From positions 186,001 to 250,000 of the forward strand of contig NZ_JABEQM010000004.1 in assembly GCF_014174155.1 (NCBI RefSeq): DNA of 64,000 nt, given 5' to 3'. Source of the DNA: Gluconacetobacter tumulisoli. GTDB taxonomy: Bacteria; Pseudomonadota; Alphaproteobacteria; Acetobacterales; Acetobacteraceae. A program made the translations under genes and the position numbers. Positions 1 to 64,000 of the stretch are shown piece by piece. Position 1 is the first letter of the stretch, and each line of letters opens with the position of its first letter. The notes under the pieces were generated by a model. It did no database searches. It was not told where the DNA came from and worked only from the letters and a program-made list of their open reading frames with translations.

Positions 1-150
1 CGTGGCGTAACCTCGGCCGGCCCTCCGTTCGGGCCGCCTGCGGTCCGGACGGAGAAGAGCAGGAACCTGATCCCCGCAGGGCTGACTGGGCGCGCCGCCG
101 AGGGCGCCCTGTCCTGCCCCGGTCCGGAGCAGGAGAAAGCCTGTGCCTGA
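1..150 (+). CDS. possible 3' end of a truncated gene, unknown product
   Basis: A reading frame is open from the first base to a TGA at 148-150, with strong G/C preference at third codon positions as in real genes here. The visible tail ends in ...GPEQEKACA. No family is recognisable from 49 residues and the start lies outside the window. It may be non-coding; I include it because the codon pattern fits and it stops just before the tRNA. Confidence 0.3.
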   Translation, partial: RGVTSAGPPFGPPAVRTEKSRNLIPAGLTGRAAEGALSCPGPEQEKACA

Positions 151-167
151 TTTTCATTGAAAATCAA

Positions 168-243
168 TGGCGTCCCGTACGGGATTCGAACCCGTGTTAC
201 CGCCGTGAAAGGGCGGTGTCCTAGGCCTCTAGACGAACGGGAC
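168..243 (-). tRNA. tRNA-Glu (anticodon TTC)
   Basis: On the minus strand the sequence folds as a full cloverleaf. The acceptor stem is GTCCCGT/ACGGGAC, the anticodon stem CCGCC/GGCGG encloses loop CTTTCAC giving anticodon TTC, and the T arm is ACGGG-TTCGAAT-CCCGT. The terminal CCA is encoded (plus-strand TGG at 168-170). Length is 76 nt. Confidence 0.96.
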
Positions 244-459
244 GTGGACGAGGCAGCTTCTAGGTCATCATGCGGCGGGACGCAACCCGTCCCGACACGA
301 GAAAATGCTCCCGACCGATATTTTTCGCCGGCCGTTTTCCGGGAGCGTTTTCAGAGCCCTTCTACAGATGGGGCTGGCGAGCGAGCGCGGTCCTTCGACC
401 GCCCCTGGTGCATGTTTTCGAGCTCGGGTCGCCGGTAAAAGGTATTTTCGAACGGACTC

Positions 460-810
460 TCAGGGGGTCAGGCGCACGCGCCCGGCAATGCGACCATGCG
501 GGAGATCCCACAGGACGATTCGGTCGCCCCCCCCGCCCGAAAGGGAAATCGCCAGCAGCGTATCGGCCTGCCGCGTCATGCCCGTGATGCGGGTGCCGGC
601 GGGTTCATCCAGGACGAGATTTCCGTAATCGCCCGACATCGGGGGCGCCGGGACGACCGGCGCCGGCGTCGCACCGGACGCCACGACGTCATGCCGGGGA
701 TGCGAGATGCGGTGCACCAGCACGCCCACCAGGACCAGCGAACCGACCGCCAGCAACACCCCCATGAAAATGACGGCCGCCAGAAGCGCCTTCGATCCCT
801 GTCCGTTCAT
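460..810 (-). CDS. small single-pass membrane protein, DUF6476-like
   Basis: 116 residues. One hydrophobic helix lies near the N-terminus (about residues 8-32). A Pro/Ala linker follows, then a soluble C-terminal part ending in the pattern 'xLLAISL..GGxDRIVLWDLPHGRIAGRVRL', which resembles the DUF6476 family of alphaproteobacteria; this assignment is from memory of the pattern. The start is the ATG at 810, placed just before the hydrophobic helix; the longer open frame upstream runs antisense through rluD and is rejected. It is divergent from rluD with a 48-bp gap. Function unknown. Confidence 0.75.
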   Translation of the reverse strand: MNGQGSKALLAAVIFMGVLLAVGSLVLVGVLVHRISHPRHDVVASGATPAPVVPAPPMSGDYGNLVLDEPAGTRITGMTRQADTLLAISLSGGGGDRIVLWDLPHGRIAGRVRLTP

Positions 811-858
811 GATTGCTTTCCGTTTCCGACCGACGTCGTTTTCCGTTAAGAGCCGCGC

Positions 859-1830
859 ATGACCGACGACACGCAGCCCGTTTTCCTGACCGCCGGCGCC
901 GAGCACGCCGGCCAGCGTACCGACCGTTTCCTGGCCGACGCCATCGGCACGCTGTCGCGGTCCCGCGTCAAGGCACTGATGGAAGGCGGTCACGTGTCGC
1001 GCGCGGGCGTTCCCCTGCGCGAACCGTCCGACCCGGTCCGGGCGGGCATGTGTTATGAGATAAGGCAACCGCCGGCAATCCCCGCCACCCCGGTGGCGCA
1101 GGCGATCCCGTTCGTCATCCTGCACGAGGATTCGGACCTGATCGTTCTGGACAAGCCCGCGGGTCTGGTCGTCCACCCCGCCCCCGGCAACGAGGACGGG
1201 ACCCTGGTCAACGCCCTGCTGGCGCATTGCGGCGACAGCCTGACCGGCATAGGGGGAGAACGTCGGCCCGGGATCGTGCACCGGCTGGACAAGGACACAT
1301 CGGGCGTCATGGTGGTGGCCAAGACCGAACGCGCCCATACCGCCCTGTCGGCGGCCTTTGCGGCGCGCGACATCGACCGCACCTACCTGGCCCTGTCATG
1401 GGGCATCCTGGCGCCGGCTGCCGGATCGTTCGAAGGCGCGATCGGCCGCGACAGGCGCGACCGCAAGCGCATGTCGGTGGTTCACCATGGCGGGGGGAAG
1501 CACGCGCTGACCCATTACCGGACGCTGCAGACCTTCCATGGGGCGGCCAGTTATGTGGAATGCCGCCTGGCCACGGGACGCACGCACCAGATCCGCGTGC
1601 ATTTCTCCACCGCCGGGCATCCCCTGCTGGGCGATCCGGTCTATCTGCGCCGGATTCCTGCCGCGTCGCGGGGCCTGCCCGACGAGGCGCGCCGTGCCGC
1701 GCTGGATTTTCCCCGTCAGGCCCTGCATGCCGCGCGGCTGGGATTCGTCCACCCCGGGACCGGCGAATCCATGCTGTTCGAGACCCCGCCCCCGGACGAT
1801 TTTCAAACGCTTCTGGAAAAGATTGCTTAG
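859..1830 (+). CDS. rluD: 23S rRNA pseudouridine synthase, RluD-like
   Basis: 323 residues, normal for RluA/RluD enzymes, which isomerise uridines in 23S rRNA (RluD acts on helix 69). An S4-like RNA-binding part occupies about residues 15-75. The catalytic domain carries the signature HRLDKDTSG at 141-149, with Asp144 as the expected nucleophile, and a later RTHQIRVH motif. rluD directly before rpoH is a common alphaproteobacterial arrangement, which favours RluD over RluA/RluC. A second family member (RluC-like) lies at 30291-31268. The ribosome-binding site is weak. Confidence 0.9.
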   Translation: MTDDTQPVFLTAGAEHAGQRTDRFLADAIGTLSRSRVKALMEGGHVSRAGVPLREPSDPVRAGMCYEIRQPPAIPATPVAQAIPFVILHEDSDLIVLDKPAGLVVHPAPGNEDGTLVNALLAHCGDSLTGIGGERRPGIVHRLDKDTSGVMVVAKTERAHTALSAAFAARDIDRTYLALSWGILAPAAGSFEGAIGRDRRDRKRMSVVHHGGGKHALTHYRTLQTFHGAASYVECRLATGRTHQIRVHFSTAGHPLLGDPVYLRRIPAASRGLPDEARRAALDFPRQALHAARLGFVHPGTGESMLFETPPPDDFQTLLEKIA

Positions 1831-1857
1831 TTTTAAGGCAGTTTTTGGGGAGTTTGC

Positions 1858-1886
1858 TTGACGGTCAACCGACCCGTCATTAGGTT
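1858..1886 (+). promoter_or_regulatory. candidate rpoH promoter
   Basis: A TTGACG -35-like hexamer at 1858-1863 is followed 17 nt later by a weak -10-like TAGGTT (1881-1886), about 200 bp upstream of rpoH. Only the -35 is convincing. The 250-bp gap between rluD and rpoH leaves room for several promoters and a long leader. Confidence 0.3.
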
Positions 1887-2081
1887 CGGGAGTTGTCCGG
1901 CGGGTGACGCGACCGCCGGAATGGACGTCTCGCGAGGATGCGGCCCATGATGGGGGTGCCTCGCGGGGACGTGAAGTCCATCCACGCGCCAATGGGGCGG
2001 GTCCATGAAACCCTCTGACGGATGTGCCGTAGGACATCCCCGGGGACAGCATGACACCCCCCGGAAAAGGAGTCCGATCCC

Positions 2082-2969
2082 ATGGCCTCTTCCGTTCTCA
2101 ATGTTGGTCCTGAAACCAACCTGTCAAGGTACCTTCAGGACATCCGTAAATTCCCCATGCTCTCCCCCGAGGAGGAGCAGCGCCTGTCCCGTAGCTGGAA
2201 GGACAAGGGCGACACCAACGCTGCCCACGCGCTCGTCACCTCCCATCTGCGCCTGGTTGCCAAGATCGCCATGGGCTATCGCGGCTACGGCCTGCCGCTG
2301 GGCGAACTGATCAGCGAAGGCAACATCGGAATGATGCAGGCGGTCCGCCGCTTCGATCCCGATCGCGGCTTCCGGCTTGCGACCTATGCGATGTGGTGGA
2401 TCCGCGCGGCCATCCAGGAATATATCCTGCATAGCTGGTCGCTGGTGAAGATGGGCACGACCGCCGCCCAGAAGAAGCTGTTCTTCAACCTGCGCCGCCT
2501 GAAAGGGCAGATGCAGGCCATCGACGATGGCGACCTGCAACCCGAACAGGTGAACAAGATCGCCGCGTCGCTGGGCGTGCCGGAACAGGACGTCATCAAC
2601 ATGAACCGTCGCCTTTCGGCGCCGGATCACAGCCTGAACGCCCCCCTGCGCGCCGACAGCGAAGGCGAATGGCAGGATTGGCTGGTCGACGAGCACGACA
2701 ACCAGGAACAGACCCTGGCCGACAGCGAGGAATTCAGCGGCCGCAAGGCGCTGCTGGACAATGCGCTGAAGACGCTCAACGACCGCGAGCGCCATATCCT
2801 GACCGAGCGCCGGCTGAAGGACGAACCGGCGACGCTGGAAGAACTGTCCCACACCTACAACATCTCGCGCGAGCGCGTGCGCCAGATCGAGGTTCGGGCG
2901 TTCGAGAAGGTCCAGGCCGCCATGAAGGCGGAAGTCGAGGCCCATCGCGAGGCCCATCAGGCCGGATAA
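2082..2969 (+). CDS. rpoH: RNA polymerase heat-shock sigma factor RpoH (sigma-32)
   Basis: 295 residues, typical for RpoH. Region 2 shows GLPLGELISEGNIGMMQAV and the -10-reading stretch with TYAMWWIRAAIQEYI. The RpoH box QKKLFFNLRR (about 130-139), which distinguishes sigma-32 from RpoD, is present. Region 4 has the C-terminal helix-turn-helix (ERERHILTERRL ... SRERVRQIEVRAFEKV). It directs transcription of chaperones and proteases under heat or protein-folding stress. A good Shine-Dalgarno AAAGGAG lies at 2066-2072. The gene is followed by hairpins that separate it from convergent purA. Confidence 0.97.
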   Translation: MASSVLNVGPETNLSRYLQDIRKFPMLSPEEEQRLSRSWKDKGDTNAAHALVTSHLRLVAKIAMGYRGYGLPLGELISEGNIGMMQAVRRFDPDRGFRLATYAMWWIRAAIQEYILHSWSLVKMGTTAAQKKLFFNLRRLKGQMQAIDDGDLQPEQVNKIAASLGVPEQDVINMNRRLSAPDHSLNAPLRADSEGEWQDWLVDEHDNQEQTLADSEEFSGRKALLDNALKTLNDRERHILTERRLKDEPATLEELSHTYNISRERVRQIEVRAFEKVQAAMKAEVEAHREAHQAG

Positions 2970-2974
2970 GTCCT

Positions 2975-3065
2975 TTCGGATGAGGTCTCGCCCCCTCGTC
3001 CGAAGAAGACGCCGCCGCCTGTAGCGGCCGCCGGGCGGGGGCCTTCGCCCTCCGCCCGGCCGCGC
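2975..3065. terminator. hairpins between convergent rpoH and purA
   Basis: Two inverted repeats. Arms 2975-2985 and 2994-3004 (TTCGGATGAGG/CCTCGTCCGAA, one G-U pair) start just after the rpoH stop. A second, very GC-rich hairpin spans about 3028-3062 around a CTTC loop. No clear T-tract follows either, so a factor-independent role is likely but not certain; they could serve both genes. Confidence 0.45.
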
Positions 3066-3069
3066 GGTT

Positions 3070-4359
3070 TCAGTTTTCGAACGGGTCGCGCATCAGGATG
3101 GTGTCGTCGCGTTCCGGGCTGGTGGACAGCAGGGTCACCGGGGCCTCGACCAGTTCCTCGATCCGGCGGACGTATTTGATCGCCTGGGCCGGCAGGTCGG
3201 CCCATGACCGGGCGCCATAGGTCGTGCCGCTCCAGCCCTCCAGCGTCTCATAGACCGGCTTCACCCGAGCCTGCGCCGCCGGGGCGGAGGGGAAATGGCG
3301 GATCTCCTGGCCGTCCAGCTCGTATCCCGTGCAGATCCGCAGTTCAGGAAGTCCGTCCAGCACGTCCAGCTTGGTCAGCGCCAGGCCGTTGACGCCGCCC
3401 ACGCGCACCGCGCGACGCACCAGCATGGCGTCGAACCAGCCGCAGCGGCGCGGACGGCCCGTGACGGTGCCGAATTCATGGCCGCGCTCGCCCAGCGTGC
3501 GGCCCATGTCGTCATGCAGTTCGGTGGGGAACGGCCCCTCGCCCACGCGGGTGGAATAGGCCTTGGCGATCCCCAGCACGAAACCGACCGTCCCCGGCCC
3601 GACACCGCTGCCCGTCGCGGCGTTGGCGGCGATGGTGTTGGAACTGGTGACGAACGGATAGGTGCCGTGATCGACATCCAGCATCACGGCCTGCGCGCCT
3701 TCGAACAGGATCTTGCGGCCGGCCCGGCTGCTGTCGTCCAGCAATTCCCACACCGTGTCCATGAAGGGCAGGACCCGTGGCGCCAGCACGTTCAGATGCG
3801 CCAGCAGGGCGTCCTTGGTGAAGGTGTCCGCCCCCAGGCCCGCCAGCAGCGTGTTGTGGTGCAGCAGCAGTTCGTCCAGCTTCCAGTCCAGCGTCTCGGG
3901 CTCGGCCAGGTCGCACAGGCGGATGGCGCGGCGGGCCACCTTGTCCTCATAGGCCGGGCCGATGCCGCGTCCGGTCGTGCCGATCTTGCGGTCGCCGCGC
4001 GCGGCCTCGCGCGCGCGGTCGATGGCGCCATGCACCGGCAGGATCAGCGGCACGTTCTCGGCGATGCGCAGCGTGCGGGGCGTGACCTCCAGCCCCTGTG
4101 CGGTGACGCGATCGATTTCGGCCAACAGGGCCTCGGGGTCCACGACGACGCCATTGCCGATCACGCCCATCTTGCCCCGCACCAGGCCGGACGGCAGCAG
4201 CGACAGCTTGTAGGTCTGGTCGCCCACCACCAGGGTATGGCCGGCGTTGTGCCCGCCCTGGAACCGCACGACGATGTCTGCGCGACTGGCCAGCCAGTCG
4301 ACGATCTTGCCCTTCCCCTCGTCGCCCCACTGGGCGCCGATCACGGTGACGTTGGACAT
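3070..4359 (-). CDS. purA: adenylosuccinate synthetase
   Basis: 429 residues, the usual size. It catalyses GTP-dependent conversion of IMP and aspartate to adenylosuccinate, the first committed step to AMP. The N-terminal P-loop [14 protein letters not shown] with its catalytic Asp, the GGHNAGHT motif with the catalytic His, and the C-terminal KLDVLDGL guanine-specificity motif are all present. The start is the ATG at 4359, preceded by AAGGAG seven bases upstream; the frame extends 14 codons further without support. It lies downstream of hisZ on the same strand with a 114-bp gap holding a small inverted repeat (4455-4470). Confidence 0.97.
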
Positions 4360-4473
4360 GATGTGCTCCTTGAAATGCTGCCCGTCCGGGCCGTGCATCA
4401 TGGCCGCCGGGTAAACTGGATAAAGGACCGGGCGGGACCAGCCCCCCTCGTGCCGCCTGACTTATCAGGCGCG

Positions 4474-5619
4474 TCAGTCGAGCGCCACGATTCCGTCCCC
4501 ACGGGCCAGCATCGCGCATCCCAGGCGTCGCGCCTCGGCCGCCGGATCGGCCACCGGGCCCAGCGCATCGACGGTGGCGTACCCGTCCTGGCGCAGGCGG
4601 CGGCCCAGTTCGGGGGCGGCATCCACCGGCAGGAAGACCCGAATCCGCCCCGCCCGGGCCGGCGCCGCGCGCAGCAGGGCTTCGGGCCGCAGGGTCAGGC
4701 CGCAGGCCGGTTCGTCGTCGTTCGACCGGTAGCGTCCGCCCCGGCCCAGTTCCTGATGCTGTCCCCGGGCATAGACGGTGACACACACGCCCGTATGATA
4801 CTGCCAGCCGCGGAATTCGATCGGATCGACCGTCAGGCGGATATCCGGCACCCTGGCCGTGATCGCCGCCACCGTCGCCGCCAGCCGGTCGCTGAGCAGC
4901 CGGACGGCAGGCGGCAAATCCAGCCCCCCCAGCACTGCCAGCGCGCGATCGGCCGGACCCGCGGCATGCAGCAATTCGGTCAGCACCGGGGCCAGGCCGC
5001 CGGCCAGGCGCGCCACCGCGGCCGCGTCCTTGCGGTCCAGCGCGCGCATCAGCGCCAGCCGCTCGGCAGGCGAATAATCGATTTCCGACATCAGCGCGGG
5101 CGCCAGCGGCGGCATCGTCAGGTCGAACGACACACCCGGCACGCCCAGCGTCGCCAGCCCTTCCGCGCCCAGGGCGACGATTTCGGCGTCGGCCTCGGGC
5201 GAATCCGGGCCGATCAGTTCGATTCCCGCCTGTGAAATCTGGCGATCGCTTTCCCGCGCCCCCCCGCTGGCCACGACGCACAGCCCGGCATAGGACAGGC
5301 GCAGCGGGCGCGGCGCATCCGCCAGGCGCGTGGCCGCGATTCGCGCGATCTGCGGCGTGATGTCGGGACGCAGCGCCATCATCCGCCGCGTATCAGGATC
5401 CATCAGGCGGAACGCCTGCTCGGCCACCGCCGCGCCGGACCCGGACAGCAGCGTGTCCTCGAACTCCAGCAGCGGCGGCTTGACCCGGCTGTAGCCATGG
5501 GCCGCGAAGACCCGCATCAGGTCTTCCATGCCGGCGGCCTCGGCCTCGGCGTCGGAAGGCAGCAGGTCGACAAAACCTGCCGGCAGCAGGGCGGGGTTGG
5601 GAGGCGGATCGTCCGTCAT
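4474..5619 (-). CDS. hisZ: ATP phosphoribosyltransferase regulatory subunit HisZ
   Basis: 381 residues. This is a paralogue of histidyl-tRNA synthetase that lacks the anticodon-binding domain and pairs with short-form HisG to form ATP phosphoribosyltransferase, the first step of histidine synthesis. Class II tRNA-synthetase-like motifs are visible: LRPDITPQIARIAATRL (motif 2 region) and a C-terminal GRGGRYRS-like segment. The start is the ATG at 5619 (MTDDPPPN...); an in-frame ATG 36 bp upstream is possible. The open frame continues antisense into serC, but that extension is not coding. hisG is not in the window. Confidence 0.92.
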   Translation of the reverse strand: MTDDPPPNPALLPAGFVDLLPSDAEAEAAGMEDLMRVFAAHGYSRVKPPLLEFEDTLLSGSGAAVAEQAFRLMDPDTRRMMALRPDITPQIARIAATRLADAPRPLRLSYAGLCVVASGGARESDRQISQAGIELIGPDSPEADAEIVALGAEGLATLGVPGVSFDLTMPPLAPALMSEIDYSPAERLALMRALDRKDAAAVARLAGGLAPVLTELLHAAGPADRALAVLGGLDLPPAVRLLSDRLAATVAAITARVPDIRLTVDPIEFRGWQYHTGVCVTVYARGQHQELGRGGRYRSNDDEPACGLTLRPEALLRAAPARAGRIRVFLPVDAAPELGRRLRQDGYATVDALGPVADPAAEARRLGCAMLARGDGIVALD

Positions 5620-5696
5620 GCGCGCGCCTATATCATCGTCGCGGCCATCCGTCATGCCCGCAGTGCCGGCCGGGGCCGGATCGGCCGGCCCCGGCA

Positions 5697-6878
5697 TTAT
5701 GCGTATTCGGCGCGAACCTGGGCCTCGGCCCAATCCAGCCACGGCAGCAGCGCCTGCAGGTCCGCCGTTTCGACCGTGGCGCCACCCCACAGGCGCAGCC
5801 CGGGCGGCGCGTCGCGATAGCTGCCGATATCCAGCGCCACGCCCTCGGCCTCCAGCACCGCGACGATCCGCTTGGCCGCCTTTGCCTGGTCGGCGTCGGC
5901 CAGCGCGCGGAACCAGGGGGCGACGATGGTCAGGCAGATCGACGTACTTGACCGTTCGGCCGCGTTCCGCGCCAGGAACGCCGCCCAGTCCGACCGCGCG
6001 ACCCAGCCCGCCACGGCCGCCAGGTTGGCCTGGCTGCGCGCGATCAGTGCCGGCAGGCCGCCGATCGCCTCGGCCCAGCGGAGCCCGTCCAGCGCGTCCT
6101 CGACGCACAGCATCGACGGCGTGTTGATCGTGTCGCCGCGGAAGATCCCCTCGATCAGCTTGCCCTTGGAGGTCAGGCGGAAAATCTTGGGCAGGGCGCG
6201 CGGCGGCGACGTTTCCTCCAGCCGGCGCACGGCGCGGGGCGACAGGGCCAACATGCCGTGCGCGGCCTCGCCCCCCAGGACCTTCTGCCAGGACCAGGTC
6301 ACGATATCCAGCTTGTCCCACGGCAGGTCCATCGCGAACGCGGCGGAGGTCGCGTCGCAGATCACCAGCCCGTCGCGATCCGCCGGGATGGCGGATCCGT
6401 CAGGGATCCGCACGCCCGACGTCGTGCCGTTCCATGCCAGCACCACGTCGTGCGACCAGTCCACCTGCCCCAGGTCGGGCAGGCTGCCGTACCCGGCCGC
6501 CAGCACCCGGGCGCCGGGGGGGCGCAACTGCGCCATGATGTCGTCGGCCCAGGTCGCGGAAAAGCTTTCGAACGCCAGCACGTCGACCGGCCGTTCGCCG
6601 ATCAGCGACCACAGCACCATCTCCACCGCCCCGGTGTCGGAGGCGGGAACGATGCCCAGCCGCCAGTCATCGGGCATGCCCAGAACGGCACGGGATCGCG
6701 TGATGACCTCGTTCAGCCGCGCCCGTCCGTCCGGCGCGCGGTGGGACCGGCCGAGCAGCGCCCCCGACAGCGCATCCAGCGACCAGCCCGGGCGCTTGGC
6801 GCAGGGGCCGGAGGAAAAGCAGGGATTGCCGGGCCGCACGCCCGGCTTCGCGATCGTGTCGGGGGAAAGAGAAAGCAT
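5697..6878 (-). CDS. serC: phosphoserine aminotransferase
   Basis: 393 residues, PLP-dependent, converting 3-phosphohydroxypyruvate and glutamate to phosphoserine. It belongs to the alphaproteobacterial/archaeal SerC type: the N-terminal '[12 protein letters not shown]' and 'LGRSHRA' patterns fit that subgroup. The PLP lysine lies in [13 protein letters not shown]. Two ATGs are adjacent (6881 and 6878); the second is better spaced from GGAC and is used here. The frame above it runs into tRNA-Leu. In many relatives serA sits between serC and hisZ; here it is absent. Confidence 0.93.
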
Positions 6879-6895
6879 CATCTGTCCGGAATTGA

Positions 6896-6979
6896 TGGTA
6901 CGAGAGAGGGGACTCGAACCCCTATGCCTTGCGGCGGTCGATTTTGAGCCGACTACGTCTACCGTTCCGTCACTCTCGC
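6896..6979 (-). tRNA. tRNA-Leu (anticodon CAA)
   Basis: 84 nt including an encoded CCA (plus-strand TGG 6896-6898). The acceptor is GCGAGAG/CTCTCGT with a G-U first pair. The anticodon stem GTCGG/TCGAC encloses CTCAAAA, giving CAA. A long class-II variable arm follows, as in tRNA-Leu, and the T loop is TTCGAGT. Confidence 0.95.
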
Positions 6980-7026
6980 CTGGGGGCACTGCTTATCAGC
7001 AAACAGGGGAAACTGGCAATCGGCCG

Positions 7027-7968
7027 CTACGCCTGTCCTGCCGATGGCGCGAGACCCAGCATCAGCGCGATATTCTGGATCGCCGCCCCCGACGCCCCCT
7101 TGCCCAGATTGTCCAGGCGCGCGGTCAGGACGGCCTGGCGCCGGGCGTCGTTGGCATGCACGCGCAGTTCCATCCGGTCGGTGCCCGCCAGCGTATCGGC
7201 GACCAGACCCGGGCCGGCGTCCTCGACGCTGACCAGGCTGGATTCGGCGTAGAACGCCGCCAGCACCGTCCGCAGATCGGCGCCGGTCGGATGGTCGGCC
7301 AGCATGTCCAGATGCAGCGGGATCGACACGATCATCCCCTGCGGGAAATGCCCCACCGACGGCACGAAGACCGGAACCCGCGACAGGCCGGAATACCGCG
7401 TGATTTCGGGAACATGCTTATGTTCCAGGGTCAGGCCGTACAAATCGAAGGCCGGGCCGCCGTCGCGTTCGTGCGCCTCGATCATCGTGCGGCCGCCACC
7501 GCTATAGCCGCTGACGGCGTTGATCGTGACGGGATGGTCGGGGGACATTACCCCGGCCAGGACCAGCGGCCGCAACAATCCGATCGCCCCCGTCGGATAG
7601 CATCCCGGGTTGGAAACCCGGCGCGACGTCCGGATGGCGTCCGCCTGCCCGTTTCCCATTTCGGGAAAGCCGTAGACCCAATCCGGATCCACGCGAAAGG
7701 CGGTGCTGGCATCCAGGATCCGCGGCGCCCGGCCGCCCGCCTGCGCGATGGATTCGACCATTCCGGCCGCGTCGCGCGACGCGGCGTCCGGCAGGCACAG
7801 GACCACGATATCCACCGATTCCATCATGTCGCGGCGGGCGGACGGGTCCTTGCGATGTTCGGCGGCGATGGATCGGACCGTCACCGGCAGGCCGCGCAGG
7901 CGCTCGCGAATGCCAAGCCCCGTCGTCCCGGCCTCGCCATCGATGAAAACCGTCGCCTGTCCGTCCAT
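7027..7968 (-). CDS. argC: N-acetyl-gamma-glutamyl-phosphate reductase, type 2
   Basis: 313 residues, matching the short (type 2) ArgC form rather than the ~345-residue type 1. It reduces N-acetylglutamyl phosphate to the semialdehyde with NADPH, third step of arginine synthesis. The Rossmann start FIDGEAGTTGLGIRERL and the catalytic motif SNPGCYPTGAIG (Cys123) are clear, and SGYSGGGR is also present. It starts at the ATG at 7968, is divergent from mazG, and stands apart from other arg genes. Confidence 0.96.
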   Translation of the reverse strand: MDGQATVFIDGEAGTTGLGIRERLRGLPVTVRSIAAEHRKDPSARRDMMESVDIVVLCLPDAASRDAAGMVESIAQAGGRAPRILDASTAFRVDPDWVYGFPEMGNGQADAIRTSRRVSNPGCYPTGAIGLLRPLVLAGVMSPDHPVTINAVSGYSGGGRTMIEAHERDGGPAFDLYGLTLEHKHVPEITRYSGLSRVPVFVPSVGHFPQGMIVSIPLHLDMLADHPTGADLRTVLAAFYAESSLVSVEDAGPGLVADTLAGTDRMELRVHANDARRQAVLTARLDNLGKGASGAAIQNIALMLGLAPSAGQA

Positions 7969-8122
7969 TGATCCGTCCGCCTCGCATGACCCGTCGTGCG
8001 GGATCGCGGCGGACTATAATCCCGTGGGCCGCGCGGAACCAAGACATGGATGAACGCCATGACAGAACGGCCGGTTGGCCCTACCCTGCCAGCTCCCTTC
8101 TTCCAGACCGGAGCCCCCCGCG

Positions 8123-8908
8123 ATGTCCGATGCCGCCCAGGCGATTCAGCGCCTGATCGAAATCATGGCCCGCCTGCGCGACCCGAATGACGGCTGCCCC
8201 TGGGACCGGGAGCAGGATTTCGCCTCGATCGCCCCTTATGCGATCGAGGAGGCCTACGAGGTCGCCGACACCATCGCGCGCGAGGATTGGACGGCCCTGC
8301 CGGACGAACTGGGCGACCTGCTGCTGCAGGTCGCCTATCACGCCCGCATGGCCGAGGAAGCGGGCTGGTTCGATTTCGCGACCGTGGCCACGATGATCGG
8401 CGACAAGATGATCCGCCGCCATCCCCATGTGTTCGGCGACACCCCGCTGCGTCCCGGCCAGTGGGAAGACGGCAAGGCGCAGGAACGGCTGAGCCGGCAG
8501 GACAACGGCGCCTTGGCCGGCATTCCCCTGGGCCTGCCGGCGCTGCTGCGTGCGCGCAAGCTGTCGGCCCGGGCCGCCCGGGTCGGGTTCGACTGGGCCA
8601 CGGCGGCCGAGGTCGCCGACAAGGTGGACGAGGAAATCGCGGAGCTGAAGGTCGAACTCGTCTCCGGCGACCGCGCGCGCATCGCCGATGAACTGGGCGA
8701 CGTGCTGTTCACCGTGGCGACGCTGGCACGCAAGCTGGACCTCGATCCCGAAGACTGCCTGCGCCAGGCCAATGCCAAATTCACCCGCCGCTTCACCGCC
8801 GTGGAGCAGGATCTGGCCGGCCAGGGCCGGACCCTGCCGGACGCAACGCTGGCGGAGATGGAAGCCGGCTGGCAGGCGGTCAAGCGCCGCGAACGCGAAG
8901 CCCCGTGA
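8123..8908 (+). CDS. mazG: nucleoside triphosphate pyrophosphohydrolase MazG
   Basis: 261 residues, the length of two-domain MazG. It hydrolyses (d)NTPs to NMP and pyrophosphate, clearing aberrant nucleotides and tuning ppGpp. Both halves carry the EExxE...DELGD metal site: EEAYEVAD with DELGDLLLQVAYHARMA in the first, and DEEIAELK with ADELGDVLFTVATLARK in the second. The N-terminal CPWDREQ is typical. The start is the ATG at 8123 (MSDAAQ...); the frame extends 16 codons further without support. Its stop overlaps the open frame of the phosphatase gene, whose real start is later. Confidence 0.95.
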   Translation: MSDAAQAIQRLIEIMARLRDPNDGCPWDREQDFASIAPYAIEEAYEVADTIAREDWTALPDELGDLLLQVAYHARMAEEAGWFDFATVATMIGDKMIRRHPHVFGDTPLRPGQWEDGKAQERLSRQDNGALAGIPLGLPALLRARKLSARAARVGFDWATAAEVADKVDEEIAELKVELVSGDRARIADELGDVLFTVATLARKLDLDPEDCLRQANAKFTRRFTAVEQDLAGQGRTLPDATLAEMEAGWQAVKRREREAP

Positions 8909-8988
8909 CACGCGGCGACGCGCCGGGACAATATGTTCCCCCGACGATTTCTGATTCCCTCCCCCTTGCGAACGAGGCTCCCCCGGAC

Positions 8989-9930
8989 ATGACGCCCCCT
9001 CTTCTGACCCGCCGGACGCTGCTGGTCACCGCGGCTGGCGCCGCCGCGTCCGGTCTTGTCGCGCGGACAATCCCCGCCGCGGCGCGTGCCAGGACGCATA
9101 ATTTCGTCATGATCGGGGATTGGGGACGGCGGGGCCATTACGAACAGACCGCCCTGGGCGAACGGATGGGCCGCGTCGCGGCGGACCATGGCAGCCTCTA
9201 TACCGTGTCGGTCGGCGATAATTTCTACGACGACGGCGTGACATCGGTCGACGATCCGCAATGGCGCACCTCGTTCGAGGATATCTATACCGCTGACAGC
9301 CTCAAATCCCGCTGGCGCGTCATCCTGGGCAACCACGATTATCGTGGCGACGTGGACGCCCAGTTGAAATACGGCCAGGCCGTCGACAGCCGGTGGTACC
9401 TGCCGGCGCGCTATTACGTCATGCGCGACCAGCTGGCCGACGGTAGCACCGCCGATTTCTTCTATATCGATACCAACCCCTTCATCAGCCGGTATCGCGG
9501 CACCAAGGTGCGGATCGACGGCCAGGATACCGCCACGCAGTTGCGGTGGCTGGAACAGGGGCTTGCGACGTCGGATGCGGACTGGAAGATCGTGGTCGGC
9601 CACCATCCCGTCTATACGGCGGAAGGACGGTTCGACGAACCGGAACTGATCGCCGCGATCCCGCCTTTGCTGAAACGTCACCGCGTCACGATCTATGTGA
9701 ACGGCCACATCCACAACCTGCAATATATCGAAAGGGACGGGATCCATTACATCAACAATGGCGCCGGTTCCCGGATCGACCCGGTCGGCGTCGCGCAACG
9801 CGGTGGGTTCACCGCCCCGGAACAGCACGGTTTCATGACCGTCGCCATGACGCGCGACAGCTTCGATTTCGCTTTTGTGGGCCTGGCCGGAAACCGACTG
9901 TTCGGGCGGCAGATTCCCCGAACCGCCTGA
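8989..9930 (+). CDS. Tat-exported purple-acid-phosphatase-like metallophosphoesterase
   Basis: 313 residues. The N-terminus has a twin-arginine signal (LLTRRTLLVTAAG, residues 5-17) and an Ala-rich cleavage region near 30. The dinuclear metal site motifs of tartrate-resistant (type 5) purple acid phosphatases follow in order: GDWG (43-46), GDNFY (76-80, including the Fe-ligating Tyr), GNHDY (114-118), GHHPVYT and NGHIHNLQY. It is probably a periplasmic phosphomonoesterase; the substrate is unknown. The start is the ATG at 8989 so that the Tat signal is N-terminal. It follows mazG on the same strand by 80 bp. Confidence 0.88.
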   Translation: MTPPLLTRRTLLVTAAGAAASGLVARTIPAAARARTHNFVMIGDWGRRGHYEQTALGERMGRVAADHGSLYTVSVGDNFYDDGVTSVDDPQWRTSFEDIYTADSLKSRWRVILGNHDYRGDVDAQLKYGQAVDSRWYLPARYYVMRDQLADGSTADFFYIDTNPFISRYRGTKVRIDGQDTATQLRWLEQGLATSDADWKIVVGHHPVYTAEGRFDEPELIAAIPPLLKRHRVTIYVNGHIHNLQYIERDGIHYINNGAGSRIDPVGVAQRGGFTAPEQHGFMTVAMTRDSFDFAFVGLAGNRLFGRQIPRTA

Positions 9931-10037
9931 CACCATCCCCCCGACCGCGGCATGGGCGGGAAACCGGGAGGTGGCGCGCACGTTCGTGACAAGGCAAGTC
10001 CGCCCATGCGGTTTCCCCGAAGCGAGGGCTCCAGGCG

Positions 10038-10838
10038 ATGGTGCAGCGACCTTTCTGGAAAGGGTATCTGAAGCTCTCGCTCGTCACCTGCCCGGTGGCC
10101 ATGACGCCCGCGACGACGGAAAGCGAAAAGGTTCGCTTCCACACGATCAACCGGAACACCGGCCATCGGCTGGTGAGCCAGTATGTCGATGCCCAAACCG
10201 GCGCCCCCGTCGAGGATGACGCGCAGGTCATGGGCTATCCGCGGGGCGAGGATGGCTATGTGATGCTGGAAGACGACGAACTGGATGCCGTCGCGCTGGA
10301 CAGCACGCATACGATCGACATCGAAACCTTCGTGCCCGCGGACAGTGTCGGCTGGATCTGGTACGACGCCCCGCATTTCCTGGTGCCCGACGACGAGATC
10401 GGGGAGGAGGCATACAGGGTCATCCAGGCCGCCCTTGTGGCGACCGGCACGGTCGGGATCTCCCGCCTGGTGATGTATCGCCGGGAACGGGCCGTCCTGC
10501 TGGAAGCCCGGGGCAAGGGCATCGTGCTGTGGACCCTGCATTTCGGAAACGAGGTCCGCGATGCCGCCGATTATTTCGCGGATGGCGGCACGGACGAATG
10601 GAACGGACCCGAAATGAAACTGCTCCGGGAACTGATCGATCGACAGAAGGTCCCTTGGGCGCCGGAGATGGTCACCGATCCGGTGCAGGAGCGCCTTCTG
10701 GACATCATCGAAGCCAGGAAAAAGGCCCGCAAGCGGCCGCGAAAATCCCGCGTCGAAATCCCCGCCCCGGGCCGGATCGTCAACATCATGGACGCGCTGC
10801 GGGCCAGCCTGGAATCCGAAACGAAAGGCCGGCGGTAG
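10038..10838 (+). CDS. Ku protein (non-homologous end joining), copy 1
   Basis: 266 residues. Bacterial Ku is a ring-forming DNA-end-binding protein that recruits LigD. The family start is obvious (RPFWKGYLKLSLVTCPVAM), as are FHTINRNTGHRLVSQYVD and the central LMYRRERAVLLEARGKGIVLWTL-type segment, with a basic C-terminal tail (ARKKARKRPRKSR) likely to bind DNA or the ligase. It is convergent with ligD, 33 bp apart, where a 6-bp GC hairpin sits (10853-10867). It is clearly different in sequence from the second Ku at 13399-14241. Confidence 0.95.
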   Translation: MVQRPFWKGYLKLSLVTCPVAMTPATTESEKVRFHTINRNTGHRLVSQYVDAQTGAPVEDDAQVMGYPRGEDGYVMLEDDELDAVALDSTHTIDIETFVPADSVGWIWYDAPHFLVPDDEIGEEAYRVIQAALVATGTVGISRLVMYRRERAVLLEARGKGIVLWTLHFGNEVRDAADYFADGGTDEWNGPEMKLLRELIDRQKVPWAPEMVTDPVQERLLDIIEARKKARKRPRKSRVEIPAPGRIVNIMDALRASLESETKGRR

Positions 10839-10871
10839 AACAGGGGCATTCGGCGGCCTTGGGCCGCGGCC

Positions 10872-13394
10872 TCAGTCCGTATCGGGCGGCGCGGCCTCCA
10901 GCGGCCGGGCGTCCTGCCGGAACCCCTCCCAGGGATCGGCATCCAGGGCGGCCAGGCGCGCCGGGGCCGTGGCCAGCGTGAAATGCGCCGGTCCGATCCC
11001 CGGCCCGAGTTCGTCCCAGGCCAGGGGCATGGACACCGGCGCGCCGGGCCGGGCGCGGGTCGAATAAGGTGCGACGGCCGTCGCGCCACGCTGGTTGCGC
11101 AGGTAATCGACCAGGATCCGTCCCCGCCGCCGGGCCTTCGTGATGGTCGCCACATAACGGTCGGGGCTGTCGGACGCCATGGCCTGTGCCAGTCCCCTGG
11201 TGAAACCCTTGACCGTGGCCCAGTCCGCGCGGGGCACGAGGGGTGTTACGACATGCAGGCCCTTGCCGCCCGAGGTTTTGACGAAAGCCGCCAGGCCGGT
11301 GGCCTCCAGCCGCCGGCGGACTTCCTGCGCCGCGTCGATCAGTGCGGTCCAGGGTACGTCCTCGCCCGGATCCAGATCCATCACGATCATATCCGGCCGC
11401 TCCCAATCCCGGCAGGACGCCCCCCAGGGATGGATCTCCAGCGTCGCGGCCTGGACCAGGCCCATCAACCCGTCGAAGTCATGAATGCCGATCAGCTTCC
11501 CACCGTCGCCGGCGGCGGGGTCGTCCAGCGCCACGATCCCGGGGCTGGCCCCTTTCCAGAGATTTTTCTGAAAGAATGTCTGGCCCGATATGCCGTCCGG
11601 GCAGCGTAGCAACGCCAGCGGACGATCGACGATGAAGGGGGCGATATAGCGCCAGACATCGGCGTAATAATCGGCCAGCCCTTCCTTCGTCACCCCCGAA
11701 TCCGGCCAGTACAGCCGGTCGGGATGGGTCAGGTTCACAATGCGGCGTTGCGGCGGCGGGGGCTCGACGTCGGGGGTTTCGACTTCCCGGACGATCTCGG
11801 TGGCTGGCTTGTCCTCGCGGATGCCGCGGAAGGACGCGTGACGCAGATGTCCGTCGGCCGTCCATGCCCGGAATTCGATTTCGGCCACCAGTTCGGGACG
11901 CACATAGCGTACTCCCCGCGCCTCGTCGGCGGTCAGTTTGCCGACGAACGGGCTCTTCGCAACGGCCGCCGGGTCCAGCCGGCGGAACAGATCCCGCGCC
12001 AGCGCGGCGGTGAAGCCGGTTCCGACCCGTCCGACATGACGCAGCCCGCCACCATCGTAGACCCCGAGTACGAGCGAGCCGATCGCCGTCTTCGAGACCG
12101 TGGAGGGAACATAGCCACCGATCACGAATTCCTGCCGGGCGGAGCATTTCGATTTTACCCAGTCCCTGCCCCGGCCCGAACGATAAGGCGCATCCCGCAG
12201 CTTCGAGACGACACCCTCCAGGCTCAGTCGGCAGGCATGGTGGAATACCAGATCGCCCGCCTGGTCGTAGTGGCTGCTGAACCGCAGCGGGCCGTCCTCC
12301 GCCGGGACAAGACGGCGCAGGATCTCCTTCCGGGCCATCAGTGGGGCACCCCGCAGGTCGTACCCGTCCAGATGCAGCAGGTCGAACGCATAGAAGACGA
12401 ACCGGTCCGTCCGATCGGAAGCAAGATCTTCCTGCAGGGCGGAAAAATCGGATACGCCGTTCGCGTTCTCCACCACCAGTTCGCCGTCGATCAGGGCGTC
12501 GTCCAGCGGAAGGGCCGACAGCATGTCGATGACCCCGGGGCCGAACCGCGTCGTCCAGTCGAGACCACTGCGGGTCAACAGTTGGACGTGCCGTTCCGCG
12601 ATCCGGGCGAGCAGGCGATAGCCGTCGAGCTTGATTTCATGGATCCAGCGTCGGCCACCCGGCGCCCGGGGTACCAGGGTCGCCAGTGCCGGTGCGACGA
12701 AGGGCGGCATCGGCACGGCTGCGGCGCCCTTGACCCGGGTCAAGGACCCAGGCCCTTCGGCCAGGGCCGGGTCGGGCCTGGGGGATGCGGTCCCGGCCGC
12801 GGTCCTGGTCCGTCGGCGGGCCGGGGGGCGATCCGCCGTGATGTCGTCGAGGGACCGGCCGGTCTTCACCGAATCCGGCCGTTCCTCGAGAATATCGGGG
12901 TCCGCCTCCGTACGGGCGGCCTCGTCGTCCCCCTTGATCAGCAACCAGTTGTCCCGCTTCTCACGCGGCCGGGCCGCCATTCGGACGAGGTGCCATCGTC
13001 CGTGCAGTTTTTCGCCCTGCAGGTCGAAATCCAGATGACCTTTCGCCAGTCCCTCGGCCACGTCATGAAGAGGGGTCCAGGTCCCGCGATCCCACAATTC
13101 GACGGTGCCGCCGCCATATTGGCCCTGGGGAATCGTCCCTTCGAAATCTCCATATTCCAGGGGATGATCCTCGACATGCACGGCAAGACGTTTCTCGGCC
13201 GGGACCAGACTCGGGCCTTTCGTCACGGCCCAGCTTTTGAGCACGCCATCCACTTCCAGGCGGAAATCGTAGTGCAGACGGCGCGCCGCATGTTTCTGGA
13301 CGACAAACAGGTGCCCTTCCGCCGCAGCCACCCCTCCCCGGGGCTCTGCCGTGACGCGGAAGTCGCGCTTCTTGCGGTAAGTTTGGAGCGCCAT
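10872..13394 (-). CDS. ligD: DNA ligase D, three-domain NHEJ enzyme
   Basis: 840 residues in the order phosphoesterase - ligase - polymerase. The phosphoesterase domain (about 1-160) has HAARRLHYDFRLEVDG and HVEDHPLEYGDFEG. The ATP-dependent ligase domain (about 235-510) has the nucleophile in HEIKLDGYRL (Lys255). The archaeo-eukaryotic primase-type polymerase domain (about 545-830) shows MDLDPGEDVPW. It processes and seals double-strand ends held by Ku. It is cotranscribed with Ku copy 2, whose stop lies 4 bp upstream of the ligD start, and is convergent with Ku copy 1. Confidence 0.96.
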   Translation of the reverse strand: MALQTYRKKRDFRVTAEPRGGVAAAEGHLFVVQKHAARRLHYDFRLEVDGVLKSWAVTKGPSLVPAEKRLAVHVEDHPLEYGDFEGTIPQGQYGGGTVELWDRGTWTPLHDVAEGLAKGHLDFDLQGEKLHGRWHLVRMAARPREKRDNWLLIKGDDEAARTEADPDILEERPDSVKTGRSLDDITADRPPARRRTRTAAGTASPRPDPALAEGPGSLTRVKGAAAVPMPPFVAPALATLVPRAPGGRRWIHEIKLDGYRLLARIAERHVQLLTRSGLDWTTRFGPGVIDMLSALPLDDALIDGELVVENANGVSDFSALQEDLASDRTDRFVFYAFDLLHLDGYDLRGAPLMARKEILRRLVPAEDGPLRFSSHYDQAGDLVFHHACRLSLEGVVSKLRDAPYRSGRGRDWVKSKCSARQEFVIGGYVPSTVSKTAIGSLVLGVYDGGGLRHVGRVGTGFTAALARDLFRRLDPAAVAKSPFVGKLTADEARGVRYVRPELVAEIEFRAWTADGHLRHASFRGIREDKPATEIVREVETPDVEPPPPQRRIVNLTHPDRLYWPDSGVTKEGLADYYADVWRYIAPFIVDRPLALLRCPDGISGQTFFQKNLWKGASPGIVALDDPAAGDGGKLIGIHDFDGLMGLVQAATLEIHPWGASCRDWERPDMIVMDLDPGEDVPWTALIDAAQEVRRRLEATGLAAFVKTSGGKGLHVVTPLVPRADWATVKGFTRGLAQAMASDSPDRYVATITKARRRGRILVDYLRNQRGATAVAPYSTRARPGAPVSMPLAWDELGPGIGPAHFTLATAPARLAALDADPWEGFRQDARPLEAAPPDTD

Positions 13395-13398
13395 GGAT

Positions 13399-14241
13399 TC
13401 AGCCGGCCTTTCGGCGCGCCCCCGACCGTCCGCCGGATGGCCGGCCCGGCGGCGTTTTCTGTCCCGCGCTCGCCCGCAGGGCCTCCATCAAATCGACGAC
13501 CGTGCCGCGTGCCGGCCGGGACGGAGCCTCGATCCTGCGCCCTTCGCTCTTTGCCCGGACCAGTTCGGCCAGCGCGCCTTCGTAGCGATCATCGAACGCC
13601 GCCGGATCGAAATGTCCCGTCCGCGTCCCGATGATGTGCCGGGCGAGATCGATCATCTCGTCCTTCAGCCCGCCCCCCGGAATGTCCTGGAACGCCTCGT
13701 CCACCGAGCGGACCTCATAATCGAAATGAAGGGTGGACGCGATCAGCCCCGTCCCATGGGGCCGGACCAGCAGCGTCCGGAGGCGGCGGAAGAGCACGGT
13801 CCGCGCCAGCGCCGCCACCTTCATGTCCCGCATCGCGTCGCGGATCAGCGGATAGACGCTTTCCTCGTCCGAGGTTTCGGCGCCGCGTCCGGCCGCGAGG
13901 TAATACGAACGGTCGAGATAGATGTCGTCGATCTCGCGGCAGGCAATGAACGCCGACACCGTGAGCATTCTGTCGCTTTCGGGCACGGCGGCGGCGATTT
14001 CGTCGGGTTCCAGTATCACATAGTCGCCGACGCCGATTTCGTATCCCTTGACCTGATCGTCCCGCTCCACCGGCTGGCCGGTCTCCTCGTCCACGAAATG
14101 CCGTTGCACACGATGGCCGGTGGCACGATTGAGGATATGCAGGGCAATGCGTTCGGACGTCAAGACAGCCGTGTAGAGGGCCACCGGGCAGACCAGTTCA
14201 CCAACCCGTAGCAGGCCCTTCCAGTTGGCGCGCGGCGTCAT
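13399..14241 (-). CDS. Ku protein (non-homologous end joining), copy 2
   Basis: 280 residues. The Ku core is clear: NWKGLLRVGELVCPVALYTA, HILNRATGHRVQRHFVDEETG, GYEIGVGDYVILE and a 'LRTLLVRPHGTGLIASTLHFDYEV' segment. The C-terminal tail is basic (GRPSGGRSGARRKAG). The start is the ATG at 14241; the frame above is antisense to a small secreted protein. It forms an operon with ligD (4-bp gap), so it is probably the partner always expressed with the ligase. It may pair with Ku copy 1 as homo- or heterodimers. Confidence 0.94.
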   Translation of the reverse strand: MTPRANWKGLLRVGELVCPVALYTAVLTSERIALHILNRATGHRVQRHFVDEETGQPVERDDQVKGYEIGVGDYVILEPDEIAAAVPESDRMLTVSAFIACREIDDIYLDRSYYLAAGRGAETSDEESVYPLIRDAMRDMKVAALARTVLFRRLRTLLVRPHGTGLIASTLHFDYEVRSVDEAFQDIPGGGLKDEMIDLARHIIGTRTGHFDPAAFDDRYEGALAELVRAKSEGRRIEAPSRPARGTVVDLMEALRASAGQKTPPGRPSGGRSGARRKAG

Positions 14242-14257
14242 GACCCAAACGTACCCC

Positions 14258-14563
14258 CTACCCCGGACAGTGCCCCGATTTGTCCTTCCGTGCGTCGGGA
14301 CAGGTTTTCCGGTCGACCGGCTTCCTGGGCGATGGCTGCGCAGGCTTGTTCGGGGTCGAACCAGGGCCCGGCTCGGCCTGCTGTCGCGAAGAGGGCAACG
14401 TGCGTTCCAACGTATCGGGGCCCGTGGTATGGCCGGCATCGGGGGGCACGGTCACGCTGCCCGATGGTTCCGTACCCGAGCTCTGGGCATTCGCCGGGAC
14501 AGATAGCGCCGCAAGCGCCAGGCAAAGAGCGACACTCGGCATCGTCGTCATCAGACGCATCAT
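14258..14563 (-). CDS. small secreted protein of unknown function
   Basis: 101 residues with a clear signal peptide (LMTTMPSVALCLALAALSVPANA, cleavage about residue 26). The mature part is Pro/Ser/Thr-rich and low complexity, ending in a basic segment with two cysteines (KTCPDARKDKSGHCPG). A Shine-Dalgarno GGGAG lies five bases before the first of two consecutive ATGs. No family is recognised. It could precede ku2-ligD in one transcript (16-bp gap), but nothing in it suggests DNA repair. Confidence 0.65.
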   Translation of the reverse strand: MMRLMTTMPSVALCLALAALSVPANAQSSGTEPSGSVTVPPDAGHTTGPDTLERTLPSSRQQAEPGPGSTPNKPAQPSPRKPVDRKTCPDARKDKSGHCPG

Positions 14564-14574
14564 TCAGTCTCCCA

Positions 14575-14693
14575 CTCAGGGCCCTGTCCTGAGACCCGCC
14601 AAAGGCCACAGGCCTTTGGAAACCAATTCGTTATCCATCACCCGGGGGCCGTAGCCTCGGACTCTGGTGGGTTCGGACAAGGCCCGACCTTGG
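14575..14693 (-). repeat. intergenic repeat family A, copy 1
   Basis: About 119 bp aligning end to end with copies at 30141-30258 and 63171-63290. Shared blocks on the plus strand are CTCAGGxCxxxxCCCTGAxxCCCGCCAAAGG, then CTTTGGAAAxCC, ATCCAT, GGGGxCC and GGCCCGACCTTG. It lies after the stop of the minus-strand monophosphatase gene (14784) and ends next to the ribosome-binding site of the small secreted protein. This copy is the most diverged of the three. Confidence 0.75.
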
Positions 14694-14783
14694 GAATCCT
14701 GACGCCTGCCAGGGGGATTGGTTGCTCAGGCACGGGGAAAATCATTGGCCAGACCGGCCGGGACAACGGTGCGGGAGGGAGGC

Positions 14784-15626
14784 TCAGCCCCGATCCATCA
14801 GCAGGTCGTACAGATCCTGCCAGCTGTCCCGATCCGGGGCGTAGAGCAGGCCGCCCTCGCGGTCCGTCGCGCGATAGGGCGATCCGTCGAAATGCGCGCA
14901 ATAGCCCCCGGCCTCGCGATGGATCAGCCACCCCGCCAGATGGTCCCAGGGCAGGGTGCGGTTGAACAGCAGGAAATGGCACTTGGCGTCCGCGATCATC
15001 AGATATTCATGCGCCGCGCAGCGGAAATCCCACGATCCCATGACCCGGGGCAGATTGTGCGTCACGGTGTCACGAATCTCGGGATTCAGGTACCGCCAGG
15101 ACGCATTGCCGGACATCGCCTTGGCCGCCACGGGCGGGGCCACCGACAATGCGCGTTCCGCTCCATCGGCACCGGCCAGCCACGCCCCCTCGCCCCGCAC
15201 GGCCAGGGCCGCCACGTTACAGACCGGATCGAGAATCGCCGCACCCGCGACCTCGCCCCGGACCACCACCGACACCATCACCCCGAACAGCGGCACGCCG
15301 GCCGCGTAATTCGCGGTGCCGTCGATCGGATCGATCACATAGGCCAGGTCCGCCGCGCCCAATGCATCCAGCAGGTCGGGCCGGGCGCATGCGGCCTCCT
15401 CCCCGATCACCACCGCGCCGGGCGACAGGTGACGCAGGGCGGCGGCGATCTCGCGCTCTGCGGCCTCGTCGGCGTCGGTCACGACGTCCAGCGGGCTGCT
15501 CTTGCACCGAATGCTTGCGGAGTCGAGTTGCCGGAAGCGCGGCATGATCTGCCGGGACGCCGCGCCACGCATGATCTCCAGCACCGTACGCATGCCATCG
15601 ACCGAAACAGGGACCGTCATCGTCAT
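14784..15626 (-). CDS. inositol-monophosphatase-family phosphatase
   Basis: 280 residues. Li+-sensitive Mg-dependent phosphatase fold: VTDADEAAE (about 49-57), VIGEEAA (73-79), the metal-binding DPIDGTANYA (99-108) and WDHLAGWLIHREAGG near the C-terminus. The family includes inositol-1-phosphatase (SuhB), histidinol phosphatase (HisN) and CysQ. The sequence alone does not separate these; it is somewhat longer than HisN and the spacing is SuhB-like. It follows hflX on the same strand with a 79-bp gap. Start is the ATG at 15626, with a second ATG two codons later. Confidence 0.85.
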   Translation of the reverse strand: MTMTVPVSVDGMRTVLEIMRGAASRQIMPRFRQLDSASIRCKSSPLDVVTDADEAAEREIAAALRHLSPGAVVIGEEAACARPDLLDALGAADLAYVIDPIDGTANYAAGVPLFGVMVSVVVRGEVAGAAILDPVCNVAALAVRGEGAWLAGADGAERALSVAPPVAAKAMSGNASWRYLNPEIRDTVTHNLPRVMGSWDFRCAAHEYLMIADAKCHFLLFNRTLPWDHLAGWLIHREAGGYCAHFDGSPYRATDREGGLLYAPDRDSWQDLYDLLMDRG

Positions 15627-15705
15627 TCTCCGCCTCCCGTCACTCCGGGATCCGCCGTCCCGGGGATCGGCGCGCGATCAGGCGGCCCGACCTGCCAGGG
15701 CCGCC

Positions 15706-16992
15706 CTACCTGCCGCGCTCCGCATTCTGAAGATCAAAGCGCGCCCGATCGGCCGGCAGCAGGCGGGCGGTTACCATGATTTCGGTCTCGCTGTCCTGGC
15801 GTTCGGTGATCTCGCCATGGGCGTAGAGCCATGCCAGCAGCGCACCATCGCCTACCGGAAGCGTATAATGCACGGTTTCCATGGCCTCGGTCAGGCGCGT
15901 GTCGATTGCCGACAGCAATTCGGGCAGGCCCTCGCCGGTGATGGCGGAAATGACCACGCTGCCTTCGCGCGCATGAACGGCCTCGCGGCCACCGATCAGA
16001 TCGGCCTTGTTCTGGACCTCGACCACTCGCGCACGCCATTCCTCCTCCAGCGTGCCGCTGCGGGCCATGCCTTCCAGCACGTCCTCGACATCGGCGCGCT
16101 GCGCCGCGCTGTCGGGGTGGGAGATATCGCGGACATGCAGGATGATGTCGGCCTCGGCCACTTCCTCCAGCGTCGCACGGAAGGCGGCAACCAGTTCGGT
16201 CGGCAGGTCGCTGATGAATCCCACGGTATCGGACAGGATGATCCGGCGCCCGGACGGCAGGCGGATGCCGCGCATCGTCGGATCCAGCGTGGCGAACAGT
16301 TGATCCTGGGCAAAGACGGCGGCCCCGGTCAGGGCATTGAACAGGGTCGATTTTCCCGCGTTGGTGTATCCCACCAGGGCCACGACCGGAAACGGCACCC
16401 GGCGCCGTGCCGCGCGATGCAGCCCGCGGGTGCGCCGCACCTGCTCCAGCTCGCGCTTCAGGCGGACGATGCGATCGCCGATCATGCGGCGATCGGCCTC
16501 GATCTGCGTTTCGCCGGGGCCGCCGAGGAATCCGAAACCGCCGCGCTGGCGTTCCAGATGCGTCCAGGTTCGCACCAGGCGGCTGCGCTGGTATTCCAGA
16601 TGCGCCAGTTCGACCTGAAGCGATCCTTCCTTCGTCGCCGCGCGCTCGCCGAAAATATCCAGGATCAGGGCCGTCCGGTCGATGACCTTGCAGCCCAGCG
16701 CCCGCTCCAGGTTCCGCTGCTGCACCGGCGTCAGGCGCGAATCGATGATGACGACGGCGACTCGATCCTCCTGAACCGCTACGCGCAGCGATTCAAGCTG
16801 CCCGCTGCCCAGAAGGGTGGCCGGGCGCCGTGCGCGCAGCAGCAGGACCGCCTTGCGAACGATGACCAGGCCGATCGACGCGGCAAGGCCCACCGCCTCT
16901 TCCAACCGGGCTTCGGCGGCTCGGACCTCGTCCTGGCGGTCAGGCCGTTCCCACGGCAGGATGACCGCCGCCCGCGTGGCGGACTGCTCCAT
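15706..16992 (-). CDS. hflX: ribosome-associated GTPase HflX
   Basis: 428 residues. HflX splits stalled or heat-stressed 70S ribosomes. The N-terminal HflX domain (about 15-180) ends with the glycine-rich GGFGFLGGPGETQIEADRR. The G domain has GYTNAGKSTLFN (P-loop), DTVGFI and NKADL. The start is the ATG at 16992, preceded by GAGAG and only 7 bp after the hfq stop; the longer open frame overlaps hfq. hfq-hflX is a conserved pair. Confidence 0.95.
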   Translation of the reverse strand: MEQSATRAAVILPWERPDRQDEVRAAEARLEEAVGLAASIGLVIVRKAVLLLRARRPATLLGSGQLESLRVAVQEDRVAVVIIDSRLTPVQQRNLERALGCKVIDRTALILDIFGERAATKEGSLQVELAHLEYQRSRLVRTWTHLERQRGGFGFLGGPGETQIEADRRMIGDRIVRLKRELEQVRRTRGLHRAARRRVPFPVVALVGYTNAGKSTLFNALTGAAVFAQDQLFATLDPTMRGIRLPSGRRIILSDTVGFISDLPTELVAAFRATLEEVAEADIILHVRDISHPDSAAQRADVEDVLEGMARSGTLEEEWRARVVEVQNKADLIGGREAVHAREGSVVISAITGEGLPELLSAIDTRLTEAMETVHYTLPVGDGALLAWLYAHGEITERQDSETEIMVTARLLPADRARFDLQNAERGR

Positions 16993-16999
16993 GCGGCTC

Positions 17000-17296
17000 T
17001 CAGAGGATATCGTTGTCACCCGCCATGTCTTTTTCCGCCAGGTCCACGACCGAATCGTCACCGCGCGACGGTTCGAACAGGACCACCGGGGTGGCGGGCA
17101 TCACGGTGCTGATCGCGTGCTTGTAGACAAGCTGCGTATGGCCGTCGCGACGCAGCAGCACGGAGAAATTATCGAACCAGGTGATGATGCCCTGGAGCTT
17201 CACGCCGTTGACGAGAAAAACGGTAACCGGCGTCTTCGACCGTCGGACATGGTTGAGGAACACGTCCTGAACATTCTGTGTCGGTTCTTTTGCCAC
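17000..17296 (-). CDS. hfq: RNA chaperone Hfq
   Basis: 98 residues, typical for alphaproteobacterial Hfq. It forms a hexameric Sm ring that pairs small RNAs with mRNAs. Sm1 is visible as [19 protein letters not shown] and Sm2 as [10 protein letters not shown]. The start is GTG at 17296 with AAGG seven bases upstream. It sits 116 bp downstream of ntrX and 7 bp before hflX, the usual neighbourhood linked to nitrogen control (Hfq is the NrfA/NifA-activating factor in some relatives). Confidence 0.97.
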
Positions 17297-17412
17297 GGTA
17301 GGGCCTTACTTTTTTCTATGGGCGGGTCCGGGCGCCGCGATAGCCATCCCGTTCCAAGCCGTGCGTATTTGATCGGCACTGTCTAGCAGGCCCTTACGCC
17401 CGGGGCAAAACC

Positions 17413-18804
17413 TCATCCGCCGCCCCGATCCTCCGACGTCACGCCCAGCTGCTTGAGCTTGCGGTGCAGGGCGCTGCGCTCCATCCCGACAAATCCGGCC
17501 GTCCGGCTGATATTTCCCCCGAAACGCAGCAATTGGGCCTGAAGATACTGGGTTTCGAACAGATCCCGCGCCTCGCGCAGCGGCAGTCCCATGACGTCGG
17601 CGGCCGGATCAAATTTCAGCAAGGCCGGCGCGCCCTGACCCACCGACGGCGGCAGCATCTCCGCCCGGATCGGGTCGGATCCGTTGCCCGGCATCATGAT
17701 CAGAAGCCGTTCCATCAGATTGCGCAGTTCACGCGCGTTGCCCGGCCAGTCGTAGCTCTGCAGTGCCGCAATGGCGTCGCCCGACAGTTCCCGCAGCGGC
17801 AGGCCGGCATTTTCCGCCGCGCGATGCAGGAACAGGCGCGCCAGGCCTGGAATGTCCTCGCGCCGTTCCCGCAGGCTGGGCACGCGCAGCGGCACCACCG
17901 CCAGACGGTAGTACAGATCCTCGCGGAAGCGGCCGGCCGCGATGGCTTCCTGCAGATCCCGATTCGTCGCGGCCAGCACGCGGACGTCGACCTTCACCCG
18001 CGTCGATCCGCCCACGCGTTCGAAGCTCTGGTCCTGCAAGGCCCGCACGATCTTGCCCTGGGTCTCGATCGGCATGTCCGAGACCTCGTCCAGCAGCAGG
18101 GTGCCGCCGTGGGCGCGTTCCAGAACGCCGGTCCGCCGGCCCGCGCCGTCGGCCGCGCCCTCGATCCCGAACAATTCCTCCTCGAACCGTCCCGGGGCCA
18201 GGGTGGCGCAGTTCAGGGCGATGAACGGCCCCTCCGCCCGGCGGGACCGGGCGTGGATCATGCGGCCTGCGACCTCCTTGCCCGACCCGGCGGCGCCGGA
18301 GATCAGCACGCGCGACCCGCTGGGCGCCACGCGCTCGATCTGGCTGCGGACCCCCGCGATCACCGAACTGTCGCCGAACAGGACCGCCTCGGGTCCCGCG
18401 CGCAGGCGCAGCTCGGCGTTTTCCCGTGCGAGGCGCGAAGCCTCCAGCGCGCGCCGCACCACAAGCAACAGCCGGTCGGACTGGAACGGTTTTTCGATGA
18501 AGTCATACGCGCCGTGCTGCAGCGCCGCGACCGCGGTCTCGATCGTGCCGTGACCCGAAATCATGATCGTGGGGACGGCCGGTTCCTCCCCCTGGATGGC
18601 CTGGAGGATGCCCAACCCGTCCAGCCGCGATCCCTGGAGCCAGACGTCGAGTATGACCAGGGAGGGTCTGCGGGCCCGAAACGCGCTGATCGCCGAATCC
18701 GAATCCCCCGCCAGACGGGTCTCGTAGCCTTCGTCCCGAAGAATACCCTCGATAAGCAGCCGGATATCCGGCTCATCATCGACGATCAGGATTTCATGCC
18801 CCAT
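17413..18804 (-). CDS. ntrX: response regulator NtrX
   Basis: 463 residues: receiver domain with phospho-acceptor Asp53, AAA+ domain with Walker A GAAGSGKE (170-177) and Walker B TLLLDE (235-240), and a C-terminal Fis-type helix-turn-helix (SRTAGFVGMERSALHRKL). Where sigma54 activators have GAFTGA, this one reads GIEGAADGAGRR (213-224), so it probably does not activate sigma54 polymerase directly. That loss is known for several alphaproteobacterial NtrX. Its start overlaps the end of ntrY by 11 bp, so the pair is translationally coupled. Confidence 0.94.
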   Translation of the reverse strand: MGHEILIVDDEPDIRLLIEGILRDEGYETRLAGDSDSAISAFRARRPSLVILDVWLQGSRLDGLGILQAIQGEEPAVPTIMISGHGTIETAVAALQHGAYDFIEKPFQSDRLLLVVRRALEASRLARENAELRLRAGPEAVLFGDSSVIAGVRSQIERVAPSGSRVLISGAAGSGKEVAGRMIHARSRRAEGPFIALNCATLAPGRFEEELFGIEGAADGAGRRTGVLERAHGGTLLLDEVSDMPIETQGKIVRALQDQSFERVGGSTRVKVDVRVLAATNRDLQEAIAAGRFREDLYYRLAVVPLRVPSLRERREDIPGLARLFLHRAAENAGLPLRELSGDAIAALQSYDWPGNARELRNLMERLLIMMPGNGSDPIRAEMLPPSVGQGAPALLKFDPAADVMGLPLREARDLFETQYLQAQLLRFGGNISRTAGFVGMERSALHRKLKQLGVTSEDRGGG

Positions 18805-21067
18805 GGTCGTCCTTTATAGGCAGTATCAAGATCGAAACCGCTCCCCTACCGTCCGACCGGTCGTCCAGACGGATGCTACCCCCATGATCTTCCAGAATTT
18901 TCTTGACGATCGCGAGACCCAGGCCGGTTCCTTTCGGTTTATGGGTCACATACGGCTCGGTCAGTCGCTGCCGGTCTTCCTCGGGCAGCCCGACGCCGTC
19001 GTCGGACACCGAGAGGTGCGCAGCCGTCCCGTCGACGTGCAAGACAATCCGGACCGTCCCCGTCGGGCCGACCGGGACCTTCGCAGCATCCCCGTCTTTT
19101 GGAACCATTGCAATGGCGTCAGCCGCATTCTGCAACAAATTGGTCAGGGCCTGACCGATCAGGCGCCTGTCGCACGACACCACCGGCCCATGGTCCGGCA
19201 GCTCGGTCTCGTAACGGATTTCGGGGTGGGCGGCACGCTGCAGGATCAGGGCCTCGCGCACGATTCGCGACAGATCCTCGGGGCGGATGATCGGCTGCGG
19301 CATGCGGGCAAACGCTGAAAATTCATCGACCATCCGCCCGATGTCGCCGACATGGCGGACGATGGTGTCCGCGCACTGGGCGAAGGTTTCGGGATCGGAC
19401 GTGATTTCGCGCAGGAAGCGCCGCTTCAGACGCTCGGCGGCGAGCTGGATGGGGGTCAGGGGATTCTTGATCTCGTGCGCGATGCGACGCGCGACATCGG
19501 CCCAGGCCGCCTTGCGCTGCGCCGCCTGCAAGGCCGTGATGTCGTCGAACGTCACGACGTAGCCGTCGGGCGAGACGCCCCGCGCCTCCGCCCCGATCCG
19601 CACCAGCAAGGTGCAGGCCCGCGCGCCGGCGCCCACCTGGACCTCGCCGGTCCAGACGCGGTCGGGGGTCCGCGCGGTCTCGTCCAGCATGGGGCCGAAT
19701 TCCGGGACCACATCGACCAGATGCCGCCCGACCGCCGCCGCCAGATCCTTCTGCAACAGAACGCCCGCCGCCCGATTCGGCAGTTCGATCACCTGCTGGG
19801 CGTCCAGGCCGATCACGCCGGCCGAAACCCCGGACAGGACGGCCTCGGTGAAGCGGCGGCGCTCGTTGATCTGGCTGTAGGCCACCATCAGTTCGGACCG
19901 CTGGCTCGAAAGCTGGTCGGTCATGTGATTGAAGGCCCGCGACAGGCTCGATACCTCGTCGTCGCGCTCGCCCTCGGGCACGCGGACCTTCAGGTCGCCG
20001 TCGCTGATCCGTTCGGACGCCAGGATCAGCAGGCCGAGCGGCCGGACGATCTGGTTGGCCAGCACCAGCCCCACCAGCACCGCCGCCGACAGCACCAGCA
20101 CGGCCACCAGCGCGAAGATCAGAACGAAGGTGAACTGGATCTTCGACCGGTTGCGGTTCAGCCGCTGGTAATCGGCAACCACGCGCTCGGTCTTGTGCAT
20201 ATGGTCCAGGATCACCGGATCCACCGGCCGGGTGATCACCAGCATCAGCGACGGCGTGTCGCCCAGCGAGATCACCGCGCGCACCGTCTTTTCGTCCGGT
20301 GAATCGAGAATCGCGATCTCGTTGGTGCGCGCCATCATCGTCGCCGACGGCGGCGGCAAGGCCTGCATGTCGCCCGTGCGGCTCATCAACCCGCCTGATG
20401 CCACGATGGTATGCGTCAGCGGATCGTAGATCACCGCCTCGTCCAGGCCGCGCAGGGTCGCCTGGGAATCCAGGATCTGGTCCAGCGCCTCGGGATCGTG
20501 CATCAGGTCGGACCCGGTCGCCGAAAGGCTGTTCTGCGCCCCGGCCAGATAGTTGGCGAGCGAGAACGCCTCGGTCCGGATATTGGCGTTATGTTCCTGA
20601 AGATAGCCGTGCGAGGCCTGCAATGCCTCGCTCAATGCGGTATTCACCCGGTCGCTGAACCAGATCTGGATGCCGTAGTGGAAGAAGACGGCGGCGAACG
20701 TCCCCACCACGATGGTCGGGGCGACGGCCACGATGCCGAACAGCGTCACCAGGCGGACATGCAGCCGCGCCCCGGCCAGGCCGCTGCGCCGGTCGGCCAG
20801 CACCCGGCCGACGCGTTCGGCCAGCGCCAGCGCCAGCAGCAGCAGGACTAGGAAATTCAGCAGGAAGATCAGCGCCTGCACGCGCGGATAATGCGTCAGC
20901 GACATGCCGCCGGACAGCACGACGAAGGTCGCGACCCCGAAGCACAGCGCCAGCGCCACCAGGATGATCGCCACGTCGCGGCGCGCCAGCACCCCCAGCA
21001 GCAGCCGCATCGGTCCGGTCGCCCGGCTGCGGGCGCGCCAGCGCGGCATGAGATTCCTCGCCCTCAT
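18794..21067 (-). CDS. ntrY: membrane sensor histidine kinase NtrY
   Basis: 757 residues. Four hydrophobic segments (about 33-52, 62-85, 105-130 and 305-335) bracket a periplasmic sensor region. A HAMP linker, a PAS-like region and the kinase core follow, with the phospho-acceptor in IAHEIKNPLTPIQL (His531) and GTGLGLAIVKKI in the ATP-binding lid. It phosphorylates NtrX in response to nitrogen, redox or envelope signals. It begins 5 bp after ntrC ends and overlaps ntrX by 11 bp. Confidence 0.95.
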   Translation of the reverse strand: MRARNLMPRWRARSRATGPMRLLLGVLARRDVAIILVALALCFGVATFVVLSGGMSLTHYPRVQALIFLLNFLVLLLLALALAERVGRVLADRRSGLAGARLHVRLVTLFGIVAVAPTIVVGTFAAVFFHYGIQIWFSDRVNTALSEALQASHGYLQEHNANIRTEAFSLANYLAGAQNSLSATGSDLMHDPEALDQILDSQATLRGLDEAVIYDPLTHTIVASGGLMSRTGDMQALPPPSATMMARTNEIAILDSPDEKTVRAVISLGDTPSLMLVITRPVDPVILDHMHKTERVVADYQRLNRNRSKIQFTFVLIFALVAVLVLSAAVLVGLVLANQIVRPLGLLILASERISDGDLKVRVPEGERDDEVSSLSRAFNHMTDQLSSQRSELMVAYSQINERRRFTEAVLSGVSAGVIGLDAQQVIELPNRAAGVLLQKDLAAAVGRHLVDVVPEFGPMLDETARTPDRVWTGEVQVGAGARACTLLVRIGAEARGVSPDGYVVTFDDITALQAAQRKAAWADVARRIAHEIKNPLTPIQLAAERLKRRFLREITSDPETFAQCADTIVRHVGDIGRMVDEFSAFARMPQPIIRPEDLSRIVREALILQRAAHPEIRYETELPDHGPVVSCDRRLIGQALTNLLQNAADAIAMVPKDGDAAKVPVGPTGTVRIVLHVDGTAAHLSVSDDGVGLPEEDRQRLTEPYVTHKPKGTGLGLAIVKKILEDHGGSIRLDDRSDGRGAVSILILPIKDDHGA

Positions 21068-21072
21068 GGACG

Positions 21073-22521
21073 CTAGCTGACCCCCCGCACCACCGGAATG
21101 TCCAGATCCCGGATCTTCTTGCGCAGCGTGTTGCGATTAAGGCCCAGCATCGCCGCGGCCTTGATCTGGTTGCCCCTGGTCGCCGCCAGCGTCATCTGGA
21201 TCAACGGCCGCTCGACCTCCGCGATCACGCGGTCATAGATGTCGTGCAGCGGCATGCCGTCCTGGCCCGAGGCCAGGAAATGCCGGATATGCCGGGCAAC
21301 CGCGTCGGCCAGCGGTTCCTGCGCCAGCGCTTCGGGCTGATCGCCGGGCTGTTCGTGCAGGGTCTCGGCCAGTTCGGTATCGACCAGTTCCGCCGTGATC
21401 GTTTCCTGCGGATACAGCGCCGCCAGCCGACGCATCAGGTTTTCCAGTTCCCGCACGTTTCCCGGCCAGCGACTGGCCTGGAGGCGTTCCATCGCCCCGT
21501 CGGACAGCAGCTTGGCGGGCAGCCCGTCCTCGCGGCTGCAATCGAGGAAATGGCGCGCCAGCAGGGGAATGTCCTCGGCCCGTTCGCGCAGGGGCGGCAG
21601 GCGGATCGGTACGACATTCAGACGATAGAACAGGTCCTCGCGGAACGTGCCGGCCCGAATCGCCTGGCGCAGGTCGCGATGCGTCGCGGCGATGATGCGG
21701 ACGTTCGCGCGAATCGGCTGGCGGCCGCCGACCGTCGTGAATTCGCCTTCCTGCAGGACGCGCAGCAGGCGCGTCTGGGCCTCGGGCGGCATGTCCCCGA
21801 TCTCGTCCAGGAACAGGCTGCCGCCGGCTGCCTGCTCGAACCGGCCGGGGTTGCGGCTGGTGGCGCCGGTGAAGGCGCCGCGTTCGTGGCCGAACAGCTC
21901 GCTCTCGATCAGTTCGCGCGGGATCGCGGCCATGTTGACGGCCACGAACGGGCCGCCGCGCCGCCGTCCGTAATCATGCAGGGCGCGGGCCACCAGTTCC
22001 TTGCCGGTCCCGCTCTCGCCATTGATCATGACCGTCAGGTCGGACGTCGTCAGCCGGGCGATGATCCGGTAGATGTCCTGCATCGCCATGGACCGCCCGA
22101 TCAGCGGCATCCGTTCGTCCGTGTCCGGCGGCGGGGCCTTGGGCAGCGCGCTGGCCGGCGACGCCAGGGCGCGTTCGACCACCGACAGCAATTCCTTCAG
22201 GTCGAAGGGCTTGGGCAGATATTCGAATGCCCCCCGTTGCGTCGCCTTGACGGCGGTCATCAGCGTGGATTGCGCGCTCATGACCACGACGCGCAGGTCC
22301 GGCCGCGCCCGCTTGATGCGGGGGATCAGGTCCAGGCCGTTCTCGTCGGGCATGACGACGTCGGTGATGACCAGGTCGCCCTCGCCTTCCTCCACCCATT
22401 GCCACAGGGTCGCCGCGTTGGCGGTGGTACGCACCTGATACCCCGCGCGTCCCAGAGCCTGGCTCAGGACGGTGCGGATGGAACGGTCGTCATCGGCGAC
22501 GAGAACGGTCGGCAACGGCAT
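21073..22521 (-). CDS. ntrC: nitrogen regulation response regulator NtrC
   Basis: 482 residues. The receiver domain carries Asp54 ([11 protein letters not shown]). The sigma54-activating AAA+ domain has [14 protein letters not shown] (Walker A), the intact [17 protein letters not shown] loop and [13 protein letters not shown] (Walker B). A C-terminal Fis-like helix-turn-helix ([20 protein letters not shown]) follows. When phosphorylated by NtrB under nitrogen limitation it activates sigma54 promoters such as glnA/amtB-type genes. It follows ntrB by 113 bp. Unlike its neighbour NtrX it keeps every residue needed for sigma54 contact. Confidence 0.97.
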
Positions 22522-22634
22522 GCGGGGTCAATCTCTTACGTCGAAACGGCCTGAACGGACGGAAAGCTCCGACCATGCGCCATCTGTGATGGTCCCGCCC
22601 GGGAACGGGGGACAGGAAGGGCCCGGATAGGTTG

Positions 22635-23771
22635 TCAGGTCGTGTCTTTTCCCTCGGCCACGACCGGCAGGTGCAGCAGTACCTCGGTCCGGCCCGGCTG
22701 GCTGTCGATTTCGATCACGCCGCCATGATCCCCGATGATCTTGCCCGCCAAGGCCAGCCCCAGGCCGCTGCCGCCGGCCTTGGTCGTCAGGAACGGTTCG
22801 AACAGATGGGGGCGGATGCTGTCGGGGATGCCCGGCCCGGTATCGCGCACCGACACCACCAACGGCAATTCCACCCGCTGTTCCATGCCCGGCACCGCCA
22901 GGCGGACCCCGTGACGATAGCTGGTTCCCAGGGTGATCGTCCCCTCGCCCTCCGACGCGATGGCCTCGGCCGCGTTCTTGACCAGGTTCAGAAGCACCTG
23001 GACCAGCTGGTCCCGGTTGCCCCAGACCGGCGGCAGCGAGGGATCGTATTCCTCGACGATGCGGATATTGGCGGCGAATCCCTGCTGCGCCAGCAGGCGA
23101 ACCCGTTCCAGCACCCGATGGATGTTCACCGGCCGACGCTCGATCGGCTTGTCGCTGAACATTTCCATCCGCTCGACCAGATCGCGGATCCGGTCGGCCT
23201 CGTCGCGGATCAGGACCGCCAGTTCCCGGTCGGTCTCCCCCACCGAACTTTCCAGAAGCTGCGCCGCCCCCCGGATGCCGGACAGCGGATTCTTCACCTC
23301 ATGCGCCAGGATCGCCGCCATGCCGGATACGCTGCGCGCGGCCGAGCGGAATGTCAGCTGGCGGTCCAGCGTCCGCGCGGCCGAGGAATCGTGGAACGTC
23401 AGCAGCACCGAATCCGGCTCTTCGGTCACCAGCGTTCCCTGCACGGTGATGCCCGCACGGCGCAGCCGGGGCCCTTCCAGCGTCAGTTCGTGCTCCGCGA
23501 TGGTCACCCCGTCGCGCCGGACCTGTTCGACCAGCAGGAAGACCGGATGATCGCCAGCCAGGATGTCGGTCAGGCGCATCTGCACCAGATGCGGGCTGGA
23601 CACGCCGAAGAACGGTTCGGCCGCGCTGTTGACATAGCGGATGCGATGGCCGGCCCCCACCAGGACGACCGGCATCGGCAGGGCGTCCAGCAACGCCGCG
23701 CCGTCGGGCATGCCCACCCGCGCCGCCAGCGCGGGCGCGTCGTCATCGCGATGCAGGATCATGGTACTCAC
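22635..23771 (-). CDS. ntrB: nitrogen sensor histidine kinase NtrB
   Basis: 378 residues, soluble, with an N-terminal PAS domain (about 25-130), dimerisation/phosphorylation helix with [17 protein letters not shown] (His157), and the HATPase domain ([28 protein letters not shown]). PII protein controls whether it phosphorylates or dephosphorylates NtrC. The start is GTG at 23771, overlapping the dusB stop in a GTGA junction; an internal ATG at 23762 is an alternative. Confidence 0.95.
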
Positions 23772-24835
23772 GCGGCCTCGGCGGCCTCCCGGCCGCCCGC
23801 CGCGGGGCCACGCCGCTCCCTTGCCGAACCGGCGGCGATATGCCGGTCATAGAACGCATCGATCATCCCGATCGCCGCCTCGACCGTATCCACCCGGTTG
23901 ATGGCGGCGCGGAATCCGGCGGAATCGGGCAGCCCGGCGGAGTACCAGGCGACATGCTTGCGGGCCAGGCGCAGGCCCGGATGGACGCCGAAATGCGTCA
24001 GCATCAGGTCGTAATGTTCCAGGACGATCGCCTTTTCCGTCACCAGGTCGGGGTCGGGCACGATCTCGCCGGTGGTCAGCGCCCGCCCGACCTGCGCCAG
24101 GAACCATGGCCGGCCGTAGCAGCCGCGACCGATCATCACCCCGTCGGCGCCCGACAGTGCAAGCGCCTGGCGCGCGTCGTCCACCGTCAGGATATCGCCG
24201 TTGACGATGACCGGCAGCGACACCGCCTCCTTTACCCGCCGGACGAACGACCAGTCCGCAGTGCCGTTGTAGAATTGCTGGCGCGTGCGACCATGGACGG
24301 TGATCATGCGGATGCCCGTCCCCTCGGCGATGCGGGCCAGGACGGGGGCGTTCAGGCTGGCATGGTCCCAGCCCATGCGCATCTTCAGTGTGACGGGCAC
24401 GTCCACCGCGCGCACCACGGCCTCCAGCAGGCGACCGGCCAGCGCCTCGTCGCGCATCAGGGCGGATCCGGCCTGCTGGCCCACGGCGACCTTCTTCACC
24501 GGGCAACCGAAATTGATGTCGATCATGTCGGCGCCGCGATCGACGGCGATCCGCGCCGCCCGGGCCATCGCCTCGGGCTCGCATCCCGCGAGCTGCACCG
24601 CGTTCGGGCCGTCGTCGGCGACCTCGGCCATGCGCAGGGTCGCCTGGTTTTCCCGGACCATCGCCCATGACGCGATCATTTCCGACACCACCAGGCCGGC
24701 ACCCAGCCGTCGGGCCAGCCGGCGGAACGGCAGGTCCGTCACCCCGGACATCGGGGCAAGGATGACCGGGGTGCGCAGCACCACCCCCCCACCCAGATCG
24801 ACAGGACGCAACAACTCTGGCGACATGGTCGGCAT
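23768..24835 (-). CDS. dusB: tRNA-dihydrouridine synthase DusB (NifR3)
   Basis: 355 residues. FMN-dependent TIM barrel reducing uridine to dihydrouridine in tRNA. Visible are [27 protein letters not shown] with catalytic Cys111, TLKMRMGWD and [13 protein letters not shown]. It heads the nitrogen operon, which is why the gene was first called nifR3. GGAAG lies close before the first ATG; a second ATG follows three codons later. Divergent from ispDF across 213 bp. Confidence 0.95.
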
Positions 24836-25048
24836 TACTTCCGTTTCGGTCGTCGGTTTCGAGCCCGGCGCACCGGGGATGAGCGAAAATCCAGCATGGA
24901 TGCTCAGGATTTAAGCAGAATATATGGTCTTTCGCCGTCACGCAATCGCGATGGCTGCCCGGCGCGCCGGGGGGGGAATGAAGAATTCGGGAAACGGACA
25001 CCGTTCTGGCGCTTGACGCCGGGATGTCCGCGCCGCATTGCTCCGGCC

Positions 25049-26203
25049 ATGCGTGTTGCAGCCATCCTTCTTGCCGCGGGCGTGGGCCGCCGTTACAGCG
25101 CCACGACGGCATCCCCAGTCGCCAAGCAGTATCTGACGCTCGGCGGCCGGCCCATCATTCGCCATGCGGCGGACGCCCTTGTCCCGCATGTCGACATGCT
25201 TCAGCCGGTCGGCGACGTCGCGTCGCTGGCCGAGGCCCTGGCCGGGCTGGACGTCCTGCCCACCGTCCCCGGCGGCGCGACCCGGCAGGACAGCGTGCGC
25301 GCGGGGCTGGAGGCGCTGGATCGCCTGCCGGCCGCCGAACGTCCCGATCTCGTCCTGATCCATGACGGCGCCCGTCCCTATGTCCCGGCCGAGGTGACCC
25401 GGGGCGTGATCGCGGCCCTGGGGCGGCATCCCGGCGCCATTCCTGCCGTCCCGGTCGCCGACACCATCAAGCGGGGGCGCGATGGCGTGATCGCCGGCAC
25501 CGTGCCGCGCGACGATCTGTACCGCGCCCAGACGCCCCAGGGGTTCCGTTTCGCCCTTCTGCGCGACCTTCACCGGGGCGCCGTCACGACGGATGCGACC
25601 GACGATGCCGCGCTGCTGGAGGCCGCCGGGCACGACGTGGCGCTGGTCGCCGGGGCGGAAGACAATATCAAGCTGACTTACGAGGAGGATCTCGTGCGCC
25701 TGGAACGCCTGATCGGCCCGACATTGCTGCCGCGCACAGGGGTCGGCTACGATGTCCACGCCTTTGCCGAAAACCGTCCGCTGATCCTGTGCGGGATCAC
25801 CGTGCCGTACGATCGCGGCCTGGCCGGTCATTCCGACGCGGACGTGGGCATCCATGCCCTGTGCGACGCGATCTACGGCGCGCTGGCCGAAGGCGACATC
25901 GGCCGCCATTTCCCGCCCAGCCAGAACGAATGGAAGGACGCCGACAGCGCGCGCTTCCTGGTCCATGCCGGCGAACGCATCCGGGCGCGCGGGGGCATGC
26001 TGGTCAATGCCGACGTCACCCTGATCTGCGAACGGCCCAAGATCGGCCCGCATTCCGAAGCGATGCGCCAGCGCCTGGCCGACCTGCTGCAGGTCGGGAT
26101 CGACCGGATCTCGGTCAAGGCGACGACGTCCGAGCGCCTGGGCTTCACGGGACGCGAGGAAGGCATCGCCTGCACCGCCAGCGCCACCGTTCTGGTCCCG
26201 TGA
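25049..26203 (+). CDS. ispDF: bifunctional IspD/IspF isoprenoid enzyme
   Basis: 384 residues, a fusion typical of alphaproteobacteria. The N-terminal IspD domain (about 1-225; [10 protein letters not shown] nucleotide-binding loop, HDGARPYV) makes CDP-methylerythritol. The C-terminal IspF domain (about 228-384; [10 protein letters not shown] with metal-binding Asp and His, [16 protein letters not shown]) forms the cyclodiphosphate. Both act in the MEP pathway. The start is the ATG at 25049, where IspD homology begins; the 51-codon upstream extension of the frame is not supported. A hairpin follows the stop. Confidence 0.96.
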
Positions 26204-26205
26204 TC

Positions 26206-26228
26206 CCCGGCCCTGACTTTGGGCCGGG
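26206..26228 (+). terminator. hairpin after ispDF
   Basis: Perfect 8-bp stem CCCGGCCC/GGGCCGGG (26206-26213 and 26221-26228) with a 7-nt loop TGACTTT, three bases past the ispDF stop, followed by A/T-richer sequence but no clean T-tract. Confidence 0.55.
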
Positions 26229-26240
26229 CAATCAGAAATT

Positions 26241-26405
26241 GTCCTAAAATCGGACATGGCCGCAGGAATGGGAATGCCGCGCACCGGCGTGCCCGATATG
26301 TGTTTGCGGGCATAGGGGCGAAGCGGCCTTCGCGGCCATGAGCACCGAAGCCCGGGAAAGGCGCGTCGGATCTCGGTCCAGCCGCCTTGAAGGTGGCCTC
26401 AGCCG
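26241..26405. repeat. palindromic intergenic repeat family B, copy 1
   Basis: About 165 bp centred on GGCC-TTCGC-GGCC (26325-26337). It shares the blocks GGAATGCCGCGC, ATGTGTTT, GCGAAGCGGCC, CGAAGC-CGGGAAA-GCGCGTCGGATC and a T/A-rich end with the copies at 30048, 35788 and 45140. The left and right halves are imperfect inverted repeats. Its right end overlaps the last codons of the small membrane protein gene. Confidence 0.65.
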
Positions 26406-26584
26406 ATTGCCATGATCACCACGACGACCGGCACCACCGCCAGCAGGACCCAGGCCCCCATAGCGCAGGTCGCAACCACATGGGCCACCCGCTGACGCAG
26501 CCTGCGTCCCGACGAACGCGCCATTCCACCGGCTTCGGCGAAGCCGGACGTTTCGGATATCGGACGCCAGTCGATCGAGGCCAT
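26399..26584 (-). CDS. small membrane protein of unknown function
   Basis: 61 residues. The N-terminal half is polar (MASIDWRPISETSGFAEAGG, then an Arg-rich RSSGRRLRQR) and the C-terminal half is a single transmembrane helix (about 38-60, ending VVVVIMAIG). AGGAG lies seven bases before the ATG, the main support that it is expressed. No family recognised. It is flanked by repeat B at its 3' end and by about 180 bp without a gene on its 5' side. Confidence 0.5.
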   Translation of the reverse strand: MASIDWRPISETSGFAEAGGMARSSGRRLRQRVAHVVATCAMGAWVLLAVVPVVVVIMAIG

Positions 26585-26766
26585 GATGTGCTCCTGCCTT
26601 ATCCGGTATGTCTCCTTGGCGTTCCTCTACACCGAACCCCTGTAACGAAGTGTTCGGCTCCGTATCGGAACGCAAAACCGAACCTGCCGGCCATTTGTGG
26701 CGGATCGATGACTGCGCAGAACGTCATGCGCCAATCCCACCCGTAACGTCCTGCGAGCCCGCGAGT

Positions 26767-27516
26767 TCAGGGTCCCGGCGCCGACAGCAGCCGCAGGAAC
26801 AGGGCGGCTTCCTCCACATCGCGTCCCAAAGCCTCCAGGCGTTCGGCCTGCTGGGCGTCCTGGCCCCACAATTCCATCTGCGTGCGCTCGTCCAGCGTGG
26901 CGCAGGCGGTGGCCTGTTCGCCGGCCAATGCACCCTCGGCCAGAGCTAGGCCAAGCACGAGGCTGCCCAGCGCCGGCACCGCGACCCCCAGTGCCGCCAG
27001 GACACCGTCGGAAACCGACTCCAGTACCGCGCGCAGGCCGGCCATGGCTTCCGCCGGCTGGGCGATCGGCATCACGCCCTCGGTCACGGCCAGCGCGATT
27101 CCATGCCGCGCCCGCAGCCAATCCAGCCACGGATCCCATTCCGCCCGCTGGCGCGCCACCAGAAGGGACGGCGCACGCACGCGATAGCAAAGCAGGTCTC
27201 CTTCCGCATAACCAGCAAGGGTCTTCACGGTTCCCGACCGATCCGGGGCAATCCGCTCCAGCATCGTGCCGGCAATTCGCGTCAGGGGCAGGTCGGCGGG
27301 GGTGAACAGCCCCCCCTTCCCGCCGCCGGCCGCCTGCCATTCGTCAGCCAGCGCGCGGGCCAGCGCATGGCTACCCACGCGCAGCACCGTCCCGCCGGGC
27401 AGGCGGACCGGCCGGCCGTCCAGCCGGATGCCGAATCCGTCTTCCAGCACCACGGCCTCGGCGTCGGTCCAGAACCGGCGGCGACCGGCCGTGCCGTTGT
27501 CCGCTGTCGCACTCAT
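26767..27516 (-). CDS. ATP12-family F1-ATPase assembly chaperone
   Basis: 249 residues. Resembles the ATP12 family, which in mitochondria and alphaproteobacteria assists assembly of the F1 alpha subunit. Supporting patterns: RRFWTDAEAVV...IRLDGRPVRLPGG near the N-terminus, ALADEWQAAGG, PLTRIAGTMLERI and DLLCYRVRAPSLLVARQRAEWDP. The start ATG at 27516 overlaps the stop of the asmA-like gene by 4 bp, so the two are coupled. rarA-rluC-...-atp12 is a known alphaproteobacterial neighbourhood. Confidence 0.85.
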   Translation of the reverse strand: MSATADNGTAGRRRFWTDAEAVVLEDGFGIRLDGRPVRLPGGTVLRVGSHALARALADEWQAAGGGKGGLFTPADLPLTRIAGTMLERIAPDRSGTVKTLAGYAEGDLLCYRVRAPSLLVARQRAEWDPWLDWLRARHGIALAVTEGVMPIAQPAEAMAGLRAVLESVSDGVLAALGVAVPALGSLVLGLALAEGALAGEQATACATLDERTQMELWGQDAQQAERLEALGRDVEEAALFLRLLSAPGP

Positions 27517-29978
27517 CGCAGAATCCCCAGGCCGCGCAGGAAGTCGAGGGCCTTGGGCGCGTGCATTTTCGGGGCCGGACCGGGCGCCGGGCCCGGCTGG
27601 CCTTCCCGAGCGGCCTGCAAGGTGGCCGGACAGGGATCGGCAACGCCCGCGGACGGGCCGAGGGTCAGGCTGTATCGCCCGCCCGGCCCGGCAGGATCCA
27701 GCCGCGTGCGCGGGGCCTGCAACGTCCCGCCCACCGCGACCGGCATCGCGGCCCCCGTCGAACCGATCAGCAACTGCGGCAGCAGATGTAGATCCAGGTC
27801 CTGCCCGGCCAGCCCGACCGTTCCATGTCCCGTCACCGACAGGCGATAGGTCTGCAGCCCGATCGTATCCAGCGTCGCGCGGCCACCGCCCAGCGCCATG
27901 TGAATCCCCAGGCACCGCAGGCCGGCCGATGCCCCTTCCCCGGCCCCCGCCGCCGGCCCGACCAGCCGCCCGAGTGCCGCGCCGTCGATGGTGCCATTGA
28001 CCAGCGATACGCCCAGATGCCCGGTCAGGGACGCCCGCAACGCACCCCGCGTGCGTCCCTGTGCATCCAGCGTGCCGACCAGTTGCACGGGCCCGTGCAG
28101 GGCTTGGGGAATGCCGACGCGCAGGGCCGCCCATTCGGCCGGCAGCACCAGCGATCCCACCGTGCCGGACAGGCGGGGTACATCCCCCGACGCATCGATG
28201 CTCAGCCGGCCGTCCAGGTGCCGATCGGCGCCGTCGGCCCGCATCGGATCGATGACCAGTCGCCCGCCGCGCAGGACCACATGGGCCAGCGCATCATGGT
28301 AATCGTCCCCCCCCAGCCGGAATTGCGCCGCCGAAAGATCGAAATCGGCATCCAGCAGGTGCAGGCGGTCGAACGGCAGGATCGTTTCGTCCGGTCCCGC
28401 CGCCGCCGGCATGGTATCGGGTCCGGGGGCAGGCGCCGCCGTCCCGGTGGGCGTTGAAGACGGCGTTGGGGGGGACGATGCAGGTTGCCCGCCCCGCAGG
28501 GCATCAAGGTCGAGCCGATCCGCATGCAGGCGTCCGGTCAGCAGGGGCACGCCCCCTGTTCCGCCATGACGCGCGAACTGTGCCTCGCCGGACAATACCA
28601 GCTGGGCGGCATCCAGCCGCAGGCCGGAAAGCAGGACAATCTCGCCGCCTTGCAGGGCCACGTGGGTATCGGCCGTCAGGCGGTCCAAGACCTGGCCGCC
28701 CGGCAACGCCAGACGGGCCGCCGTGGCGTGGACATCAAGGGCGGACTGCCCGCCGCCCAGGCTGCCGCCCAGATGCGCGGTGCCGCCATCCGAATCGAGC
28801 ACGAGGTCGACCGGCACGCCCGACGCCATACGGCTGCGCCACGCACCCAGTGTCTCGGACAACGTGCCCAGCGTGCCGTGCAGTTGAAACGCGTGCTCGC
28901 CGAAGGTGCCATCCGCCTGCACCGCGACGTGGTCGGCCGGGGTCGGGGCGTCGACTGCCAGGTGGACCAGCCGCAATCCCGCCGCGAGCCGTCCGGCATC
29001 GGCGGGTCCCGTCCGCAGGTGCAGCATGCGCAGGCCCGGAATCGACGGGCCGTCGCCCGAGGCCATGTCGACGATTTGTGCCGACAGATCGATGTCGCGG
29101 ACATCCGGCAGGGCGGCATGGGGAAACAGCCGGTCCAGGTCGGCCAGTCGTCCCGCCGTGCCCCGCACCGCCACGTCATATCCGCGCAGCCGCGCCGGAT
29201 CGGCCAGGGTCCCGTCCAGGGTAACCGACCCCGTCGCCCTGCCGTCGGCCAGGGCCGCCGCCGCCAGATGAACGGGCCATGCATCCGCGCCCTGCATCGA
29301 CGCCAGGGCACCGACATGCCCCGTCAGGGTAAAGGACGCGCCGCCATCGCCCGCGCGATGGCCCAGCACGTCGAGGGACGGTGCGCTGCCGGTCAGCCCG
29401 TCGAGCACGACATGGTCCAGCGCGGCCTTGCCCGTCGCATGGCCCTGCCGGTCGTCCCACGCCAGCACCGCGTCCTGGACCCGCGCACTGCCGATCCGCA
29501 CCCGCCAGCGCGTGGAGGACGACGACCCGGCCGGCCCCGACGGCCTGGTATCCGGTCCCGGGGTCATCTGCCAGTTGGCGCGTCCGTCCGCCGTGCGCTC
29601 GACCAGCAGGTCCGGACGGGTCAGGTGCACATCCTCCAGCCGGATTTCGTGATGCAGCAGCGGCAGCAGGGCCACGCGCGCGTCGAGCCCGGCCGCGGTC
29701 AGCATTTCGGCCCGCGCCCCGCCCGCCATGTCGGACAGGCCGAAATCGCGGATCGAGACCGAAGGATAGGGCATGATCCGCACATCGATCGCGCCCAGGC
29801 GCAGGGCACGCCCGGTCTGGTGCCGTACCGCCACGATCGCCTGCTGCCGCAAGGCCTCGGGATCGATCAGCAGCCGCGCCGCCAGGGCCGCGCCGCCGGC
29901 CACGACGACCAGCGCCGCCCCCGACAGCAGCAGCCATTTCCGTCCCCGCCCGCTTCGTGTCGTGCCGGTGCGTGTCAT
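27513..29978 (-). CDS. AsmA-family inner-membrane/periplasmic protein
   Basis: 821 residues. An N-terminal signal anchor (about 15-37) precedes LLIDPEALRQQ and a VRIMPYPSVSIRDFGLSD segment typical of AsmA/TamB-like proteins. The long beta-rich middle contains a Pro/Thr-rich low-complexity stretch, and the AsmA C-terminal domain is recognisable (LRASLTGHLGVSLVNGTIDG...). Such proteins are thought to move phospholipids between membranes. The start is the ATG at 29978 with GGAGGG six bases upstream; the frame extends 9 codons further. Repeat B lies directly upstream. Confidence 0.85.
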   Translation of the reverse strand: MTRTGTTRSGRGRKWLLLSGAALVVVAGGAALAARLLIDPEALRQQAIVAVRHQTGRALRLGAIDVRIMPYPSVSIRDFGLSDMAGGARAEMLTAAGLDARVALLPLLHHEIRLEDVHLTRPDLLVERTADGRANWQMTPGPDTRPSGPAGSSSSTRWRVRIGSARVQDAVLAWDDRQGHATGKAALDHVVLDGLTGSAPSLDVLGHRAGDGGASFTLTGHVGALASMQGADAWPVHLAAAALADGRATGSVTLDGTLADPARLRGYDVAVRGTAGRLADLDRLFPHAALPDVRDIDLSAQIVDMASGDGPSIPGLRMLHLRTGPADAGRLAAGLRLVHLAVDAPTPADHVAVQADGTFGEHAFQLHGTLGTLSETLGAWRSRMASGVPVDLVLDSDGGTAHLGGSLGGGQSALDVHATAARLALPGGQVLDRLTADTHVALQGGEIVLLSGLRLDAAQLVLSGEAQFARHGGTGGVPLLTGRLHADRLDLDALRGGQPASSPPTPSSTPTGTAAPAPGPDTMPAAAGPDETILPFDRLHLLDADFDLSAAQFRLGGDDYHDALAHVVLRGGRLVIDPMRADGADRHLDGRLSIDASGDVPRLSGTVGSLVLPAEWAALRVGIPQALHGPVQLVGTLDAQGRTRGALRASLTGHLGVSLVNGTIDGAALGRLVGPAAGAGEGASAGLRCLGIHMALGGGRATLDTIGLQTYRLSVTGHGTVGLAGQDLDLHLLPQLLIGSTGAAMPVAVGGTLQAPRTRLDPAGPGGRYSLTLGPSAGVADPCPATLQAAREGQPGPAPGPAPKMHAPKALDFLRGLGILR

Positions 29979-30047
29979 GCCGTGCCCTCCGTTCGCCGCG
30001 CCCAAAAATCATGCCCGTCTTCCGCGGGCCGCCCGGCGTGATCTTTC

Positions 30048-30140
30048 AAGCATCGCAGCGAAGCGGCCTTGATGGCCGCCCGCCCCGAAGCGCGGAAAAA
30101 GCGTGTCGGATCGCCAACAGGGCGCATTTTAAAACTGCCT
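30048..30140. repeat. palindromic intergenic repeat family B, copy 2 (right half)
   Basis: Conserved centre GCGGCC-TTGAT-GGCCGC (30063-30079) and the complete right arm CGAAGCGCGGAAAAAGCGTGTCGGATCG through GCGCATTTTAAAACTGCC. The left arm is not recognisable beyond GCATCGCAGCGAAG, so this copy looks truncated. It abuts repeat A copy 2 directly. Together they fill the 312-bp gap between asmA and rluC, which contains no gene. Confidence 0.65.
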
Positions 30141-30258
30141 CTCAGGGCCTCGCCCTGAAACCGCCAAAGGCCGGTAGCCTCTGGAAAACCAGTCCGTTGA
30201 TCCATGATCGGGGTCCAGGGCCCCAGGCGCCGGCGGGATCGGGCAACGCCCGACCCGC
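30141..30258 (-). repeat. intergenic repeat family A, copy 2
   Basis: 118 bp. Contains CTCAGGGCCTCGCCCTGA, CCAAAGGCC...CTCTGGAAAACC, GTTGATCCATGATCGGGGTCC, AGGGCCCCAGG and TCGGGCAACGCCCGA, each an inverted repeat or spacer shared with copies 1 and 3. Read on the minus strand it starts 32 bp after the rluC-like gene's stop, consistent with a 3'-end (terminator-like) role. Confidence 0.75.
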
Positions 30259-30290
30259 CTCGCCCCACCGTGTCATTGCGCTCGCCGGTC

Positions 30291-31268
30291 TCAGCTCCGC
30301 CGGGGCGATGCGGTGGCGCCCGGGCTGAATCCCAGTTGCCGGAACGTCTCGCGCATATGGGCCGGCAGTTCGGCCGACACGACCAGACGTCCGCCCGCCG
30401 GATGCGGCAGGTCGAGCGTGCGGGCGTGCAGGTGCAGCCGGTCGACGAATCCCTCGGGGTGGGCGGCGTCGCCGCCATATTTCGGATCGCCCAGAATCGG
30501 CGTTCCCAGCGCCTCGCAATGCACGCGCAGCTGATGCGTGCGGCCGGTCAGCGGCGACAGGGCCAGCCAGGACAGCTTGCGGCCGGCGGCATCCATTACC
30601 TCATATTCCGACAGGGCGTAGGCCGCGTCATCGTCCTTGCGCGACGCCACGACGGTCAACGCCCCGGGGCCGACCCCCAGCCGGGCCAGGGGCTGGTCGA
30701 TCACCCCCGACGCCGGGGACGGCCGTCCGACGACGACCGCCCAGTAGGTCTTCTTCACGTCCCGGCCCCGGAACGCCGCGGCCAGCTTCGCCGCCACGCC
30801 CGGCGTCCGCGCCAGCAGCAGCAGCCCCGACGTGTCGCGGTCGATCCGGTGCACCAGCCGGGGACGCGGATCGTCATCCTGCGCCTTCAGCCCGTCCAGC
30901 ATCGCATCGACATGATGGGTGATGCCCGGGCCGCCCTGCACCGGCAGGCCGGCGGGCTTGTTCAGCACGATCACCTGGTCGTCGGTATAGACGACCATGC
31001 CGCGGATCTCGCGCAGCAGGCGTTCGTCCAGCTCCTTGCGCGGGGCGGGCGCGGGACGGCTGGCGTCGGGGATCGGGGGAACGCGCACCGCCTGCCCGGG
31101 GGCCAGGCGGGTCGAGGTCTCGGCACGCTTGCCGTCCACCCGCACCTGGCCGGTACGGCACAGCTTCTGCAGGGCCCCTTGCGTCAGGTGGGGATAATGG
31201 CGGCGGAACCAGCGATCGAGGCGGATATCGGCCTCGTCCTCGCTGACGGTCAGGGTCACAACACTCAT
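30291..31268 (-). CDS. rluC: 23S rRNA pseudouridine synthase, RluC-like
   Basis: 325 residues. An S4 domain (about 15-65, DIRLDRWFRRHYPHLTQGALQKL) is followed by the catalytic domain with HRIDRDTSGLLLLA (Asp143) and RTHQLRVHCEALG. The length and S4 pattern fit RluC, which modifies positions 955/2504/2580 in E. coli 23S rRNA. The start ATG at 31268 overlaps the rarA stop by 4 bp; the further upstream extension of the frame is inside rarA. The second family member, rluD, is at 859. Confidence 0.9.
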   Translation of the reverse strand: MSVVTLTVSEDEADIRLDRWFRRHYPHLTQGALQKLCRTGQVRVDGKRAETSTRLAPGQAVRVPPIPDASRPAPAPRKELDERLLREIRGMVVYTDDQVIVLNKPAGLPVQGGPGITHHVDAMLDGLKAQDDDPRPRLVHRIDRDTSGLLLLARTPGVAAKLAAAFRGRDVKKTYWAVVVGRPSPASGVIDQPLARLGVGPGALTVVASRKDDDAAYALSEYEVMDAAGRKLSWLALSPLTGRTHQLRVHCEALGTPILGDPKYGGDAAHPEGFVDRLHLHARTLDLPHPAGGRLVVSAELPAHMRETFRQLGFSPGATASPRRS

Positions 31269-32641
31269 GACCCACGGCTTTCCCGCAGTCTGGCCCAACT
31301 GTCCAGCCGTCGCGCGATGTCGCGTTCATATCCCCGGTCGGTCGGACGATAGAGCGCCTCGCGCCGCATGCCGTCGGGAAAATAGTTCTGGCCGGAAAAT
31401 CCTTCGTCCGAATCGTGGTCGTACTCATATCCCCGGCCGTAGCCCAGATCCTTCATCAGGTTGGTCGGCGCATTGAGGATATGGGCCGGTGGCATCAGGC
31501 TGCCGGTCGATTTCGCCAGTCGCCGCGCGGCCTTGTAGGCGGTATAGACGGCATTCGATTTCGGCGCCGTCCCCAGATGGACCACCAGTTGCGCCAGCGC
31601 CAGTTCGCCCTCGGGCGAGCCCAGGCGCTCGTACGTTTCCCATGCCGCCACGGCCAGCGGCAGCGCCTGCGGATCGGCCATGCCCACGTCCTCGGCAGCG
31701 AAGCGGGTCAGGCGGCGGGCGATGTAGCGCGGATCCTCGCCGCCTTCCAGCATCCGCGCGAACCAGTACAGCGCGGCGTCCGGGTCCGATCCGCGCAACG
31801 ACTTATGCAGCGCGGAAATCAGGTTGTAATGTTCCTCGCGGTCCTTGTCGTACAGGACGGCGCGACGGGCCAGCAGGCCGGACAGGCCCTGCGCATCCAG
31901 CGGCTGGTCGGTGCGCACCGCCAGCACCTGTTCCACCATGTTCAGCAGGTACCGCCCGTCCCCGTCGGCCATGGCGCGCAGGGTCGCCCGGCCGTCGGGT
32001 GTCAGCGGCAGGGTCCGCCCGGATTCGGCCTCGGCCCGGGCCAGCAGGCGTTCCAGCGCCGGGTCGTCCAGCCGGCGCAGCACCAGTACCTGGCAGCGCG
32101 ACAGCAGCGCGCCGTTCAGCGCGAAGGATGGATTTTCGGTGGTCGCACCCACCAGCACGACGGTCCCGTCCTCGACCACGGGTAGGAAGCCGTCCTGCTG
32201 CGCGCGATTGAAGCGATGGATCTCGTCGACGAACAGCAGCGTCCCCTTGCCGCTTTCAGCCAGGCGACGGGCGTCGTCGAACGCGCGTTTCAGGTCCGCG
32301 ACGCCCGAGAAGACGGCCGACAACTGCATGAAACGCAATCCCGCCGCATCGGCCAGCAGGCGCGCGATGGTCGTCTTGCCGACGCCAGGGCCGCCCCACA
32401 GGATCAGGCTGGCCAGAGACCCGCGTTCCAGCATCCGGCGCAGGGCGCCGTCGGGGCCCAGCAGATGGTCCTGCCCGACCACGTCATCCAGCGACGCCGG
32501 ACGCAGCCGGTCGGCCAGGGGCTGGGTTCGTGCCGGGGCGGTCCCGCCGCGACGATGCGGTGCGTGGCCGGTTGTCCGCGCTGCCGGCGCGGGATCGCCG
32601 AACAGATCCCCGCCGCCCGCGTTCTCGTGCCTGCCTGCCAT
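31265..32641 (-). CDS. rarA: replication-associated recombination ATPase RarA (MgsA)
   Basis: 458 residues. Clamp-loader-like AAA+ protein acting at stalled forks. Features: PLADRLRPASLDDVVGQDHLLG, Walker A LWGGPGVGKTTIARL, Walker B LLFVDEIHRFN, sensor 1 LVGATTENPSF, and the C-terminal tetramerisation region (ALPLAVAAWETYERLG...AQLVVHLGTAPKSN). A disordered N-terminus of about 35 residues precedes it. It overlaps rluC by 4 bp. Start is the ATG at 32641. Confidence 0.96.
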   Translation of the reverse strand: MAGRHENAGGGDLFGDPAPAARTTGHAPHRRGGTAPARTQPLADRLRPASLDDVVGQDHLLGPDGALRRMLERGSLASLILWGGPGVGKTTIARLLADAAGLRFMQLSAVFSGVADLKRAFDDARRLAESGKGTLLFVDEIHRFNRAQQDGFLPVVEDGTVVLVGATTENPSFALNGALLSRCQVLVLRRLDDPALERLLARAEAESGRTLPLTPDGRATLRAMADGDGRYLLNMVEQVLAVRTDQPLDAQGLSGLLARRAVLYDKDREEHYNLISALHKSLRGSDPDAALYWFARMLEGGEDPRYIARRLTRFAAEDVGMADPQALPLAVAAWETYERLGSPEGELALAQLVVHLGTAPKSNAVYTAYKAARRLAKSTGSLMPPAHILNAPTNLMKDLGYGRGYEYDHDSDEGFSGQNYFPDGMRREALYRPTDRGYERDIARRLDSWARLRESRGS

Positions 32642-32716
32642 GTTCTTGCGCCTATCCGTGTCCCGTGACGCCCATCAGATACCATGCCGGTCGTCCCGAC
32701 GGAAAATCCGGACACG

Positions 32717-32968
32717 CTAATGCACGTTTCCGTACGAAGGCGCCCCCAGGCCGGGACAACTGCACGGCGCGCCCAGAGGCGCCTGGTACGGCAGTCGGCA
32801 GGTATATACCCCCGCCTTGCAGGTATAGCCGTACCCGGCCACCGGGCCGGGCGGCCCCGGTGGCTGGTAGGCCTGGGCCACGCCCTGGCATCCCGCGGGC
32901 AGGATGGCCAGCCCCCCGATCAGCAGCAGCGCCGCCGCGCGGCGCAGGGTCGCCGGATGTGCGCCCAT
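32717..32968 (-). CDS. small Cys-rich lipoprotein
   Basis: 83 residues. Type II signal peptide with lipobox LPAGC (Cys27) after a hydrophobic stretch (LRRAAALLLIGGLAI). The mature part is Pro/Gly-rich with CKAG..TC and a GAPCSCPGLG motif resembling small alphaproteobacterial envelope proteins. AAGGAGG lies seven bases before the ATG. Function unknown. Confidence 0.75.
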   Translation of the reverse strand: MGAHPATLRRAAALLLIGGLAILPAGCQGVAQAYQPPGPPGPVAGYGYTCKAGVYTCRLPYQAPLGAPCSCPGLGAPSYGNVH

Positions 32969-33027
32969 GATGAACCTCCTTCCCGATAGCGGTGGAAAAG
33001 GAACGGCCGGGCCGTTCGCCCAGTTGC

Positions 33028-33780
33028 CTACCAGGGAAGTTCCTGGTCCAGATGGAAGAAGCCGCCCGTCGGTCCGTCTTCAGGCAGGGTTGCCAGGCGG
33101 ACGCTGGTCCGCGCGCCCTCGGCCACGTCCAGCGGCGCCTGCTCGCCCCCCATGCCGGTCCGGACCCAGCCCGGATGGGCGGAATTGACCTTCACCGCCG
33201 TGTCCCGCAATTCATGCGCCAGATGCACCGTAAAGGCGTTCAGCGCGGTCTTGGACATATCATAGGCCAGGGTCAGCTTGCCGTAGATCGACGAGGCCGG
33301 GTGGCTGTGCAGCGTCAGCGATCCCAGGATGCTGGATAGGTTGACGATCCGGCCGGCCGGCGCCTTCAGGATCAGCGGCAGCAGGGTCTGCGTGACCTGC
33401 ACGGTCGCAAACACGTTGACATCGAACGTCCCGCGCAGCACCGCCATCGGGGTCGCCGATGGTGGGGGCACCTCGCCGTCCGCGCCCCTGTCCAGCAGGA
33501 CGCCGGCATTGTTCACCAGGATGTCCAGCCTGCCGAACGTCGCGGCGATATGGTCCCTGGCGGCGATCTGCTGAACGTCATCCACGATGTCCAGCAGCAG
33601 TCCCTCGGCCGACAGGCCCTCGCCGCGCAACTGCGCCGCGATCTCTTCCGCCTGGGCGGCCCTTCGGCCCGCGACCAGCACATGGATGCCCAACCGGCCC
33701 AGTTGCCGTGCGGTTTCCAGCCCGATGCCCCGCACGGCGCCCGTGACCAGGGCGACGCGATCCGTCCCGTTCGTCGACAT
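33028..33780 (-). CDS. short-chain dehydrogenase/reductase
   Basis: 250 residues, classical SDR. Nucleotide-binding TGAVRGIGLETA near residue 14, LVNNAGVL, structural Asn region and the catalytic pair in IYGKLTLAYDMSKTALN (Tyr and Lys four apart), with a Ser in NLSSILGS. An Arg after the first glycine motif (AGRRAAQ) suggests NADP. Substrate cannot be told. It lies 49 bp downstream of the flavoprotein gene on the same strand. Confidence 0.9.
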   Translation of the reverse strand: MSTNGTDRVALVTGAVRGIGLETARQLGRLGIHVLVAGRRAAQAEEIAAQLRGEGLSAEGLLLDIVDDVQQIAARDHIAATFGRLDILVNNAGVLLDRGADGEVPPPSATPMAVLRGTFDVNVFATVQVTQTLLPLILKAPAGRIVNLSSILGSLTLHSHPASSIYGKLTLAYDMSKTALNAFTVHLAHELRDTAVKVNSAHPGWVRTGMGGEQAPLDVAEGARTSVRLATLPEDGPTGGFFHLDQELPW

Positions 33781-33829
33781 GGCGTGTCCTTTCCATATCC
33801 GTTGTCCGGCCCTGCCGCCCCACCGGGCA

Positions 33830-35026
33830 TCAGCCCCCGCCTGCGAGCGCCCGCCCCGCCGCGTGACCGCTGGCCCAGGCCCACTGGAAATTGTAACCGC
33901 CGAGCCATCCCGTCACATCCACGGCCTCGCCCACCGCATAGAGGCCCGGCACCCCCCGCGCCTCCATCGTGGCGGAGGACAGGTCCCGGGTGTCGATCCC
34001 GCCGCGCGTGACCTCGGCCTTGGCAAACCCTTCGGTTCCCGCGGGCGTCAGGATCCAGCGCGACAGAAGCTGGCCCAGACGGTTCAGCGCCGCATCCGGC
34101 ATCTCGCCGACCGGGCCATCAGGCAGGTGGTGCGCCGCCAGCATCTGCGCAAGGCGTTGCGGCAGCAGCGCGCCCAGCATGGTCTGCCCTTCTATCCGTG
34201 ACCGCTGCCGCTTGGCCGCGCGCAGCAGGGCCGCCGCATCGCGTCCGGGCAGCAGATCCAGGCACAAATCCTCCCCGGCCCGCCAGTACGAGGACGCCTG
34301 CAGGATGGCCGGGCCCGACAGGCCGCGATGGGTGAACAACATGGCTTCGCGGAAGCGGGCACGGCCGCATCGGGCCTCGACCTCCACCGACACCCCGGCC
34401 AGGTCGCGCATCCACGCGCCGGTTGCCGCATCGAAGGTCAGCGGCACCAGGGCAGGCGCGGTCGGCGTCACGCGCAGGCCGAACTGCCGCGCGATGTCGT
34501 GGGACAGGCCGGTCGCCCCCATCTTCGGGATCGACAGTCCGCCCGTCGCCAGCACCAGCGCCGGGGCATCGAACGTCCCCCGATCGGTTGCAACGGCGAA
34601 GCGATCGGCCTTCGTCACCCCGGTGATGCGGTGCGACAGGCGCAGGTCCACCGAACCGGCATCGCATTCCGCGCGCAGCATCTCGACGACGGCCCGCGCC
34701 GATCCGTCGCAGAACAGCTGGCCCAGCGTCTTTTCATGCCAGGCGATGCCGTGACGCTCGATCAGGGCCAGGATGTCGGCCGGCCGAAAACGGGCCAGCG
34801 CGGATTTCGCGAAATGCGGATTGCCCGACAGGAAACATCCCGCATCGGTATCGCGGTTGGTGAAATTGCAGCGGCCACCGCCGGAAATCAGGATCTTTCG
34901 CCCGGCCTCCGCCGCGTGATCCAGCACGATGACACGCCGCCCCTGCTGGCCGGCCGTCAGCGCGGCCATCAGCCCCGCCGCCCCGGCGCCAAGGACGATG
35001 ACGTCGGTTTCCGTCGGTCGGGTCAC
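33830..35026 (-). CDS. FAD-dependent oxidoreductase, HI0933/YhiN family
   Basis: 398 residues. Dinucleotide-binding VIVLGAGAAGLMAAL at the N-terminus, then the family hallmark AGRKILISGGGRCNFTNRD, LATGGLSIPKMGATG and a C-terminal GEAVDVTGWLGGYNFQWAWASG FAD-contact segment. The physiological reaction of this widespread family is not settled. Start is GTG at 35026; it begins 7 bp after the FzlA-like gene ends, suggesting one transcript. Confidence 0.9.
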   Translation of the reverse strand: MTRPTETDVIVLGAGAAGLMAALTAGQQGRRVIVLDHAAEAGRKILISGGGRCNFTNRDTDAGCFLSGNPHFAKSALARFRPADILALIERHGIAWHEKTLGQLFCDGSARAVVEMLRAECDAGSVDLRLSHRITGVTKADRFAVATDRGTFDAPALVLATGGLSIPKMGATGLSHDIARQFGLRVTPTAPALVPLTFDAATGAWMRDLAGVSVEVEARCGRARFREAMLFTHRGLSGPAILQASSYWRAGEDLCLDLLPGRDAAALLRAAKRQRSRIEGQTMLGALLPQRLAQMLAAHHLPDGPVGEMPDAALNRLGQLLSRWILTPAGTEGFAKAEVTRGGIDTRDLSSATMEARGVPGLYAVGEAVDVTGWLGGYNFQWAWASGHAAGRALAGGG

Positions 35027-35033
35027 GCGCGGA

Positions 35034-35702
35034 TCAGAAATCGAGGTCGGCGTAATGATCCGGCGGCACGATTCCCGTCACCCGGTCGTTCAGCAGCGAC
35101 CGGAAGCACGGCCGGGACTTGATGCGCGCATACCAGTCCTTGGCCGCCGGGGCCTTGGACCAGTCGACGTCATTGATGAAATCCAGCGACGAGAAATGCG
35201 CCGCCGCCGCGAAATCCGCCAGCGACAGCGATCCACCGGCCAGCCATTTCCGCGTTTCCGCCAGCCAGTCGATATAGGACAGGTGATAACGGATGTTGGC
35301 GTATCCCGCGCGCAGGGCATTGCCGTCGGGGTTGCCGCGACCGGAAATCCGCTTCATCACCTTTTCGTACAGCAGGTTCTGCGTGACCTCGGCGGCGAAT
35401 TTTTCGTCGAACCAGGCTACCAGCCGCCGGACCTCCACCCGCTCGGCCAGGGTGCGGCCCAGCAGCGGGGTGTCGGGATAGGCTTCCTCCAGATACTCGC
35501 AGATGACGGAGGAATTGGGGATCGACAGGCCGTTTTCCTCGACCAGCAACGGCACGGTTCCCGCCGGATTGGCGGCCAGATAGTCGGGACGACGCTCCCA
35601 CACCCGTTCCATCATCAATTCGAACGGCAGGCGCTTCTCGCCCAGCACAAGACGGACCTTGCGGCATGCGGGCGACAGCGGAAGATGATAGAGAATACGC
35701 AT
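35034..35702 (-). CDS. fzlA: GST-like protein, probable FtsZ-binding FzlA
   Basis: 222 residues with a glutathione-S-transferase fold: thioredoxin-like N-terminus (LPLSPACRKVRLVLGEK, NPAGTVPLLVE, SSVICEYLEEAY) and an all-helical C-terminal half. The C-terminal tail RVTGIVPPDHYADLDF matches my recollection of FzlA, which binds and bends FtsZ filaments in alphaproteobacteria and couples constriction to wall synthesis. It is next to the min operon, which fits. A plain GST is the alternative. Transcribed divergently from minC across repeat B copy 3. Confidence 0.65.
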   Translation of the reverse strand: MRILYHLPLSPACRKVRLVLGEKRLPFELMMERVWERRPDYLAANPAGTVPLLVEENGLSIPNSSVICEYLEEAYPDTPLLGRTLAERVEVRRLVAWFDEKFAAEVTQNLLYEKVMKRISGRGNPDGNALRAGYANIRYHLSYIDWLAETRKWLAGGSLSLADFAAAAHFSSLDFINDVDWSKAPAAKDWYARIKSRPCFRSLLNDRVTGIVPPDHYADLDF

Positions 35703-35787
35703 CCCATCGCTTTATTGCATCGCCCCCCGCTTCGCCAAGAGGTCCCTGCACCGGGCGGCAGAATTCGTCCATCCGGCGCCCATGGGA

Positions 35788-35943
35788 GGCCGTTTAAAAG
35801 CCGGTCCGCCAATCGGAATGCCGCGCAGCGCGGCACGCCCGGCATGTGTTTCCGCGTATCGGAGCGGGGCGGCCTTGATGGCCGCCCGCCGAGACGCACC
35901 GGAAACACGGATCCGATCGCTGCGGACCGAGCCTTAAACGGCC
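35788..35943. repeat. palindromic intergenic repeat family B, copy 3 (complete)
   Basis: 156 bp bounded by perfect 10-bp inverted repeats GGCCGTTTAA (35788-35797) and TTAAACGGCC (35934-35943). The two arms stay similar inward (CCGGTCCGC, ATCGGA, GTGTTTCCG, GGCGG) to the centre GGGCGGCC-TTGAT-GGCCGCCC (35867-35887). The whole unit can form one long imperfect hairpin. It carries no reading frame and fills half of the 319-bp gap between fzlA and minC. Confidence 0.75.
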
Positions 35944-36021
35944 ACTTTGGCTCGACAGGGCCGGCATCTCACGGTAGCTGGAACGGACCGCTTCCTCCGC
36001 AGACCGAAAGTCCGTCACGCC

Positions 36022-36741
36022 TTGTCAGACGACTCCCGCCCGCTGCCCCGTATCCGAGCCCGCGGCCGTTCCTTCCTGGCGCTGGTCCTGTCACCCGAGG
36101 CCGGGCTGGACGACTGGTTGCGGGGCCTGGATGCCCAGATCGCCCGCTCGCCCTCCTTTTTCGTCGGCAAGCCGATCATCCTCGATCTCGGCCTGCTGTC
36201 CGCCGACGCCGAGGGGCTGGCCGGCTTCTACCCCGCCTTGCTGGAACGCGGCGTGCGAGTCATCGGGATCGAGGGCGGCGACCGGTCATGGCCCGCCCTT
36301 GCCGGATGGGACTGGCCCAACAGCTTCGAGGGCGGCCGGGCATCGGGCGCCGTCGCGATCCCGGAGGAAGAGGAGGCCGGCGACACCCTCGTCCCGCAAC
36401 CCGCCGTCCCGGCCGGAGCGCTGATCGTCGAGCGCCCCGTGCGGTCCGGCCAGTCGATCCTCCACCCTGACGGAGACGTGATCGTCATCGGATCGGTTGC
36501 CTCGGGCGCCGAGATCTCGGCCGGCGGGTCGGTCCATGTCTACGGGACCTTGCGCGGGCGGGCGATCGCCGGCATGGGCGGGCAGGCCGGGGCGCGGATC
36601 TTCGCGACCGTCATGAAGGCGGAACTCGTCGCGATCGACGGCTACTACATGATCGCCGAGGAAATCGATCCGGCCCTGACCGGCCGGCCGGTGCAGGCGC
36701 TGCTGGAGGACGACACCATCGTCGTCCGGGCGCTGGACTAG
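36022..36741 (+). CDS. minC: septum site-determining protein MinC
   Basis: 239 residues. The N-terminal FtsZ-inhibiting domain (about 10-110) is followed by an acidic Pro linker and the C-terminal beta-helix domain (SILHPDGDVIVIGSVASGAEISAGG, HVYGTLRGRAIAGMGG) that dimerises and binds MinD. No ATG is available near the family start. TTG at 36022 gives a standard N-terminus (L/M-SDDSRPLPRIRARG). The frame remains open 25 codons further upstream to another TTG, toward the repeat. It is separated from minD by 122 bp, so minDE may have its own promoter. Confidence 0.93.
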   Translation: MSDDSRPLPRIRARGRSFLALVLSPEAGLDDWLRGLDAQIARSPSFFVGKPIILDLGLLSADAEGLAGFYPALLERGVRVIGIEGGDRSWPALAGWDWPNSFEGGRASGAVAIPEEEEAGDTLVPQPAVPAGALIVERPVRSGQSILHPDGDVIVIGSVASGAEISAGGSVHVYGTLRGRAIAGMGGQAGARIFATVMKAELVAIDGYYMIAEEIDPALTGRPVQALLEDDTIVVRALD

Positions 36742-36863
36742 CGGGGCGGACCGGCGGCGCCCGGCGCGGCCTCCGCTTTCCCGTTGCGGACGCCATAACT
36801 CCGCCACTAGAATCACACACAGGACGCTGCAGAGCAGCGAATCCAGACAGAGGATATAGACGT

Positions 36864-37679
36864 ATGGCGAAGGTGCTGGTTGTCACATCCGGAAAGGGCG
36901 GAGTCGGCAAGACGACATCGACCGCCGCCCTCGGCGCGGCACTGGCGCAGACGGGGAAAAACGTCGTCGTCGTCGATTTCGACGTCGGCCTGCGCAACCT
37001 CGATCTGGTCATGGGGGCGGAACGGCGCGTCGTTTTCGACCTTATCAACGTCGTGCAGGGCGACGCCAAGCTGGCCCAGGCGCTGATCCGCGACAAGCGG
37101 GTCGAAACCCTGTCCATTCTCCCGGCCTCCCAGACCCGCGACAAGGACGCGCTGACGCCCGAAGGCGTGGCCCGCGTGATGGACGAACTGCGCGAGAAGT
37201 TCGACTGGGTCATCTGCGACAGCCCGGCCGGGATCGAGCGCGGCGCGCAGCTGGCGATGTATCACGCCGACGAGGCGGTGGTCGTGACCAACCCCGAGGT
37301 CTCTTCGGTGCGCGACAGCGATCGCATCATCGGCATGCTCGACAGCACCACCGAGCGCGCCAAGAAGGGCGAGAAGATCAACAAGCATCTGCTGCTGACG
37401 CGCTACGATCCGGCCCGCGCCGCGCGGGGCGAGATGCTGCGGACCGAGGACGTGCTGGAAATCCTCTCCATCCCGCTGCTGGGCATCGTCCCGGAGAGCG
37501 AGGAAGTGCTGCGGGCATCCAATCTCGGCACCCCGGTCACCCTGTCGAATCCCAGCAGTGCCCCGGCCCGCGCCTATTTCGAGGCGGTGCGCCGCCTGGA
37601 GGGCGAGAAGCTGGACATCAGCGTCCCGAGCGAACGCAAGGGCCTGTTCGACTGGCTGTTCAAGCGGAGTGTCGCATGA
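36864..37679 (+). CDS. minD: septum site-determining ATPase MinD
   Basis: 271 residues. Deviant Walker [19 protein letters not shown], switch motifs [11 protein letters not shown] and [11 protein letters not shown], and a C-terminal amphipathic helix ([11 protein letters not shown]) for membrane binding. MinD recruits MinC and is displaced by MinE. The RBS AGAGGA precedes the ATG. The stop overlaps the minE start (ATGA). Confidence 0.97.
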
Positions 37680-37984
37680 GTTTCCTGGCATCCCTCTTCG
37701 GACGCAAGACCTCCGCCCCGGTCGCGCGCGACCGCCTCCAGATCCTGCTGGCCCACGAACGGGCGACCGGCGAGGGCCAGTCCGACCTGCTGGCCAAGCT
37801 GCATGAGGAAATCCTGGAGGTCATCAAGCGGCATATTTCCGTCGACCAGGACAAGGTCCAGGTGAAGATGGACCGCGGCGCCGGGGTCTCGATGCTGGAA
37901 ATCGACATCGAGGTTCCCGAACTGAAGGGCAAGCCGGGCGCAAAGCCCAGCCTGGCCCCCGATACCGCCGCAGCGGCCGATTGA
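37676..37984 (+). CDS. minE: cell division topological specificity factor MinE
   Basis: 102 residues. Membrane-targeting N-terminus [20 protein letters not shown], the anti-MinCD helix [11 protein letters not shown], and the dimerisation domain ([21 protein letters not shown]...). An Ala/Pro-rich tail follows. It overlaps minD by 4 bp and ends 9 bp before a strong hairpin. Confidence 0.96.
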
Positions 37985-37993
37985 CCTGTATCC

Positions 37994-38023
37994 CTCGCTG
38001 AATTCCTGTCCGAATTCAGCGAG
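37994..38023. terminator. terminator hairpin after minE
   Basis: Perfect 12-bp inverted repeat CTCGCTGAATTC/GAATTCAGCGAG (37994-38005 and 38012-38023) with a 6-nt loop, placed between convergent minE and the GntR-family gene. No strong T-tract on either side, so it may act on both strands. Confidence 0.7.
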
Positions 38024-38032
38024 TCTGGCCTT

Positions 38033-38746
38033 TCACACGGGCAGAAGCGGCTCGATCCATTTGCGCGCATATTCGAAATCGCGCACCAGCGCCTGTCGGG
38101 CCTCTTCCGGGTTGCGGGCGCGCAGGGCCACCAGCAATTCGTCATGCGGGTGGGGCACGCCCGGCGCGCGCGGCGGCGGCCCCGTCCGCGCAAGCGCATA
38201 GATCGGTCCGACGCGCGCCCACAGGCTGCGCAGGATGTTGGCCGTCAGCGGAAGGTCCGCAATGTTGGACAGCAGGGCGTGAAAATCGGCGTTGCAGGCC
38301 GCCATGCTGCCTTCGTCATGGCGTTCGCAGGCCGCCAGGAACAAATCGTTCAGCGTGCTCAATGCGTCGATTTCCGCCGTGGTCGCGCGCAATGCCGCCG
38401 CCTGCACCAGCCGGCTTTCCAGATCGACGCGCAGATTGTGGATTTCCAGGAAGCTCGCCTGCGTGATGTCGGGCACCACGGCCGTGTTCCGATCGTTCAG
38501 CTCCAGCGCCTGTTCCGAAACCAGGCGCAGCAATGCCTCGCGCACCGGGGTCGGACTCAGCCCCAGTTCGGCAGCCAAAGGCCGCAGCACCAGCCTCTGC
38601 CCCATGCGATAGCGGCTGCGGATCAGCGCGGTACGGACGTGGTTGTAGGCGTCGACACTCAGGGCCCGCCGCCCTCCATCCTCGTCCCGTTCGTTCGCTG
38701 CGCCCGCCGACCGAGGGCCGCGCCGGATCCTGCCTGCTGATGCCAT
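38033..38746 (-). CDS. GntR-family transcriptional regulator (FCD domain)
   Basis: 237 residues. Winged helix-turn-helix at about 30-95 (VRTALIRSRYRMGQRLV, LAAELGLSPTPVREALLRL) and a helical FCD ligand domain (about 100-228, with the ALRATTAEIDAL and FHALLSNIADLP segments). Regulators of this FadR/VanR subgroup usually sense small carboxylates. The target is not evident; the ABC exporter 77 bp downstream-side on the same strand or a distant operon are possible. Confidence 0.9.
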   Translation of the reverse strand: MASAGRIRRGPRSAGAANERDEDGGRRALSVDAYNHVRTALIRSRYRMGQRLVLRPLAAELGLSPTPVREALLRLVSEQALELNDRNTAVVPDITQASFLEIHNLRVDLESRLVQAAALRATTAEIDALSTLNDLFLAACERHDEGSMAACNADFHALLSNIADLPLTANILRSLWARVGPIYALARTGPPPRAPGVPHPHDELLVALRARNPEEARQALVRDFEYARKWIEPLLPV

Positions 38747-38823
38747 ACGTGTGCTATGCCTGTGGATCTATGAGCTGTACAGGGCAGGATATCCCGCCGA
38801 AGACGGCGCGCGACGCGCGCGGC

Positions 38824-40683
38824 CTATAACGCGCTTTCGACGATCATGGACTGACGTTCCAGGAAATCGCGATACGGTCCCTCGCTGCGTTCCAGCACGC
38901 CGACGGGGCCGTCCTGCACGATCCGGCCCTGGTCCATGACGACGATCCGGTCGAAATCGCGCAGGGTGGACAGGCGATGGGCGACCGCGATCACCGTCCG
39001 ACCGACCTTCAGCCGGTCCAGCGCCTCCTGGACATGCTGCTCGCTCTCGCTGTCCAGGGCGCTGGTTGCCTCGTCCAGGATCAGGATGGGTGCGTTGCGC
39101 AGGAAGGCCCGCGCGATGGCTATGCGCTGGCGCTGGCCGCCCGACAGCTTCACGCCCCGGTCGCCGACCTCGGTCTGGAACCCCTCGGGCATCATCTGGA
39201 TGAAATCACGGCAACCGGCGGCGGCGGCGGCGGCGAAGACTTCGTCGTCCGTCGCGTCCGGCCGGCCATAGCGGATATTCTCCAGGATCGAGCGCCGCAG
39301 CATCGACACGTCCTGCGGCACGACCGACATGCTGGATCGCAGGCTGTCCTCGTCCAGGTCGCGGATGTCGATCCCGTCGATCTCGATGGCGCCTCCCTGC
39401 ACGTATCGCAGGCGCTGGATCAGGGCCAGGATCGTGCTCTTGCCCGAACCGGACCGCCCGACCAGCCCGACACGGGACCCGGCCTCGATCACCAGTTCGA
39501 AATGCGCCAGCACCGGGCGCGCGCCGGGATAGGCGAACGTCACGTCGCGAAATGCCACCTCGCCCCGCGACGGGCCGGGAAACGTCCGCGCGTCGGGCGA
39601 ATCGACCATTTCGTGCGGCACCAGAATGGCCGACAGCGCTTCGTCCAGGCGGGCGATATGCTGGATCGTCTCGACCAGCGCCACCGCCAAGTCACGGGTG
39701 CCGTGCAAGATCATGAAGCCCAGATTCGTGACCATGACGACATCGCCGATGCTGGCCTGCCCCAGGTGCCACAGCATGACCACCCAGACCAGCAGGCCGG
39801 CCGTCAGGACCGCCGTCAGCACCGCGTGGACCAGGCGCAGCTTTTCCATGTAGCGCAGCGACGTGCCCCGGGCCCCCATTTCCTGGCGCATCGTCTCTGC
39901 CAGGCGGAGGCGTTCGTAATGCGTCATGCCGAACGAGCGGACCAGCGCCACATTATTTATGATGTCCAGCATTTCGCCATCGACGCGGGACGCCTCGGAC
40001 GCATAGCGCTGGTGCAGGCCCCTGCCGCCGGCCGCCATGCGGAACATCAGGACGCACAGGCCGGCCGACAGCGTGACGATCACCCCCGCCATCAGCGGGC
40101 TGATCGTCACCATCAGCCCGATCGACAGGGCCACGTTCAGGCAGGGCGGCAGCACGTTCCACGCCGCCAGGTTTTCCAGGGTGAAGATCGAGATGGCGGA
40201 CGTCGAGATGCGCGTCGCCATCGCGCCGGGCATCCGGTCCGCGAAATAGGACGCCGAATGCGCCGTCAGGTAGCGAAACAGGTCGCGACGGACATCGCCG
40301 GTGATCGCGACGAACGCATAGGTCGCGAACCAGCCCGCAACCCGCCACGACATATTGTCGAACGCGATCACGACCACCAGAATCGCGACCGCCCGCCATA
40401 CCGCCGCCATGTCTCCCGCCGTATGAGCGGTCATGGTATCGACGAGAAAGCGGGTAGCGTAGGTTGCCCCGACCGTGCAGGCGACCGCCACCGCGACCGA
40501 AAGGAAGATCAGGACATGCTGGCCGGCATGACGCCGCACGTACCGAAAGACAAAGGACAGCGGCCGGTCCAGATAGCGGACCAGTTGGTCGTCGGAAATG
40601 GTGCTCTGGATATCGCTCGCCAAAATCGGCTGCCCTCTCTGCTGCCCGCCGGTCCCGTCATGGTGGATGTCGGGAAATTCCAC
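38824..40683 (-). CDS. ABC exporter, fused membrane and ATPase domains
   Basis: 619 residues. A type-I exporter transmembrane domain with six predicted helices (about 55-340) is fused to an ATPase domain: Walker A VGRSGSGKSTIL, signature LSGGQRQRIAIA, Walker B ILILDEATSALD and the switch His in AVAHRLST. It works as a homo- or heterodimer. The substrate is unknown; the neighbouring GT4 glycosyltransferase hints at a glycolipid or glycan. The start is GTG at 40683, with poor RBS spacing; a TTG about 20 codons later is an alternative. Confidence 0.9.
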   Translation of the reverse strand: MEFPDIHHDGTGGQQRGQPILASDIQSTISDDQLVRYLDRPLSFVFRYVRRHAGQHVLIFLSVAVAVACTVGATYATRFLVDTMTAHTAGDMAAVWRAVAILVVVIAFDNMSWRVAGWFATYAFVAITGDVRRDLFRYLTAHSASYFADRMPGAMATRISTSAISIFTLENLAAWNVLPPCLNVALSIGLMVTISPLMAGVIVTLSAGLCVLMFRMAAGGRGLHQRYASEASRVDGEMLDIINNVALVRSFGMTHYERLRLAETMRQEMGARGTSLRYMEKLRLVHAVLTAVLTAGLLVWVVMLWHLGQASIGDVVMVTNLGFMILHGTRDLAVALVETIQHIARLDEALSAILVPHEMVDSPDARTFPGPSRGEVAFRDVTFAYPGARPVLAHFELVIEAGSRVGLVGRSGSGKSTILALIQRLRYVQGGAIEIDGIDIRDLDEDSLRSSMSVVPQDVSMLRRSILENIRYGRPDATDDEVFAAAAAAGCRDFIQMMPEGFQTEVGDRGVKLSGGQRQRIAIARAFLRNAPILILDEATSALDSESEQHVQEALDRLKVGRTVIAVAHRLSTLRDFDRIVVMDQGRIVQDGPVGVLERSEGPYRDFLERQSMIVESAL

Positions 40684-40895
40684 GCCTTGACCCTGTTATC
40701 TATCCGGATCAAGGGGAAGAAAGATAGACTTCACCCCGGCCGACGCCTCGTTGATGACGGAACGGGGTCTTTCCAACCCCGTTTACCAGTAACCCGGATC
40801 ACTGTCCCGGCCACGCGGCCATCGAATTGCCGTTTCCCGGTCGCACGGTAGCATCCCCTGCCCCTTTCACGCGGAAGAAAGAAGTGAACTGCCCC

Positions 40896-41933
40896 ATGCG
40901 TATCGCCCAGGTCGCGCCCCTCCATGAAGCCGTTCCCCCCAAGCTGTATGGCGGGACCGAACGCGTCGTGTCCTTCCTGACCGAGGAACTGACGGCCATG
41001 GGCCATGACGTGACGCTGTTCGCCAGCGGCGACAGCGTGACCTCCGCCCGCCTCAACGCCTGCTGGCCGCAGGCGTTGCGCCTGGATCCCGCGATCCGCG
41101 ATCCGATCGCGCCGCACATGCTGATGATGGAGCAGGTGGCGCGGGTGACGGATCAGTTCGACATTCTTCATTTCCATATGGACTACTGGCCCTTCACCCA
41201 TTTCAGCCGCCAGCCCACGCCGATGCTGACCACCATGCATGGCCGGCTGGACCTGATGGAATTGCAGCCCGTTTTCACCGCGTTCCCCCATGTGCCGATC
41301 GTCTCGATCTCGGACAACCAGCGCCTGCCGCTGCCGCAGGCGCATTATGTCCGCACGGTGCTGCACGGCCTGCCGGCGACGCTGCTGACGCCGCAGCCCG
41401 GACCGCGCGATTATTTCGCCTTCCTGGGCAGGATCTGCCCGGAAAAAGGCGTAGACAAGGCAATCCGCATCGCCCGCGCGCTGGGCGTCAAGCTGAAGAT
41501 CGCCGCCAAGATCGACAAGGTGGACGCCGATTATTTCGATCATGAGATCCGGCCGATGCTGGGCGACGGGGTGGAGCTGATCGGCGAGATCAACGACCAG
41601 CAGAAGCCCGCCTTCCTGTCGGGTGCCCAGGCGCTGCTGATGCCCATCGACTGGCCGGAGCCGTTCGGCCTGGTGATGATCGAAGCCATGGCCTGCGGCA
41701 CGCCTGTGGTGGCCTTCCGGCGCGGATCGGTGCCAGAGGTGCTGGAAGACGGCCTGACCGGCCTGATCGTCGACGACGAGCAGGAAGCCGTCGCCGCCTG
41801 CGCCCGCCTGCCGGAGATGAACTCGACGCGAATCCGCCAGCGGTTCGAGGAACGCTTCACCGCCCGGCGCATGGCCGAGGACTATCTCGACGTCTATCGC
41901 ATGTTGATCGAGCAAAAGGCCGCCGCCCGCTGA
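40896..41933 (+). CDS. GT4-family glycosyltransferase
   Basis: 345 residues, GT-B fold. The N-terminal PPKLYGGTERVVSFLTEEL and the C-terminal donor-binding PEPFGLVMIEAMACGTPVVAFRRGSVPEV (with its E...E motif) are typical of GT4 enzymes. FLGRICPEKGVDKAIRIA marks the start of the second Rossmann domain. Sugar and acceptor unknown. It is divergent from the ABC exporter across about 210 bp and convergent with the MFS gene. Confidence 0.9.
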   Translation: MRIAQVAPLHEAVPPKLYGGTERVVSFLTEELTAMGHDVTLFASGDSVTSARLNACWPQALRLDPAIRDPIAPHMLMMEQVARVTDQFDILHFHMDYWPFTHFSRQPTPMLTTMHGRLDLMELQPVFTAFPHVPIVSISDNQRLPLPQAHYVRTVLHGLPATLLTPQPGPRDYFAFLGRICPEKGVDKAIRIARALGVKLKIAAKIDKVDADYFDHEIRPMLGDGVELIGEINDQQKPAFLSGAQALLMPIDWPEPFGLVMIEAMACGTPVVAFRRGSVPEVLEDGLTGLIVDDEQEAVAACARLPEMNSTRIRQRFEERFTARRMAEDYLDVYRMLIEQKAAAR

Positions 41934-41943
41934 AAGGCGGGCG
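41924..41943. terminator. hairpin at the GT4/MFS junction
   Basis: Perfect 7-bp stem CGCCCGC/GCGGGCG (41924-41930 and 41937-41943) with loop TGAAAG that contains the GT4 stop codon. It lies between two convergent genes. Confidence 0.5.
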
Positions 41944-41957
41944 TCCGGAACGGGATG

Positions 41958-43145
41958 TCAGCGGCGGAAGGTTTCCCCGGCGATGACCTGGCGCACCAGG
42001 GCCATCGCCGCCAGGCCGGCGCCCGCCAGGGCGACGGCGGACCAGCCTGACCCGTGGAACAGGGCGGCGGCCGAAACCGATCCCGCCGCGCCCGACAGGA
42101 AGACGATGGTCATGAACAGGGCGTTCAGCCGGCCCCGTACCTCGGGCCGCAGCATGTAGATCGCCCGCATGCTGATAACCTGGTTGGTCTGCACGCCGGC
42201 ATCCAGCACGATCGCGGCAAGCGCGAGCAGGACCAGCGACCGCCAGGCCAGGGCCAGTCCGGTCATCGCGAACGCCCCCGCGATCATCAGCATCGCCCCG
42301 GTCGTGGCCCGGTCGGTCAATCCCCGGTCCGCCAGGCGCCCCGCCACCGGCGCCGCCAGCGCCCCGCCCGCCCCGGCCAGGGCGAACAGCGCGATCCCGA
42401 TCTGGCCCAGGCCGAACGACGGGCCAGCCAGCAGCAGCGGCACCGCCGTCCAGAACATGTTGAACGCCGCGAATGCCGCCCCCTGGTAGAATGCCCGCAA
42501 ACGCAGCAGCGGCGTGTGCGCCAGCAGCCCGCCCAGGGACCCCAGGATATGCCCATATGTCAGGCCGTCGTGAACCGGCTGGCGTCGCGGCAGTTTCCGG
42601 CCCAGCGCGACCATCAGGACCAGCATCATGCCGCACGATGCCACGAACACCGCATGCCAGCCGGCATGCGCGGCCAGGATGCTGGCAAACGGACGAGCCA
42701 GCATGATGCCGCCGATCAGCCCGCCCATGACGGTGCCGACCACCCGGCCGCGATCGCGTTCCGCCGACAGATGCGACGCCAGCGGCACCAGGACCTGCGT
42801 CGCGGTGGCGAATATTCCGACGACGAATGCCATCGCCAGGAACATGACGGCCGACGACGACAGCGCCGAGCCCAGCAGGGCCACGCACAGGCAGCCCAGC
42901 GAGACCAGCACCAGCCGACGATTTTCAACGATATCGGCCAGGGACACCAGGCCGATCATCCCGCATCCATAGCCAAGCTGGGTCAGCATGACGACGCTGC
43001 CCTGCCAGGCGGGCGGCAGCCCGATATCCGGACCGATCAGCGCGATCAGGGGCTGGGCGTAATAGATATTCGCCACGACCATGCCGGCCGCGCACGCGAT
43101 CAGGCGGATGACCAGGCCAGAGGGCGTCGGGACGGGCGGCGGCAT
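41958..43145 (-). CDS. MFS transporter
   Basis: 395 residues with about 12 hydrophobic helices. The N-terminal ANIYYAQPLI and the loop after helix 2 (GLVSLADIVENRRLVLVSL, an MFS motif-A variant) place it in the major facilitator superfamily, drug:H+ antiporter-like. Substrate unknown. Two ATGs are possible (43151 and 43145); GGGGGA is correctly spaced only for the second, used here. Divergent from the ferritin-like gene. Confidence 0.88.
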   Translation of the reverse strand: MPPPVPTPSGLVIRLIACAAGMVVANIYYAQPLIALIGPDIGLPPAWQGSVVMLTQLGYGCGMIGLVSLADIVENRRLVLVSLGCLCVALLGSALSSSAVMFLAMAFVVGIFATATQVLVPLASHLSAERDRGRVVGTVMGGLIGGIMLARPFASILAAHAGWHAVFVASCGMMLVLMVALGRKLPRRQPVHDGLTYGHILGSLGGLLAHTPLLRLRAFYQGAAFAAFNMFWTAVPLLLAGPSFGLGQIGIALFALAGAGGALAAPVAGRLADRGLTDRATTGAMLMIAGAFAMTGLALAWRSLVLLALAAIVLDAGVQTNQVISMRAIYMLRPEVRGRLNALFMTIVFLSGAAGSVSAAALFHGSGWSAVALAGAGLAAMALVRQVIAGETFRR

Positions 43146-43281
43146 GTTCATTCCCCCAGCGTATCCGACAAGATGGCGCGCGGCAAAAGCCGGAGGCGCA
43201 CGCCACGGCCGCCCCTGCAACCGCGGATGGCGTATGGTCGTTGACCCGATATCGAAACCCGATCCAGCCGGAGCACCACCG

Positions 43282-43855
43282 ATGGCAAAAGCGTTCGATA
43301 CGACGAACAATACATTCTTGACGGATGTGGAGACCTTGCGCGCCCGCGCCCGGGCATCCCTCGAAAAAGGGGCGGTCACCCCTGCCTATGAAGGCGACGT
43401 GCAGACGACCATCGACCTGTTGCAGACCGTCGTGGCGACCGAACTGGTCTGCGTCCTGCGCTACACGATGCATTCGATCGCCGTGGCCGGCATCAACAGC
43501 GAAAGCTGTCGGGGCGGAATTCGCGACCCATGCCAAGGAAGAACGCGCCCACATGATGGCCGCCGCCAAACGGATCGACCAGCTTGGCGGGGTCCCCGAC
43601 TTCAACCCCGAAGGGTTGGCGACGCGCGCCGCCAGCGAATATGGCGACGGCGGAAATCTGGTCGAAATGGTCCGCCAGAACCTGGTGGCGGAGCGACTGG
43701 TCATCGAACATTACCAGGAACTGATCCGCTTCTTCGGCGACCGGGATCCGACCACGCGCATCATGCTGGAGGGAATCCTTGCCGAAGAGGAGGAACATGC
43801 GACCGACATGCACGACCTGCTGATCGCGCATGAAGGCCGGCCATTCCTGTCCTGA
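43282..43855 (+). pseudogene. ferritin-like di-iron protein, broken by one-base frameshift
   Basis: The first part (MAKAFDTTNNTFLTDVE..., to GINSE at about 43503) and the second part (AVGAEFATHAKEERAHMM... to the stop at 43855) are in different frames. Together they give about 190 residues with four-helix ferritin/bacterioferritin iron ligands: ELVCVLRYTMHS, HAKEERAHM, ERLVIEHYQELI and EEEEHATDMHDLL. Removing one A from GCGAAAGC (43500-43507) restores a continuous protein. GGAG is seven bases before the ATG. Either a true mutation or a sequence error in a short A run. It would store iron or limit oxidative stress. Confidence 0.8.
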
Positions 43856-43894
43856 CCGTCCGGCGGGCGATCGTCCCGTCCCGGCCGATGGCCG

Positions 43895-45004
43895 TCAGGC
43901 GGCCCGCCACCGGGCCAGCATCCGCATCGCCGCGTCCGGCACGCCGCGCGCCGCCAGCCGCCCGCCCGTTACGGGACTGCGCGCACCCGTGGTCCCCGGG
44001 CCGGACAGGGGCAGGCCGCGTATGCTGCGAACCGCGAGGAAGCCGAAACACTGGGCCTCCAGCGCGTCGCCGTTCCACCCGACGACCTCGACCGGCGTGA
44101 CGGGCGCGGCCAGACGGTCCCGCAATCCCTCCATCAGGATCGGATTGTGACGCCCGCCGCCACAGACCAGCCACTGGCGGGGCTGGAACGGAAGCGGCAG
44201 GCTGGCCACCGCCCACACCGTAAAGGCCGCAAGCGTGGCCGCCCCATCGGCGGCGGACAGGCCCGATAACGCCTCCAGCCCCCGGTGGAACGCCAGGCGA
44301 TCGAGCGATTTCGGCGCTTCCCGCACGAAGAACGGATCCCCCATCAGGCGGGCCAGGGCGGCGTGGTCGACCTGGCCCGCCCGCGCCAGCATGCCGTCGC
44401 GGTCGTATGGAACGCCGGTATGGCGCAGCGCCCAGTCGTCCAGCAACGCATTGCCAGGCCCGGTGTCACATGCGACCAGCGCACCGTCCTCGCCGATCAG
44501 CGAGACGTTCGCGACCCCGCCGATATTGAGAATGGCGATCGGCCGGGGAATCTCCCGCGTCAGCGCCGCGTGGAACAGGGGGACCAGCGGCGCGCCCTCG
44601 CCGCCGGCCGCCATGTCGGCGCTACGGAAATCGTAGACAACCGGCAGGCCGGTTTCTTCTGACAGCAGGGCCGCGTCCCCGATCTGCCATGTCCGCCCTT
44701 CTTCCGGCCGATGCAGGATCGTTTGGCCATGGAATCCCACCAGATCCGCGTCACACCGCAACGCACGCACGGCCTCGACATGCTGGCGGGTCATATCGCG
44801 TTCGACCGCGCGCAGGTCGGCATCGTCGGACGACAGGCCGGCGGCACGGTCCAGCATGTCCCGCAGGCGGCGGCGCAGGGGCGCCGGATAGGGAATGGTG
44901 ATCGCCGGGCCGGCGGCACGAATCGTCTCGCCGTCGGTCTCGATGCAGGCGGCATCGACCCCGTCCAACGCCGTGCCGCTCATCAAACCGATTGCCCTGA
45001 TCAT
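43895..45004 (-). CDS. anmK: anhydro-N-acetylmuramic acid kinase
   Basis: 369 residues. Converts anhydroMurNAc from peptidoglycan turnover to MurNAc-6-phosphate. The N-terminal AIGLMSGTALDGVDAACIETDG is diagnostic; GFHGQTILHRP, NIGGVANVS and DTGPGNALLDD provide the ASKHA ATPase core and the catalytic Asp. The final VCGGGRHNPILMEGL fits as well. Convergent with the ferritin-like gene. Start is the ATG at 45004. Confidence 0.95.
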   Translation of the reverse strand: MIRAIGLMSGTALDGVDAACIETDGETIRAAGPAITIPYPAPLRRRLRDMLDRAAGLSSDDADLRAVERDMTRQHVEAVRALRCDADLVGFHGQTILHRPEEGRTWQIGDAALLSEETGLPVVYDFRSADMAAGGEGAPLVPLFHAALTREIPRPIAILNIGGVANVSLIGEDGALVACDTGPGNALLDDWALRHTGVPYDRDGMLARAGQVDHAALARLMGDPFFVREAPKSLDRLAFHRGLEALSGLSAADGAATLAAFTVWAVASLPLPFQPRQWLVCGGGRHNPILMEGLRDRLAAPVTPVEVVGWNGDALEAQCFGFLAVRSIRGLPLSGPGTTGARSPVTGGRLAARGVPDAAMRMLARWRAA

Positions 45005-45139
45005 CCCGTCCCCTCGTCACCGGTACCGAATCGTGCCGACACGCTATCCCAGCGGCATGGATAACCAAACATTAAGCACGTCGCCGATAGGCTGGGCTTC
45101 CGTTTCGCCCGCCCGGTCAGGAGCCTCCCGCCATTTTCC

Positions 45140-45222
45140 CCGTATGCAGACGAATGCCCCTGAAAAGCCGGCCTGAAACACGCGTCGGATCGGCGACAAA
45201 ACGCATATCAAGCCAGCTTCCG
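45140..45222. repeat. palindromic intergenic repeat family B, copy 4 (partial)
   Basis: The segment GAAACACGCGTCGGATCGGCGACAAAACGCATATCAAGCC (stated in short blocks: GCGTCGGATCG, ACAAAACGCAT, CAAGCC) matches the right arm of copies 2 and 3. The left side is poorly conserved. It ends a few bases before the start of the large glycosyltransferase gene, so it could affect that gene's leader. Confidence 0.4.
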
Positions 45223-45227
45223 ACAAC

Positions 45228-48200
45228 ATGAACGTCGATTCTCCGTCCGATACGCTCCATGACCTCGGGGGGCTGCTGCTTGGCATCGCCCGCCTGCTGC
45301 TGGCGAACGGCACCGGAATGGTCGTGGCGGAGGCGACCACGCGGAGCCTCGCCCGGGCCTGCGCCCAGCCGATGGAAGTGCGGCTGACCTACCTGGTCGA
45401 CCATTTCCGTCTGGACGTGGAAACCGGATCCGGGCGCCGGGCCGACATGGTCCTGCCGATTGACGACATGCGCGTCGCGCCGACGGTCACGGCGCCGATC
45501 CTGGCCCTGGCCGTCCGGGCGGCCGGCGCAGGGTGCACCCTGGCGGACATCCGGCACGCCCTGGCATCGGCCGAACGGGAAGGAGCCGAACGGGAAGATG
45601 ACGCCGGCGGCCCGGGTCGCCGGCCCGCCTGGTACAGGTTCGATCCCGCCTGGTACCTGGCCGCCTATCCCTTCGTCGCCGAGCAGATGACCTTCCTGGG
45701 GTGTGCCGACGTAACCGCCTATTTTCGGGATTTCGGCATCGGCCTGGGCCACTCGCCGAACCGGTTCTTCGACGAGTCCTGGTACCGGACCCGTTATCCC
45801 GACATCGCCGACGCCATTGCGAACGACGTTGTCCCGAGCGGATTCGTCCATTACCTGGGCTCGGGTTTTCACGAAAGATCGCCGCACTGGCTATTTGATG
45901 AGGCCTATTATCTGGAGCGTGATCCCGGCCTGTGTCAGGCGACCCTCGCCGCGCGCGGCTATCGCAATGGCTATGATCATTACCTGGCTGAAGGGGATCG
46001 TGCGGGGAAGTCCGGCCATTGGCTGTTCGACCCGGCCTTCGTGTCGGATGGCGGCTTCGACGGCCAATCCGTCGGAGGAAACGGGCCGTTCCATCATGTC
46101 ATGGGCCGCCTGCCCCGGGTCCCGCCGGCGGTTACGACCTCGATCTGCTTCGATGCGATCTGGTATCTGAAAACCTATCCCGAAGTCGGGGCACAGATTG
46201 CCACCGGATCCTATTCCTGCGCCCTGCATCATTACCTGGCCAACCCGACGCCGACACTCTTCCATGCCGGCCCATGGTTTTCCGAACAATATTACCGGAT
46301 CGCGCACGGCGACGTCGACGATGCGCTGAATCGCGGGATGTTCCGTTCGGGCTACGAGCATTTCCTGAAATACGGGCTGGGCGAATGCCGGCGCCCGCAC
46401 GAAGACGTCGATTTGCGGGCGCATCTCGCATCCCCGACGGTTCGCGACGATCTGGAATCCGGCCGATACCTGGACGTCTTCCGGCACTGGCTGGCGACCG
46501 GCCCACATGACCAGTGCACCCCGCCGGCCACGCGTCCGGACGAAGACCAGACCAAGGCCGCGTTTCGCCAGGCGGCGCGGGACGCGATCCTTCTGCATGC
46601 GCGCGAACCCATCGATTTCACGCCTCGCGGCGCCCCGGATATAAGCGTGATCGTCGTGGTCCGCAATCATTTCGCGCTGACATTGCAGGCACTGTCCTCG
46701 GTGCGTGCCGGATGGCCGGGCAATATCGACCTGATCGTCGTGGATTCCGGGTCGAACGACGATACGATCCATATCGAACGATTCCTGACCGGCGCGACAT
46801 GTATCCGGTTTCCGCAGAATATCGGCTATGTCGATGCCTGCAACGCGGCGTTGCGCCATGTCGCCGCGCCCGCCACCCTGTTCCTGAACAACGACCTGAC
46901 GCTGGGGCATCAGGCCATCGAACGCGCACTGCGCCGGCTGATCTCGGCGCCCGATATCGGCGCGGTCGGCGCAAAACTGTTCCGTACAAACGGCGTTCTG
47001 CAAGAAGCGGGTTCGATCATCTGGCGCGACGGAACGACGGCCGGATATCTACGCGACCGGGAACCGGGCGTTCCAGAGGCGAATTTCGTCCGCGATGTCG
47101 ATTACTGCTCGGGCGCGTTCCTGATGGTCCGCAGCGATGTCCTTCGCGCCATGGGCGGTTTCGACCCCGCGTTCTCCCCGGCGTATTACGAAGAAGTCGA
47201 TTTGTGCGTACGCATGCGCAAGGTCGGATACCGGACCGTCTACGATCCGGCGATCGTCGTCCGCCACCTTGAATACGGATCATCGGACGCCGCCTTTTCC
47301 CATGGCCTGATGGTCCGCAACCATCGTGTCTTCGCCGGGAAACATCGTGATATCCTGCGTTACTGCTACCCGCGCAACGACGAAAACGCCGTGTTCGCCC
47401 GCACCACCCGCCAGGATCGCCGGAGGATCCTGTATATCGAAGACAGGATCCCGCTGCGCCATCTGGGGTCGGGCTATGTCCGCTCGAACGACATCATACG
47501 CGTGATGGTGGATCTGGGTTACCACGTCACCATTTTTCCGATCAGCGCGTTCCCGTCCAGCCTGGCCGGAATTTATCGGGACTTTCCAGACAGCGTGGAG
47601 GTCCTGCACGACCGCAACATCGATATGCTGGCCGATTTCGTTCGGGGCCGGTCGCGCTACTACGACCTGACATGGGTCGGCCGGACCCATAATCTGGATC
47701 GCCTTCTGCCCGTGCTGGCCGCGACATCGGCCGACCTGCCGGTCAACGGGTTCATCCTGGACACCGAATGCATCGCCGCCCCCCGCACCGCCGCGCGCGC
47801 GCGCGTGCTGGGCCTGCCACCCCCGCCCCCCTTGCAGGATGCCCTGCGCGCCGAGCTGGCCTGTGCCTATTTCTGCCAGCAGATCGTCACGGTCAACGCG
47901 TACGACGCCGACCTGGCGCGGCAGGCGGGGTTCGAAAATATCTCGATCCTGGGTCACATGATCACGCCCCGGCCAACCATGAGGCGCTGGAGCGAGCGGA
48001 AGGACATGCTGTTCCTCGGCGCCATTCATGACATGGGATCGCCGAATTACGACAGCCTGGACTGGTTCGTGACGCAGGTCCTGCCATTGCTGCCGGCGAC
48101 GTTCCATCTGTCGGTGGCGGGCCATGTCGGCCCCACGGTCCATTTCAGCGCATTTGCCGGCAACAGCCGTGTCAGGTTCCTGGGGCCGGTGGACGATCCG

Positions 48201-48542
48201 GCCCCGCTCTACGACCAGCATCGGGTTTTCGTCGCCCCGACCCGCTTTGCCGGGGGCATGCCCTACAAGATCCATGAGGCCGCGTCCTACGGCCTGCCCA
48301 TCGTCGCCACCGATCTGCTGTGCACCCAGACGGGGTGGACGGATGGGCAGGAGATCGTATCCGGCGGCACCGGCGATCCCCGATCCTTCGCCGCGGCGAT
48401 CGTGGCCCTTCACGACGATCCCGCCTTGTGGACGACCGTCCGGAATGGCGCGCTGCGTCGCCTGATGCAGGAAAACGGTCCCGATTCCTACCGGGACAGA
48501 CTTGCCGACGTCCTGAATGGCGTTCTGGCACATATGCGATGA
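45228..48542 (+). CDS. large multidomain glycosyltransferase (GT2 plus GT4-like)
   Basis: 1104 residues. Residues 1-115 form a separate domain whose pattern (GIARLLLANGTG, EVRLTYLVDHFRLDV) recalls the cytoplasmic domain of ThrE-type threonine/serine exporters; weak inference. Residues 135-385 hold about six modules starting FDPAWYLAAYP (138), FDESWYRTRYPDI (181), FDEAYYLERDP (223), FDPAFV (267), FDAIWYLKTYPEV (308) and FSEQYYRIAHGDV (351), most ending in HYL..G. GT2 spans 471-715 (VIVVVRN, VVDSGSNDDT, LFLNNDLTL, EEVDLCVRMRKVGY). A GT4-like domain spans 731-1104 (FLGAIHDMGSPN, GGMPYKIHEAASYGLPIVAT). Probably surface-polysaccharide synthesis; linkage unknown. Confidence 0.85.
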   Translation: MNVDSPSDTLHDLGGLLLGIARLLLANGTGMVVAEATTRSLARACAQPMEVRLTYLVDHFRLDVETGSGRRADMVLPIDDMRVAPTVTAPILALAVRAAGAGCTLADIRHALASAEREGAEREDDAGGPGRRPAWYRFDPAWYLAAYPFVAEQMTFLGCADVTAYFRDFGIGLGHSPNRFFDESWYRTRYPDIADAIANDVVPSGFVHYLGSGFHERSPHWLFDEAYYLERDPGLCQATLAARGYRNGYDHYLAEGDRAGKSGHWLFDPAFVSDGGFDGQSVGGNGPFHHVMGRLPRVPPAVTTSICFDAIWYLKTYPEVGAQIATGSYSCALHHYLANPTPTLFHAGPWFSEQYYRIAHGDVDDALNRGMFRSGYEHFLKYGLGECRRPHEDVDLRAHLASPTVRDDLESGRYLDVFRHWLATGPHDQCTPPATRPDEDQTKAAFRQAARDAILLHAREPIDFTPRGAPDISVIVVVRNHFALTLQALSSVRAGWPGNIDLIVVDSGSNDDTIHIERFLTGATCIRFPQNIGYVDACNAALRHVAAPATLFLNNDLTLGHQAIERALRRLISAPDIGAVGAKLFRTNGVLQEAGSIIWRDGTTAGYLRDREPGVPEANFVRDVDYCSGAFLMVRSDVLRAMGGFDPAFSPAYYEEVDLCVRMRKVGYRTVYDPAIVVRHLEYGSSDAAFSHGLMVRNHRVFAGKHRDILRYCYPRNDENAVFARTTRQDRRRILYIEDRIPLRHLGSGYVRSNDIIRVMVDLGYHVTIFPISAFPSSLAGIYRDFPDSVEVLHDRNIDMLADFVRGRSRYYDLTWVGRTHNLDRLLPVLAATSADLPVNGFILDTECIAAPRTAARARVLGLPPPPPLQDALRAELACAYFCQQIVTVNAYDADLARQAGFENISILGHMITPRPTMRRWSERKDMLFLGAIHDMGSPNYDSLDWFVTQVLPLLPATFHLSVAGHVGPTVHFSAFAGNSRVRFLGPVDDPAPLYDQHRVFVAPTRFAGGMPYKIHEAASYGLPIVATDLLCTQTGWTDGQEIVSGGTGDPRSFAAAIVALHDDPALWTTVRNGALRRLMQENGPDSYRDRLADVLNGVLAHMR

Positions 48543-48789
48543 TGATCGTGTTACTCGATCACCGCAAAGAAAAATATAGATCGAACAAAATAGTCATACA
48601 GACAATTTCAAAATAATATTCGACAAAATACGCCGATTAATACTACATAATTTCTTGTTTCGCGTTCACATTAAGATATAAATTCTAGAAATCCTATTCA
48701 GATAAAATTAAGTTTACCCAATTTCATTCCCGATGTCCGTCGGATATCAATTCGGGTGAATGTAAATAAATACGTCTGCAAGGTGAACA
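48543..48789. other. AT-rich intergenic spacer
   Basis: By hand count only about a third of bases are G/C across 48541-48780, against a strongly GC-rich surround. No open frame of note and no clear repeat. It holds a promoter-like pair upstream of the beta-propeller gene. Such AT-rich spacers often attract nucleoid proteins or mark an old insertion junction. Confidence 0.6.
48655..48682 (+). promoter_or_regulatory. candidate promoter for the beta-propeller gene
   Basis: TTGTTT (48655-48660), a 16-bp spacer and TATAAA (48677-48682) resemble a sigma70 promoter inside the AT-rich spacer, about 110 bp before the ATG at 48790. AT-rich sequence yields such matches by chance. Confidence 0.35.
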
Positions 48790-49935
48790 ATGCGTCTCAG
48801 GGTCCTGTCCACGTTCTGCGTCTCGATGGCGCTGGCCACCGCCGCGCATGCCGAAACCGTCGTTTCGGCCAACGATGCCCACTCCATCCTGCAAAACGGG
48901 GTGCAGGTCCTGCCCAAGCCGCTGAAGCCCGATACGCTGTCGGTCCTGGACCAGGGATCCAACGGGGTGTGGGCGGTCCGCTCCAGCGTCGCCGTGCCGG
49001 TCAGCGTCGTCGGACCGCCGACCGGCCTGGAACTGACGCCGGACGGCAAGATCGCGCTGGTCTCCTCGGCGACGAAGGCCGATCCGGCGCATGACAAGAT
49101 CGTTCCCGACGACCGCATCAGCGTCGTCGACCTGTCCGGGCCGAAGCCCCGCGTGATCCAGCAGGTCCAGTCCGCCCCCGGCACCACCACATTGCGCATC
49201 ACGCCGGACCAGAAGCACGTGCTGGTCGCCAATGGCGCGGGGGGCGTCCTGACCTGGTTCCGTTTCGACGGACGCAAGCTCAGCGACCGGAAGATCATCC
49301 CGCTGCCCGTGGCGGCCGGCTTTCCCGGCGGCGTGGCGATCACCCCGGACGGCAAGCGTGCGCTGGTCAGCCTGTGGAAGGGGGACAAGGTCTTCGTCCT
49401 GCATATCGACGGCGACACGATCACCGTCGATCCGCAGCCGCTCGATATCAAGCCCGGCCCGTGGAACATCCGGCTGACCCGTGACGGGCATTACGCCGTC
49501 ATGGGCATCCTGGGCCATGGCGAGGGTCTGCCCGGTGCCCTGTCCGTGCTGGACCTGACGGCGTCGCCGATCCGCGAGATCCAGCGCATCGTCGTGCCGA
49601 ACGCACCCGAGGGACTGGATATCTCGCCCGACGGCCGCTTCGTCGCCGTCGTGTCCCAGAACGGGTCCGCCGTCCTGCCGACATCGCCGCTTTATCATGA
49701 TCGGGGGATCGTGACCGTGCTTTCGCTGGCCGACGGCCACCTGGCCCAGCTGGCGCAGGCGCCGGGCACGCTCTGGCCGCAGGGCCTGATCTTCGCACCG
49801 GACGGCAAGTCCATCCTAGTCCAGGGGGTCATGGACCGGATGTTGCGCACCCTGTCCTGGGATGGCACCACGCTTGCGGTCAAGGGCGACGCCCCACTGC
49901 CGGGCGGGGGCGCGGATATCGAGCGGCAACGCTGA
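48790..49935 (+). CDS. secreted beta-propeller protein, YncE/lactonase-like
   Basis: 381 residues. A Sec signal peptide (RVLSTFCVSMALATAAHA, cleavage about 22) precedes repeated blades with the pattern PDGKxALVS: GLELTPDGKIALVSSATKA, RITPDQKHVLVANGAGG, AITPDGKRALVSLWKG, DISPDGRFVAVVSQNG and FAPDGKSILVQG. This is a seven-bladed 40-residue-repeat propeller of the YncE/6-phosphogluconolactonase type. No catalytic residues can be pinned; ligand unknown. AAGGTGA precedes the ATG. Convergent with coaA. Confidence 0.82.
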   Translation: MRLRVLSTFCVSMALATAAHAETVVSANDAHSILQNGVQVLPKPLKPDTLSVLDQGSNGVWAVRSSVAVPVSVVGPPTGLELTPDGKIALVSSATKADPAHDKIVPDDRISVVDLSGPKPRVIQQVQSAPGTTTLRITPDQKHVLVANGAGGVLTWFRFDGRKLSDRKIIPLPVAAGFPGGVAITPDGKRALVSLWKGDKVFVLHIDGDTITVDPQPLDIKPGPWNIRLTRDGHYAVMGILGHGEGLPGALSVLDLTASPIREIQRIVVPNAPEGLDISPDGRFVAVVSQNGSAVLPTSPLYHDRGIVTVLSLADGHLAQLAQAPGTLWPQGLIFAPDGKSILVQGVMDRMLRTLSWDGTTLAVKGDAPLPGGGADIERQR

Positions 49936-49951
49936 TCCAGGCCGGAACAAC

Positions 49952-49985
49952 GGCTGCCGGGACAGGATTCCCTGTCCCGGCAGCC
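49952..49985. terminator. strong terminator between beta-propeller gene and coaA
   Basis: Perfect 15-bp inverted repeat GGCTGCCGGGACAGG / CCTGTCCCGGCAGCC (49952-49966 and 49971-49985) with loop ATTC, between two convergent genes. Probably bidirectional. Confidence 0.8.
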
Positions 49986-50009
49986 GCCAAATGCGTTTTC
50001 AACGCCCTT

Positions 50010-50981
50010 TCAGAGGTGGCGTAGCCGGACCTCACCGACCGCGTGCGACCGTTCCTTGCGCACGATCAGCCGCGCGCGCTCCCGCGTCGGCAGGATATTG
50101 GCCTCCAGGTTCGGAAGGTTGATCCGGCTCCAGATCCTTCGGGCCACGGCTTCCGCCTCGGCCGGCGGAAGGTCACGGTAATGGTGGAAATAAGAGGTCG
50201 GCTTGCGGAATGCCGTCCGTTGCAGCAGCAGGAAGCGATCCACGTACCACGATTCGATATCCGCCGTCGCGGCGTCGAGATAGATCGAGAAATCGAAGAA
50301 ATCCGACGCCACGGCGGACCGGTCGCTGCCGGTCTGCAGCACGTTCAGCCCTTCGAAAATCAGGATGTCGGGCCGGTCGACGACCTGAAAGCGATCCGGC
50401 ACGATATCGTAGGCGTCGTGCGAGTAATAGGGGACCTCCAGATGGCGTTCCCCTGCCTTCGCCGCCGCCAGGAAAGAGATCATCCGGCGCAGGTCGTAGC
50501 TTTCGGGAAAGCCCTTGCGCTGCATGAGGTCGCGTTCCTCCAACTCGCGCGTCGGCAGGAGGAACCCGTCGGTGGTCACCAAATCGACCCGAGGATGATC
50601 GGGCCAGCGCGAGAGAACCGCCTGCAGCAAGCGGGCAAACGTGCTCTTGCCCACGCCGACGCTGCCGGCGATGCCGATGATGAACGGCACCGTGATGCGG
50701 GGACAACCCAGGAACGCACTTTCCACCATGCTGTTCAGGCTGCGCAGCGCCGTTACGTGCAGGTTCAGCAGACGCGACAGCGGCAGGTAGATCTCGGTAA
50801 TGTCGGACAGCGATACCGGCTCGTTCCGGCCCCGCAGGACCGCGATCTCGTCCTCGGACAATGAAAGCGGCACATTCGCACGCAGTGCTGCCCATTCCGA
50901 CCGCGAAAAGGTCAGATATGGCACCGCCGTCTCACTCTCACGGAACACGCTCTGGCCCCAGTGCGGGGGATCTGAAGCCAT
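50010..50981 (-). CDS. coaA: pantothenate kinase, type I
   Basis: 323 residues. Phosphorylates pantothenate, the controlled first step of coenzyme A synthesis. P-loop [37 protein letters not shown] and [12 protein letters not shown] are all type-I hallmarks. The N-terminal [13 protein letters not shown] aligns with E. coli CoaA. About 270 bp upstream of it hold no gene that I can see. Confidence 0.96.
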
Positions 50982-51251
50982 TCTCTATCGCCGGGACGGA
51001 AAACCGTCGCCCCGTGTCGCCTGACCTGCCATGTTTCCGTTCCTCCGGAAGGCGCGTTCCAGTATTATTTTCGCGTTCTCAGGCGGCGTAACACCATCCC
51101 GGGCGTCAATCCAGTGGCGGCCCCGCCGGCCCGGCTGTCGGCATGCCGCGCGAATGGCGGCCAACCGCCATAAAATCCCGGGATGCTGACATAGACGTGA
51201 CTGGCACGTCGACCGGCGGGGTACATCGTGCAGGCATGCGTCAGCCCTCCG

Positions 51252-52379
51252 TCATCGCGGACCGGCCTGGCCGGGATGGAACCGGAACAGCAGGTAGGGG
51301 GGATGCCGGCCGTCGGTCCCGCCATGAAATGCCGGAAGACGATCCACCTGCGCCACGGCCAGATACACCATTCCATCGGGTGTGATCGAATAGGCGTCCG
51401 GCCAGTCCAGGCGCGGATCGGTCAGCCGCCACAAGGTGCGGCCGTGCGGATCCTCGGCATGGATGGAGTGAGTCTCGATCTCGGACAGGTACAGCGTATC
51501 GTGGCTGTCCATGACCAGGCCCCCGACAGGGGGGACATGACGGTCCACCCGCACGCGCCGTTCCAGTTCTGCCTCGGACAATGCCGTATCCAGCAGATCC
51601 GATACCGCGACCCGATATAAATTGGGACCGAATGGCGACATGAAGAACAAGGTGCGGCGATCGGCAGACAGTTCGATCTGATCGGCATTGATCCGGGGCG
51701 CCTTGCCGTCGGCGCCGACCAGGGGACGGCCATCGACATGCGGCACGATCGACGGATCGGCCTTCGTCAGGGGAGTGTCAGCCAGCAGGCGGCGGATGGC
51801 GCCCGTATCGCGATCCAGCACCAGGATCGCACCTGTTCCGGATTCAGTGACGAAGACATGGCGGCCGACAATGCGGATATCGTTCAGATAGCTGTCGTGC
51901 GGCGCGACATGATCGTCGAAATGATAGACATGGACCACCTTGTCGGTCGCCAGATCAATCTCGACCAGCTTCGGACCGCCCTCCACGATCGCCGCGAAAT
52001 GCGGCGTCGCCGGGTCCGTGACCCACAGATGGTTTTCCCCCCGGTCGATATAGAGTGAATTGACCGATACGAAATGCTCCGCCGCCGGTTGTCCGGGCGA
52101 CCAGCTGTTCCATCCGACGCCGGGATAGGGAACCGGCACGCCATGGGCATCCAGCACCGCGACGCCGGGGGTCCGTTCGACCCAGCTTGGAAAATTGACG
52201 AAGATACGGCCATCATTGGCAACGGCGACGCCGTTCCAGGTGTGCGTATCCGTACTGGCGACCAGTTGCAGGGTCGGTGGCGGGGGCGACGGGGATGCCG
52301 CCGACGCCCGCCACGGCAGGGCAAAGGAAACGGCGGCAAGGCTGCCGAGAATGAAAATCCTGACGGCACGGCCCATCAT
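51252..52379 (-). CDS. secreted royal-jelly/SMP-30-like beta-propeller protein
   Basis: 375 residues with a signal peptide (VRIFILGSLAAVSFALPWRASA, cleavage about 27). The body resembles bacterial members of the major-royal-jelly/gluconolactonase propeller group: WNGVAVANDGRIFVNFPSW, NHLWVTDPATPHF, YLNDIRIVGRHVFVTESG and GLVMDSHDTLYLSEIETHSI. A periplasmic sugar-lactone or scavenging role is possible, but no active site is claimed. Two ATGs are adjacent (52379, 52376), both downstream of GGAAG. Confidence 0.8.
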   Translation of the reverse strand: MMGRAVRIFILGSLAAVSFALPWRASAASPSPPPPTLQLVASTDTHTWNGVAVANDGRIFVNFPSWVERTPGVAVLDAHGVPVPYPGVGWNSWSPGQPAAEHFVSVNSLYIDRGENHLWVTDPATPHFAAIVEGGPKLVEIDLATDKVVHVYHFDDHVAPHDSYLNDIRIVGRHVFVTESGTGAILVLDRDTGAIRRLLADTPLTKADPSIVPHVDGRPLVGADGKAPRINADQIELSADRRTLFFMSPFGPNLYRVAVSDLLDTALSEAELERRVRVDRHVPPVGGLVMDSHDTLYLSEIETHSIHAEDPHGRTLWRLTDPRLDWPDAYSITPDGMVYLAVAQVDRLPAFHGGTDGRHPPYLLFRFHPGQAGPR

Positions 52380-52553
52380 GCTGCTTCCGCCTTCCTGCAG
52401 TTACGTCGCGTAACGATAGACACCGGGCCGGCTCAGGAACAAGACCGTCACGCCGTCGCACGGCAATCCTCGAACATGTCGTGATCGGACCGGATCGATC
52501 AGACCCGCAGGGCTGCGTCGTCGCCTTGCGAAGGCATGGCCCGGGATGGCCGT

Positions 52554-53000
52554 CTAATGGCCATATCCCGATTGCCCACCGGAATGACGGCCGTAGCTGA
52601 CCTGCGTGTCGGGGATGACATAATGCTTGCCGTCATTTTTCTGATCGGCATCGTCGTCGCTGGCGTTGGGATCGTATCCGGATGAAATCAGCTGCATCGC
52701 CGGCGCATCCGGCAGCGGCTGATAATCCGGCTGCCGCGCCGCCATGGCACCGGGCGAAGACGCCCCCCTGCCCCCGGAAGCACCGTTGTCCCCGCCGGTG
52801 GACGGCGCGTCACCGGCATCATCGCCGGCGGCGGAGGCCAGCCCCGGCGGTGGAATGTCGATCGAATCCCCATCCGGCCGGTGAACCGTGCAGGCCCCCA
52901 GGCAAAGCAGCACCCCCACGACCGGACGGAACCCGGAGACGCTGCCGAAGCGCAGGCCCGTCAGGGCGCCCGTGCGAACGGAGCGTCTTCTACCGGACAT
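52554..53000 (-). CDS. hypothetical lipoprotein
   Basis: 148 residues. Signal peptide with lipobox LGAC (Cys37, LLCLGACTVHRP). The mature part is low complexity, rich in Gly/Asp/Ser/Pro, ending in YVIPDTQVSYGRHSGG. It lies 12 bp downstream of recA on the same strand. The n-region is long (about 27 residues), so the true start could be later. No family recognised. Confidence 0.6.
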   Translation of the reverse strand: MSGRRRSVRTGALTGLRFGSVSGFRPVVGVLLCLGACTVHRPDGDSIDIPPPGLASAAGDDAGDAPSTGGDNGASGGRGASSPGAMAARQPDYQPLPDAPAMQLISSGYDPNASDDDADQKNDGKHYVIPDTQVSYGRHSGGQSGYGH

Positions 53001-53012
53001 GCGCAGGCCCGA

Positions 53013-54068
<1,056 letters not shown>

Positions 54069-54146
54069 CGCCCTTACCCCATTCCAATGCCGTGAATATC
54101 CGAATCCTGTGCATCCCAAGTGTGCAAGGCCGGCCTCGAAAATCTA

Positions 54147-54161
54147 GAACAAAACATGATC
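54147..54161 (-). promoter_or_regulatory. candidate SOS box upstream of recA
   Basis: Minus strand reads GATC-ATGTTTT-GTTC, one base from the alphaproteobacterial LexA consensus GTTC-N7-GTTC. It lies 79-93 bp upstream of the recA start, a plausible promoter position. Confidence 0.45.
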
Positions 54162-54185
54162 ATCCACAAGCGGCACGCAGCCCCG

Positions 54186-55682
54186 TCACTCGGATCCCAC
54201 GGCCAGGCCGGACCCCCGCGCGTCGGTTCCGCCCACGCAGCTTCCCTCGCCGCCCGGCAGGCCGTTCGGGCAGGAAATCGCGTTGATGCGGCCATTGGCC
54301 GTGACTGGCCGCGCCCCGGGATCCTGCCCGGCCAGCACCTGCTGCAGTTCCGCCGCCACCGCATCGGCGGCATCGTTCTGCCCGGACCCGGTCACCGCCG
54401 CGCGGAACCCCCGGCCCTGGCTGGCGATCGCCGCGGTCAGCAGCGGGCGCGGCAGGCGCTGGGGCGACGCCGCGATGACGATGCCGGTGCTGCCGGCCAG
54501 GCGACCGGTCCCGAACAGATTGTCCATCGTCAGGGCGCAGGCGACCGCGCCCCCATGGCGGTCGACCACCGCAAACGATGTCGAGGCCGGCAGATGCGGC
54601 AGGGTACCGCCCCCGGGGACGTTTCCGGATTCCAGCACGGCCTGCGCCTGGGCGACCAAATCGTCGGCATCATGCGCTTCGGCCGCGCGGGCGCGCCAGG
54701 CCGCGACCGTCGCCTGCCCCACCTGCCCGGCCTGCCCGCCGGCGGACAGGGCGCGATAGGCCACGGCGCTGCCCAGCCCGCCATCGGCCGGCGGCGGCAG
54801 GAAGGCCACGGTTGTCCCGCGGGAAATGACGGTCAGCGGCTGCGTTTCGGCCGGGACCGCGCCGCGCAGGTCCGCGGACACCAGCCCGCCACCCGCCGCC
54901 TGGCTGCCCGCGACGAAGGAAGCCGCCAGTGCGCCATTATACAAATCGCCCACGCCCACGCTGCGGATCTGCTCCAGCACGCCGGCCAGGTGGGATTGAA
55001 CCAGCGTATCACCCTCGGTCAGGATCCTGCCGTCATTGCGGCTGAACAGCGCCCGCGCACCGGGATCGGCCAGCAAGGGCGCCTCCACGGCCGCCAGATC
55101 GTTCGCCAGGCCCCGGCTGACGGTCATGCCGTTCCGCGCAAGGCCCAGCGCCGGGGACAGGGTTTCCCCGAATTCCACGCTGCCATAGCGCAGGTGCATC
55201 AGATAGAGGCCACGCGCCAGCATCGGCACCGCCGCCGGCCGGTCCACCCGTTCGCCCCCGGCTGCCGCCCCCGCATTCGCCGCCGTGGCCCCCGCAACCG
55301 GCGTGAACAGGAAGGCCCGTCCGCCCTGCGTGTCGCCCGGACGGTAGGCCAGGCATGCGCCGCCGGCCCCCATCGACGCCCGCGACGGCAGGGTGACGGC
55401 CAGGGACATGCCCAACGCCGCGGCGGCGTCGGCGGCATTGCCACCGCGGGCGAGCACATCCCGTGCGACCATGGCCGCCTGGGGTTCGTCTGCCACCACA
55501 TTGCCGATATATCCGCTGAGATAGGGCGAGTTCGCTCCGCCGAACAGCGTCGTGCTGACCGTCTTGACCGGCGATGTTCCGCAGCCGGCCAGCGCGGCCG
55601 CCAGGACGGTCGACGCCAACATGGCCCCATATCGGCGGACAGGGGGATTCAGGGGACGCTCACGCACGCACAAATTCTCCAT
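54186..55682 (-). CDS. gamma-glutamyltransferase-like lipoprotein
   Basis: 498 residues. Lipobox LAGC (Cys28, STVLAAALAGCG). The Ntn-hydrolase GGT pattern is recognisable: ARDVLARGGNAADAAAALG, MGAGGACLAY and the cleavage region PASTSFAVVDRHGG followed by MDNLFGTG. The usual T-T-H-x-S at the nucleophile reads S-T-S-F-A here, and the protein is shorter than the usual ~580 residues, so activity is uncertain. The start is the ATG at 55682; an internal ATG at the signal peptide is an alternative. It is upstream of recA on the same strand. Confidence 0.75.
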   Translation of the reverse strand: MENLCVRERPLNPPVRRYGAMLASTVLAAALAGCGTSPVKTVSTTLFGGANSPYLSGYIGNVVADEPQAAMVARDVLARGGNAADAAAALGMSLAVTLPSRASMGAGGACLAYRPGDTQGGRAFLFTPVAGATAANAGAAAGGERVDRPAAVPMLARGLYLMHLRYGSVEFGETLSPALGLARNGMTVSRGLANDLAAVEAPLLADPGARALFSRNDGRILTEGDTLVQSHLAGVLEQIRSVGVGDLYNGALAASFVAGSQAAGGGLVSADLRGAVPAETQPLTVISRGTTVAFLPPPADGGLGSAVAYRALSAGGQAGQVGQATVAAWRARAAEAHDADDLVAQAQAVLESGNVPGGGTLPHLPASTSFAVVDRHGGAVACALTMDNLFGTGRLAGSTGIVIAASPQRLPRPLLTAAIASQGRGFRAAVTGSGQNDAADAVAAELQQVLAGQDPGARPVTANGRINAISCPNGLPGGEGSCVGGTDARGSGLAVGSE

Positions 55683-55882
55683 AGCCACCGTTCCGGCCCC
55701 GAGGCGAACCACCGGGCCCTTCGGGATTAGCGGTCTTCGGGAACGGCGGCAACACGGGACATCCCCGCATGGCGTTCCGGCGTGACAACCCGGGAGGGGG
55801 CCTGCCGGGACGTCGCCCTTCCGCCCCGGGATGTTCTGCTTTACAGACGGCGGACATCCGATCCGCCAACCGGAGCATATCC

Positions 55883-56695
55883 TTGCCGCATTCCCGCCTT
55901 GCCACCGCCACCCCTGCCCGCATGCCCTCCTGGCGGGGATGGGCCCTGTCCGCCGCGATGCTGGCGGCAGGGCTGACGGGCACCAGCGGGGCCGCCCGGG
56001 CCGCCGATGCCGGCAGCTTCACCGACGCCCAGCGGCAGGAGATCGTGGCCATCGTCAGGACCGCCCTCAAGACCGACCCGTCCATCCTGGCCGACGCCAT
56101 CACCGCCCTTCGCGCGGGGGCGGAGGCGCAGCAGCAGGCATCGACCCGCGACGCCCTGACGGCGAACCGGGCGGCGCTGAGCACGCCCGCCGCCACGGAC
56201 GCCATCCTGGGCGACCCACATGGCAGCACGACGGTGGTTGAATTCTATGATCCGCGTTGCCCCTACTGCCGGAAGGTCCTGCCTGACCTGGACCGCCTGG
56301 TCCACGAAGACCGGAACGTGCGTATCCTGGAAAAGATCGTACCGGTCCTGGGGCCGGCCAGCACCCTTGCCGCGCAGGCCATCGTCGCCGCGTCCCTGCA
56401 AGGCGGTCAGGACGCCTATTTCCGCATGCAGCGCGCCGTAATGACGGATAGCGCGAAGCCCGACAGCGCGCGGATCCGCGTCCTGGCGGCGCAGGCCGGG
56501 CTGGATCCCGACCGTCTGGCGACCGACATGGCCGGGTCCACCGTCGCCGCGACCCTGCGCGCCAATACGACACTGGCCGGGGCGATCAACCTGGAAGGCA
56601 CGCCGACCTTCATCTTCGATGCCCGCTACGTCATCCCCGGCGCCGTCGAACTGAGCGATTTGAAGGCCGCGATCGCCAAGGTCCGCAAGGGCTGA
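55883..56695 (+). CDS. periplasmic DsbA/ScsC-like thiol oxidoreductase
   Basis: 270 residues from TTG at 55883, which has GGAG seven bases upstream; the next ATG (55922) lacks an RBS. The signal peptide (MPSWRGWALSAAMLAAGLTG...AARA) ends about residue 41. A helical N-terminal extension (DAQRQEIVAIVRTALKTDPSIL) of the Com1/ScsC type is followed by a thioredoxin fold with active site DPRCPYCRK and cis-Pro loop EGTPTFIF. It probably forms or isomerises disulfides in exported proteins. Divergent from the GGT-like gene. Confidence 0.87.
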   Translation: MPHSRLATATPARMPSWRGWALSAAMLAAGLTGTSGAARAADAGSFTDAQRQEIVAIVRTALKTDPSILADAITALRAGAEAQQQASTRDALTANRAALSTPAATDAILGDPHGSTTVVEFYDPRCPYCRKVLPDLDRLVHEDRNVRILEKIVPVLGPASTLAAQAIVAASLQGGQDAYFRMQRAVMTDSAKPDSARIRVLAAQAGLDPDRLATDMAGSTVAATLRANTTLAGAINLEGTPTFIFDARYVIPGAVELSDLKAAIAKVRKG

Positions 56696-56739
56696 GGCAC
56701 GACCGGGGAGGCCCGCCGCCCCGGCCCCACGGCCGCCCA

Positions 56740-57999
56740 TCAGGCCGCCGCGTGGACCTTACGGTTCACCGAAACATCCAGCAACGTCGCCAGGGCGGCC
56801 ACCATCTCGTCCATCATCGCGTCGGTATGGAACGGGCCGGGCGTCAGGCGCAGCCGCTCGGTGCCGCGCGGCACGGTCGGGTAATTGATCGGCGTCGCAT
56901 ACAGCCCGTATTCCGACAGCAGGCGGCGGCTGATCTCGGTACACCGGTCGGCGTCGCCGACCGGGATCGGCACGATATGGCTGGGCGTCTGCATGAACGG
57001 CACGCCCGCCGCGCGCAGGCGGGCCCGGAACGCCTCGACCCGCTCGAACATCTTCTCGCGCCGCCAGCCGTCCTTGCGGACCAGCCGGACACTGGCCAGC
57101 GCTGCCGCCACGACCGATGGCGGCAGCGACGTCGTGAAGATGAATCCCGACGCCGCGCATCGCAGATAATCGATCAGTTCGACCGACCCGGTGACATAGC
57201 CGCCATGGACGCCGAATCCCTTGGCCAGCGTCCCTTCGATGATGTCGACCTGATCGGCGACGCCGTCGCGTTCCGATACGCCGCCGCCCTGCGCGCCGTA
57301 CAGGCCGACGGCATGGACCTCGTCCAGATAGGTCATGGCGCCGTATTTCCGCGCCAGTGCGCAGGTTGCCGCGATATCGGAAATATCGCCGTCCATGGAA
57401 TAGACGCTTTCGAACGCGACCAGTTTCGGCGCGTCCTTCGGCGCGGCCGCCAGCTTCGCCTCCAGGTCCGCCAGGTCGTTATGTTCGAAGATCACGCAGG
57501 ACGACCCGCGCGCGCCCTTGATGCCGGCGATCATCGACGCATGGTTCTGGCGGTCGGAAAAGCAGATCCAGCCGGGCATGCTGGTCAGGATGGTCTGCAG
57601 GCTGGCCTGGTTCGAGACATAGCCCGAAACGAACAGAAGCCCGGCCTCCTTGCCGTGCAGGCTGGCCAGTTCGGCCTCCAGTTCCGCGTGCAGCGGGCTG
57701 GTGCCGGCAATGTTGCGCGTGCCGCCGGCGCCGGCACCATGCGCGCGGATCGCCGCGATCGCAGCCTCGGCGACCGCGGGGTCGACACCCATGCCCAGAT
57801 AGTCGTTTGCGGACCAGACTACGACCTCCCGCCCCTCGGGCGGCTGGACCACCGGGTCGGCCTGGTCATAGAGCGGGTAATTGTCAGCCTGGCGCGCCAG
57901 GGGGGTGAACTGACGATAACGGCCCTGCCTGCGGATATCTTCCAGCGCTGTTCGGCAGAACCGGTAGAAAGGGTGTCCGCCTGCGTCGATACTGGCCAC
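56740..57999 (-). CDS. hemA: 5-aminolevulinate synthase
   Basis: 419 residues. PLP enzyme condensing glycine and succinyl-CoA, the first step of tetrapyrrole synthesis in alphaproteobacteria. Present are [36 protein letters not shown] and the PLP lysine in [14 protein letters not shown] (Lys260). The start is GTG at 57999 with AGGAG upstream. A 5' gap of 110 bp separates it from the lipoprotein gene. Confidence 0.97.
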
Positions 58000-58109
58000 T
58001 CTCGAATTCTCCTGCGGCAGCCGCGCGGGACCGGGTTCCAGAATTCCCCGCCCCCACGGCCGTCGCCGTTACGGTTCGCCCGCTTCCGTCAGGCGGATGT
58101 CGGTTCGGT

Positions 58110-58574
58110 TCATCGCACATACACCCGGATTACGCCGACGGTCACCGACGAATCCGACATAGCGGTTATTTCCACCTGCGAGGGCGACGCCCCGTCCGAG
58201 ACGATCGCCGCAGCGACCGCCTGCCCGTCGGTGGCCGCCAGATGGCCAAGGGCTGTGCCTTCCTGCTGGGGCGTCGGGCCGGCCGGGACCAGCACCCTGA
58301 CCTGGAACAGGACATTGGCCTTCAGCGCCAGCGCCCGCGCCACCGCCCCTTTCAGGGCCGGCTGCCATTGCCCGGGCGGCGTGCCGGCCGGGATCTCGAC
58401 CAGCGGCGGAACGGGTGGCCGTCCGGGCGGGGCAGGCGGCACGTACGGCACGGGGGGGCGGCTGGCATGCGGGTCGAAGGTCCGCTGGTCCACCAGGTCG
58501 CATCCCGCCAGGCACAGGGCGCCCGCCATGGACGCGGCAAGCACAATCGGGTCGGGACGACAACGGATGGACAT
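58110..58574 (-). CDS. hypothetical lipoprotein with Pro-rich linker
   Basis: 154 residues. Lipobox LAGC (Cys25, CLAGCDLVDQRTF). A Pro-rich linker (VPYVPPAPPGRPPVPP) precedes a compact C-terminal domain (about 68-154, VARALALKANVLFQVRVLVP... VTVGVIRVYVR). No family recognised. Divergent from the transketolase-like gene across about 150 bp and upstream of hemA on the same strand. Confidence 0.72.
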   Translation of the reverse strand: MSIRCRPDPIVLAASMAGALCLAGCDLVDQRTFDPHASRPPVPYVPPAPPGRPPVPPLVEIPAGTPPGQWQPALKGAVARALALKANVLFQVRVLVPAGPTPQQEGTALGHLAATDGQAVAAAIVSDGASPSQVEITAMSDSSVTVGVIRVYVR

Positions 58575-58722
58575 GGCGACGCACGGTTACAGCATCCGTC
58601 GCACGGGGCAAGAGCGTTTACGCTGCAACTTGCGGGCCGCCGCCCACACTCCTATAGCCATCGGGATACCTCTTTCGTCGTCGGTGGCCGGATTACGATA
58701 CCGACGAAAGGCAGGCCGACGG

Positions 58723-60846
58723 ATGGAAACCACCCAGACCGACATTCTTCCGTCGGCCCCCGACGGAAGGGCCACGCCGGATGCCGCCCCGCCACGCACG
58801 CGACGGCCCGCCCAGGCCCAGACCATCAATGCCCTGACCATCCATGCCCTGCGCGACGCGGTGCAGGCCTTCATCCGCGCGGCCGGTCCCGACCCCGCCG
58901 CCGCCGCTCAGGCCAGCGCGATGGCGACCCCGACCTGCGTCCTGTGGAACCAGTTCCTGCGTTTCGATCCCGCCTGCGCCGACTGGCCGGACCGCGACCG
59001 CTTCGTCGTGTCGTCCACCCGCCACCGGCTGCTGCTGCAGGCGATGATGCGCCTGGCAGGACAGACGGCGGCACCCGGCGAAGCCCTGGTGGAATACGGC
59101 ACCCATCCCGCCGTCGAAATGGCGTTCGGCCCCAGCGGCCAGGGCCTGGGCGCCGCAGTCGGCATGGCGCTGGCCGAACGGCACATGGCCGCGCGGTTCG
59201 GGCGGTCGATCGTCAATCACCGGATCTGGGTCCTGTCCTGCGGGACGGAACTGTCCACCGGCGTCGCCCTGGAATCCGCGGTGCTGGCCGGGCGGATGGC
59301 CCTGGACCGGGTTACCGTCCTGTTCGAGATCGCCCCCCAGGACGAGATGGAGGCCGAGGACACGCTCGGCCGCTATGCCGCCTCCGGCTGGTCGGTCCGC
59401 ACGGTGGCGGCCGAGGACCCGGACGCCGTCCATGCCGCCCTGTCGGCCACGTTGCGTGCGCGCAAGCCCTGCATCGTCGCCTGCACCGTGACGCCGGCGG
59501 CACCGCCCGCAACGACCGGTTCCGGCCTGGAGGGCGACCTGTCGACCCTGCTGTGGGCGCCCACGGCGCGGCGGGGGGCATCGGCGCGCCGGTCCTGGCT
59601 GCGCCGCCTGGCCAAGCATCGGCATCGGTCGGAATTCGAACGCACGACCCAGGGCCGCCTGCCCGCCTTCTGGCGCGAGGACTGGGTGCGGTCTTGGCAG
59701 ACGCAGGGCGCGCCCCTGCATACCGCGACGCTGCAACCGGCCCCCCTGCGGGCCAGCCGTCCACGTGCGCCGACGCTGCCCGCCCCCCATTCGGGTGGCG
59801 AAACCGCGGATACGACGCTGGCGCACGCGCGGCAGGGACTGGACATCCTGCGCGACCTGATCCCGGAACTGCTGTGCCTGACCTCCCGCCGGGGCATCGA
59901 CCTGACGGGCGCGGCCCGCCGGGGCGAGGCCGCGCCCGATTGCGGCACGCGCGTGCATGGCCTGGCCGCGCTGCTGAACGGCATCGCGCTGCATGGCGGC
60001 CTGATCCCGTGCGGGGCAACGACGTTCGTCGCGGTCGACCGCATGCGTCCGGCGCTGCGTTTCGCCGCGATGATGCGACGGCAGGTCATCTATCTTCTGA
60101 CCGACGACGGGCTGGCGCTGGGTCCAGACGGCGCAGGGTGGCTGCCGGTGGAGCAGTTGGCCAGCCTGCGGGCGATGCCCAATGTCGCGGTATTCCGCCC
60201 CGCAGACCGGAGGGAGACGATGGAATGCTGGGAACTGGCGCTGCGCCGAACCGAGGGGCCCAGCCTGATGACGCTCTGCCCCGTCCTGGCGGACGACGCG
60301 CGGACGCCGGGGGCCGCCGACGCGCGTCCCCGCCGCCCGCGTGGTGCCGGTGGCACCGGCGTTCGCGGCGGATACGTCCTGGAGGAGGCACGTGGGCCGC
60401 GCCAGGTGACATTGATCGCCACGGGCAGCGAGGTCGCGATCGCCCGGCAGGCCCTGCATCACCTGGTGCGCGACGGGATCCATGCCGCCCTGGTGTCGCT
60501 GCCCTGCTGGGAATTGTTCAGCATGCAGGACGCGGCATACCGCGACCATGTGCTGGGGCATGCGCCCCGGATCGGGATCGAGGCCGCGTCGGGATTCGGA
60601 TGGGACCGCTGGCTGGGCCCCGACGGCGTGTTCATCGGCATGGAGGGATTCGGCGAAACCGCGCCGTCCAGCGAACTCTATCGCCGACTGGGCATCACCG
60701 CCGAACGGATCCGTGACACCGCGCGACGCCTTGTCCATGAGACGGGACGTGACTTTCCGTCGCCGTCCGGGCAGAAAGCTGGAGGCGGCCGCGTACGGTC
60801 CCTAGCCGGGGGCGCCGTCCCACAACGGCCGACGATCCGTAGCTGA
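58723..60846 (+). CDS. transketolase-like protein with degenerate active site
   Basis: 707 residues, aligning over all three transketolase domains: PP domain ([21 protein letters not shown]), Pyr domain ([31 protein letters not shown]) and C-terminal domain ([28 protein letters not shown]). Key residues are missing: SGHPG is absent near 55, NGH reads STRH (98-101), the metal/ThDP GDG reads CGT (173-175), the distal Asn is lost (~204), the catalytic Glu of REFG is Val411 (RVHG), and HDS reads DDG (461-463). The frame is intact, so it is likely expressed but not a normal transketolase. It is 22 bp upstream of gap, probably one operon. Start: ATG 58723. Confidence 0.85.
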
Positions 60847-60868
60847 ATTCACACGGGAGAGAAATAGA

Positions 60869-61888
60869 ATGGCTGTCAAAGTCGCGATTAATGGTTTCGG
60901 CCGCATCGGTCGCCTTGTCCTGCGCGGAATCATCGAAAGCGGGCGCACCGACGTGGAGCCCGTCGCCATCAACGATCTGGGCAGCGTCGCCGACAACGCC
61001 CACCTGCTGAGCTATGACAGCATCCACGGCCGTTTCCCCGCCGAGGTACGCGTCGAAGGCAATTCGATCGTCATCGCAGCCAACGGCCGCACCTACACGC
61101 TCGCCGTGTCGGCCGAGGCCGACCCGACCAAGGTGCCCTTCGACGGCGTCGACGTGGCCATGGAATGCACCGGCCGCTTCACCACCAAGGAAAAGGCGGC
61201 CCACCTGATCGAGGCCGGCGCGCGCAAGGTCATCATCTCGGCCCCCGGGACGCATGTGGACGCCACCATCGTCTACGGCGTGAACCACGACACGCTGACC
61301 AGCGACATGACCGTGATTTCCAACGCCTCCTGCACCACCAACTGCCTGGCGCCCGTCGCCAAGGTGCTGGACGAGACGTTCGGGATCGAACGCGGCTACA
61401 TGGTCACCATCCATTCCTATACCGGTGACCAGCGCACGGTGGACACGCTGCACAAGGATCCGCGCCGCGCCCGCGCGGCGGCGATGAACATCATCCCGAC
61501 CTCCACCGGCGCCGCCCGCGCGGTCGGCCTGGTACTGCCGCACCTGAAGGGCAAGCTGGACGGCACCGCCATCCGCGTACCGACGCCCAACGTCTCGCTC
61601 GTCTCGCTCGATTTCGTGCCGGCGCGTGCCCCGGCCTCGGTCGAGGAAGTCAATGCAGCGATGCTGAAGGCCGCGTCCGAGGGCCCGCTGAAGGGCATCC
61701 TAGCGTACAACACCGAACCGCTGGTCAGCACCGACTTCAACCACACCCTCGCGTCCTCGACCTTCGACGCGACGGAAACGGCGCTGGTCGATGGCGGCAA
61801 GCTGGTGCGGATCTGCAGCTGGTACGACAACGAATGGGGCTTCTCCAACCGGATGTCGGACACCGCCGCCCTCTTCGGATCGCTGTAA
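60869..61888 (+). CDS. gap: glyceraldehyde-3-phosphate dehydrogenase, type I
   Basis: 339 residues. NAD-binding [15 protein letters not shown] and the catalytic [12 protein letters not shown] (Cys155), with the partner His in [11 protein letters not shown]. Links triose phosphates to 1,3-bisphosphoglycerate. GGGAGAG precedes the ATG. Its stop overlaps the pgk start (TAATG), and the transketolase-like gene lies immediately upstream. Confidence 0.98.
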
Positions 61889-63111
61889 TGGCCAGCCTTT
61901 CGTTCAAGACGCTCGACACGCTGAACGCGGCAGGACGCAAGGTCCTGCTGCGCGCCGACCTGAACGTGCCCGTGCGCGACGGGCATATCACGGACCTGAC
62001 CCGGATCGAGCGTCTGGCCCCCACCATCCGCGAACTGGCGGACAAGGGGGCGCGGGTCATCGTCGTCAGCCATTTCGACCGCCCCAAGGGCAAGCGCGTG
62101 CCGGAGATGTCCCTGGCCCCGATCGCGGCCGCCCTGGGCAAGACGCTTGGCCGGCCGGTGGCGTTCGCCGACGACTGCATCGGCCCGGTGGCCGAGGCCG
62201 CCGTCGCCGCGCTGAAGGACGGGGACGTGCTGGTGCTGGAAAACACGCGTTTCCATGCCGGCGAGGAAAAGAACGACCCCGACCTGTCGAAGGCGCTGGC
62301 CGGCCTGGCGGACGATTACGTCAATGACGCGTTTTCCGCCGCCCACCGCGCCCATGCCTCGACCGAGGGCGTGGCCCGCTTCCTGCCATCCTTCGCCGGA
62401 CGACTGATGGAAGCCGAACTGAACGCCCTGAACGTCGCGCTGGAAAATCCGGCCCACCCGGTCGGCGCGATCGTGGGCGGCGCCAAGATCTCGACCAAGC
62501 TGGACCTGATCGGCAACCTGCTGGACAAGGTCGACGTCCTGATCGTCGGCGGGGCGATGGCCAATACCTTCCTCGCGGCGAAGGGGGTCGATGTCGGCAA
62601 GTCGCTGCAGGAAGCGGACATGCACGACACCGCGCGCGCGATCATGGCCCGCGCGACGGAACGGGGATGCGAGATCGTCCTGCCGGTGGACGCCGTGACG
62701 GCGACCGAATTCCGGGCCGACCCGCCGACCAAAACCGTGCCGGTCGATGCCATCCCCGCCGATTCAATGGTACTGGACGCCGGGCCGGAAACGGTCAAGC
62801 TGCTGACCGAAAAGATCATCGGGCTGAAGACACTGGTCTGGAACGGGCCGCTGGGCGCGTTCGAACTCCACCCCTTCGACACCGCGACGAACGAACTGGC
62901 GGCCGAAGTGGCGCGGCGGACCCAGGCCGGGCAGCTGACCAGCGTCGCGGGCGGCGGCGACACCGTATCCGCGCTGCGCCATGCCGGGGTCGCGGACCAG
63001 ATGACCTATATCTCGACCGCCGGCGGCGCGTTCCTGGAGTGGCTGGAAGGCAAGACGCTGCCCGGCATCCAGGCGCTGGGCGAACTGTCGGAACGTATCC
63101 TGCCGCTCTGA
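61888..63111 (+). CDS. pgk: phosphoglycerate kinase
   Basis: 407 residues. Substrate site [14 protein letters not shown] with HFDRPKGKR, hinge and nucleotide domain [16 protein letters not shown], and C-terminal [15 protein letters not shown]. Makes ATP from 1,3-bisphosphoglycerate. Start is the ATG at 61888, sharing one base with the gap stop; the frame extends 18 codons into gap without meaning. Followed by repeat A copy 3. Confidence 0.98.
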
Positions 63112-63170
63112 CGGATGCGGGACCGGGGGCGGATCGCATTCACACGCGATCCGCCCCTTCGGCGGCATGC

Positions 63171-63290
63171 CTCAGGACGCCGCCCTGAATCCCGCCAAAG
63201 GCTTGGCCCTTTGGAAAACCCTGCCATTTAATCCATGATCGGGGCCCAGGGGCCTCGGCCCCTGCCGGGTTCGGGCAGCGCCCGACCTTG
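63171..63290 (-). repeat. intergenic repeat family A, copy 3
   Basis: 120 bp and the best-preserved copy. It holds four successive inverted repeats: TCAGGACGCCGCCCTGA, CCAAAGGCTTGGCCCTTTGG, AGGGGCCTCGGCCCCT and TCGGGCAGCGCCCGA, with the spacer AATCCATGATCGGGGCCC. It starts 4 bp after the ftsY stop read on the minus strand, between convergent pgk and ftsY. A separate hairpin GGGGCGGATCGC...GCGATCCGCCCC (about 63126-63157) lies on the pgk side. Confidence 0.8.
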
Positions 63291-63294
63291 TATC

Positions 63295-64000
63295 TCAGAC
63301 TTCGCCCTGCTCGCCCTCGCCCCCGGCGGCTTCGTCGTGCGCGCTCAGGCGCACCGAATCGCCCACCAGGCCGCGCGCGAACGCCTCGGCCGAGAACGGT
63401 CGCAGATCTTCCGCCTGTTCGCCCACGCCCACGGCGTGAACCGGCAGGCCATACGCATCGGCCAGCGCGACGACGATGCCGCCCCGTGCGGATCCATCCA
63501 GCTTCGTCACCACCAGCCCCGTGACGTTCACCAGTTCCTTGAACACCCGCACCTGCTCGATCGCGTTCTGCCCGGTCGTGGCGTCCAGGACCAGCAGCAC
63601 CGAATGGGGCGCGGTTTCGTCGAACTTGCGCATGACGCGGATGATCTTGGCCAGTTCCTCCATCAGCGCGCCCTTATTGTGCAGGCGGCCGGCGGTGTCG
63701 ATCAGCAGCAGGTCCGCGCCTTCGGCCTGCGCGCGCTTCAGCGCCTCGAACGCCAGGCCGGCCGCGTCCGCGTTCGGCGCCCCGGCGATGACCGGAACGC
63801 CGACGCGCTGGCCCCAGACCTGGAGCTGCTCGACGGCGGCGGCGCGGAACGTATCGCCCGCCACCATCATCACCCGCAGTCCCTGCTCGCCGTAATAGCG
63901 GGCCATCTTGCCGATGGTCGTCGTCTTGCCGGTGCCGTTGACACCGACGACCAGCACCACATGCGGCTTGCGCGCGGGGTCGGGGACGAAGGGCACCGCC
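63295..64000 (-). CDS. ftsY: signal recognition particle receptor FtsY (5' end beyond window)
   Basis: The last 235 or so codons are inside the window; the N-terminal acidic and N domains are cut off at 64000. The SRP GTPase motifs are complete: G1 GVNGTGKTTTIGKM, DTFRAAAVEQLQ, G3 DTAGR, and G4 TKLDGSARGG. The tail ends EAAGGEGEQGEV. FtsY docks ribosome-SRP complexes at the membrane. Convergent with pgk. Confidence 0.96.
   Translation of the reverse strand, partial: AVPFVPDPARKPHVVLVVGVNGTGKTTTIGKMARYYGEQGLRVMMVAGDTFRAAAVEQLQVWGQRVGVPVIAGAPNADAAGLAFEALKRAQAEGADLLLIDTAGRLHNKGALMEELAKIIRVMRKFDETAPHSVLLVLDATTGQNAIEQVRVFKELVNVTGLVVTKLDGSARGGIVVALADAYGLPVHAVGVGEQAEDLRPFSAEAFARGLVGDSVRLSAHDEAAGGEGEQGEV

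What the first reader, a model, noticed from the sequence alone, without database searches (positions are those of the whole stretch)
58723..60846. Intact-frame transketolase homologue with its active site erased, in the tkt-gap-pgk position
The protein aligns with transketolase across all three domains, yet nearly every catalytic position I can align is changed: no SGHPG, NGH to STRH, GDG to CGT (metal/ThDP ligand Asp lost), distal Asn lost, catalytic Glu in REFG to Val411, HDS to DDG. A conserved HP (127-129), a clean GPSGQG and a well-kept C-terminal domain argue against a decaying gene or sequence error. It may be a pseudoenzyme, for example a regulator or subunit of real transketolase, encoded with gap and pgk. 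Family motifs are established knowledge; the function is inference.
Basis: partly seen in the sequence, partly recalled or inferred. Interest (0 to 1): 0.75.

Follow-up and report, generated by a model that had tools for sequence, protein, structure and literature searches.

The report
Conserved dead transketolase beside gap
In vinegar-type bacteria, the gene beside two glycolysis genes looks like the enzyme transketolase but has lost its working parts, yet it has been kept and protected by selection across many genera, so it probably has a new, non-enzymatic job.

Summary
Window 58723-60846 (+) is an intact 707-aa transketolase-fold protein just upstream of gap and pgk, with nearly every catalytic, cofactor and substrate residue changed or deleted. 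It is not recent decay. Of 80 named loci kept from a scan, 56 (Gluconacetobacter, Novacetimonas, Komagataeibacter, Acetobacter, Lichenicoccus, Endobacter and kin) carry such an erased copy beside gap; 24 (Acidocella, Acidiphilium, Rhodopila and others) carry an intact or nearly intact one. The erased copies form one clade, with omega 0.08-0.12 against 0.05-0.07 for true transketolases. The 69 genomes searched each have a canonical-scoring transketolase, in erased-copy genomes at another locus. Active-site positions now evolve at an average rate, while the C-terminal domain has become relatively slower. So it is a long-lived pseudoenzyme, left free when a second transketolase did the work. Its job is inferred: non-catalytic binding or regulation in central carbon metabolism. 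A test for a specific partner failed. Eighteen genomes lack it altogether, so it is dispensable in some lineages. My paper searches found no description of it.

The parts
58723..60846 (+). transketolase-derived pseudoenzyme, 707 aa
59017..59022 (+). codons 99-100 (T-R) where intact copies have G65-H66
59128..59145 (+). retained GPSGQG motif (residues 136-141)
59239..59247 (+). C-G-T (residues 173-175) in place of the metal/ThDP motif G-D-G; the metal loop further on is deleted
59953..59955 (+). Val411 in place of catalytic Glu411
60040..60042 (+). Arg440 in place of Tyr440; Arg in 27 of 27 degenerate copies rated
60103..60111 (+). D-D-G (residues 461-463) in place of H-D-S
60139..60141 (+). 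Trp473 in place of His473; Trp in 23 of 27 degenerate copies rated
60355..60747 (+). well-kept C-terminal transketolase domain (about residues 545-675)
60869..61888 (+). gap, type I glyceraldehyde-3-phosphate dehydrogenase
61888..63111 (+). pgk, phosphoglycerate kinase (start taken at MASLSF, one base overlap with the gap stop)
58110..58574 (-). divergent 154-aa conserved protein without a Pfam or NCBIfam match, syntenic neighbour
56740..57999 (-). 5-aminolevulinate synthase, syntenic neighbour

Best explanation
The gene is a pseudoenzyme descended from the ancestral gap-adjacent transketolase of Acetobacteraceae. With a second canonical transketolase in the cell (in the window's genome inside an oxidative pentose-phosphate operon), the old copy lost ThDP/Mg binding, the catalytic residues and the sugar-phosphate-binding residues. 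It kept its fold, a core of shared residues and above all its C-terminal domain, and has been held by purifying selection through much of the radiation of acetic acid bacteria. Shown: descent, loss of active-site residues, intact frames, purifying selection, relative shift of constraint to the C-terminal domain, presence of a canonical paralogue. Inferred: it acts as a protein without transketolase activity, most likely a dimeric binding or regulatory protein in central carbon metabolism, usually made together with GAPDH and PGK. The partner or ligand is unknown.
For: 56 of 80 named loci are degenerate beside gap; their frames are open over the three domains except that one (L096) is cut by a contig end. 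They keep 0-3 of eight key residues (H26, H66, H100, D155, N185, H261, E411, H473), while 23 of 24 canonical loci keep all eight and one keeps six. Thirteen of the 21 positions counted, among them H66, H100, E160, N185, H261, R358, D381, F434, F437, Y440, H461 and H473, are kept in 0 of 56. One clade: 35 rows, SH-aLRT 100, broadly consistent with vertical descent in a gap+pgk tree. Omega 0.084-0.119 in five genus-level sets, against 0.064 for the intact gap-adjacent gene in an Acidocella-like set and 0.048-0.072 for second copies. Relative site rate of active-site positions 0.11 in intact copies and 1.17 in degenerate ones; C-terminal domain 1.12 and 0.74. Of 267 canonical-conserved positions 121 are lost: 78 of 140 in PP, 38 of 82 in Pyr, 5 of 45 in C (a subset of rows, see full report). 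Each of 69 genomes searched has a canonical-scoring Transketolase_N match (best E 1.8e-124 or better); in those with a degenerate copy the rows place it at another locus, and its residues are intact in the copies tabulated. AlphaFold model pTM 0.83; the 50 Foldseek rows listed are all transketolases. Precedent: a 38-residue deletion in human transketolase abolished ThDP binding and activity (abstract of PMC3485151).
Against: No expression, binding or phenotype data. In 18 genomes that lack the gene beside gap, no degenerate copy was found elsewhere, so it is dispensable in some lineages. Omega is roughly one and a half to two times that of real transketolase. The confident fold needed a 48-row alignment with 13 intact or nearly intact rows; 11 degenerate rows alone gave pLDDT 53.8. 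Glu411 is kept in 24 of 56 and Asp155 in 19 of 56 degenerate copies, so some relatives are less erased than the window.
Confidence: 0.8

Rival explanations
1. Regulatory partner of true transketolase: it forms heterodimers with the canonical enzyme and tunes its activity or stability.
For: Glu165, which I recall as part of the glutamate network at the transketolase dimer interface, is kept in 56 of 56 degenerate copies although E160 is gone in all and E411 in 32. Raw branch-rate correlation with the second tkt is high (rho 0.83). Each genome searched that has it also has a canonical transketolase.
Against: The raw correlation with an unrelated control, gyrB, is as high (0.86), and after control by gyrB and sdhA the partial correlation with the second tkt is 0.29, p 0.10. 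Lichenicoccus (G086) carries a canonical tkt from a different branch (L219), so there is no single conserved partner lineage. 18 of 18 genomes without it still have a canonical tkt.
Confidence: 0.3
2. Scaffold or regulator of GAPDH and PGK, encoded with them.
For: Directly upstream of gap on the same strand in 80 of 80 named loci, within 183 nt. In G117, where gap and pgk lie elsewhere, the copy left behind has the longest end branch (1.04) in the tree.
Against: The adjacency is inherited from the working tkt-gap-pgk arrangement. Rate covariation with gap is nil after controls (0.01). G117 keeps an open copy without gap next to it.
Confidence: 0.2
3. A new enzyme: the old pocket has been rebuilt for another, ThDP-independent reaction.
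For: Arg replaces Tyr440 in 27 of 27, Trp replaces His473 in 23 of 27 and Thr replaces Glu160 in 19 of 27 degenerate copies rated; 22 derived positions are conserved in a narrower set of 19 rows.
Against: Pocket positions as a group evolve at about the average rate (1.17). I recognised no new catalytic or metal motif by eye; no dedicated search for one was run.
Confidence: 0.12
4. DNA- or RNA-level role only: the frame is kept as an operon leader or for translation of gap.
For: Close spacing to gap (median 31 nt in 56 degenerate loci).
Against: Amino-acid constraint (omega about 0.1) and third-position excess (47/27/141 and 46/26/150 against the two nearest species); gap is present without it in other genera; G117 keeps it without gap.
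Confidence: 0.05
5. Slowly decaying pseudogene.
For: Pocket residues drift, several lineages lost the gene.
Against: Open frames in the 56 named degenerate loci, omega about 0.1, one clade across many genera.
Confidence: 0.04

Closest known systems
Canonical bacterial transketolase (E. coli TktA; EC 2.2.1.1)
   Same: Three-domain fold, about 30% identity, GPxGQG motif, C-terminal domain; intact relatives sit in the same place before gap-pgk
   Different: ThDP/Mg motif, catalytic histidines and Glu, and phosphate-binding residues are lost; the metal loop and the H261 loop are deleted
Human TKTL1 (transketolase-like 1)
   Same: Transketolase paralogue with a deletion in the ThDP-binding domain; a model deletion protein bound no ThDP and had no activity (abstract, PMC3485151)
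   Different: A human gene whose activity is disputed (abstract, PMC6334435, argues it is a true transketolase). Here nearly all active-site residues of both halves are gone and the gene is the old chromosomal copy of a bacterial family. TKTL1 was not aligned here.
Split-chain transketolase (PDB 6yak/6yaj)
   Same: Transketolase domains in an unusual form
   Different: Entry titles describe an active alpha2beta2 heterotetramer of two chains; here one full-length erased chain
Second tkt of the window's genome (L001, in a zwf-gnd-tal/pgi-tkt cluster)
   Same: Same family, same genome
   Different: All 31 scored positions intact; 29% identity to the window protein; separate clade

Membership tests
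Transketolase (enzyme) | Three-domain transketolase fold and Pfam domains | tested here: met
Transketolase (enzyme) | NCBIfam equivalog cut-off for transketolase (TIGR00232, 682.25 bits) | tested here: not met
   322.7 bits
Transketolase (enzyme) | GDG...N metal/ThDP-binding motif | tested here: not met
   CGT, N185 lost, loop after it deleted
Transketolase (enzyme) | Catalytic His26, His66, His100, His261, His473 and Glu411 (set recalled) | tested here: not met
   none kept in the window
Transketolase (enzyme) | Sugar-phosphate residues Arg358, Ser385, His461, Arg520 (set recalled) | tested here: not met
   L, D, D, P in the window
Transketolase (enzyme) | ThDP binding and activity | not testable with these tools
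   needs protein
Pseudoenzyme | Enzyme fold kept with loss of catalytic residues | tested here: met
Pseudoenzyme | Long-term retention under purifying selection | tested here: met
Pseudoenzyme | A demonstrated non-catalytic function | not testable with these tools
   no data
Pseudogene | Broken frame or omega near 1 | tested here: not met
   open frame, omega 0.097 in the window's genus
TKTL1-type protein | Orthology to human TKTL1 | not tested
   TKTL1 not fetched; trees place the window gene inside the Acetobacteraceae gap-adjacent tkt family

The most novel reading that the evidence does not exclude
Acetic acid bacteria turned their ancestral transketolase into a dedicated non-catalytic regulator or scaffold that couples the pentose phosphate pathway to GAPDH-PGK, in a group where several members are reported to lack phosphofructokinase (passage in PMC3751514). 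It would be kept mainly where gluconeogenesis is possible: pyruvate phosphate dikinase is over the cut-off in 26 of 28 genomes with it and 3 of 16 without it, a contrast confounded by shared ancestry and genome reduction.
Probability: 0.25. Interest if true: 0.8.

Novelty: new variant of a known kind. Interest (0 to 1): 0.62.

Why it matters
A gene that at least one genome paper lists as transketolase, in an industrially used group (vinegar, cellulose and nitrogen-fixing strains), lacks the residues needed for the reaction, so a metabolic model that counts it as a transketolase would be wrong. It is also a clean natural case of an enzyme made redundant by a second copy and then kept for something else, with intact, partly eroded and erased orthologues at one locus, so the order of loss and the new constraint can be followed and tested.

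Tried and rejected
Decay or sequencing error: rejected by open frames in the 56 degenerate named loci and omega about 0.1. In one search the protein match overshoots the stop by 6 codons in 5 of 80 loci and starts 8 codons before the open frame in one (L105): tail ends only.

Independent degeneration in each genus: not needed. The degenerate copies are one clade (35 rows, 100; 25 rows 100, and 27 rows with L023 and L026 at 87, not starred). A separate partial erosion is likely in L014/L116 (G092 and MAG WY1.bin101). L013 (G078), partly eroded, groups next to the main clade (support 92), but in the gap+pgk tree G078 groups with intact-copy MAGs (98), so its place is unsettled.

Partner search by rate covariation: one search looked like a link to the second tkt (partial 0.70 given gap), but with gyrB and sdhA as controls it fell to 0.29 (p 0.10), and gap to 0.01; gyrB itself correlated with the gene at 0.86. 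I treat it as no evidence. Some Komagataeibacter genomes have two or three canonical tkt copies; I took one each, which adds noise.

Fold from degenerate rows alone: poor (pLDDT 53.8, pTM 0.48), so the good model leans on the 13 intact or nearly intact rows of its 48. VIA-align's 50 rows list transketolases at ranks 1-48 and two other ThDP enzymes at 49-50.

PPDK and sdhA distribution: PPDK over cut-off in 26 of 28 retaining and 3 of 16 lacking genomes; sdhA in 27 of 28 (the 28th, G219, is split over contig ends) and 7 of 16. Only a few independent losses, so no claim is made. G251 and G376 have the gene without a PPDK over the cut-off.

A relocated copy in genomes that lack the gene beside gap: looked for in 18 genomes; the Transketolase_N and A1 matches are canonical copies or short weak matches.

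Promoter and terminator scan 58500-60900: none found, uninformative.

Papers: 10 searches. None of their listings showed a paper on a bacterial transketolase pseudoenzyme; the six phrases gave 0 papers. Passages seen: PMC3751514 lists APA386B_1521, numbered next to gap 1520 and pgk 1519, as a transketolase beside APA386B_1152; I did not compare that sequence, but the A. pasteurianus type-strain locus L102 is degenerate (9 of 31). PMC3035290 only names N- and C-terminal transketolase sections as annotation differences in G. diazotrophicus. PMC5554229 has no transketolase in its main text. Abstracts seen: PMC3485151, PMC6334435. The library holds only open-licence papers.

Named scan: 187 relatives were found and the best 80 kept; all counts of 80 refer to those. 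The unnamed loci L034-L063 were checked by profile score, frame and gap adjacency, not tabulated residue by residue. One search extracted minus-strand loci wrongly and was redone. Searches printed no omega; the values come from the logs.

Full report
What is there. The ORF at 58723-60846 (+) is 707 aa without internal stops. It matches all three transketolase domains in Pfam but reaches only 322.7 bits on the NCBIfam transketolase equivalog, whose cut-off is 682.25. gap follows after 22 nt and pgk overlaps the gap stop by one base. A divergent 154-aa protein and a 5-aminolevulinate synthase lie on the other side.

The active site. I fetched E. coli tktA and aligned it with the window protein and relatives. 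I scored 31 positions that I recall as active-site, cofactor or substrate positions of TktA and their neighbours. The window keeps 4 of 31; the second transketolase of the same genome keeps 31 of 31. Whole segments are deleted in more than 80% of the degenerate rows used: E. coli 187-191 (the metal loop), 257-279 (the H261 region), 81-93 and 389-396.

Not a single-strain accident. A scan of named genomes kept 80 of 187 relatives. All 80 have gap downstream on the same strand within 183 nt, and pgk was found in 78 of the 80 stretches. They fall into two sets: 56 degenerate, which keep 0-3 of eight key residues, and 24 canonical, of which 23 keep eight and one (L116) keeps six. The degenerate set holds Gluconacetobacter, Novacetimonas, Komagataeibacter, Acetobacter, Lichenicoccus, Endobacter and unnamed kin; the canonical set holds Acidocella, Acidiphilium, Rhodopila, Limobrevibacterium and various MAGs. 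Thirteen of 21 positions counted, among them H66, H100, E160, N185, H261 and H473, are kept in 0 of the 56. Asp155 is kept in 19 and Glu411 in 24 of 56, so the catalytic Glu was not lost everywhere. Glu165 is kept in 56 of 56.

Descent. A tree of 68 proteins puts 35 degenerate gap-adjacent copies in one clade (SH-aLRT 100) inside the gap-adjacent family, apart from the second copies. A second tree of 61 rows, with more intermediates, has 25 of them at 100 and 27 at 87 (not starred), with a partly eroded copy (G078, 20 of 31 positions) next to it and another partly eroded pair elsewhere (G092, 19 of 31, with a MAG at 26 of 31). A gap+pgk tree of 70 rows is broadly consistent with vertical descent, but places G078 differently. 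All three trees are quick searches without bootstraps, and several degenerate rows have long branches.

What replaced it. A Transketolase_N search of 69 chosen genomes (55 from degenerate-copy genera or intermediates, 14 with intact gap-type copies) gave each a canonical-scoring match (best E 1.8e-124 or better). In genomes with a degenerate copy the rows place that match at another locus; the list of rows was cut at its low end. The second copies whose residues I tabulated are intact (L001 31 of 31; L210-L219 30-31 of 31). In the window's genome it sits beside tal/pgi, gnd and zwf on the same strand.

Selection. Omega by a codon model, on columns without gaps, is 0.097 (Gluconacetobacter with the window, 11 sequences), 0.102 (Novacetimonas), 0.118 (Komagataeibacter), 0.119 and 0.084 (two Acetobacter groups). 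Intact gap-adjacent tkt in an Acidocella-like set has 0.064, second copies 0.048-0.072 and gap 0.024-0.048. Pairwise YN00 medians agree (0.070-0.115 against 0.062; pairs outside dS 0.02-3 dropped). Differences to the two nearest species fall 47/27/141 and 46/26/150 on codon positions 1/2/3.

Where the constraint went. Relative site rates on 27 degenerate and 21 intact sequences: the 19 of 21 active-site positions still present average 1.17 in the degenerate set against 0.11 in the intact set, while the C-terminal domain goes from 1.12 to 0.74. Of 267 positions conserved in intact copies, 121 are lost, only 5 of 45 in the C-terminal domain. That count used 46 degenerate sequences (the window and 45 of the 56 named, leaving out 11, mostly the most divergent) and 27 intact ones, each thinned to 19. 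A few pocket positions are fixed to new residues: Arg440 in 27 of 27, Trp473 in 23 of 27, Thr160 in 19 of 27.

Loss and relocation. Of 24 genomes chosen mainly for lacking the gene, 17 have the divergent neighbour next to gap with no tkt between. In 18 genomes without it beside gap, 18 have a canonical transketolase and none shows a degenerate copy elsewhere. In the gap+pgk tree present/lost needs five changes, three of them among lineages with degenerate copies. In G117 gap and pgk lie elsewhere, while the degenerate copy stays beside the divergent protein (51% identity) and the aminolevulinate synthase (74%) with an open frame, on a long branch.

Mechanism. From the sequence it cannot plausibly bind ThDP-Mg or use sugar phosphates as transketolase does, and selection acts on the protein. 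Inferred: a binding or regulatory role through the C-terminal domain and the retained fold. Candidate partners are the canonical transketolase and GAPDH/PGK. A rate-covariation test favoured the former at first, but not after gyrB and sdhA controls, so I commit only to a non-catalytic role and leave the partner open.

Known or not. My 10 searches of open-licence papers (listed under Tried and rejected) showed no description of this. One genome paper lists the A. pasteurianus gene numbered beside gap and pgk as a transketolase (PMC3751514, passages). The nearest precedent is human TKTL1: a model deletion variant bound no ThDP (abstract, PMC3485151), though another paper argues TKTL1 is active (abstract, PMC6334435).

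Noticed in passing
L181 3072-6946 and L220 3689-5934 (+) (G117): gap-pgk lies elsewhere while the degenerate tkt stays beside the divergent protein and aminolevulinate synthase; the copy left behind has the longest end branch in the tree.
   Followed up: partly
L014 / L179 (G092) and L116: Gap-adjacent transketolase caught part-way: H26, E160, N185 and H473 gone but E411, HDS, H66 and H100 kept in L014; it looks like a second, independent erosion, with an intact second tkt in G092.
   Followed up: partly
L219 (G086, Lichenicoccus): The canonical transketolase of this degenerate-copy genome is from a different branch than the second copies of the other genera tested.
   Followed up: no
G060, G254, G222, G354, G391 and other Komagataeibacter: Two or three canonical tkt copies in several genomes, with more than one zwf copy near tkt.
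   Followed up: no
window 58110-58574 (-): A 154-aa protein without a Pfam match, with an N-terminus that by eye looks like a lipoprotein signal, keeps its place upstream of tkt or gap in many of these genomes, even where tkt is absent.
   Followed up: no
44 genomes: Pyruvate phosphate dikinase is over the cut-off in 26 of 28 genomes with the degenerate tkt and 3 of 16 without it; confounded by ancestry and genome reduction.
   Followed up: partly
G281:C1:2725400-2726849: One of several zwf genes appears split into two frames.
   Followed up: no
window 58693-60738 (-): A 681-aa antisense open frame covers most of the gene; likely an effect of high G+C.
   Followed up: no
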